Source: Candidatus Ozemibacteraceae bacterium (lineage in GTDB: Bacteria; Muiribacteriota; Ozemobacteria; Ozemobacterales; Ozemobacteraceae). From it: a stretch of DNA of 33,176 nt. Where the stretch lies: positions 1 through 33,176 of the forward strand of contig CALLCO010000053.1 of assembly GCA_937998695.1 (NCBI GenBank). Direction: 5' to 3'. Below are positions 1 to 33,176 of this stretch, one piece after another. The translations under genes and the position numbers were made by a program. Under the pieces are notes generated by a model. That model was not told the DNA's origin. It saw nothing but the letters and a program-made list of their open reading frames with translations, and searched no databases. Position 1 is the stretch's first letter. Every line of letters begins with the position of its first letter.

Positions 1-1314
1 GGCCATGGCCGCGACCAGATCGGCGGTCTCGACCGCTCCGAAGGCATGCCGGCGCAGGTAGGCATTGACGCCGCGGCGCCACGCTTCGTCGCCCACCCTG
101 GACCGCAGCCAGTGCAGCACGCAGGCGCCCTTCTGGTAGAGGTGTCGATCGAACATCTGGAAGCTCTCGCGCCAGACGCGGGTGACGATGGGCCGCTGAT
201 AGGTCTGGCACTCGTCGAAATAGGCCTCGGCCATCAGCCAGCAGGCCAGCCGGAATTCGTCGAGCCCCTTGTCGAACTTCTGGAACAGGGCGTCGCTGTA
301 GGTGGCGAAGCTCTCGTTGAGCCAGCCGTGCGTCCAGTCCTTGCAGGTGACGAGGTCGCCGAACCACTGGTGGGCGAGTTCGTGGGCGACCAGCTTGTCG
401 AAGTCGAGGTCGAGGGCCGCCCGCGCGTCGAGCAACACCAGGTCGGTCTGGGTGGTGGCCGAGGTGTTCTCCATGCCGCCGCCGAAGTCGTAGGCCGCGA
501 CCTGCGCGTAGCGGGCGTAGGGATAGGCCACCCCGGTCTCGGCGAGCAGGAAGTCCATCGCCGCCTTGGTCGCCCGGAACCCGCGACGGGCGTCGGCCTG
601 GCGGCCGGGCGGGTAGTAGTAGTGGAGCGGCACCTTGGCGTAGGGTTCCCGGAATTCCTCGAACTCGCCGACGACGAGCGAGAAGAGATACATCGAGTGG
701 GGCTGTTCCATTTTCCAGTGGAAGGTCGAGGTGCGCCGCCTGGCGTCGTGCGTGGTCGCGACCAGCACCCCGTTGGCGATGGCGGTCAGGCCCTGCGCCA
801 CGGTGGCGATGATCTCGCTGGTGGCCTTCTCGGCCGGCACGTCACGGCAGGGAAACCAGCAGCGCGCGTCGTCGCTCTGTCCCTGCGTCCAGGCTTGCCG
901 CGGCCGGTCGGGATACGCGGGCGTGGGGGCGATGAAGTGCAGGCCAGGGCCCGGCCGGCGCAACCCGTAGCGGATGGCGACGAGCGCCTCGGTGCCGGCC
1001 GGCAGCGGCTGGGCCAGGGAGACGGTCAATCGGCCGGCCCCGAGGGTGAACGGGGCCGTCCGGGGAGCTCCCTTCCCCACCCTTACCCGAACCTCGTGCA
1101 CCTGCAGGTCGACGGCATGGAAGACCAGCGTTTCGACCTGTTCGCCGAGCAAGCGGACGGTGTGCCGGCACCAGCCGTCCAGGCTCTGCCGCTCGAGATC
1201 GACCGCCACCTCGAGCCGGACATGGGTGCTGTCAAACGTGGTATCGGGCAGGAACCTGGGCTGGGTATCCGCACTGGCGAACCCCACACCCCCGCGCGCC
1301 ATGGCATGTGTCAT
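1..1314 (-). CDS. M1 family zinc aminopeptidase (5' part, runs off the left edge)
   Basis: The reading frame is open from an ATG at 1314 to base 1 (438 codons, C-terminus outside the window). M1 peptidases remove N-terminal residues from peptides. The exopeptidase motif GGMEN is at about residues 279-283. The zinc site HELAH is at 311-315, followed by exactly 18 residues and the third ligand E334 (in WLNES), which is the HExxH-x18-E signature of the family. No signal peptide is visible at the N-terminus (MTHAMARGG), so a cytoplasmic enzyme is likely. The start is supported by a GGGGGAG ribosome-binding site just upstream. A weak promoter-like pair lies upstream on the minus strand (TTTGTG at 1368-1373 and TAGACT at 1346-1351, 16-base spacer). 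The long opposite-strand frame over this gene is a GC-rich shadow. Family assignment is firm; substrate preference is unknown. Confidence 0.93.
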   Translation of the reverse strand, partial: MTHAMARGGVGFASADTQPRFLPDTTFDSTHVRLEVAVDLERQSLDGWCRHTVRLLGEQVETLVFHAVDLQVHEVRVRVGKGAPRTAPFTLGAGRLTVSLAQPLPAGTEALVAIRYGLRRPGPGLHFIAPTPAYPDRPRQAWTQGQSDDARCWFPCRDVPAEKATSEIIATVAQGLTAIANGVLVATTHDARRRTSTFHWKMEQPHSMYLFSLVVGEFEEFREPYAKVPLHYYYPPGRQADARRGFRATKAAMDFLLAETGVAYPYARYAQVAAYDFGGGMENTSATTQTDLVLLDARAALDLDFDKLVAHELAHQWFGDLVTCKDWTHGWLNESFATYSDALFQKFDKGLDEFRLACWLMAEAYFDECQTYQRPIVTRVWRESFQMFDRHLYQKGACVLHWLRSRVGDEAWRRGVNAYLRRHAFGAVETADLVAAMA

Positions 1315-1536
1315 CGGTCACTCCCCCAAACTTGGTGATGGCGACAGTCTACCCGAAATCTCCGTTCCACAAACCCATTTTTCGGCCTTTTCTTTGTGTC
1401 CCTGCGGCCAGGCTGTCGTCACGCAGGTTCCAAGGCATGGCGCGCCAGAACGGGGTGGGCAGCCGCCGCGCTCAGCCCCGCCAAGAACAGCCCTCCGTGC
1501 CCGTAGAGGCCCGGGACACATTGGCGAGGGGAACCA

Positions 1537-2451
1537 TCAGCCAGGTGTCACGCCGGTTTTCCAGTCGCCCCAGGCTTCGTAGAGAGCCTGATCGGCAGGA
1601 TGGAAGTTGGGGACGTCGACAATCTGGGTCGCCTTTTCGAGGAGGCCAGGCCAGGGAACCGAACCGTGACCGGGGCCTTGGAGGTGGGGCGCCAGGGCCC
1701 GCAGGAGGGCGGCGAGAAAGGCCAGACGGGGATCGGCCGGGCCGGGCACCACCGCCACCCCGGCGTTGAGCCGGGAGGTGGCGCGGGCCTCGAAAGGGGG
1801 TTCGTAGGCCGGGTCGCCGAACAGGGCTCCCGCCGCAAGGGGGCACGGCGACGAACCCGACACCCGGCCGGGTGTCCGGGCGGTCTGCTCCCGCACGGCG
1901 GCCCGCCGCCACCCCGCGATGGTCGAGCACCGCCTGCCAGAGCGGCTCGGCCAAGTCGTCGCGGCCCATGCCGCCGAACCAGGCCTCCACCTCGGCCCAG
2001 ACGGCGAGATGGGCGGGGTCCCATTCCCCGTGCACCTTGGGGGCGAGGGCCACGACCTGAGCCAACACGGGCAGGGCTTCTTCGTCGGCCATCTGCCGGA
2101 ACAGGGCCTCGCCCAGCCGCCGCCGGGCTTCGAACAGATCATCGACCCGCACGCTGCCGATCCGGAGCAACAGGCTGCCGGCCTGCACGTCATCCGGCTT
2201 CTTCCCGACCTGAACCAAGGCCAGGGCCTGTTCGAGAATGCCCAGCCCCTCCTCCGTGCGCCCCTGTTTCAGCACGGCGGCCGCCAGGCTCTGCCGCACC
2301 ACCACCACCTGGGCGACCGGCACGTCGGGCATCCCGGCGAAGATCTCGAGCACCCGGCGGAAGGCCCGCTCCCCACGAACTCGGAATGCTGCTTTTCCGC
2401 TCCTTTTTCCCTCTGACCCCCTTCGGAGAAGAGGAATTCATTGCCGGCCAC
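1537..2451 (-). pseudogene. Frameshifted TPR-like protein gene
   Basis: On the minus strand, plausible protein runs through three frames. From a GTG at 2451 it reads MAGNEFLFSEGG... to about 2370. It then continues one frame over as ERAFRRVLEIFAGMPDV... with helical, TPR-like repeats (RTEEGLGILEQAL, DEEALPVLAQVVAL). Near 1820-1860, around a CCCCC run, it moves to a third frame that reads GALFGDPAYEPPFEAR... and ends with KTGVTPG and TGA at 1537-1539. Each segment looks coding in its own frame and shadow-like in the others. This implies two small indels in one former gene of about 300 codons, or sequencing errors at homopolymers. The function is not recognisable beyond repeat-type helices. The 222 bases between this stop and the aminopeptidase start hold no other gene that I can see. 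Confidence 0.5.
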
Positions 2452-2496
2452 CCCGCCGCCTTCGCGACCATCAACTTGATATCACCCTTCCAATGA

Positions 2497-2640
2497 AACC
2501 AGAACCACCGCGACTACCTGGAAGACAGCTTCTACGGGCCGCGGCTGCGCGCGTTCCCCGTCGAGTTCCTCTACCAGGGCATTGCCTTCCCGCACCGGAT
2601 CAACGTCGATGTGCAGCGCCAGGGGAAGATTCCCCCGAGC
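2497..2640 (+). pseudogene. Orphan coding fragment, no start or stop of its own
   Basis: Directly after an in-frame TGA (2494-2496), the plus strand reads like real protein: RDYLEDSFYGPRL, then AFPVEFLYQG and HRINVDVQRQGKIP. Third codon positions are almost all G or C and the composition is rich in aromatic residues, unlike the frames around it. There is no start codon, and downstream of about 2640 the frame degenerates into Pro/Arg/Ser-rich sequence. I do not recognise the family. It abuts the 5' end of the broken TPR-like gene on the other strand, so it is best read as the remnant of a gene cut by a deletion or rearrangement. Confidence 0.3.
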
Positions 2641-2757
2641 AGAGCCCCGCCCCTGCGCGAAAAAGCCCCATCGTTTCTAGGATTCGTTCCCCAGCTCAGC
2701 AGCACTGATGTTTCGGCCCGGTCGAGAGTACCATCTCCACTGACTCCGGCGGTACCC

Positions 2758-2786
2758 TTGGCCAGCCGACGGGAATCTGCTAGAGT
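2758..2786 (+). promoter_or_regulatory. Candidate sigma70-type promoter for the guanylate kinase gene
   Basis: TTGGCC (2758-2763) and TAGAGT (2781-2786) are separated by 17 bases, each matching the consensus at four of six positions. The pair lies about 50 bases before the ATG at 2837 and no other gene lies between. It is inferred from sequence only. Confidence 0.4.
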
Positions 2787-2836
2787 GTTGCGGTCGCCCG
2801 GCGACGGTTCACTCCTTCCGAAAGGCGGTGCCCCCG

Positions 2837-3484
2837 ATGACCCAAACCCTGCCCGGCATGAAGCCCAAGCCCCTGCTGTTCGTCGTTTCCGGCCCCAGTG
2901 GCTCGGGGAAGGGAACGGCCCTCGACTTCATCGAGCGCACCTTCGCGCCCATCATCGCCCGCTCGCCGACCTACACGACCCGGGCCCGCCGCAACGGGGA
3001 ACGCGACGGCAAGGACTACAACTACGTCGATCAGGCCCGCTTCGACGAACTGGTGGCTAGCAAGGAGATCTTCGAGTTCACCCGCACCTACAACGATGAA
3101 CTGTATGGATCGCCGCGCCGATTGATCAACACCGACGACGAGCATCACCTGCTGGTCGAGCTCGACTTCAACGGCTTCCACCGCCTGCGTTCGATCTCGC
3201 GCCGCAAGGTCATCGGCATCTTCATCATGCCTCCCTCGATCGAGGACCTGTCGAAGCGCATCCTGGCCCGCCAACCTGAGACCAACCTCGAGCGCCGCCT
3301 GCACCGCGTCAGCGAGCAGATCGCCCACGCCTGGTCGTATGACTACATCATCCTGAACCAGGACCGCGAGGAGTTCCTGCGGCGCGTGCGATGCTGCGTC
3401 GAGGCGGAACTGTTCCGGCTCGACGGCGTCGGCTTCCTCACCGAGCACTGGCACACCCTCGACGTCACGCTCACCAAGAGTTGA
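2837..3484 (+). CDS. gmk: Guanylate kinase family protein
   Basis: The product is 215 aa and matches guanylate kinase, which phosphorylates GMP to GDP with ATP in the cytoplasm. The P-loop GPSGSGKGT is at residues 19-27. The GMP-binding segment TTRARRNGERDGKDYNYV starts at residue 47 and holds the expected arginines R49 and R52. It is followed by EFTRTYNDELYGS, which corresponds to the family's Glu/Tyr contact region. Later come the lid-type sequence MPPSIEDLSKRILAR and SYDYIILN near the C-terminus, both typical of the family. The ATG at 2837 is preferred over the GTG at 2828 because AAAGGCGG (2821-2828) sits 8 bases before it. The middle of the protein (TDDEHHLLVELDFNGFHRL) departs from textbook enzymes, so a specialised paralogue cannot be excluded. 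It is probably a single-gene transcript. Confidence 0.75.
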   Translation: MTQTLPGMKPKPLLFVVSGPSGSGKGTALDFIERTFAPIIARSPTYTTRARRNGERDGKDYNYVDQARFDELVASKEIFEFTRTYNDELYGSPRRLINTDDEHHLLVELDFNGFHRLRSISRRKVIGIFIMPPSIEDLSKRILARQPETNLERRLHRVSEQIAHAWSYDYIILNQDREEFLRRVRCCVEAELFRLDGVGFLTEHWHTLDVTLTKS

Positions 3485-3592
3485 CCAGACCCATCCACCC
3501 TGGGCCGAGAGGTCGCACACAACGAGAAATTTGGGATCACGTTCCCGGAATCCCGCGGAATCCCCGGAATCCGGCATCTCGGGGTTGCCGTC

Positions 3593-3615
3593 TGGGGAAC
3601 GCGGCGCGTTCCCCA
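3593..3615. repeat. Perfect 10-bp inverted repeat (hairpin)
   Basis: TGGGGAACGC and GCGTTCCCCA flank a 3-base loop (GGC) in the spacer between the convergent guanylate kinase and hydroxylase genes. There is no T-run after it, so it could be a bidirectional terminator, an mRNA-stabilising stem or a repeat-family unit. Confidence 0.6.
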
Positions 3616-3630
3616 GGCTGGAAAATGGGT

Positions 3631-3649
3631 CCAGGGCCTTTGGCCCTGG
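3631..3649. repeat. Perfect 8-bp inverted repeat (hairpin)
   Basis: CCAGGGCC and GGCCCTGG flank TTT, only 15 bases after the previous hairpin, and are followed by a G-rich run. Together the two stems form a compact double-hairpin element in the convergent spacer. Confidence 0.55.
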
Positions 3650-3708
3650 GGGGGGAAGGGGTGAAGCCTCGTCGGCTGGCTTGGCAGCGGCTCATGGAAC
3701 GAACGCCA

Positions 3709-3744
3709 AGGCCCGCGGAGGCGAGGGATCTCCTCCACGGGCCT
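3709..3744 (-). terminator. Probable terminator of the hydroxylase operon
   Basis: AGGCCCG (3709-3715) pairs with CGGGCCT (3738-3744). After one mismatch the stem continues as GGAGG/CCTCC. The hairpin lies 35 bases beyond the stop of the molybdopterin subunit gene, read on the minus strand. The downstream sequence is only moderately T-rich (TTGGCGTTCGTTCC), so the call rests mainly on stem strength and position. Confidence 0.5.
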
Positions 3745-3778
3745 CGAAAGCGATCAGATCAAAAACCGTGGCGGCGGG

Positions 3779-6166
3779 TTAGGGGATTTTGCCTTCCGGG
3801 CCTTTGCCACCTTTCGGCAGAGCGCGCCAGACGTCCTCCTGGCGGATGGGCAGGTGGGTGAGGTCGGCCCCGACCGCGTTCTGGAGGGCGTTGCCGAGGG
3901 CGGCGCCGATGGCGATCATCGAGTGCTCGCCGACCCCGCGGGCCCCGAAGGGGCCGTCGATCTGCGGGGTCTCGACGGCGATGCAGTCGATCTCCTCGGG
4001 CAGGTCGAGCGAGGTGGGGATTTTGTTGTCGGTGAAGTTGGGGTTGAGCAGCCGGCCGTCGGGCGCATAGCGGTAGCCCTCGCACATCGCGGTGCCCAGC
4101 CCCTGCAGCATGCCGCCGATGATCTGCCCGCGCACCGATTTGACGTTGATCACTTTGCCGACATCGAACGCGCTGGCCACCTTGATAATATTGTACTCCC
4201 CAGTACGAGGATGTGCCTCGACCACCAGGCCGTGGGCCCCGTAGGTCCAGTCGAGGGCGGGGTTGCCCTGGCCGGTCTCCTTGTCGAGGTTGCTCAGCCC
4301 CTGGGCGACGTAGCGGCCGACGCCGACCAGCGGCCCGCCGATGGCGTTGCCGTCGGGGTAAGCGTAGCCCACCGCCATCGCCTTGAAGGTCACGCACTTC
4401 GCGGGATGGTGTCGCAGGAAGACCTTCTCGTCGTCATGGTCGAGATCGCAGGGGTTGGCCCGCAACACCTGGGCCGCCACCTCGTAGGCCTTGCCGAGCA
4501 GGTCGTGGGCGGCCAGAATGGCCGCATTGCCAGACAGCAAGAGCCCCTTGCTCGCCACCGTCTGCCAGTCGTAGGGATCGCGGTCGGTGTCGTTCTCGAT
4601 CGGCAGCCTGACCTTCTCGACGGGGAAGCCGAGCGCTTCGGCGATGATTTGGACAATGGACGTATACGTGCCGGCCCCGATCTCGGTCAACGACAGGTTG
4701 GCCGTCACCGTTCCGTCCTCGTTCATCTTCAGGATGACCACGGTGCCGGTGAAGGGCGGCATGGCCGGCGCCTTGTGCAGGGCGACGACCGCTTTGCCGA
4801 TCTTCATGCCGGTCTTTTTCTCGCGCGCCTTTTCAGCCGGGGTGAGCTTGCCGTAGCCGATCGCTTTCGCCACCTCTTCGAGGCAGCGGCCGACGTTGCC
4901 GGTGTGTTCGGTGATGACCTCGCCGGTCAGGGTCACCGAGCCGGGTTTGAGGGTGTTGGCCAGCCGGAACTTCAGCGGGTCCATGCCGAGGGTGCGGGCG
5001 CACAGGTCCATGTGGCGTTCCAGGCCCCACGAGAACTCGACGTGGCCGAAGCCGCGGTAGGCCGTGCCGAACGGCTTGTTCGTGTAGACGGTGTAGGCAT
5101 CGACCCAGGCGTTGGGGATCTCGTACGGCCCGGCCGCCGAATAGCCCGAAGCGCGGGTGACGTTGACGGCATAGTCGGCGTAGGCCCCGGCGTCCCAGTA
5201 CATGGTCATCTGCTGGGCGACGATCTTCCCGTTCTTCTTGACCCCGGTCTTGATGTGGTAGACGAGGCCGGACCGGCACGGCAGCAGGCTGAACTCTTCT
5301 TCCCGCGTCGCCTGGATCTTGACCGGGCGGCCGCCGGCTTGGCGGGACAGCACGCAACAGAGCGGCTCGAGGTGGATGCCCGCCTTGCCGCCGAACCCGC
5401 CGCCCACGGAGGGGATGTAGACCCGGATGTTACAGTGCGGGATCTTGAACGAGTGGGCGAACAGGTTGCGCACCGTGAACGGCGACTGGGCGCTGGTGAT
5501 GATGCTGATGCGGTCGCCCAGCAGCCATTGGCCGATCGCCACGTGGGTCTCCATCGGCACATGCTGGACGTTGGGGTTGGTGTACTCGCGCTCGACGATG
5601 ACGTCGGCCTCTTTGAACCCTTTTTCGACGTCGCCCTTGCGCAGCTTGGTGTGGTTGGCGATGTTGGTTCCGGGAATAGGGGTGAAGACCTCCTTTACGT
5701 ACTCGTATGTCCCCAGATCGGGGTGGACGAGCGGAGCCCCCTTCTTCGCCGCCGACTTGGGCTCGAGGACGGGCTCCATCACCTCGTAGTCGACCTGGAT
5801 CAGATCGACCGCCTGCTGGGCGATGGCCGGGGTCTCGGCCGCCACGGCGGCAACGGCCTCGCCGAAGTGGCGCACCACGTCCTTGGCGAGTATGTGCTTA
5901 TCGACGAGGTAGAGGCCGACGCGGTAGTCGAGTTCCTTCCCGGTGAGGACGGCATGGACGCCCGGCAGCTTCTCGGCCTTGCTGGTATCGATGCGCTTGA
6001 TGCGGGCCTTGGCGTGGGGGCTGCGCTTGACCTTGGCGTGGAGCATGCCCGGCACCACCCAGTCGCCCGTGTAGAGGGCCGCGCCGGTCAGCTTTTCGAC
6101 GGTGTCGATGCGTTCGATGCCCTTCCCGACGACCTTCAATTCTTCATGGGGAATGTTCTCAAACAC
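3779..6166 (-). CDS. Xanthine dehydrogenase-family molybdopterin-binding subunit
   Basis: This 795-aa protein is the large catalytic subunit of a molybdenum hydroxylase, which inserts oxygen from water into a substrate C-H bond. The N-terminal domain reads GKGIERIDTVEKLTGAALYT. The cofactor motif VGGGFGGKAG is in the middle, followed by TAYRGFGHVEF at the substrate pocket. GPFGARGVGEHS near the C-terminus carries the catalytic glutamate E747. Its GTG start (6166) overlaps the end of the [2Fe-2S] gene by 8 bases and follows GGAGGAG, so translation is probably coupled. It is the last gene of a three-gene operon (FAD, [2Fe-2S], Mo). No maturation genes such as xdhC are adjacent. The substrate could be xanthine, another purine, or an aromatic acyl-CoA; sequence alone does not decide. 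Confidence 0.92.
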   Translation of the reverse strand: MFENIPHEELKVVGKGIERIDTVEKLTGAALYTGDWVVPGMLHAKVKRSPHAKARIKRIDTSKAEKLPGVHAVLTGKELDYRVGLYLVDKHILAKDVVRHFGEAVAAVAAETPAIAQQAVDLIQVDYEVMEPVLEPKSAAKKGAPLVHPDLGTYEYVKEVFTPIPGTNIANHTKLRKGDVEKGFKEADVIVEREYTNPNVQHVPMETHVAIGQWLLGDRISIITSAQSPFTVRNLFAHSFKIPHCNIRVYIPSVGGGFGGKAGIHLEPLCCVLSRQAGGRPVKIQATREEEFSLLPCRSGLVYHIKTGVKKNGKIVAQQMTMYWDAGAYADYAVNVTRASGYSAAGPYEIPNAWVDAYTVYTNKPFGTAYRGFGHVEFSWGLERHMDLCARTLGMDPLKFRLANTLKPGSVTLTGEVITEHTGNVGRCLEEVAKAIGYGKLTPAEKAREKKTGMKIGKAVVALHKAPAMPPFTGTVVILKMNEDGTVTANLSLTEIGAGTYTSIVQIIAEALGFPVEKVRLPIENDTDRDPYDWQTVASKGLLLSGNAAILAAHDLLGKAYEVAAQVLRANPCDLDHDDEKVFLRHHPAKCVTFKAMAVGYAYPDGNAIGGPLVGVGRYVAQGLSNLDKETGQGNPALDWTYGAHGLVVEAHPRTGEYNIIKVASAFDVGKVINVKSVRGQIIGGMLQGLGTAMCEGYRYAPDGRLLNPNFTDNKIPTSLDLPEEIDCIAVETPQIDGPFGARGVGEHSMIAIGAALGNALQNAVGADLTHLPIRQEDVWRALPKGGKGPEGKIP

Positions 6167-6659
6167 GGCGCATCTCCTCCGTCTTCGGCTTCAACTGGCC
6201 GGTGGCGTCGAGGACCGACTCGATGATCTGCTGGTAGCCGGTGCAGCGGCAGAAGTTGCCCTCGATGGCCTCCTTGATCTGGTCGACCGTCGGCTTGGGA
6301 TGCTCCTTCAGCAGCGCCTTCACCGACATCAGCATGCCGGGAGTGCAGAACCCGCACTGCACGCCATGATTGCGATGAAAGGCCTCCTGCAGGTTCGACA
6401 GCTTGCCGTTTTTCGCCTCGCCCTCGACCGTCTCGATGGTGGCGCCGTCGGCTTCGGGCGCCAGCACCAGGCAGCTGTTGACCGTCTTGCCGTTCAGGAT
6501 GACGGTGCAGGCTCCGCATTCGCCGGCCCCGCACCCTTCTTTGGTGCCAGTCAGACCGAGATCCTCGCGCAGGAACCGCAGCAGCGTGCGGTGGCCCACG
6601 ACCTCGCGCGTATACTTCTTCCCATTGACCGTGACGGCCACCGTGTGCTTCGTGTTCAT
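6159..6659 (-). CDS. Molybdenum hydroxylase [2Fe-2S] iron-sulfur subunit
   Basis: This 166-aa electron-transfer subunit carries two [2Fe-2S] clusters. The plant-ferredoxin-type cluster ligands are C43, C48, C51 and C63 (GCGAGECGACTV... NSC). The alpha-helical cluster ligands are C102, C105 (CGFC), C137 and C139 (CRC). All eight cysteines of the family are present and the length is normal. The ATG at 6659 follows a GGAGGAAG site, and only 14 bases separate it from the FAD gene stop. The protein passes electrons from the molybdenum subunit to FAD in the subunit encoded upstream. The C-terminal tail after the last cysteines (TGQLKPKTEEMRRV) is slightly extended. Confidence 0.95.
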   Translation of the reverse strand: MNTKHTVAVTVNGKKYTREVVGHRTLLRFLREDLGLTGTKEGCGAGECGACTVILNGKTVNSCLVLAPEADGATIETVEGEAKNGKLSNLQEAFHRNHGVQCGFCTPGMLMSVKALLKEHPKPTVDQIKEAIEGNFCRCTGYQQIIESVLDATGQLKPKTEEMRRV

Positions 6660-6673
6660 CGTCTTCCTCCAGT

Positions 6674-7489
6674 TCAGGCCAGCGCCGGCAACAATTTTCT
6701 GATGAACTCTTCGACCATGAACAGCCGAAAGTCACGAGAAGCACGCACGTCGTCGATCGGGTTGACCACCTTGAAGGCGGCCGCCACGACCGCGGCCGCC
6801 GTCGCCTGGGGCGGCAGGTCGGCCGTCACCACCGGGGTCGGGGCGCAGGACCCGATGCCCACCCGCAGCCATGTGGCGGTGCGGGCGATGGCCACACTGA
6901 CCACCGCCAGATCGTGCCCCTTGATGCGCTTGAGCTTTTCCATGCCCCAGGCGGCCCCGGCCGCCTCGGCTGGGTAGAGCACGCGTTGGACGACTTCGTC
7001 ATCCTTCAACTGGGTGGCTTTGACCCCGGTGAAGAACTCCTTCATCGGGATGACCCGGGTGCCGCGCACCGAGGCCAGTTCAACGCGGGCGCCGAGCGCC
7101 AGCGAGCTGCAGCCCAGATCGGCACAGGGCGAGGCGGTGCAGAGGTTGCCCCCGATGGTGGCGCGGTTGCGCAGCTGGGCCGAGCCGATGTGCCCGGCGG
7201 CATGGGCCAGCAGCGGGAACTTTTTCGCGATCACCGGATGCCGCATGATCTCGATGCAGGTCACGGTGGCCCCGATGGCCAGACCATCGCGCTCGGACCA
7301 GGTGATGCCCTGCATCTCGGGAATGTGCTTGACGTCGATCAGGTAGGCGGGCTTGTCAGTGCCGAGCCGGATGTCGCACAGCAGGTCGGTGCCGCCGGCC
7401 AGCAGGCGCGCCTGGCCGGAATGTTTCTTCAGCAACTGCAGAAGATCCTTCCTCTCACGCGGCGCCAGGTAGGAAAACTCATGAAGCAT
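6674..7489 (-). CDS. Molybdenum hydroxylase FAD-binding subunit (CoxM/XdhB type)
   Basis: This 271-aa flavin subunit is the first gene of the hydroxylase operon. FAD-binding motifs are RLLAGGTDLL near the N-terminus and RNRATIGGNLCTASPCADL in the middle, followed by the usual C-terminal CO-dehydrogenase flavoprotein domain (IKGHDLAVVSVAIA). The ATG at 7489 has AAAGGAG upstream. The long [4Fe-4S] insertion seen in 4-hydroxybenzoyl-CoA reductase beta subunits is absent, which argues against that specific enzyme. The segment LCTASPCADLGCSS has three closely spaced cysteines, a little unusual for the family. It accepts electrons from the [2Fe-2S] subunit and reduces NAD or another acceptor. Confidence 0.92.
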   Translation of the reverse strand: MLHEFSYLAPRERKDLLQLLKKHSGQARLLAGGTDLLCDIRLGTDKPAYLIDVKHIPEMQGITWSERDGLAIGATVTCIEIMRHPVIAKKFPLLAHAAGHIGSAQLRNRATIGGNLCTASPCADLGCSSLALGARVELASVRGTRVIPMKEFFTGVKATQLKDDEVVQRVLYPAEAAGAAWGMEKLKRIKGHDLAVVSVAIARTATWLRVGIGSCAPTPVVTADLPPQATAAAVVAAAFKVVNPIDDVRASRDFRLFMVEEFIRKLLPALA

Positions 7490-7612
7490 GCACGGAAACT
7501 CCTTTCCTCGATAAGGACCTTGCGGATGTTAGAGAACCATATAAATAGAATTTCGGGGGGAAAGCAAGGGAAAGCCCGCCCCTGTGATGTGGTACCATTA
7601 GAGCCGCGAAAG
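7490..7612. promoter_or_regulatory. Divergent intergenic region (hydroxylase operon / double cyclase)
   Basis: These 123 bases separate divergent starts. The core at about 7527-7556 is markedly AT-rich for this genome and contains TATAAA (7540-7545) and TAGAAT (7546-7551), either of which could be a plus-strand -10 element. On the minus strand TTGCTT and TATATG occur with an 18-base spacer. No -35 match is convincing, so the exact promoters are unassigned. Confidence 0.35.
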
Positions 7613-10600
7613 ATGAACAATGCTCCAGCGCCCCTGGTCTACGGAACGCCCGACCGCGGCCTCCGGCGATGGCTGCTGCCGATGTTCCTGACGGTGGTCC
7701 CCCTGCTCGTGCTCCTGCCCACCATCCGGGAGGAACGACAGCAACAGAGGCGTGACCAGGAGCGTCGCCTCGTTGCCGCCACCGATCCGGTGGTGGCCCG
7801 TTTCCGCGAAGCCGCGACCCTCAAGTTCTGGGCGGCCCAGACCGCCCGTCGCCTGGTCCGGTCGATCGAACGCCGGCTGACCGAACCTGCGGGGACCAAC
7901 GGCCCCAGTGAACTTGCCCCGACCCCGACCAGCCAACGCCGTGTGGCAACGCCCCGACCCGTTAAGCCCACTGGAGAAGGGGCCCAAGCCTTTCCACCTT
8001 CCCCCCCCCAACCGCAAGATCCGGCGCTCCGCTCGTTATCGCCCAGGCCCCCCATCCCTCCCGCCTCCGCTCTGACGCAGGCCCTGGCCGACCTGGGTGA
8101 TCGCTACCGTCTGGCCGGCATCCCCCCTGTCCGGCTCTGGGCCTTCGCCTTACCCGCCCCCGGCCAGACGGCGGGACAGGTTCAGGCCCTGACCGGACCT
8201 GGCCTGGAAACTGCGTATCGACGGGTTTTCGGCCAGCTGTTCCAGGCTCTCGCCACCGCCCATCAAACCGGCGAGCCGCTCCCGCGGCGGGTTTTCCAAA
8301 TTTTTCAAGAGACCTTCGGTCCCGGCGTGACCCGCGAAACGTTGTCTCCCGCCAACCGGGGCATGGCCTTTCCCGTTCTGTTCCAGGGCCGGTTTTCCCT
8401 CCTCGTCTGGGATCTCTGGTTCCAGGATGCACGCCCGATGGGGGGATTCTTCCTGGTCATGGACCGGCCCCCGACCGCCGATCACCTGGCCATCGAGCTC
8501 GCCGTGCGGCACTGGCGGCGGCTGGTGGGCCGACACGCCCTCTGGCCTGCCTGCTTCCTGTTCCCGGGCCTTCCCCTGCCGGACACGCCGCGCCGTATCA
8601 TTCATCCCGCCATCGCGGAAGCCGGTTTGACACGCGCGCTTCATCGGCTGGCCCGCAGCCTGTGGGTTCGCCAAGCTACAGACCGTCTTGGTCAGGTCGA
8701 TCCCCACCGCTGGCCACCCTCCGTCATTGCTGATTCCTTGGCGATCCCGGGGCTCTCCCGAACCGACCCGCCCACCCCCACGGCGATCGCCAGCAGCCCG
8801 CCGGGGTTGGCCCCATCAGGAACCGCTTCCCCTCCCGTGGTTTTGGGCCGCCTCGTCTACCCGCTCCGCCGCCTGGACCGGTTCCTTCCCCTGGGAGCGT
8901 GGCTGACCCGCCTGGTGGCACTCGGCCCGGATGCCCCCTATTTTGCCATCCTGGTCATGCCCCGGCCGGGCGCCAGCTCTTCGAGGCTGACCATGATCTG
9001 GCAGGCCCTGTTCATCGCCTGGGCGGGCGGCTGGGCCATGTTCTTCAGCCTGGCCGTGGGACGGAAGCGCCTGCCTCAGCCGAGCGTCGCCCTCCAGCTC
9101 GCCGGGTGGATCCTCTGTCTGATGGGTCTGGCCGGGGTTCTCCTGCTAACTTCCCAGCGCCGACTTCTGCAGGACCTCGAGGCCCGCCTGATCGACCAGG
9201 CCTCCCAGCGTATGCAGGAGCAGGCCCGCACCCTCGAGGGCGAGGCCGCCCGCCTGACCTGGCGTCAGGGCCGGGTTTGCGATCGCATCCTGCGCCGACC
9301 GGCGTTCCAGGAAGGATTGATCCGTGATCGGCTCGCGACCGCCGCCGGGGTCTCAGCCCCTGGGGCGACCCGACCGACCGCCCCGAGGAAGAAGGCAAGC
9401 GCTGAGATTAGGGATGGCGTTGCTCCGCGAATCGACCACCTGGCGAGGGCCTGGGCCGCCCTCCACCGCGAGGGGCTGTCCCCGCAGATCCTTGCCGCGG
9501 TAGGTTCGGGAGGATACGTGCTGGCCACCTTCTCCGCAAGCATCGCTCCAGAGGAGCAGCCCCCCTTGCTGGAAGCCATTCGCACCTATGGCGAACCCTT
9601 CATCACCCAGGAGCAGGGCTGGCTGGCTTCCGATCCCGCCCGGTTCAGCATCGGCCAGTTTTTCTCCAATGACCGTGGCTACGACCTGCGCAACCCCGGC
9701 ACCGTAGGCACGGCCGTTCTCGGCGGACGGCGGTTCTGCCGTCTTCACCAGTTCGTCCGTCACCAGGGGCGGATTCTGCTCTATCTTGTCGTGTTTTGGG
9801 AAGGGGACCAGGAATTTCCCGCCCACCTGCGCCGCTTGTTGCGCCTGACCCACGGCCGGCGCGGCCTCGAGGCGGCGGTGTTCCGGCGACACGGGATCGA
9901 TCTGCAGACGATCGCCGCCGCCGGCCGTGTGACCATGCTGCGCGCCTCGGCCAGAGAGGACACGCAGAAGCCGCGTCTGCGGCGGGAACCCAACGGGGAA
10001 TTCCTGCAGTATCTTTATCCCAGCCCCGTGTTGAAAGGCTACACCTTCGCCGTGCGTCAGCCGCTGGCCCCGGTCTTCCGCATCCTGCGCGAGGAAGAAC
10101 GGTCCTTCCTGCGCCTCATTTTCCTCGGGCTTCCTCTGCTGCTGGTCCTGGGAGCCCTCGCCCTGCACGGCTGGCTGGCCCGGCCGATCCAGGACCTGGC
10201 CACCGCCCTGGGCCGGATCGATGCCGGGGATTTCACCGCCCGCCTCGATCTGGTCCGTGGCGACGAACTGGGCCAGGCCGCCACGGCCTTCGACCGCGTG
10301 GCGGCCGGACTGCAGGAACGCGACCGGATGAGCCGGTTCGTCACCGCCAACGTCCTGGAGGCCATCCGTGCCGATGGTCCGGCCGGGGCCGCCCCCGGAC
10401 GCCGGGGGCCGGTCATCATGCTGTTCGCCGACATCCGCGGGTTCACGACCCTCTCCGAAGCCCATCCCCCCGAGGCCATCTTCGCCGCTCTCAACCGCCA
10501 TTTCGAGGTGTTGTCGCCCTGCGTGCACCGCGAGGGGGGACTCATCGAGCGGTTCATCGGCGACGCCATCCAGGCAGTGTTCGAGGGCGGTGGAGCACCG

Positions 10601-13600
10601 ACCGTCGACCGGGCCCTTCGTGCCGCCCTGGCCATGCGACGCGCCTGGCAGGACCTGCAAGCCGAGCGGCGGGCCGCCGGGGCGTTCGTCTACGACATGG
10701 GAATCGGCCTTGCCAGCGGCGACGGCATCACCGGCGTGGTGGGCGATGCCAGGGTCCGCCAGGACGTCGTCGTCCTGGGCCCCCCGGTCGGCGAGGCGGC
10801 CGCCATGGAGGCCCTCACCAAGGTGGTGGGAGGGACGGCCATCATCTGCTCGGAGGCGGTCAAGGCGCAGGCCGGGCCCGGCTGGCGGTTCGGCCCGGTT
10901 CCGGGCCATCCCCAGGCCTGGATCCTGCTGGAAGGAACGGGCGAACCCGCGGCGACGACGGGGGCACTCCAACTCCCCATCGGGGAGGGCACGACGGCCG
11001 GGACTCCTCCCACCGGAGTTCATCCCGTCACACGCACCGCTTCCCCCCTTCCCACCAACCCGAACGCCGGTGGAACCCCATCCATCTCTGGCACCTTCCC
11101 CTGCCCACCCGCCTCCAGGGGCGGGTCGGGGATGGCTTGGAACACGTTCCTGGCGGCCAGCGCGTTCTGGCTTCTCGCCCTGGCCCTCATGTCCGGAGCG
11201 ACCAGGGCCTGGCAGAAGGATTTGCAGGCGCACCGGGTCAGGGAGACCGACCGCGCCCTGCGACAGGACCTGGTCGAGATCCGCAAGACCAGCCGCGAGC
11301 AAACCCAGGTCGCCCTCCTCCTGCGCGAACTGTTCCACGCGGTCCACCGCCGGTCGGGATCCGGGGCTTCCGCCCCGCCCCCCCCTAGGGACACCGCGGC
11401 TTCGGATTCTTACTCCAGCTTCACGGGCCGATCAATGGCACCCCTCCATCTGCCCCCGCAGGCCCAGGACACAATGCCTCGTCGGTGGGAAGCGAGGGCC
11501 ACCGCGTCCGAGACTTTCGAGCTGGGCCCTTACCGGGCCATCCTGGAACGGCTGCGCCGACGCTGGCCATCCCTCACCTGGGCCATCGTCCGCTCCGGCC
11601 CCCTCCCTCTCATCGCCCCTTCGGATGCCGTTAATCGGTCCCCCCAAGCCGCCATTTCCATTTCTCCGGCTGGCTCCGTTTCGTCTTCTCCTCCGGACCC
11701 GCTCCTGTTGGAAATCTGGGCGTGCCGCGAGGAAGTGGGCATGCCGCCCAGGATGGGCAGTTTCGAATTTCCGTTGGTAGAGGCGGCCCGTGCCCGAGGC
11801 TGGTCCCCCCGCCGCTGGGTGGCGGATGCCACCTATGCCGAACGGATCATCGACTCGAGCCCCACGCCGCCTCCACTGCTCCCCTGGCAATTGGTGCATC
11901 TGGCAGCGACCCTCGAACGCTTTCGCGGCGGCAAAACGCGTTCCATGCGGGTCTCTTATCCGGAGATGCTTCTCCTACCCACTCTCGGGGAGCATCCTCT
12001 CCACCTTCAAGATCTCGTCGTAGAATCGGCCGGTGGGTTCCGCTCCCTGCGATTAGGCGGCCAGGAGCTGCTGTTTTTCTGGGAATTCATTCCAACCCCC
12101 GGGCGGGCCAGCCTCCTCCTCTTCCTGCCCCCGGATGCTCTCGACTATACCGCTGGTCTGCACGCCATGATCGAACGCCTGGGACGGGCGGGAACCGTTC
12201 TTTCGGTAACCCCGTTCGAGGCAGACCGACCCCGACGGCGACCCAGGGGAAGCGAAACGTTGGCCCCTGGCGCCACGCGAAGCGTATCTCTCCGGCTCTT
12301 CCCCGGCGGAAACGGAACGAGACAGCGGCGCCTCCACCAGTTGGGCCGCCGGTTGCAGGAAGCGGTCGCCACCGGACGCCGCCTCCCCGGCTGGGTGATC
12401 CGACAGGGAGTCCTGGAAACCGATCGTCAGCGGTTCCGGGTGCTCGCCGCCCGGCGGCTCCCGCCGGCCGAAGTCCCGCCTTGGCCATTGCGGCTCGGGG
12501 AACTGCTGAGCGCCCTCTGGCTGGGAGCCGGGCTGCTGGCGGGGGCATGGCTGCTCATCCGCCGCGCTCCGCTCCAACTCTCCCTGCGCCCCAAACTGGC
12601 GGCCGCCTTCCTGTGCCTGCTGCTGCCCACGCTGGTCGTCAGCTCGGCCGTCTTCGGACGCAGTGCCCTGGCCCAGATCGCCGGGACCGAGGCCCGCGAG
12701 GGGGATCTGCTGGAACAGGATCTGCGACGCTCCGAGGATGCCTACGAAGCCCTCCTCGCCTGGAACAGCCGTCTCCTGCGCGGACTCCTTCACCAGCCGT
12801 CGCGCCTGCCCACCCTTCTAGGGAACTCCCCTGCGGCCGGGCCAACCCTGGAAAGACCCACCAGTTCCCCCAATGATCCAGCCATCATGAGTTTGTATGA
12901 TGAGCTTCTTTCTCACGGAGCCGTGGCCATGGGCATCGGGGTTGGGGGGCCCGGGATTCCTGCCCGGTCTGTCAATGCCATGGCTGTCTTCTGGGGCCAG
13001 GAAGATCAGGGTCGGCTGCTCGTCCCACTGTTGAAGAAGTCGCTCCGAGCCCTTCATCCTGAGGCTGGACGTGGTTCGGGGCGGACGGCCGTCGCTCCGA
13101 CACCTGCCCGTGACGATCTCTTGGCCGAGGAGGTGTTCAGCACCCTCACCCTGATTTCCACGGGAGAATTCATGGCCGACGTGCTTCATGCCCCGTGGGC
13201 CCTCTGCCGAATGGATTGGGGAATGAATACCATCCAGGTTTTCCGGGCCTTCCTGCCCCTCGGCCCACGCCCCCACGCTGTCCTATGGGTAATCTGGGAC
13301 TACCGGTGGGTGATCCTTCCTCTGGCGGAAGGATGGCAACAAACCTTCCCCCACCGCTCACACCTCGATTATCGCTTGGCGATCAACACGAGTCCCAACG
13401 TCACCTTCGTCCACCCCTATCTCACTTTCTGGCCGGTCGGACCGGGCAAACGCTGGGCGGGGTTCCGGGAGTTCGTGTCCTACGACCCCCCGGAGGTGGG
13501 CCGGCTGCTCAGCACCGCCCGCCACTCGGGGGAAACCGTCACCCGGATTCTCGGCCAGGGCAAGGAGGCCCGGTTGGTGCTGGCCCGTCAGAGCGCGGCC

Positions 13601-14530
13601 ACCCTGCGCTTCATCCTTTTCCTGTCGACGCCCATCGGACACCTGTGGGCCGACCTCCGCCGCCAGGCGGAGCTCTACCAGTGGTTCTTGGCCGCGTTGC
13701 TGGTGGGGTCGCTGATCCTGGCCCGCCTGATGGCCGCCCGTTTCCTCGGGCCACTGGAAGCCTTTTCCCAGGCGGCCGGAGCCGTGGCGGCAGGCAACTA
13801 CCGGGTGGGGCTGCGGCTCGACCGCACCGACGAGTTCGGCGCGGTGGCCGTCGCGTTCAACCGCCTGTGCCGAAGCCTTGACGAAGGCCGGCTGTTGCGA
13901 CGGTTCGTCTCGGAGTCGGTCCGGCGGGCCGCCCGGGACGACGAGCAGGCGGAAGAGGCCCGCCGGGGCCGGCACCGCGAGGCGGTCATCCTGTTCGCCG
14001 GGACGGCCCACCTGGCCGAGGGTCGACCTGACCAGAACCCCGGGGAGATCCTCGCCGGGATCAACGCCTTTCTGGCACGGGGCGCACAGATCATCCGGCG
14101 CCACGACGGGGAAATCGACAAGTTCCTGGGCGAGAAGATCCTGGCCGTCTTCGACGCCAGCTCCCCCGCCTCCCTGGCCACGGCCGCCGCCGCCGCGGTG
14201 GCGGCCGGTCGGGCCCTGGCGGCCGAATTGGGCAGGGCATCCGGGGGGGCGCCTGCCCCATTGGGGGTGGGTATCGTGACCGGGCGGGTCCTGGCGGGCA
14301 TCCTCGGGACGCCCACCGTCCGCCTCGAGTATACCGTGCTGGGCGACCCGGTCAATCTCGCCTCCCGCCTGTGCGATCTGGCTCTCCAGCAAGGTCGCCC
14401 CACGATTCTCCTCGATCCCACCACTGCCCGTCTGGTGGCCGGGGAAGGCATCGCCTGCCAGCCCCTCGGCCAAACGCGGGTCAAGGGCAAGGCCAAAGAA
14501 GTGAACGTCTTCCGCCTCCAGGCCGACTGA
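7613..14530 (+). CDS. Giant double-module membrane class III adenylate cyclase (pseudo-heterodimer)
   Basis: The product is about 2305 aa and is built from two tandem copies of one architecture. Module 1 has TM1 (20-38), about 420 extracytoplasmic residues, a TM2/TM3 hairpin (461-482 and 492-513, joined by RKR), about 320 extracytoplasmic residues, TM4 (834-856), HAMP (ARPIQDLATAL) and a cyclase domain. Module 2 repeats this with TM5 (1177-1196), TM6/TM7 (1631-1649 and 1662-1681), TM8 (2024-2042), HAMP and a second cyclase domain. Catalytic residues are split between the domains (see the two domain entries), so one composite active site is expected, making cyclic AMP from ATP in response to external signals. 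The ATG at 7613 immediately precedes TM1; the ribosome-binding site (GCGAAAG) is weak. In-frame sequence upstream of it lies in the AT-rich intergenic region. A Pro/Thr-rich linker (about 1100-1173) joins the modules. Class membership is firm; nucleotide specificity and signal are inferred. Confidence 0.9.
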   Translation: MNNAPAPLVYGTPDRGLRRWLLPMFLTVVPLLVLLPTIREERQQQRRDQERRLVAATDPVVARFREAATLKFWAAQTARRLVRSIERRLTEPAGTNGPSELAPTPTSQRRVATPRPVKPTGEGAQAFPPSPPQPQDPALRSLSPRPPIPPASALTQALADLGDRYRLAGIPPVRLWAFALPAPGQTAGQVQALTGPGLETAYRRVFGQLFQALATAHQTGEPLPRRVFQIFQETFGPGVTRETLSPANRGMAFPVLFQGRFSLLVWDLWFQDARPMGGFFLVMDRPPTADHLAIELAVRHWRRLVGRHALWPACFLFPGLPLPDTPRRIIHPAIAEAGLTRALHRLARSLWVRQATDRLGQVDPHRWPPSVIADSLAIPGLSRTDPPTPTAIASSPPGLAPSGTASPPVVLGRLVYPLRRLDRFLPLGAWLTRLVALGPDAPYFAILVMPRPGASSSRLTMIWQALFIAWAGGWAMFFSLAVGRKRLPQPSVALQLAGWILCLMGLAGVLLLTSQRRLLQDLEARLIDQASQRMQEQARTLEGEAARLTWRQGRVCDRILRRPAFQEGLIRDRLATAAGVSAPGATRPTAPRKKASAEIRDGVAPRIDHLARAWAALHREGLSPQILAAVGSGGYVLATFSASIAPEEQPPLLEAIRTYGEPFITQEQGWLASDPARFSIGQFFSNDRGYDLRNPGTVGTAVLGGRRFCRLHQFVRHQGRILLYLVVFWEGDQEFPAHLRRLLRLTHGRRGLEAAVFRRHGIDLQTIAAAGRVTMLRASAREDTQKPRLRREPNGEFLQYLYPSPVLKGYTFAVRQPLAPVFRILREEERSFLRLIFLGLPLLLVLGALALHGWLARPIQDLATALGRIDAGDFTARLDLVRGDELGQAATAFDRVAAGLQERDRMSRFVTANVLEAIRADGPAGAAPGRRGPVIMLFADIRGFTTLSEAHPPEAIFAALNRHFEVLSPCVHREGGLIERFIGDAIQAVFEGGGAPTVDRALRAALAMRRAWQDLQAERRAAGAFVYDMGIGLASGDGITGVVGDARVRQDVVVLGPPVGEAAAMEALTKVVGGTAIICSEAVKAQAGPGWRFGPVPGHPQAWILLEGTGEPAATTGALQLPIGEGTTAGTPPTGVHPVTRTASPLPTNPNAGGTPSISGTFPCPPASRGGSGMAWNTFLAASAFWLLALALMSGATRAWQKDLQAHRVRETDRALRQDLVEIRKTSREQTQVALLLRELFHAVHRRSGSGASAPPPPRDTAASDSYSSFTGRSMAPLHLPPQAQDTMPRRWEARATASETFELGPYRAILERLRRRWPSLTWAIVRSGPLPLIAPSDAVNRSPQAAISISPAGSVSSSPPDPLLLEIWACREEVGMPPRMGSFEFPLVEAARARGWSPRRWVADATYAERIIDSSPTPPPLLPWQLVHLAATLERFRGGKTRSMRVSYPEMLLLPTLGEHPLHLQDLVVESAGGFRSLRLGGQELLFFWEFIPTPGRASLLLFLPPDALDYTAGLHAMIERLGRAGTVLSVTPFEADRPRRRPRGSETLAPGATRSVSLRLFPGGNGTRQRRLHQLGRRLQEAVATGRRLPGWVIRQGVLETDRQRFRVLAARRLPPAEVPPWPLRLGELLSALWLGAGLLAGAWLLIRRAPLQLSLRPKLAAAFLCLLLPTLVVSSAVFGRSALAQIAGTEAREGDLLEQDLRRSEDAYEALLAWNSRLLRGLLHQPSRLPTLLGNSPAAGPTLERPTSSPNDPAIMSLYDELLSHGAVAMGIGVGGPGIPARSVNAMAVFWGQEDQGRLLVPLLKKSLRALHPEAGRGSGRTAVAPTPARDDLLAEEVFSTLTLISTGEFMADVLHAPWALCRMDWGMNTIQVFRAFLPLGPRPHAVLWVIWDYRWVILPLAEGWQQTFPHRSHLDYRLAINTSPNVTFVHPYLTFWPVGPGKRWAGFREFVSYDPPEVGRLLSTARHSGETVTRILGQGKEARLVLARQSAATLRFILFLSTPIGHLWADLRRQAELYQWFLAALLVGSLILARLMAARFLGPLEAFSQAAGAVAAGNYRVGLRLDRTDEFGAVAVAFNRLCRSLDEGRLLRRFVSESVRRAARDDEQAEEARRGRHREAVILFAGTAHLAEGRPDQNPGEILAGINAFLARGAQIIRRHDGEIDKFLGEKILAVFDASSPASLATAAAAAVAAGRALAAELGRASGGAPAPLGVGIVTGRVLAGILGTPTVRLEYTVLGDPVNLASRLCDLALQQGRPTILLDPTTARLVAGEGIACQPLGQTRVKGKAKEVNVFRLQAD
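10400..10890 (+). other. C1 cyclase domain: metal site intact, substrate residues lost
   Basis: This is the first catalytic domain of the double cyclase. FADIRGFT carries metal-binding D940 and FIGDAIQAVF carries D984; the 44-residue spacing is that of classical class III enzymes. The adenine-contact Lys position is Arg (R980, in ERFIGD). In the segment DVVVLGPPVGEAAAM the base-contact Thr/Asp is V1053, the transition-state Asn is G1060 and the Arg is A1064. On its own, or as a homodimer, it should be inactive. It resembles the C1 half of animal adenylyl cyclases. Confidence 0.85.
13976..14527 (+). other. C2 cyclase domain: substrate residues intact, metal Asp lost
   Basis: This is the second catalytic domain. 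LFAGTAHLAEG has G2130 where the first metal Asp belongs, and DKFLGEKILAVF has E2174 instead of the second. It keeps the adenine-contact K2170 and, in EYTVLGDPVNLASRL, T2241, N2248 and R2252 at the canonical +7 and +11 spacing. The Lys/Thr pair is the class IIIb combination associated with ATP specificity. The losses are exactly complementary to those of C1, so it should pair with C1 in cis. Confidence 0.85.
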
Positions 14531-14634
14531 CCCGGCCCACTCCGGCGCGCGACTTCCGCATGCCCCAGCCTAGGCCGCCAACTGATCTCAGGACATGTTC
14601 GGCATCCCGCGCCCCCTCGGGGAGGTTCAAGGTT

Positions 14635-14656
14635 GGCTGGCAACCCGGTCCCAGCC
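14635..14656 (+). terminator. Weak hairpin between the double cyclase gene and fdrA
   Basis: GGCTGG and CCAGCC enclose a 10-base loop about 105 bases after the cyclase stop and before the fdrA promoter. There is no T-tract. It is the only stem of note in the 248-base spacer. Confidence 0.25.
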
Positions 14657-14691
14657 GCTGAACGAGCGTGTCAACGGGCGCCAAGGGCGGG

Positions 14692-14720
14692 TTTACATCG
14701 GCCGGAGGCAAGGGTATCAT
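14692..14720 (+). promoter_or_regulatory. Strong sigma70-type promoter for the fdrA-ylbE operon
   Basis: TTTACA (14692-14697) and TATCAT (14715-14720) have exactly 17 bases between them, and each differs from consensus at one position. Transcription would start near 14727, about 50 bases before the fdrA ATG at 14779. Confidence 0.6.
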
Positions 14721-14778
14721 GGCCGGGCCGATCGGGCTCGAACGCCCTGGATGGTACTCTGACAAGGAGGGGATAGGA

Positions 14779-16308
14779 ATGATCGTCCGTCACCGGATCA
14801 AACCCCAGACCTACTTCGATTCGGTCACCCTGATGCTGATCGGCACCGAACTGAAGAAGCTGGCGGGGGTGACCAACGCGGTGGTCGGCATGGGAACCGA
14901 CTACAACATCGACAGTCTGAAACGGCTCGGGATGTACAGCGACGCCTTCGCCACCGTGACGCCGGCGGACCTCGTGCTGGCCGTCCAGGCTGCCGACACG
15001 ACAGCTGGCGACGCCGCCCTGGCAGCCGCCGAGGCTCTGCTGCAACGGCGCCAAGCGCCCGCCGGCAGCGGGGCCGCCTACACCCCTACCTCACAGGAGG
15101 GCGGAGCCCGGGTGCTGCCCGACGCCAACATGGTGCTGATCAGCGTTCCCGGGCAGTTCGCGGGGCGCGAGACCGAGATCGCCCTCGAGGCCGGGCGCCA
15201 CGTCATGCTGTTTTCCGACAATGTGCCCATCGAGGAAGAAATCCGGCTGAAAGAGAATGCAGTGCGGAAAGGTCTGCTGGTCATGGGTCCCGACTGCGGC
15301 ACGGCCATCATCAACCAGGTGCCCCTCGCCTTCGCCAACGTGGTGCGACGGGGCGACATCGGCTTGGTGGCCGCCTCGGGCACCGGCCTGCAGGAAGTTA
15401 CCGCTCTGATCACCCGCCTTGGGTTCGGCATCACCCAGGCCATCGGGGTGGGCGGCCGCGACCTGTCGGAGAAGGTCGGCGGCCGCATGACCCTGCTGGC
15501 CGCCCAGGCCCTGGCCGACGACCCCAAGACGAAGGTCATCGTCCTGATCTCCAAGCCTCCGGCCCCGGCGGTCGTCGAGGCCCTGTTCGCCCGCCTGCAG
15601 AACACCCGCAAGCCGGTCGTGGTCTATTTCATCGGCGCGGACCCGCAGACGATCATCAGGGCGGGGTTCAAGGCCGCCGCCACCCTCGAGGACGCCGCCC
15701 TGCAGGCGTGCGCCCTGTCCGGCGGCAAGCCGCTGTCGCCGCTCATGCCGGCGGACGAGATTCGGCGCCGGGCCGCGGGCCAGACCCTGCCCGGCCGGTT
15801 CGTGCGCGGGCTGTATTCGGGCGGCACCTTGTGCGACGAAGCCCAGCGCCTGTTGAAGGGGCAACTCGACGAGATCTGGTCGAACACCCCGGTGGCGGGA
15901 TGCCGCGCGCTGCCCGATCCCTTCAAGAGCCAGGGCAACTGCATCGTCGATCTGGGCGAAGACACCTTCACCCGCGGGCGCGCCCACCCGATGATCGACC
16001 CGGGCTACCGCCAGGAACGGCTGCTGGCCGAGGCCGCCGATCCCGACGTCGGCCTGATCTTCTTCGACGTCGTTTTGGGCTTCGGCTCGCACCCCGACAT
16101 GGCGGGAGCGATGGCCGCGGCGGTGCGCCAGGCCCGCGCCCGGGGGGGCCACGTTCCCCGGTTCGCCGCCACCATCCTTGGCACCGAGGGCGACCCCCAG
16201 AACCTACGCCGGCAACAGGCCACGCTGGCCGAGGCCGACATCGAAGTCTTCCCGTCCAATGTCGCGCTGGTCACCTACGTCCAGCATCTGCTCGCGCCAA
16301 AGGGGTGA
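14779..16308 (+). CDS. fdrA: FdrA family protein (acyl-CoA synthetase-like; oxamate carbamoyltransferase subunit family)
   Basis: This 509-aa cytoplasmic protein is related to the succinyl-CoA synthetase alpha fold. An N-terminal domain opens with MIVRHRIKPQTYFDS. A Rossmann-like part includes DANMVLISVPGQFAG, and a SucD-like segment contains GPDCGTAIINQVPLAF, ASGTGLQEVTALI and GVGGRDLSEKVGGR. In E. coli, FdrA acts with YlbE and YlbF in anaerobic allantoin breakdown at the oxamate carbamoyltransferase step (established for that system, inferred here). The ATG at 14779 follows AAGGAGGGG. It heads a four-gene plus-strand operon with the small 68-aa gene 5 bases downstream, then YlbE. No YlbF-like or carbamate kinase gene is in the window, so the reaction may differ from E. 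coli. Confidence 0.85.
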   Translation: MIVRHRIKPQTYFDSVTLMLIGTELKKLAGVTNAVVGMGTDYNIDSLKRLGMYSDAFATVTPADLVLAVQAADTTAGDAALAAAEALLQRRQAPAGSGAAYTPTSQEGGARVLPDANMVLISVPGQFAGRETEIALEAGRHVMLFSDNVPIEEEIRLKENAVRKGLLVMGPDCGTAIINQVPLAFANVVRRGDIGLVAASGTGLQEVTALITRLGFGITQAIGVGGRDLSEKVGGRMTLLAAQALADDPKTKVIVLISKPPAPAVVEALFARLQNTRKPVVVYFIGADPQTIIRAGFKAAATLEDAALQACALSGGKPLSPLMPADEIRRRAAGQTLPGRFVRGLYSGGTLCDEAQRLLKGQLDEIWSNTPVAGCRALPDPFKSQGNCIVDLGEDTFTRGRAHPMIDPGYRQERLLAEAADPDVGLIFFDVVLGFGSHPDMAGAMAAAVRQARARGGHVPRFAATILGTEGDPQNLRRQQATLAEADIEVFPSNVALVTYVQHLLAPKG

Positions 16309-16313
16309 GAGTG

Positions 16314-16520
16314 ATGGCTGCCATCCACGATCTGTTCACCAGCCCGATCAAGGTTATCAACGTCGGACTGCCCAGTTTCCATGCCGATCTCAAGAGCCAG
16401 AACGTGCCCGTCGTCCACGTCAACTGGCAACCACCGGCGGGCGGCAACGCTCGGGTCGCCGCTCTGCTCGACCGCGTCCGGCGCTGGCAGGCCCAGGTCC
16501 GGGCCGGGAAGAAGGAGTGA
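16314..16520 (+). CDS. Small FdrA/YlbE-associated domain protein (68 aa)
   Basis: A short gene lies between fdrA (stop 16308) and ylbE (ATG 16528). It reads MAAIHDLFTSPIKVINVG, then LPSFHADLKSQNVPVVHVNW and a QPPAGGN motif, ending with a basic helix (RVRRWQAQVRAGKKE). From memory, the segment with VINVGL, VVHV.W and PPAGG also occurs fused to FdrA- or YlbE-type proteins, so here it would be a separately encoded domain of the same complex. The start could be GTG 16311 or ATG 16314; the spacing to fdrA is 2-5 bases. GAAGGAG inside its last codons serves ylbE. Its biochemical role is unknown, but gene order and tight packing make it very likely real. Confidence 0.75.
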   Translation: MAAIHDLFTSPIKVINVGLPSFHADLKSQNVPVVHVNWQPPAGGNARVAALLDRVRRWQAQVRAGKKE

Positions 16521-16527
16521 GCGACCG

Positions 16528-17781
16528 ATGCAACGACTTGACATCGCCGCCATCAACCGCGAAGCTGTCCAGGCCATTCAGAAGTCGCAACCGGTGCTGA
16601 CCGGGGTCGGCATCGCCGGCGAGGTGGTGCCACGGATGCGCCGGAACCTGATCCTGCACGCCGGCCCCCCCATCACCTGGGACCGCATGTGCGGCCCGAT
16701 GCGCGGCGCCGTCATGGGCGCCCTCGTCTATGAGGGACTGGCGAAGACCATTCCCGAAGCCGAGAAGCTGGCCGCCTCGGGCGAGATCGCTTTCGAGCCC
16801 TGGCACGAGCACGACGGTGTCGGCCCCATGGCCGGGGTCGCCACCGCCTCGATGCCTGTCTGGATCGTCGAGGACAAGGCGGCTGGCCGCCGCACCTTCT
16901 GCACCCTCAACGAGGGTCTGGGAAAAGTGTTGCGCTACGGCGCCTACTCCGACGAGGTGCTGGTACGCCTGCGCTGGATGCGGGACGTGCTCGGCCCCGT
17001 GCTGCGCGAGGCGCTGGCCGGGCGACCCGAGATCAACCTCAAGGCGTTGATCGCCCAGGCCCTGCAGATGGGCGACGAGGTCCACAACCGGAACCGGGCC
17101 GCCACCTCGCTGCTCTTCCGCGAACTGGCGCCAGCCATCCTCAGGACCCGGGCCAAGACCGACGATCAGGTCAAGGTGCTCGAGTTCTTGCACGCCAACG
17201 ACCACACCTTCCTCAACCTGTCGATGCCCGCCGCCAAGATCATGCTGCAGGCGGCCGAATGGCGCGAAGGCTGCACCCTCGTCACCACCATGGCCCGCAA
17301 CGGCACCGACTTCGGCATCCGCGTGGCCGGCCTCAAGGACCGCTGGTTCACCGCCCCGGCCGGCATGGTCAAGGGCTTGCTGTTCCCCGGCTTCACCGAT
17401 GCCGACTGCAACCCCGACATCGGCGATTCGGCGATCACCGAGACGGTGGGCCTGGGCGGCTTCTCGATGGCCGCCGCCCCCGCCATCGTCAAATTCGTCG
17501 GGGGGACGGTGGCCGACGCCATGACCTATACCCAGACCATGTATGAGATCACCACCGCCGAATCCGAGGCGTTCCAGATACCGACCCTCGATTTCCGGGG
17601 ATCGCCGCTCGGCATCGATCTATTGAAAGTTTGCGAAACCGGCATCCTGCCCCAGATCAACACCGGCATCGCCCACCGCGAGGCAGGCGTGGGCCAGGTC
17701 GGGGCGGGTTTGATCAAACCGCCGGCCAAGTGTTTCGAGGACGCCCTCGCTGCCTACGTCGACGCCTATTGTCCAGAGTGA
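16528..17781 (+). CDS. ylbE: YlbE-like DUF1116 protein
   Basis: This 417-aa soluble protein of the DUF1116/YlbE family almost always sits beside FdrA. Recognisable conserved stretches are HAGPPITWDRMCGPMRGA, FEPWHEHDGVGPMAGV, RNRAATSLLFRELAP, TTMARNGTDFGIRV and INTGIAHREAGVGQVGAG. In E. coli it is part of the oxamate carbamoyltransferase set of allantoin degradation; a carbamoyl-transfer or acyl-CoA-related step is inferred here. The ATG at 16528 follows GAAGGAG (16511-16517). The length is normal for the family and no frameshift is apparent. It is followed after 47 bases by a cyclase-family hydrolase, probably on the same transcript. Confidence 0.88.
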   Translation: MQRLDIAAINREAVQAIQKSQPVLTGVGIAGEVVPRMRRNLILHAGPPITWDRMCGPMRGAVMGALVYEGLAKTIPEAEKLAASGEIAFEPWHEHDGVGPMAGVATASMPVWIVEDKAAGRRTFCTLNEGLGKVLRYGAYSDEVLVRLRWMRDVLGPVLREALAGRPEINLKALIAQALQMGDEVHNRNRAATSLLFRELAPAILRTRAKTDDQVKVLEFLHANDHTFLNLSMPAAKIMLQAAEWREGCTLVTTMARNGTDFGIRVAGLKDRWFTAPAGMVKGLLFPGFTDADCNPDIGDSAITETVGLGGFSMAAAPAIVKFVGGTVADAMTYTQTMYEITTAESEAFQIPTLDFRGSPLGIDLLKVCETGILPQINTGIAHREAGVGQVGAGLIKPPAKCFEDALAAYVDAYCPE

Positions 17782-17828
17782 TTTTCAGGTACTTTTGAGT
17801 CCAACATCACTATGCAAGGAGAAGGTTC

Positions 17829-18617
17829 GTGAACGTCAAGATGTACGACCTGACCCAGCGGCTCAGCATCCACACGCCGCCCTGGCCGAGCTACATGCCG
17901 CTCCAGGTGCAGTATTTCAAGCGCATCGCCGGCGCCCACATGGGGCAGGGGGCCAACGGCCAGATCATCAAGACCAGCAACCACGTCGGCACCCATATCG
18001 ACGGCGAGATCCACTTCGTCGCCAACGGCCGCACCATCGGCGACACCCCCCTCGAGGAGTTCTGCGGCGAGGGCGTCGTGGTCGACATCTCGCAGGATGT
18101 CGAGGATTACAGCCTCTATTCCCCCGAGATGTTGATGAAGCGCGCCGACATCCGCCAAGGCGACATCCTGATCATCAATACCGGCTACCACCGCTACGCC
18201 TGGGACCAGCCCGAGGCCGACGAGGTCCGCTACATGGTCAAACATCCCGGCCCCAACCCCGACTTTCACCAATGGGCCCTGTCGATGAAGTTCAAATGGA
18301 TCGGCGTCGACTGCGGCTCAGCCGACCATCCGATGAACACCATCCTGCGGCAGTGGCACCCCAAGCTGTTCGCCGAAGCCGAGAAAAAACTGATCGAAAC
18401 GTATAAGAAGACCTGGGACGAATTCTTCCCTACCGAGGAATACTACCAGGTTATGCATCTCAAGCTGTTCCCCAAGGGGCTCATCCATGCCGAGAACCTG
18501 GGCGGCGAGATCGACAAGCTGAACAACAAACGCACCTGGATCGGCCTCTTCCCCTGGCGCGCCATCGAACTCGAATCCTGCATCAGCCGCGTTGTCGCCT
18601 TCGAGTTCCAGAAGTGA
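17829..18617 (+). CDS. Cyclase-family metal-dependent hydrolase
   Basis: This 262-aa protein belongs to the cyclase family, whose known members include kynurenine formamidase (KynB) and isatin hydrolase; these hydrolyse amide or lactam bonds at a metal site. The signature HVGTHIDGEIHF carries H52, H56, D58 and H62, matching HxGTHxDxPxHF except that Glu replaces the usual Pro. DILIINTGYHRYAW and WIGVDCGSADHPM are further family-like stretches. The GTG at 17829 is chosen because AAGGAG (17817-17822) precedes it; ATG 17841 is an alternative. As the last gene of the fdrA-ylbE cluster it suggests ring opening or deformylation of a nitrogenous compound whose product feeds FdrA/YlbE. The substrate is unknown. 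Confidence 0.85.
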   Translation: MNVKMYDLTQRLSIHTPPWPSYMPLQVQYFKRIAGAHMGQGANGQIIKTSNHVGTHIDGEIHFVANGRTIGDTPLEEFCGEGVVVDISQDVEDYSLYSPEMLMKRADIRQGDILIINTGYHRYAWDQPEADEVRYMVKHPGPNPDFHQWALSMKFKWIGVDCGSADHPMNTILRQWHPKLFAEAEKKLIETYKKTWDEFFPTEEYYQVMHLKLFPKGLIHAENLGGEIDKLNNKRTWIGLFPWRAIELESCISRVVAFEFQK

Positions 18618-19041
18618 ATTCCCTCGTCTGACCAGCTCGGCTCGAAGTCGGCAGCGAACCGCGGGCGCCCCACCAGGGCGCTGATACTGGGTTCGCCCCA
18701 AGGCGGTCCAGAGCTGCAGAATGGCCTTATTTCATCAGACCCTCTCCGAGAGGGGGAGGCACGGTCGACGAGTCGGCAGTTTCTTCACGGCCAAACCGAC
18801 TTTCCGAAAGATAGGCGGCGTCGATCGGACCGTTTCCGGTCAGATGGACGTCCAGGGGGGGAGAGAGGGGGACCCATGGTGGGAGAGGGGAAGACCTTTC
18901 GAACAATCTCAAAACGACCGCGGGTGGCTTCCGCGACCACCTGGCCAGCCCGACCGGTGCGACGACCTACTGGCCACTGGCCGACGGGTCCCGCTGAGTG
19001 ATCAGCGCCGGCCAGCTCATCGGGTCGGATTTCCGGGCCGC
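18618..19041. other. 424-base spacer between convergent genes, no intact gene
   Basis: This stretch holds GC-rich hairpins (18665-18681, and CCCTCT/AGAGGG at 18740-18754), a purine-rich run (about 18855-18892) and a short open stretch at 18890-18997 that reads like the tail of a protein (FRDHLASPTGATTYWPLADG) with its own TGA but no start. That stretch may be a gene remnant. I see no complete gene. Confidence 0.5.
18665..18681 (+). terminator. Candidate terminator of the fdrA-ylbE operon
   Basis: GCGCCC and GGGCGC form a perfect 6-bp stem around a 5-base loop, 47 bases after the hydrolase stop. There is no T-run, so it would be a weak or Rho-assisted site. Confidence 0.35.
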
Positions 19042-19848
19042 TCACCGCGACCGGTGCGTCTCCGAAGCGGCGGGCACCTCCAGCATGAGAGGCGCGGGCA
19101 GGGTCTGGCGCAGGTGCTCGAGCACCTGGCGGGTCTGGATCAACAGCGGTGGGAGATCGGTGGCCAAGGCTTTGCCCCCCGCCTCGAGCCAGCGGCTGAC
19201 GTTCCAGAAGATGATCCGGTAGCGTCCGGTCAGGGCCCGGGCCTGGGTCACCCATTCGGCCGCGCGGTCCCAGGTCAGAGTTTCGTCAGTCCGCATTCCC
19301 TCGAGACGCTGCAAGGCCTCGGTCCGCAGGAAATGCACTCGCGGATCCGTGGGTGACACCCCGCGGGCGATGACCCAGAGCTTCTCGCCGAGATCCTGAA
19401 TCTGCCCGAGGTTGGCCAGCCACCGGGAGGCGATCTCCCACGCTGGTTCGGTGGCCAGGGCGATCTCGGGCGGTGGGGCCTGGAGCTGCAACTCGGAAGA
19501 AGAGTCCGAAGTCGGCGTCGGCGTCGGCGACGGCATCTCATCGGGAACGGCTTCTAGCTGGGGGGAGACGCCCGGTGCCCCGGGCGGACTGCCCTTCCAC
19601 TGGGGATCTGAAGCTTCAAAGGGGCGGATCTTCCCCCCTCGCACCCGATCGCGAAACTCCGGCGGCACCTTCTCGAGGGAATCGACGACGACCATCCGCC
19701 CCCCGGCATCGGTGTAGGAATACAAGGTCAGCCCCGCAGCGGCTGCCCCCCACAAGTCCAGGGCCACGGCCATCCCCATCATCATGGCCAGGCATCGCCA
19801 AGCCCAGCCCAGGCGGCACCGAGCCTTTCCATCCTCCGACCGTCGCAT
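19042..19848 (-). CDS. Exported protein with N-terminal DUF4124-like domain
   Basis: The product is 268 aa from the ATG at 19848. The N-terminus has basic residues, then a hydrophobic signal segment (CLAMMMGMAVALDLWGAAAAG). Next comes LYSYTDAGGRMVVVDSLEKV, which resembles the DUF4124 motif (Y-W/Y-x-D-x-x-G) of small exported proteins. A Pro/Ser/Thr-rich linker follows (MPSPTPTPTSDSSSE), then an alpha-helical C-terminal domain (about residues 150-268) that I do not recognise. It is likely periplasmic or surface-exposed. It is transcribed divergently from folE2 across 169 bases. The in-frame extension upstream of 19848 is non-natural Arg/Ser-rich sequence overlapping folE2 on the other strand and was left out. 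No clear Shine-Dalgarno sequence was seen; the start is moderately sure. Confidence 0.7.
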   Translation of the reverse strand: MRRSEDGKARCRLGWAWRCLAMMMGMAVALDLWGAAAAGLTLYSYTDAGGRMVVVDSLEKVPPEFRDRVRGGKIRPFEASDPQWKGSPPGAPGVSPQLEAVPDEMPSPTPTPTSDSSSELQLQAPPPEIALATEPAWEIASRWLANLGQIQDLGEKLWVIARGVSPTDPRVHFLRTEALQRLEGMRTDETLTWDRAAEWVTQARALTGRYRIIFWNVSRWLEAGGKALATDLPPLLIQTRQVLEHLRQTLPAPLMLEVPAASETHRSR

Positions 19849-19979
19849 GCCACAGGCTACCGCACTCCCCACGGCTCCGGCAACCTGGGGTGGCCACACC
19901 CTCACCCGACAGGCATCATCGGCCATCCGCTCAAGGGAAAGGCCGACCTGGCGGAGGAGGTGGAGGCAGCCGCCTCGAG

Positions 19980-20008
19980 TTGCGGGAGACGGCGGGGCGT
20001 GGTATGGT
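19980..20008 (+). promoter_or_regulatory. Candidate folE2 promoter giving a nearly leaderless mRNA
   Basis: TTGCGG (19980-19985) and TATGGT (20003-20008) are 17 bases apart. The predicted start, near 20015, lies only about 3 bases before the folE2 ATG at 20018, which has no Shine-Dalgarno sequence upstream (TCGGGCCGGC). Confidence 0.35.
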
Positions 20009-20017
20009 CGGGCCGGC

Positions 20018-20854
20018 ATGGACGACATCCAGAACCAACGCGACGACCGGAACATCCCCATCGATGAAGTGGGGGTGAAGCGGCTCTCGTATCCCATCAC
20101 CGTCCTCGACAAGCAGCGCGGGCGCCAGGAAACGGTGGCCGAGATCGAGATGACGGTCGGCCTGCCCCACGAGTTCCGGGGCACGCACATGAGCCGGTTC
20201 CTCGAGGTGCTCGAGAAGCACCGTGGCGAAATGACCCTGTTCACGATCGGCCGCATCCTGCGCGAGATCAAGCGCCGCCTGCACGCCGAGCGGGCCGCCA
20301 TGTCGGTGGCCTTCCCCTATTTCATCGAGAAGGTCGCCCCGGCCTCGGGAGCGCGCAGCCTGCTGCGCTACGACTGCCGGTTCTACGGCACCCTCGACGG
20401 CACGGCGGACTTCGTGCTGACCGTCGTGGTGCCGGTCACCACCCTCTGCCCCTGCAGCAAGGCGATCAGCGCGCGATCGGCCCACAACCAGCGCAGCCTT
20501 GTCACGGTCAGCGCCCGTTTCAATGACTTCCTCTGGATCGAGGATCTGGTGGCCCAGGTCGAGGCCTCGGCCAGCGCCGAGGTGTTCACGCTGCTCAAAC
20601 GGCCCGACGAGAAGCTGCTGACCGAACAAGCCTACGACCGCCCCCGTTTCGCCGAGGATCTGGTGCGGGAGGTGGCCCAGCGGCTGGACACGCTTCCCCA
20701 GATCTCGTGGTATGCGGTGAGCACCGAGAACCTCGAGAGCATCCACGCCCACAGCGCGTTCGCTTTCCTGAAACGCGAGAAGGCCGCCTCCGGGCGAGGG
20801 TCACCCCGCTTGCGACCCGGTCGTTCCGGGGGGCGACCATCCCCGAAGTCCTGA
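20018..20854 (+). CDS. folE2: GTP cyclohydrolase I type 2 (FolE2 / GCYH-IB)
   Basis: The product is 278 aa. GCYH-IB converts GTP to 7,8-dihydroneopterin triphosphate, the first step of folate (and queuosine) synthesis, in the cytoplasm. The family signature TTLCPCSKAIS followed by SAHNQR is present, with C144, C146 and H156 at the metal/catalytic region. The N-terminal VGVKRLSYPITVLDK and the C-terminal STENLESIHAHSAFAF segments are also typical. A basic tail of about 20 residues after FLKREKA is extra. The ATG at 20018 is the natural start because the family sequence begins soon after it; no ribosome-binding site is visible. It is a single gene between two minus-strand genes. FolE2 often replaces FolE under zinc limitation; no Zur-type site was recognised here. 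Confidence 0.93.
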   Translation: MDDIQNQRDDRNIPIDEVGVKRLSYPITVLDKQRGRQETVAEIEMTVGLPHEFRGTHMSRFLEVLEKHRGEMTLFTIGRILREIKRRLHAERAAMSVAFPYFIEKVAPASGARSLLRYDCRFYGTLDGTADFVLTVVVPVTTLCPCSKAISARSAHNQRSLVTVSARFNDFLWIEDLVAQVEASASAEVFTLLKRPDEKLLTEQAYDRPRFAEDLVREVAQRLDTLPQISWYAVSTENLESIHAHSAFAFLKREKAASGRGSPRLRPGRSGGRPSPKS

Positions 20855-21041
20855 TCCTTCCTCCCAGGGAGGGAGCCCGATCTCCCATGCACCGTCACCG
20901 CCTGACGGAGGGCTTTTCCAGGCCGTGGGGGTCGGTTGCGCGATTCCGGCCAAATGCCCCGCCCTCGATCGAGGCCCTGCCCTGGCACAAGCTCAGGGGG
21001 TGACCGTCCAGGTGAATGGGCGCTTTGGGGTATTGATGCAG

Positions 21042-21060
21042 CCGCCGCTTGCTTCGGCGG
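21042..21060. repeat. Hairpin in the folE2 / outer-membrane gene convergent spacer
   Basis: CCGCCG and CGGCGG flank a 7-base loop. A second small stem (CCTCC/GGAGG, 20860-20872) follows the folE2 stop. Either could end transcription of the converging genes; neither has a T-tract. Nothing else was seen in the 273-base spacer. Confidence 0.35.
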
Positions 21061-21127
21061 TTGAGCGGCGACCATCAGGCAAGAGGGCCGGGGGTCCCGC
21101 CCCCTTCCTCCCCCTCGACGGAGATGG

Positions 21128-22204
21128 TCACCAGACGATCGAACCGCCGAAGAGGAAGTTGCGCAGCCGTTTGGCCGCGATGGCACCGGGGAGGCGCTCG
21201 TAGTCCCCGTCCGACACGTAGGCGGCATCGAGATGGAGGACATGCTGGTAGTTGAACCGGAAGCCGAGACTGAACCGGTCGCCGTTGAAATCGTAGAGGA
21301 AGTGCAGGCTGTTGCTCATCGGGATGGCCCCGCCGATCAGGAAGAAGACGGGGTCGGCATACCCTTCGGCGCGGTCATACTTGTAGTTATACCCGCCGAA
21401 TTTGGCGCGCTTCAGCTTCTGGGAGCCGCTGTAGGTGAAGCGGTAGGTGCCCGCCCCGAAGTTGGTGCCGACCGCCGCCCAGGCGACGGGCACCCCAGCC
21501 CCGACCCAGACCGAGTGATACCCGGACTGCGAGTCCGTACAAAACGAGCCGCCGAACGTGATATTGCCAGGCACCTGGTACTTCGCGTTGATGTACACCG
21601 GTTCGGCGATATCATAGCGATCCTGGTTGGCGAACGTCTTGTCAACGCCGATCTCGAACCCCTCGAAGGCCCCATAGCTCAGTTTGAGGGAACTGTCGAA
21701 GTAATCCTGGTCATTGAACTTGGCGTCGTTGACATTGTACAGATCGAAGGGAATGGCATGCACCGCGACCGCGCTCTTGCCCGGTTCGAGCACACCGGGC
21801 GACGGCACCAGCATCGCCCCACTGTTTCCCGACAGGGAGATGCCCTGCCGCGGGTACATACGATCGTTGAGGAGCGGCCGCAATCCCGCGGGCACGCGGG
21901 TGTCCTGGGGCAGGGAAAATCCGCCCCGGCCGGTGGCAGCACCATAGAGGGGCATCACCGTTCCCCCTCGGTAGGAGGCGTCGGCATCGTCGGCGAGCGG
22001 CCGGCTCTGGGGCAGGCGGTCCGGCCCGGGCAGGCCGGCGACCGGTGCGACCGGCGCCGGTGCGGGGGCGGCGGGGGTACGGGCCCGATTCTGCCCCGCC
22101 CCCTTCATGAACCCCTGGTAGGCCGACAGATCGAGGGCCTGCCCCGATGCGGCCACGAACAGGCCGGCAAGCACGACGAACAGGAGGCGATGCATCTGGT
22201 TCAT
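21128..22204 (-). CDS. Putative outer-membrane beta-barrel protein
   Basis: The product is 358 aa from the ATG at 22204, with a clear signal peptide (MHRLLFVVLAGLFVAASGQA). A Pro/Ala-rich linker follows to about residue 75. The mature part opens with GNSGAMLVPSPGVLEPGKSA, resembling the start of YjbH-type outer-membrane proteins. The rest has alternating, aromatic-rich beta strands (SLKLSYGAFEGFEIGVD, HFLYDFNGDRFSLGFRFNY) and ends on an aromatic residue (GGSIVW), as exported barrels do. It probably forms a small barrel in the outer membrane; the ligand is unknown. A longer in-frame start at 22297 would add 31 non-signal-like residues and would overlap the operon promoter, so it was not used. 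It is divergent from the PTS operon, with 148 bases between the two starts. Confidence 0.72.
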   Translation of the reverse strand: MNQMHRLLFVVLAGLFVAASGQALDLSAYQGFMKGAGQNRARTPAAPAPAPVAPVAGLPGPDRLPQSRPLADDADASYRGGTVMPLYGAATGRGGFSLPQDTRVPAGLRPLLNDRMYPRQGISLSGNSGAMLVPSPGVLEPGKSAVAVHAIPFDLYNVNDAKFNDQDYFDSSLKLSYGAFEGFEIGVDKTFANQDRYDIAEPVYINAKYQVPGNITFGGSFCTDSQSGYHSVWVGAGVPVAWAAVGTNFGAGTYRFTYSGSQKLKRAKFGGYNYKYDRAEGYADPVFFLIGGAIPMSNSLHFLYDFNGDRFSLGFRFNYQHVLHLDAAYVSDGDYERLPGAIAAKRLRNFLFGGSIVW

Positions 22205-22280
22205 GGCGACGCTATCGGCAGAGGTCGCAGGTTTCCGAAGAGGACGCGGCCCGGGCGCCCTCTTCCCCTCTGAGGTCTGG

Positions 22281-22310
22281 TTGACTTTGGCAATCACCGG
22301 CCACTATAAT
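22281..22310 (+). promoter_or_regulatory. Near-consensus sigma70 promoter for the PTS/ABC/GH57 operon
   Basis: TTGACT (22281-22286, five of six) and TATAAT (22305-22310, perfect) have an 18-base spacer. The predicted start is near 22317, leaving about 36 bases before the first ATG at 22353. No other comparable promoter was noticed within the ten-gene run downstream. Confidence 0.7.
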
Positions 22311-22352
22311 GCCGTGTTAACCCTAAAGAATGCGGGGAATTCCGGCGACCCG

Positions 22353-22814
22353 ATGAATCCACAGGTGTTCTTCGCGAGTCTTCTGGTTCAGGATGGCCGA
22401 CTGTCGCTGGCCAAGGCGGCCATGGTCTGTGCCATGATCGCCAACGACCTGGACGAGGCCCTGGTCGCGTACCTCGCCGAGCGGCAGGTGCGCGCCGTCA
22501 TCACGCGGGCGGGCGGATCCGGGGACAACCTGAAGAACAAGCTGTTGCGCAATGCCTTCGGGGCCGCCGAGAAGAGCGGCCTGCTGGCCGTCTCTCCGCG
22601 CAACCGGCACGCCATCACCCGCCTGGTCGAGGATGTCATGCGGTCCTTCGACAGCCCGCTGCTGACCGTGGCAGGGGGCGGGGTGAAGATCGGTCTGGCC
22701 GTCCACCACAGCGACCTCGCCATGGCCGTTTTCGGCACCCTGGGCATCCCCGGCATGGACGTCGACTACGAGGTCAGCGTCGCCCGCACCCTGCACCACT
22801 ACCTGGAGGAATGA
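22353..22814 (+). CDS. HutP-like RNA-binding antiterminator family protein
   Basis: This 153-aa protein is the first gene of the PTS operon. Its pattern fits the HutP family: a variable helix, then TRAGGSGDNLKNKLLRNAFG (51-70), EKSGLL, a His-containing helix (H86), GGGVKIGLAVHHSDLAMAVF (108-127) and GTLGIPGMDVDYEVSV (128-143). In Bacillus, HutP binds mRNA with histidine and a metal ion to prevent termination in the hut operon. Not all metal-ligand histidines appear conserved here, so the inducer probably differs. Its position suggests control of this operon or of related transcripts. The start at ATG 22353 has only a weak GGGGA upstream. The stop is 1 base before the EIIA start, implying translational coupling. 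The family call is from pattern memory and is moderately sure. Confidence 0.6.
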   Translation: MNPQVFFASLLVQDGRLSLAKAAMVCAMIANDLDEALVAYLAERQVRAVITRAGGSGDNLKNKLLRNAFGAAEKSGLLAVSPRNRHAITRLVEDVMRSFDSPLLTVAGGGVKIGLAVHHSDLAMAVFGTLGIPGMDVDYEVSVARTLHHYLEE

Positions 22815-22815
22815 C

Positions 22816-23229
22816 GTGATCGGAATCGTCGTCATCACCCACGGCCGCCTCTCCGAGGTCCTGGCCGAGACCGCCACCTTGATCATGGGCGAGCAGCCCG
22901 GGCTCAAGGCCGTCACCTTTTCCGCCCGCGAGTCGCTCGACAACCTCCGGCAGAAGGTCCACGAGGCCACCGACCCCTTCCGGGAGACCGGTTGCCTGAT
23001 CCTGACCGACGTGCTGGGGGGCAGCGCCACCAACATCTGCGCCGAACTGCTGACCCACGACTGGATCCGCATCCTGACCGGGGTCAACCTGCCCATGGTG
23101 ATGGAAGCGGTCAGCCAGCGCGGCACCCTCGACCTGGTGAGCCTGGCCCGCAAGGTCCACGGCGGCGGGGTCAAGGGCATCATCGACCTCAAGGATTTCT
23201 TCGCAGAACGCGTCCGGCGCCCGAAGTGA
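22816..23229 (+). CDS. PTS mannose-family EIIA component
   Basis: The product is 137 aa. EIIA takes phosphate from HPr and passes it to EIIB. The phosphorylatable histidine is H9 in MIGIVVITHGRL, exactly where mannose-family (ManX/LevD-type) EIIA domains have it. LILTDVLGGSATNICAELL is the conserved DxxGGSxxN region. It is a free-standing domain of normal length, not fused to EIIB as in E. coli ManX. The GTG start at 22816 follows the HutP-like gene by a single base, with GGAGG (22805-22809) as ribosome-binding site inside that gene's last codons. Confidence 0.93.
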   Translation: MIGIVVITHGRLSEVLAETATLIMGEQPGLKAVTFSARESLDNLRQKVHEATDPFRETGCLILTDVLGGSATNICAELLTHDWIRILTGVNLPMVMEAVSQRGTLDLVSLARKVHGGGVKGIIDLKDFFAERVRRPK

Positions 23230-23252
23230 GCGCCGGCGGAAAGGCTGACCAC

Positions 23253-23720
23253 GTGGGAACCCCGATCAGATTCCTCCGGATCGACGACCGTCTCGTCCAC
23301 GGCCAGGTCATCGTCGGCTGGCTGCCTCACCTGGGCACGCAGTCCATCATCGTCGCCAACGACCGGGTGGCCGGCGACCCCATGCGCCAGGAGATGATGC
23401 GTCTGGCCATCCCCGGCGACGTCGAAATCGACTTCCGCACCCCCGCCGCCCTCGGCGGTGACGCCACCCTGCCTCCTGACAGCCTGGTCCTGGTCGCCTC
23501 ACCCAAGGACGCCTGGGCCTGCCTCCAGGGGGGCCTGACCCCCGAGACCCTGAATGTGGGCGGATTGCACGCCCGCCCCGGCAAAGCCGAGATCTTCGAG
23601 GCCCTCCACCTCGACGACGAGGACCGCCGGCATTTCCAGAGCATCATCGAAGCGGGCCACCGGCCCGTGTTCCAGCCCACGCCCCAGAACGAGCCCGTGC
23701 CGCTGGAAGACATCCTATAG
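23253..23720 (+). CDS. PTS mannose-family EIIB component
   Basis: The product is 155 aa. EIIB transfers phosphate from EIIA to the incoming sugar. The active histidine is H16 in [15 protein letters not shown], the hallmark of the mannose/fructose/sorbose family. [14 protein letters not shown] matches the usual NVGG-type loop. The GTG at 23253 is chosen because GGAAAGG lies 8 bases upstream; an earlier in-frame GTG at 23226 is possible. It is adjacent to EIIA, but EIIC and EIID come only after three interposed genes (ABC ATPase, binding protein, GH57), an unusual order. Confidence 0.93.
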
Positions 23721-23733
23721 AACGAGGAAGACC

Positions 23734-24854
<1,121 letters not shown>

Positions 24855-24855
<1 letters not shown>

Positions 24856-24896
24856 TGGCACACCGGCCAACCGCCCCCGGGAGCCCCGCCGGATGA
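24855..24896 (+). CDS. Possible 13-codon coupling ORF
   Basis: ATG at 24855 overlaps the ATPase stop (TGATG). The frame runs MAHRPTAPGSPAG and ends with a TGA at 24894-24896 that overlaps the binding-protein ATG at 24893 (ATGA). It would bridge the 37-base gap and couple translation of the two genes. It may be chance in a GC-rich spacer. Confidence 0.2.
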
Positions 24897-26245
24897 GCCG
24901 GGGCCGCGGCGACGCGCCGGCCCTGGCGCCATCAACCCACTCCCGTTCTTCCCGAGTTCGTGTCCAGCCTGCGGGCGGCGGGCATCCCCGGCCCCTGTCC
25001 AACGGGTGGGTCCTGGTCCTGTTGGTGCTGGCAGTGGGAGCGGCGGTCACCGGATGCTCGAAGAAAGCCGCCCCCACCACGGAAGGCGGGCGCGCCAAGA
25101 TCACCTACTGGAATACCATGGGTACCCTCGAATCCGAGGTGTTGCCTTCCCTGGTCAAGGAATTCACCGATCAAAACCCTGACATCCAAGTCATCGTCGA
25201 AAAGATCTCCTTCTACGATGCCCGCAACCAATTCGAGCAGGGCATGAAGGCCGGGGTCGCCCCCGATGTCTTCCGGTCCGACCGGTTCTGGGTGGCCGAT
25301 TTCGTCAAGGCCGGTCTGGTCGAGGAGCTTGACCCCGGCATCATCAGCGAGGATCTCGACGATCTGGTGCCGCTGGCCCGGCAGGTGGTGACGATCGACG
25401 GCAAGGTTTGGGGCCTGCCCCAGTCGGTCGATTGCCTGGCCCTGTTCTACAACAAGGCCCATCTGAAAGAGGTCGGCATCGAACCCCCGACCGATTACGA
25501 CAGTTTCCGGGCGGCGGCGCGGCAGTTGACCGATCCGGGGAAGGGCCGGTACGGCTTCTTCCTCAACCCCGATGCCTGGTGGTTCGAACCCTTCCTGTTC
25601 GCGTTCGGCGGGCGCTACTTCACCGGCGACGGGGTTCTCCATCTGTCGACCGACCAGACCCTGAAGGCGGTCCAGTTCCTTCTCGATCTCAAAGAGACCG
25701 AGAAGGCGGTCCCCCCTGTCAACCTGCGCTCGAACTCCTACGACCTGATGATGCAGAGTTTCCGCAACGGCCAGGTCAGCATGATCCTCAACGGCCCCTG
25801 GTCGATCCGGGTAGCCCTGTCCGGGCCAGCCTTCAAAGACCGCTCCGACCAGCTCGGTGTGATCGAGCTGCCGCAAGGCCCGGCCGGGCGGCACACGCCG
25901 GTCGGGGTGCAGAGCCTGATCATCCCGAAGGGCTGCCGCCACAAGGATGCGGCCTTGCGGTTCATCCGGTATCTGTGCTCGAAACCGGTCGAAGCGACGC
26001 TGTCGAAAACCAACTACGGGATCCCCGCCCGCAAGTCGCTGTTTTCCGACCCGGAACTGCGCAACGACCCCTTCCTGCGCCCCTTCATCCTGCAGTTGCA
26101 GGCCGGCAATGCCATGGACAGCCACCAGCAATGCAGCCAGTTGTACAAGGCGCTGGGCGACACCCTGATGCGGATCCTCAACGGGGACATCCCGCCCCGC
26201 GATGCCCTGAAAGATCTCGACACCTCCTGGAAAGCCAAGCCGTGA
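24893..26245 (+). CDS. Sugar ABC transporter substrate-binding lipoprotein (MalE-like)
   Basis: The product is 450 aa. A basic N-terminal stretch of about 38 residues is followed by a hydrophobic segment (VLVLLVLAVGAAVTGC) with the lipobox ending at C55. The protein is therefore a membrane-anchored lipoprotein facing the periplasm. The mature part is a family 1-type extracellular solute-binding fold: ITYWNTMGTLESEVLPSLVK, then APDVFRSDRFWVADFVKAG, GKVWGLPQSVDCLALFYNK, FEPFLFAFGGRYF and SMILNGPWSIRVAL. These features suit maltose-like oligosaccharide binding. GGGAG lies 9 bases before the ATG at 24893. The unusually long pre-signal region could mean a later start, but no better start codon with a ribosome-binding site was seen. 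The stop overlaps the GH57 start by 4 bases. Confidence 0.9.
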   Translation: MSRGRGDAPALAPSTHSRSSRVRVQPAGGGHPRPLSNGWVLVLLVLAVGAAVTGCSKKAAPTTEGGRAKITYWNTMGTLESEVLPSLVKEFTDQNPDIQVIVEKISFYDARNQFEQGMKAGVAPDVFRSDRFWVADFVKAGLVEELDPGIISEDLDDLVPLARQVVTIDGKVWGLPQSVDCLALFYNKAHLKEVGIEPPTDYDSFRAAARQLTDPGKGRYGFFLNPDAWWFEPFLFAFGGRYFTGDGVLHLSTDQTLKAVQFLLDLKETEKAVPPVNLRSNSYDLMMQSFRNGQVSMILNGPWSIRVALSGPAFKDRSDQLGVIELPQGPAGRHTPVGVQSLIIPKGCRHKDAALRFIRYLCSKPVEATLSKTNYGIPARKSLFSDPELRNDPFLRPFILQLQAGNAMDSHQQCSQLYKALGDTLMRILNGDIPPRDALKDLDTSWKAKP

Positions 26246-28257
26246 CCAGTCCGCTGCACTTCGCCACCGTTCTCCATGCGCACCAGCCCGTCGCCAATCC
26301 CGACGCGGTGGTCCGCCAGGTGATCCTGACCGCCTACCGGCCGGTCCTCACCGAACTGGCGGCCCACCCGGCCCTCCGGTTCACCCTCCACATCAGCGGC
26401 AGTCTCCTCGACCGTCTCGACCGCCTCGACCCGGGACTGGTCGAACTGATCGGCACGATGGTCGAACGCGGGCAGGCCGAACTTCTGGGCGGGGCCTACC
26501 ACGAAGCCCTGCTGCCGTTGATTCCGGTCGCCGACCGGCGCGGCCAGTTGGCCGCCCTTCGGGCTCGCCTGTACAAGGCCTTCGGCGCGCCCCCCCGGGG
26601 CGCCTGGCTCGCCGAGCGTTTCTGGGAACCCTCGCTGGCCCACGACCTGGCCGAAGCCGGCTATCAGTTCACCCTTCTCGACGAGCACGGCTTTCTCCAG
26701 GTGGGGTTCGAAGAGGAAAGCCTCGACCGTCCCTTCCTCACCGAAGACCAGGGATCACCGCTCGGGCTGTTCCCGATCTCCAAGGGGTTGCGCTACCTGC
26801 TGCCGTATGCCGACCCCGACCAGTCCCTCCAGGTCCTGCGCAATCGGGCCGTCACCCACCCGGGTTCGGTGTGGGTGTTTGCCGACGACCTCGAGAAATT
26901 CGGGGCCTGGCCCGGCACCTGGGATCGGGTGCATGAGCAAGGCTGGCTGCGGGGCTTCCTCGAGCAGTTGGGGGAAGCCGCGACCGGGCCGCTCCGGTGT
27001 GTCACGTTGTCCGAAGCCTGGGAGGCGGTTCCCCACGGGGGACTGGCCTACCTACCCGCCACCAGCTACCCGGAGATCCTGCGGTGGGCCTTGCCGCCGG
27101 CCCTGCGGAGCGACCAGGCCCGGCCGGGGTTCCCGCGGCATTTCCTGGTGCGGTATCCCGAGGTCAACCTCGTCCACAAGCGGATGCTGGCGGCCAGCCA
27201 GGCCGTCCACGACCTGCCCCACCCTCCCCCCGACCTGCTGCACCAGCTCTGGATCTCGCAAACCGCCTGCCCCTATTGGTACGGGTGGTTCGGTGGGGCC
27301 TACCTGCCCAACCTGCGCCTGCACGCCAAGGCGGCGGCGACCCGGGCCGAAACCCTGGCCCTGAAAAAGGCCCGCCGCCCCCTGCGGTCGATCGCCCACA
27401 CCGACTTCGACCTGGACGGCCAGGAAGAGGTGATCCTGTCGACCCCGACCCAATGGGTGCTGGCCAAGCCGGTCGGGGCCGGCCTGACCGCCTGGGAGGA
27501 TCGCCAGACCGGGTTCGACCCCTTGTCGGTCATGAACCCCCGGCCGGAGGAGGGAACCCCTGACCGTCGTGACGCCGAAATGATCCTCCCCTTCGAGGAC
27601 CTGATCCTGTCCCCGGGGCCGACCCTCGACCACCTGTTGCACCACCAGATCCCGGTGCTGGCTGCCCTGCGGCATCGGCGCTTCGCCGCCGAGACATTCG
27701 AGGAAGCGCACGCGCTGGGGGTGCGGTTCACCCTGTCGACCCCCGTTCCGCTCCCCGGCGGGGAGCGCCGTTTGACCCTGGGCAAGACGTTCCGGGTCGA
27801 TGACCGGGAGCGCCGCCTGACGCTTGATCTCGAGTTCGTCAACCCTGATCTTCGCCCCCTCGAACTCTCCTACGGTCTGCGCCTGCCCCTTGGCAGCATG
27901 GCCTCCACGAGCGGCCATCCCTTCGCTCTGACCGTCCCCGAGGTGGGCCTGACCGACCTGGACGGCCTGAGCGTCGGCGAGGTCTGCGGCGTGAGCGAGG
28001 TGTCCTGGAGCCCCCGCCCCGGGTTGCCCCCTCCCGAACGGGGCGGCCTGATCCTGGCCGGCACCCGCATCACCACCGATCGGCCCGTCTCGGTCTGGTA
28101 CTCCCCCCTGCTCACCGAAATCATGCTGGAGGGCAAACCGACCTCCATCTTCCAGGCCCTGGTCCTGGTGTTCCTGGTCCAGCTCCGGATCGAGGGCGAG
28201 GGGCGGGCGGCGTTGCGCCTCACCTTGGGCCCCACAGAGAACTCCGGCCATGGGTGA
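26242..28257 (+). CDS. GH57 4-alpha-glucanotransferase / alpha-amylase
   Basis: The product is 671 aa, close to the Thermococcus litoralis 4-alpha-glucanotransferase in length and motif spacing. The GH57 motifs are in order: HAHQP (12-16), LLGGAYHEALLPLIP, then WLAERFWEP with nucleophile E125, and FADDLEKFGAWPGT with the catalytic acid at D216 (or D215). The C-terminal half matches the beta-sandwich domains of amylase/glucanotransferases (ISQTACPYWYGWFGGAYLPN, FRVDDRERRLTLDLEFV). There is no signal peptide, so it acts in the cytoplasm on imported or stored alpha-1,4-glucans. The GTG start overlaps the binding-protein stop by 4 bases, and its own end overlaps EIIC by 8. Its place in the operon suggests that the transported sugar is a maltodextrin or is linked to glycogen turnover. 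Confidence 0.88.
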   Translation: MTSPLHFATVLHAHQPVANPDAVVRQVILTAYRPVLTELAAHPALRFTLHISGSLLDRLDRLDPGLVELIGTMVERGQAELLGGAYHEALLPLIPVADRRGQLAALRARLYKAFGAPPRGAWLAERFWEPSLAHDLAEAGYQFTLLDEHGFLQVGFEEESLDRPFLTEDQGSPLGLFPISKGLRYLLPYADPDQSLQVLRNRAVTHPGSVWVFADDLEKFGAWPGTWDRVHEQGWLRGFLEQLGEAATGPLRCVTLSEAWEAVPHGGLAYLPATSYPEILRWALPPALRSDQARPGFPRHFLVRYPEVNLVHKRMLAASQAVHDLPHPPPDLLHQLWISQTACPYWYGWFGGAYLPNLRLHAKAAATRAETLALKKARRPLRSIAHTDFDLDGQEEVILSTPTQWVLAKPVGAGLTAWEDRQTGFDPLSVMNPRPEEGTPDRRDAEMILPFEDLILSPGPTLDHLLHHQIPVLAALRHRRFAAETFEEAHALGVRFTLSTPVPLPGGERRLTLGKTFRVDDRERRLTLDLEFVNPDLRPLELSYGLRLPLGSMASTSGHPFALTVPEVGLTDLDGLSVGEVCGVSEVSWSPRPGLPPPERGGLILAGTRITTDRPVSVWYSPLLTEIMLEGKPTSIFQALVLVFLVQLRIEGEGRAALRLTLGPTENSGHG

Positions 28258-29047
28258 GGGACTGTGGGCCGCCTTCATCGTCGCCCTGATCGGGGGAGTG
28301 GTCGACCTCGACTCGACCGCGACCTGGCAGTTCATGGTGTCGCAACCGATCGTGGCGGCCCCGCTGACCGGGTTGTTCCTGGGGCTGGCCGCCAATCAGA
28401 TGGGGGCCGGGTTGAAGCTGGGCCTGATCATCGGCGCCATCCTGCAACTGGTCTGGATCGAGCAGTTACCGCTGGGGATGAACGTACCGCCCGACGCCGC
28501 CCTGGCGTCGGTGCTGTCGGTGGCTCTCGGCTTTCTGGCGGGTCACCGCTACGACAGTTACGTCGAGCGGGAGGTCTGCTCGACGGTCGCCCTGCTGCTG
28601 TCGGTCGCTCTGGGCCTGCTCGGCCGCTCGCTCGACATGTTCGTGCGCCGGGTCAACACCTCAATCAACCACTGGGTCGAACGGCAACTGGAGGACGGCA
28701 AGACGTGGGCCCCGTCGTTCGGCCACACGCTGGGCGGGGCGGCCACCTTCACCAAGGCTTTTCTGTTCTGTTTCCTGGTGACCTGGCTGGGGGTCGAACC
28801 CCTGCGCTATTTCACGCAGTCGCTGAACTTCGCCCAGAATACGGGATTCATCGTCATCCAGGGCCTGCTGCCGGCGGTGGGATTCGCCGTGCTGGCCAGC
28901 ATGTGCGTGCTGAGCCGGCGCGAGTTCCGGGTCTTCCTCGGCGGCATCGCCATCTTCACCGTCCTGCCGGCCTCGATCTGGCTGGCCTTGCCGCTCGCCC
29001 TCCTGGCGGGGTGGCTCTTCACCCGGACCGCCGATGGGGCAGCTTGA
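28250..29047 (+). CDS. PTS mannose-family EIIC membrane component
   Basis: The product is 265 aa and strongly hydrophobic. EIIC forms, with EIID, the sugar channel in the inner membrane. Family features are the conserved opening region (DLDSTATWQFMVSQPIVAAP), GLKLGLIIGAILQLVWI followed by PLGMNVPPDAALASVL, and the cytoplasmic loop around RRVNTSINHWVERQ. Several transmembrane helices are visible, including the last one (FTVLPASIWLALPLALLAGW). Start ATG 28250 overlaps the GH57 gene by 8 bases, and its end overlaps EIID by 14 bases, which implies coupled translation. Confidence 0.92.
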   Translation: MGEGLWAAFIVALIGGVVDLDSTATWQFMVSQPIVAAPLTGLFLGLAANQMGAGLKLGLIIGAILQLVWIEQLPLGMNVPPDAALASVLSVALGFLAGHRYDSYVEREVCSTVALLLSVALGLLGRSLDMFVRRVNTSINHWVERQLEDGKTWAPSFGHTLGGAATFTKAFLFCFLVTWLGVEPLRYFTQSLNFAQNTGFIVIQGLLPAVGFAVLASMCVLSRREFRVFLGGIAIFTVLPASIWLALPLALLAGWLFTRTADGAA

Positions 29048-29825
29048 CCGATGGCTCCTCCTGCAGGTGGCCTTCAGGAGCTTCTTCCTGCAGGCTTCAT
29101 GGAATTACAAGGGCATGATGAACATGGGGTTCCTCTACGCGATCCAGCCCGGCCTGGACCGCATCCATCCCGAGGGTCCGGCGCGGGAGGCGGCCTACGC
29201 CCGACACCTGGAATACTTCAACACCAACCCCTACTTCGCTTCGATCGTCATGGGCGTGACCCTCGAACTCGAGGAGCGCCTGGCCCGGGGCGAGATCGCC
29301 GAGGACATCATCCACGACACCAAGGAGGGCCTGATGACGGCCTGCGCCGCCATCGGCGACGGCTTCTTCTGGGGGGCCTGGCGCCCGTTCGTGGCAGCCA
29401 TCGCCCTCACCCTGGCCTTCAACAACTACCTGGCCACCCCCATCATATTTCTTATTTTGTACAATATACCTCACTTGTATTTTCGTTTCCAGGGGGTATT
29501 CTGGGGGTATCGACTGGGGACCGACGTCATCCGACTGCTGCGACGGTTCCAGATCCAGCGGGCGCGGCTGGCCTTGCGCTACGCCACGGTGGCGCTGTTG
29601 TGCTACCTCATCCCCAACCACGTCAACCTCCACACCCCCTTCCTCATCACCTACCTGCCCATGGAGTGGTTTTTCCTCGGGGAGAAACTCGTCCAGGGCA
29701 TCGGAGCGACCATGCTGGTCGGCCTGGCCGCCCTGGCCTATCGGGCCAAGATCGACGTCCTGATGATCTCCTTCCTGCTGATGTTGAGCGCCCTGGTCCT
29801 CTACCACTGGGGTATTTTGATCTGA
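29034..29825 (+). CDS. PTS mannose-family EIID membrane component
   Basis: The product is 263 aa. The family signature is FRSFFLQASWNYKGMMNMGF near the N-terminus, then RHLEYFNTNPYFASIVMGVT and LELEERLARGE, with GDGFFWGAWRPF in the middle and a hydrophobic C-terminus (ISFLLMLSALVLYHWGILI). It partners EIIC in sugar translocation. A 49-base stretch at 29442-29490, coding for IIFLILYNIPHLYFRF, has only 13 G or C and uses AT-ending codons rare elsewhere in the window. The frame is intact. The ATG at 29034 lies inside the EIIC gene. HPr follows after 10 bases. Confidence 0.93.
   Translation: MGQLDRWLLLQVAFRSFFLQASWNYKGMMNMGFLYAIQPGLDRIHPEGPAREAAYARHLEYFNTNPYFASIVMGVTLELEERLARGEIAEDIIHDTKEGLMTACAAIGDGFFWGAWRPFVAAIALTLAFNNYLATPIIFLILYNIPHLYFRFQGVFWGYRLGTDVIRLLRRFQIQRARLALRYATVALLCYLIPNHVNLHTPFLITYLPMEWFFLGEKLVQGIGATMLVGLAALAYRAKIDVLMISFLLMLSALVLYHWGILI
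29442..29490 (+). other. AT-rich codon patch inside the EIID gene
   Basis: Thirteen G or C in 49 bases in an otherwise GC-rich, GC3-saturated operon; codons such as ATA, TTT, TTG, TAT and CTT cluster here without breaking the frame. Confidence 0.8.
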
Positions 29826-29835
29826 GGGTTCCCGC

Positions 29836-30108
29836 ATGAAACGCAAAGAAGTGCCCATCACCAACAAGTTCGGCCTGCATGCCCGGCCGGCGGCCCTCCT
29901 CGTCAAGCTGGCCAGCACCTTCGAGTCCGAGGTGCAGCTGGCGAAGGAGGATACCGAGGTCAACGCCAAGAGCATCCTGGGTGTCATGATGCTCGCGGCC
30001 GGTCCAGGCAACGTGGTGACCGTCATCGCCGAAGGGAAGGACGAGGACGATGCCGTGCAGGCTATCTCCAACCTGATCGAGAGCCGGTTCGGCGAGGAGG
30101 AGGCCTAG
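29836..30108 (+). CDS. ptsH: Phosphocarrier protein HPr
   Basis: The product is 90 aa. HPr relays phosphate from Enzyme I to EIIA in the cytoplasm. The active-site histidine is H15 in NKFGLHARPAALLV. S46 lies in NAKSILGVMML, the site used by HPr kinase in many bacteria, so regulatory phosphorylation is possible. The length and the Gly-rich segment (LAAGPGNVVTVIAEG) are typical; the acidic tail (GEEEA) is short. The ATG at 29836 follows EIID by 10 bases and precedes Enzyme I by 25 bases, so the general PTS proteins are co-transcribed with a specific permease. Confidence 0.96.
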   Translation: MKRKEVPITNKFGLHARPAALLVKLASTFESEVQLAKEDTEVNAKSILGVMMLAAGPGNVVTVIAEGKDEDDAVQAISNLIESRFGEEEA

Positions 30109-30133
30109 GCCCCGCCCGGGCCGGCCACCACGC

Positions 30134-31861
30134 GTGGACAGACAGGACCGTTCCCCCACCCATCTGAGCGGCATCGTCGGCTCCAAGGGAGTCTGCACGG
30201 GCCGGGCCTACGTGTTCAAACGCCGGATCGAGGTGAAGAAGGTTTTCGTCCCGCCCGACCAGATCGACCGGGAGCTGGAACGCCTCGACCACGCCATCGA
30301 ACTGACCCGCCGGGATATCCTGGCCGCCCAGAAAGAGGCTTTCGACAAGCACGGCGCCAAGTATGCGGCCATTTTCGAGTCGCACCTGCTGATGCTGACC
30401 GACCCCCAGTTCAAACCCCAGATGGTCCGCAAGCTGAAGGCCGAGAAGGTCAACGTCGAAAGCATCGTCCGGGAGACGGTCGATGCCCTGCACGTCGCCT
30501 TCGCCCTCATCCCCGACCCCTACCTGCGGGAACGCGCCATCGACATCAAGGACGTCGGGGACCGCATCCTTCGCCATCTCATGGGCCTGGAGGGCCCGCT
30601 CAAGGAAATCGGCAACGAGCCCTATATCCTGATCGCCCATGAGATCACCCCCTCCGAGCTGCTCGAGTTCGCGAAGGGACCTCTGCAGGGAATCTGTCTC
30701 GACACCGGCGGCGCCACCTCGCATGTGGCCATCCTGGCCAATGCCCTCGGCATCCCCTCGGTGTTCGGCATGGGGGAGTTGTCGCGGGTGGCCCGGACCG
30801 GCGACCGGATCCATCTCGACACCCGTCAGGAAGGCCGGGTTATCCTGCATCCCGACGAAACGATCACCCCTGGTCCCACCTCCGACCCCGCCACGTCTGC
30901 CGGCCGCCACGAACCACCCCAGTCGCATGTCACTGCCGACGGGGTGCCCCTCCACCTCGGGGTCAACATTGCCCGGGTGGAGGAGCTGCCCTGCCTCGAG
31001 CGCTTGCAGATCGACCGGATCGGCCTGTTCCGCAGCGAATTCCTCTTCATGGAGAGCATCGACCTGCCCTCCGAGACCTTTCAGGAGCAGATCTACCGTC
31101 AGGTAACCGCGGCTGGGCGGAAGATGACGGTGTTGCGCACCATCGACATCGGTTCGGACAAACCGGTCAAATACATTCCCTTCCCCCATGAAACCAACCC
31201 CGCCATGGGATTCCGCTCGATCCGGTTTTCGCTGTCCCGGCCCGACCTCCTCCTGCCTCATGTCCGGGCCATGGTGCGTGCCGCCGCGCACACCCCCGCC
31301 CGGATCATCTTCCCGATGGTGTCCACCCCCGCCGAGCTTGACGGCATCGCCAACCTGTATCAGAAAGTCCTCGATGAAGTGCAGCCGGCCCACGCCCCCG
31401 AGTGGGGCATCATGGTCGAGGTGCCCTCGGCCATCTTCATGATGGAGCAGATCGCCCGGCACACCCGCTACATCAGCCTGGGCACCAACGACCTCCTGCA
31501 GTTCTTCTACGCCATGGACCGCACCAACGAACGGCTCGACACCCATGCCCATCCTCTCTGCCTGCCCTTCCTTCGCCTGCTGTTCTACGGCGTGTCGGTG
31601 GCCAAGGGGGAAGGGATCACCGTCGGCATCTGCGGGGAGATGGCCAGCGACCCGGCCGGGTTCCTGACCCTCCTCGGGATCGGCCTCGAGGAATTCAGCC
31701 TGCGACCGGGCGCGGTGGGCCCGATCCGGCGGCTGATCCCCCGGCTCGACCGTCGCACCGTCGTGTCGTTCATCCAGCAGCATCTCGCGGAAGGCGATCT
31801 GACCGATCTTCGACCGGCCATCCTCGCCACGTTCCCTGCCGTGCGCGACAGCGAGGGATGA
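30134..31861 (+). CDS. ptsI: PTS Enzyme I (phosphoenolpyruvate-protein phosphotransferase)
   Basis: The product is 575 aa. Enzyme I takes phosphate from phosphoenolpyruvate and passes it to HPr. The phosphorylated histidine is H197 in DTGGATSHVAILANALGIPS. The PEP-binding barrel shows LFRSEFLFM, RTIDIGSDKPVKY, NPAMGFRSIR, the metal region GIMVEVPSA, SLGTNDLLQFFYAMDR and the catalytic cysteine C500 in GICGEMA. A short insertion (TSDPATSAGRHEPPQ) lies in the linker after the His domain. The GTG start at 30134 fits the family N-terminus (GIVGSKGVCTGRAYV). It is the last gene of the operon and is followed by a hairpin terminator. Confidence 0.96.
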   Translation: MDRQDRSPTHLSGIVGSKGVCTGRAYVFKRRIEVKKVFVPPDQIDRELERLDHAIELTRRDILAAQKEAFDKHGAKYAAIFESHLLMLTDPQFKPQMVRKLKAEKVNVESIVRETVDALHVAFALIPDPYLRERAIDIKDVGDRILRHLMGLEGPLKEIGNEPYILIAHEITPSELLEFAKGPLQGICLDTGGATSHVAILANALGIPSVFGMGELSRVARTGDRIHLDTRQEGRVILHPDETITPGPTSDPATSAGRHEPPQSHVTADGVPLHLGVNIARVEELPCLERLQIDRIGLFRSEFLFMESIDLPSETFQEQIYRQVTAAGRKMTVLRTIDIGSDKPVKYIPFPHETNPAMGFRSIRFSLSRPDLLLPHVRAMVRAAAHTPARIIFPMVSTPAELDGIANLYQKVLDEVQPAHAPEWGIMVEVPSAIFMMEQIARHTRYISLGTNDLLQFFYAMDRTNERLDTHAHPLCLPFLRLLFYGVSVAKGEGITVGICGEMASDPAGFLTLLGIGLEEFSLRPGAVGPIRRLIPRLDRRTVVSFIQQHLAEGDLTDLRPAILATFPAVRDSEG

Positions 31862-31911
31862 CGCCCTTCCCCTCCCCCCTGGACAAAAAAGCCCGGCTAA
31901 CCGAAGGATAG

Positions 31912-31943
31912 AGAACGCCCTTTCCCGGAAAATGGGGGGTTCT
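31912..31943 (+). terminator. Probable terminator of the PTS operon
   Basis: AGAAC pairs with GTTCT, and after one mismatch CCC pairs with GGG, with a T-rich stretch (GTCTTGTTCT) immediately after. It lies about 50 bases beyond the Enzyme I stop. Confidence 0.45.
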
Positions 31944-31978
31944 GTCTTGTTCTGGGTTGGTCAAACTGGTGAAGACCC

Positions 31979-32007
31979 AAGACAAATCGTCCATCTTCTG
32001 CTATCTT
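31979..32007 (+). promoter_or_regulatory. Candidate promoter of the zinc-ribbon gene
   Basis: AAGACA (31979-31984) and TATCTT (32002-32007) are 17 bases apart, each matching consensus at four of six positions. The spacing leaves about 40 bases before the ATG at 32053. This AT-richer stretch lies between the operon terminator and the next gene. Confidence 0.35.
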
Positions 32008-32052
32008 GAGCCATAATTTCGCGGCCCGGAACGGGTGCAGTCGGAGGTCCGT

Positions 32053-33176
32053 ATGCAGTGTCCCGGATGTGGATTCGAAAACGAGAGCGACAACAAATTC
32101 TGCAACATGTGTGGAATGTCCCTGCCCACGCAGGGTGACGGGCTCCAGAGCCCCCTCGAGCGGGCCCCGCTCGAACTCGACCTCTCGCTCGACCTGTCCG
32201 AACCGGGCACGGGCGGCAAGGCAGCCCCGGCCGGCACCTTCGACCTCGACCTCAACCTCAACGCCGGCAGTGCCGCGCCCCCGGATCTCGGTACCCTCGA
32301 CCTGAGCCAGCCGGCACCGGCGCAGAGTCCGGGCGGGTTCGACCTCGATCTCGGCCTGGACAGCGCCAAGCCGGTGGCTGGTGGGCTCGACCTGAACCTC
32401 GATCCGGGAACCCCGGCCACCGGCGGCCAGGAACCCCTGTCCCTCGATCTGGGCGGGCTTGCCCCCGGCGGCACGCTCGACCTCGATCTCGGCGGCCCCA
32501 CTCCGAACCTCGATCTGGGTGCTGCCGAGCCAGCCATCGACCTGGATCTGGGGGCCCCAACCCCACCGCCGCCACCTGCGGCCAAACCTGCGACCAAGGC
32601 GGCCGCGCCGCCCCCCGCCGCCCCCCCACCCCCCGCTTTCGATCTGGAAGAACTCGGCAGCGAGGCCGCTCCCGAAGCTCCGGTCGCCGCTCCCCCGTCA
32701 CCCCCGCAGGCCGCCGCCAAGGCCCCGGCCAAGCCTGTCGCCCCGGTCAGTCCTCCCGCTCCCGAGCCGGCGCCCCCTCCCGCTGCCCCAGCCGTTCCCG
32801 CCGCCACAGTGACCGAGGAGATCACGTTCGATATCGGCAGCGAGACCACGGAAACCTCGACCTTCGAGTTCGGGGAACTCGATGCGTCGCTGGCCGAAAC
32901 TCCCGCCCCCGCGGCCCCGGCTGCGGCGGTGGACGGCGGACCGGAGGACGATGTCCTTGCCCAGTTCATGCTGAAACCGGACCAGGCCAAGACTCCGGCC
33001 GCCTCCCCGGCCAAGGCCGCCCCCAAAGGCCCGACCAAGGCCGCCTCCCAACCTCCCGCCCCCGAGTTCGAGACCATCGTCATCGAGGAGGCCCCCCTAT
33101 CGGCGGCCGCGTCCGCCCCAGATGCGAAAGGCGGCGAGGAAACGGTCGAGGTCGATGAGGAACTGGCCGGCCTGAT
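32053..33176 (+). CDS. Zinc-ribbon protein with Asp-Leu repeat and Pro/Ala-rich region (3' end outside window)
   Basis: The frame is open from ATG 32053 (CGGAGG 5 bases upstream) to the window edge, 374 codons. Residues 1-22 form a zinc ribbon: MQCPGCGFENESDNKFCNMC, with CxxC-x12-CxxC ligands. From about residue 38 to 178 the sequence is a repeat of Asp-Leu pairs with Gly/Pro/Ala spacers (LELDLSLDL, FDLDLNLN, FDLDLGLD, LDLNLDP, LDLDLGG, IDLDLGA). It then turns into long Pro/Ala/Lys-rich stretches broken by acidic segments (EEITFDIGS, TFEFGELD, PEDDVLAQFMLKP). No membrane helix appears within the visible part. Many bacterial zinc-ribbon proteins of this shape carry a membrane anchor or TPR domain further on. 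The function is unknown. Confidence 0.75.
   Translation, partial: MQCPGCGFENESDNKFCNMCGMSLPTQGDGLQSPLERAPLELDLSLDLSEPGTGGKAAPAGTFDLDLNLNAGSAAPPDLGTLDLSQPAPAQSPGGFDLDLGLDSAKPVAGGLDLNLDPGTPATGGQEPLSLDLGGLAPGGTLDLDLGGPTPNLDLGAAEPAIDLDLGAPTPPPPPAAKPATKAAAPPPAAPPPPAFDLEELGSEAAPEAPVAAPPSPPQAAAKAPAKPVAPVSPPAPEPAPPPAAPAVPAATVTEEITFDIGSETTETSTFEFGELDASLAETPAPAAPAAAVDGGPEDDVLAQFMLKPDQAKTPAASPAKAAPKGPTKAASQPPAPEFETIVIEEAPLSAAASAPDAKGGEETVEVDEELAGL

Follow-up and report, generated by a model that had tools for sequence, protein, structure and literature searches.

In class III nucleotide cyclases, the metal-binding Asp pair of an active site comes from one catalytic domain and the other active-site residues come from its partner. 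At the base-selecting position, class IIIa catalytic domains carry Asp, while a Lys/Thr pair marks the adenylate type in class IIIb enzymes, many bacterial members of which have the order sensor-HAMP-cyclase. Animal membrane adenylyl cyclases combine two class III domains in one chain, C1 first and each behind its own membrane part, with the Asp pair in C1 and the remaining catalytic residues in C2. Two class III domains in one chain are also found in soluble adenylyl cyclase (ADCY10), which is soluble and carries an ATPase part behind the cyclase domains. Two papers describe bacterial class IIIb cyclases as homodimeric, each chain holding every catalytic residue (PMC4821796, PMC9552081), and the former reports for Rv1625c chimeras that activity returns when inactive mutants of a homodimeric bacterial cyclase with complementary defects are combined (PMC4821796). 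For the fungal proteins RGC1 or RGC2 with NeoR, part of a further paper describes that two unlike chains are needed for one enzyme (PMC7655827). The main text of PMC2447327 yielded no passage on heterodimers, and no bacterial case of a heterodimeric, fused or tandem split-site cyclase, in Riflebacteria or elsewhere, was found in titles and abstracts, a coverage outside which subscription journals mostly fall.

The gene described here lies in a window (the whole stretch of DNA that was analysed) of 33,176 nt, contig CALLCO010000053.1 of assembly GCA_937998695.1, from an uncultured bacterium of the phylum Candidatus Riflebacteria, in which class III cyclases are numerous (Table 1). In its product, Pfam detected two stretches of PF00211 (Guanylate_cyc; 75.6 bits against a cut-off of 21.9) and two HAMP stretches, and no match to an AAA domain. 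Hydropathy predicts the same layout for each half, namely TM-region-TM-TM-region-TM-HAMP-cyclase with four transmembrane (TM) helices, and the two large inter-TM regions of half 1 span aa 36-464 and 513-832.

Table 1. Coordinates of the cyclase gene, its parts and the neighboring genes in the window.
Feature	Position (nt)	Strand	Residues or remarks	Basis
Fused two-receptor, two-cyclase gene	7613..14530	+	2305 aa plus stop; no internal stop	
Half 1 receptor part	7661..10165	+	predicted TM helices aa 17-35, 465-483, 494-512, 833-851	hydropathy
HAMP 1	10163..10318	+	aa 851-902	Pfam
C1 cyclase domain	10400..10897	+	about aa 930-1095	Pfam, profile alignment, residue check
Inter-half linker	10910..11128	+	about aa 1100-1172; Gly/Pro/Ser/Thr-rich	translation
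Half 2 receptor part	11132..13723	+	predicted TM helices ~aa 1174-1192, 1631-1649, 1658-1676, 2019-2037	hydropathy
HAMP 2	13694..13882	+	about aa 2028-2090	Pfam stretch; placed by NCBIfam HAMP-region matches
C2 cyclase domain	13979..14527	+	about aa 2123-2305	profile alignment, residue check
Molybdopterin-binding subunit, xanthine dehydrogenase type (context)	3779..6166	-	retained in two more species	Pfam
FAD subunit, xanthine dehydrogenase type (context)	6674..7489	-	divergent to cyclase gene	
fdrA-type gene (context)	14668-16308	+	downstream; retained in two more species	
allG-type gene (context)	16381-17781	+	downstream; retained in two more species	
PF04199-type gene (context)	17829-18617	+	downstream; retained in two more species	

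A preliminary description of the gene had named twelve residues of the two cyclase domains; all were found at the numbers given there, and their columns were confirmed by profile alignment. C1 retains D940 and D984 and has R980, V1053, G1060 and A1064 in the Lys, Thr, Asn and Arg columns, whereas C2 has G2130 and E2174 in the Asp columns and retains K2170, T2241, N2248 and R2252. The full six-residue set is supplied by C1 and C2 jointly and by neither domain singly, so that the description was correct in seeing a single-chain bacterial protein whose residues are divided as in animal membrane cyclases. C1 would contribute the two metal-binding Asp, and C2 the adenine-selecting Lys/Thr and the transition-state Asn/Arg. 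Since a class III site is drawn from both domains, with the residues split in this way only a C1:C2 dimer would give the full set, and only once, so that of its two sites one would be complete and the other dead; neither half would hold a full set for a homodimer. Each half is predicted to be a receptor, with four TM helices, two large extracytoplasmic regions and a HAMP domain, that ends in a class IIIb-type cyclase domain, and a HAMP1:HAMP2 pair might integrate the signals that arrive at the two unlike receptor halves and so control cAMP output. Judged from sequence, the gene very probably encodes a membrane adenylate cyclase in the form of a fused heterodimer, derived from two-gene heterodimers of the same phylum, in which duplication would have been followed by reciprocal loss and then by fusion.

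With animal membrane adenylyl cyclases the protein shares the domain order, the residue split and the membrane part in front of each cyclase domain. It differs from them in its membrane layout, where a predicted 4+4 arrangement of TM helices, combined with HAMP domains and large extracytoplasmic regions, takes the place of 6+6, and in carrying Thr (in C2) instead of Asp at the base-selecting position; moreover, its domains are closer to bacterial class IIIb types, and unfused two-gene kin exist. Close kinship with animal cyclases was rejected, as bacterial or bacterial-type domains, e.g. CyaB, Cya2, CyaC and OaPAC, rank first in the profile search of the PDB. Profile and fold searches assign these four to the same domain type, and they share the Lys/Thr pair, but homodimeric bacterial receptor cyclases carry all catalytic residues in one domain, which the window protein does not. 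Because TM layout and class residue differ, the protein is not a member of the animal pseudoheterodimer family; it would work like an animal pseudoheterodimer yet stands outside that family as a new variant of class III cyclases. The best reading is that it is very probably a dual-receptor adenylate cyclase with one composite site, descended from class IIIb-type enzymes of bacteria along a line separate from that of animals; an independent route to the animal-like design had been proposed before, and the PDB ranking and the 4+4 TM plus HAMP layout agree with it. The profiles of C1 and C2 both also match PDB entries of ADCY10. In contrast to that enzyme, the window protein has receptors and HAMP domains and no ATPase match. 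The sGC alpha/beta and RGC-NeoR enzymes resemble the unfused Riflebacteria pairs in using two unlike chains per enzyme, but they are eukaryotic guanylyl cyclases with other sensors, whereas the enzymes described here are bacterial, have adenylate-type residues and include a fused form.

In profile alignments of C1-type against C2-type proteins, columns 462-1092, from about the third TM helix to the end, aligned with probability 100 and the receptor portion aligned weakly, which points to a paralogy of the two types that reaches beyond the catalytic domain. Direct BLAST of half 1 against half 2 covered only the HAMP and cyclase parts. No Pfam family matched the receptor regions. AlphaFold models of the halves were poor (mean pLDDT 50.3 for half 1 and 48.4 for half 2) and weak outside the cyclase parts; with these low-confidence models, the top Foldseek rows for both halves were CyaB, CyaC, Cya2 and OaPAC, matched in the cyclase parts only. 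Neither Pfam nor the half-models gave anything usable on sensor identity, the best 50 Foldseek rows per half all being cyclase structures.

Doublets of PF00211 matches were chosen by position, as two matches adjacent on one strand or in one frame, before their residues had been seen; in practice this choice favoured frames of ~900 aa or longer. Where a complete cyclase stood immediately in front of a pair (L013, L040), it was not taken as one of the partners, and in one C1-C1-C2 triplet (L054) the last two genes were used. Genomes G008 and G010 were left out, and the doublets of G003-G005 are those among the matches listed. With up to 25 examined per genome, 101 doublets were counted, to which the genomes of the window's own family contributed 94. 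Forty-two lie in one frame, with C1 first in every case, and 59 are adjacent genes (37 C1-first, 22 C2-first). A metal donor was complemented by a K/T/N/R domain in 100 of the 101, the sole miss being an AAA-linked protein of G017 (L102). C1 had both Asp in 101 of 101, whereas Lys was present in 47, Thr in 46, Asn in 8 and Arg in 14, with Asn and Arg never together. C2 had Asn in 101, Arg in 101, Lys in 100 (one gap) and Thr in 99 (two Ser); its first Asp column held D in one doublet and another residue in 92 and was unaligned, and scored as lost, in eight, while the second was still D in 56 of 101. What stays constant across doublets is the Asp pair of C1 together with K/T/N/R of C2. The exact complementarity claimed for the window gene is true of this gene, and its sixfold exactness is the extreme end of the 101 doublets. 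A regulatory pocket at the dead site had been suggested as well; no evidence for it was found, and since the dead-site letters vary across doublets, they give no argument for one shared pocket.

These counts also bear on two other readings of the doublets. One is that they are decayed or purely structural and lack catalysis, and it is true that each domain alone is short of needed residues. However, the residues needed by one joint site are nearly invariant and the unneeded ones drift, which in effect rules this reading out and leaves it only a very small probability. The other concerns the product: one of the top PDB hits, Cya2, is a guanylyl cyclase according to its title, and cGMP or another cyclic nucleotide might be made instead of cAMP. 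We regard this as quite unlikely, as the base-selecting pair of C2 is Lys/Thr almost throughout; from this pair ATP is argued to be the substrate. Catalysis by a joint site with cAMP as the probable product thus stays the preferred reading.

The split was predicted in writing before 20 regions of G004, G006, G007, G009 and G011 were examined. The division into Asp on one side and Asn/Arg on the other came out as predicted in all 21 held-out doublets, and 19 also followed the exact wording; in L199 and L200 the first C2 Asp column was unaligned, and L199 had Ser for Thr. Twenty places that had first been left out were later examined with rows read by eye. They gave 17 readable doublets, 12 of which were complementary (in L222 the first C1 Asp lies off the contig), while L214, L223 and L227 were cut and had fewer than two readable domains. 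The five others combined a complete cyclase with a small DD/ANNA domain (L208, L225), two complete cyclases (L224) or a complete cyclase with a cut C2-type fragment (L221, L226). With five of 17 not complementary, adjacency alone is no predictor of the split. Overall, 112 of 118 readable doublets were complementary, which provides the homologues with the same reciprocal loss that the preliminary description had called for, and a complete cyclase was present in five of the six misses. The pairing rule covers the partners of this doublet family and not any two neighbouring cyclases. This C1/C2 pair family of Riflebacteria is defined here by an Asp-pair domain plus a K/T/N/R domain, each grouping with its type, and the window gene was found to have both. 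Small DD/ANNA cyclase-like domains were seen at L208, L225 and L025, two of them adjoining a complete cyclase in G001 and G002; they would represent a different residue loss and not a C1/C2 pair.

Across nineteen genomes, the window's own included, PF00211 matches number 8 to 87 per genome. The own genome (4.53 Mb, 324 contigs) has 35, of which 14 make up seven doublets, namely the window gene and six pairs of neighbouring genes. Fifteen of the 21 matches outside doublets retain both Asp, Lys, Asn and Arg; set against the same split in nearly all doublets, these near-complete sets bear out the claim that the reciprocal loss is not chance. The other six comprise the C1-type gene L020, for which no C2 partner was visible in the stretch examined, three short or cut frames (L022, L025, L026), the degenerate L023, and L024 with Lys for Arg. 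L023 (2302-4614) and L044 (2024-4381), single cyclase-like proteins of two species that lie together in the tree, read REKTSR and GEKTRH; without metal Asp and Asn they are likely to be inactive or partner-dependent. Thirteen matches to the cNMP-binding domain indicate that possible cAMP receptors are present in the own genome. G002 has 87 PF00211 matches in 7.1 Mb, far above the 1 to 18 in ten genomes of other groups.

Those ten genomes, which were reached via cyclase loci, contain 79 PF00211 matches and no frame with two, and in one same-strand run from Myxococcales all six positions are filled in each of three genes (DDKTNR, DDKDNR, DDKDNR). Within the phylum but outside the window's family, no same-strand close doublets were listed in G012, G014, G015 and G018, whereas G013 has four complementary pairs, G016 one, and G017 one complementary doublet (L097) and one that is not (L102). 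In both doublets of G017, two cyclase domains are followed by an AAA_16 ATPase, which is the order of ADCY10; L097 shows reciprocal loss and L102 does not. Pairs were also seen in two records labelled Methylomirabilis (L106, DYKG01000029.1) and Cloacimonadota (L159, JACFNL010000141.1). These labels look wrong or outdated, the records having been matched to G009, of the window's family, and to G013, of the same phylum. The scan of named genomes took in the best 80 matches only and gives no basis for confining such pairs to Riflebacteria.

One could suspect that an error of assembly or frame had run two neighbouring genes together into the single frame of the window gene, given the many contigs of the genome and the fact that most kin are two genes. 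However, the orthologue in G001 is fused end to end, with 65.5% identity over 2352 aligned columns, and 39 other receptor-type doublets from other genomes each form one open frame with C1 first. On these grounds an artefact is ruled out for practical purposes and has a next to negligible probability; the same orthologue answers the concern, raised in the preliminary description, that corrected reads would split the gene. G002 has a further fused relative, 47% identical in each of two long pieces. The single-chain design thus stands as a real fusion, but has to be revised in that the gene is a member of a large paralogous family in which two adjacent genes are the more frequent form.

In three species the cyclase gene is flanked on one side by divergent subunit genes of xanthine dehydrogenase type and on the other by fdrA-, allG- and PF04199-type genes, so that a purine/oxamate-type locus (window 3779-7489 on the minus strand and 14668-18617 on the plus strand) is conserved. 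From this neighbourhood one could guess, weakly, at a purine-related signal. Opposite the molybdopterin-subunit gene, a 790-aa open frame (window 3854-6226, plus strand) without Pfam match is 70-76% alike in relatives and probably only shadows that conserved gene.

Partner domains have diverged together. For 54 cognate pairs (G002 and the held-out genomes left out), C1-C1 and C2-C2 distances correlated with r 0.779, a value that none of 2000 permutations attained, whether partners were exchanged freely or just inside each genome; with the own genome's seven pairs alone, 14 of 2000 permutations reached the observed correlation. In 55 of the 59 adjacent doublets, the second stop-to-stop frame is already open by the stop of the first gene, which is suggestive of coupled translation. 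The unfused relatives must assemble between chains, and in 40 fused proteins the stretch from the end of C1 to the start of C2 is long (831 to 1167 aa). Both points would suit a domain-swapped arrangement, in which C1 of one fused chain completes its site with C2 of a second copy and the fusion serves dosage and partner fidelity. We consider this unlikely, though worth keeping in mind: nothing in the sequence is decisive, and one chain contains all parts. The composite site may instead form in cis, as the preliminary description proposed.

A tree of 150 domains was calculated with the six catalytic columns removed. The C1 domains, except those of G016 and G017, formed one group and most C2 domains another; after removal of three long rows the C1 group lay on one side of a branch with support 94, and the C2 group as one clade was not rejected (p-AU 0.80). 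A tree of 98 pairs was rooted on G013, this rooting and the quick search being its weak points. It contains a starred clade of 68 pairs with three starred parts, one fused (14), one adjacent (26) and one fused with two re-split members, L047 and L068 (28). The fused and adjacent states require three changes on this tree, two of them forced by starred branches. Because, with this root, only adjacent pairs branch outside the 68-pair clade, the reciprocal loss would have preceded fusion, however the fusions are counted.

The same sharing-out of residues also appears outside this clade. In G003, adjacent CHASE2-receptor cyclases (L213:887-5910) carry DD/KTND and TE/KTNR. Two complete cyclases of the CHASE2 clade join them in a starred set of four rows (support 100), which points to an independent, younger origin from complete cyclases of that clade. 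Adjacent dCache cyclases in G016 (L098, G016:C238), 48% identical to each other, carry KD/KTNR and DD/KSSR and lie in a starred set with complete cyclases (97). They possibly represent another separate origin, less firmly than L213; a firm claim was discarded, as grouping with the other C1 (p-AU 0.165) or the other C2 domains (p-AU 0.089) was not rejected.

Taken together, we lean towards a wider history, which we hold to be rather likely but well short of assured. Riflebacteria, without eukaryotes, would have evolved adenylate cyclase receptors that are obligate heterodimers and form a large family. These would have begun as two-gene operons sharing one site; fusion would have followed in one lineage at least, perhaps in two, along with a single re-split. 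Specialisation would have come before fusion, two unlike dual-sensor receptors would feed one cAMP output, and the sharing-out would have been repeated from CHASE2 and dCache cyclases. If true, this sequence of events would reverse the one proposed for animal cyclases, in which fusion comes first. Within one phylum, neighbouring gene pairs, fusions and what looks like a re-split can all be found, which makes the steps of such an enzyme's origin comparable and, with all forms side by side, the question of origin testable with natural enzymes. One active site common to two unlike receptors suggests a recurrent route to signal integration. Cyclase genes can also be clustered beyond the doublet: three fused cyclase genes lie in a row at L050-L051 (G003:C152), and six separate cyclase genes at L078 (G005:C67) follow a strict C2-C1 alternation.
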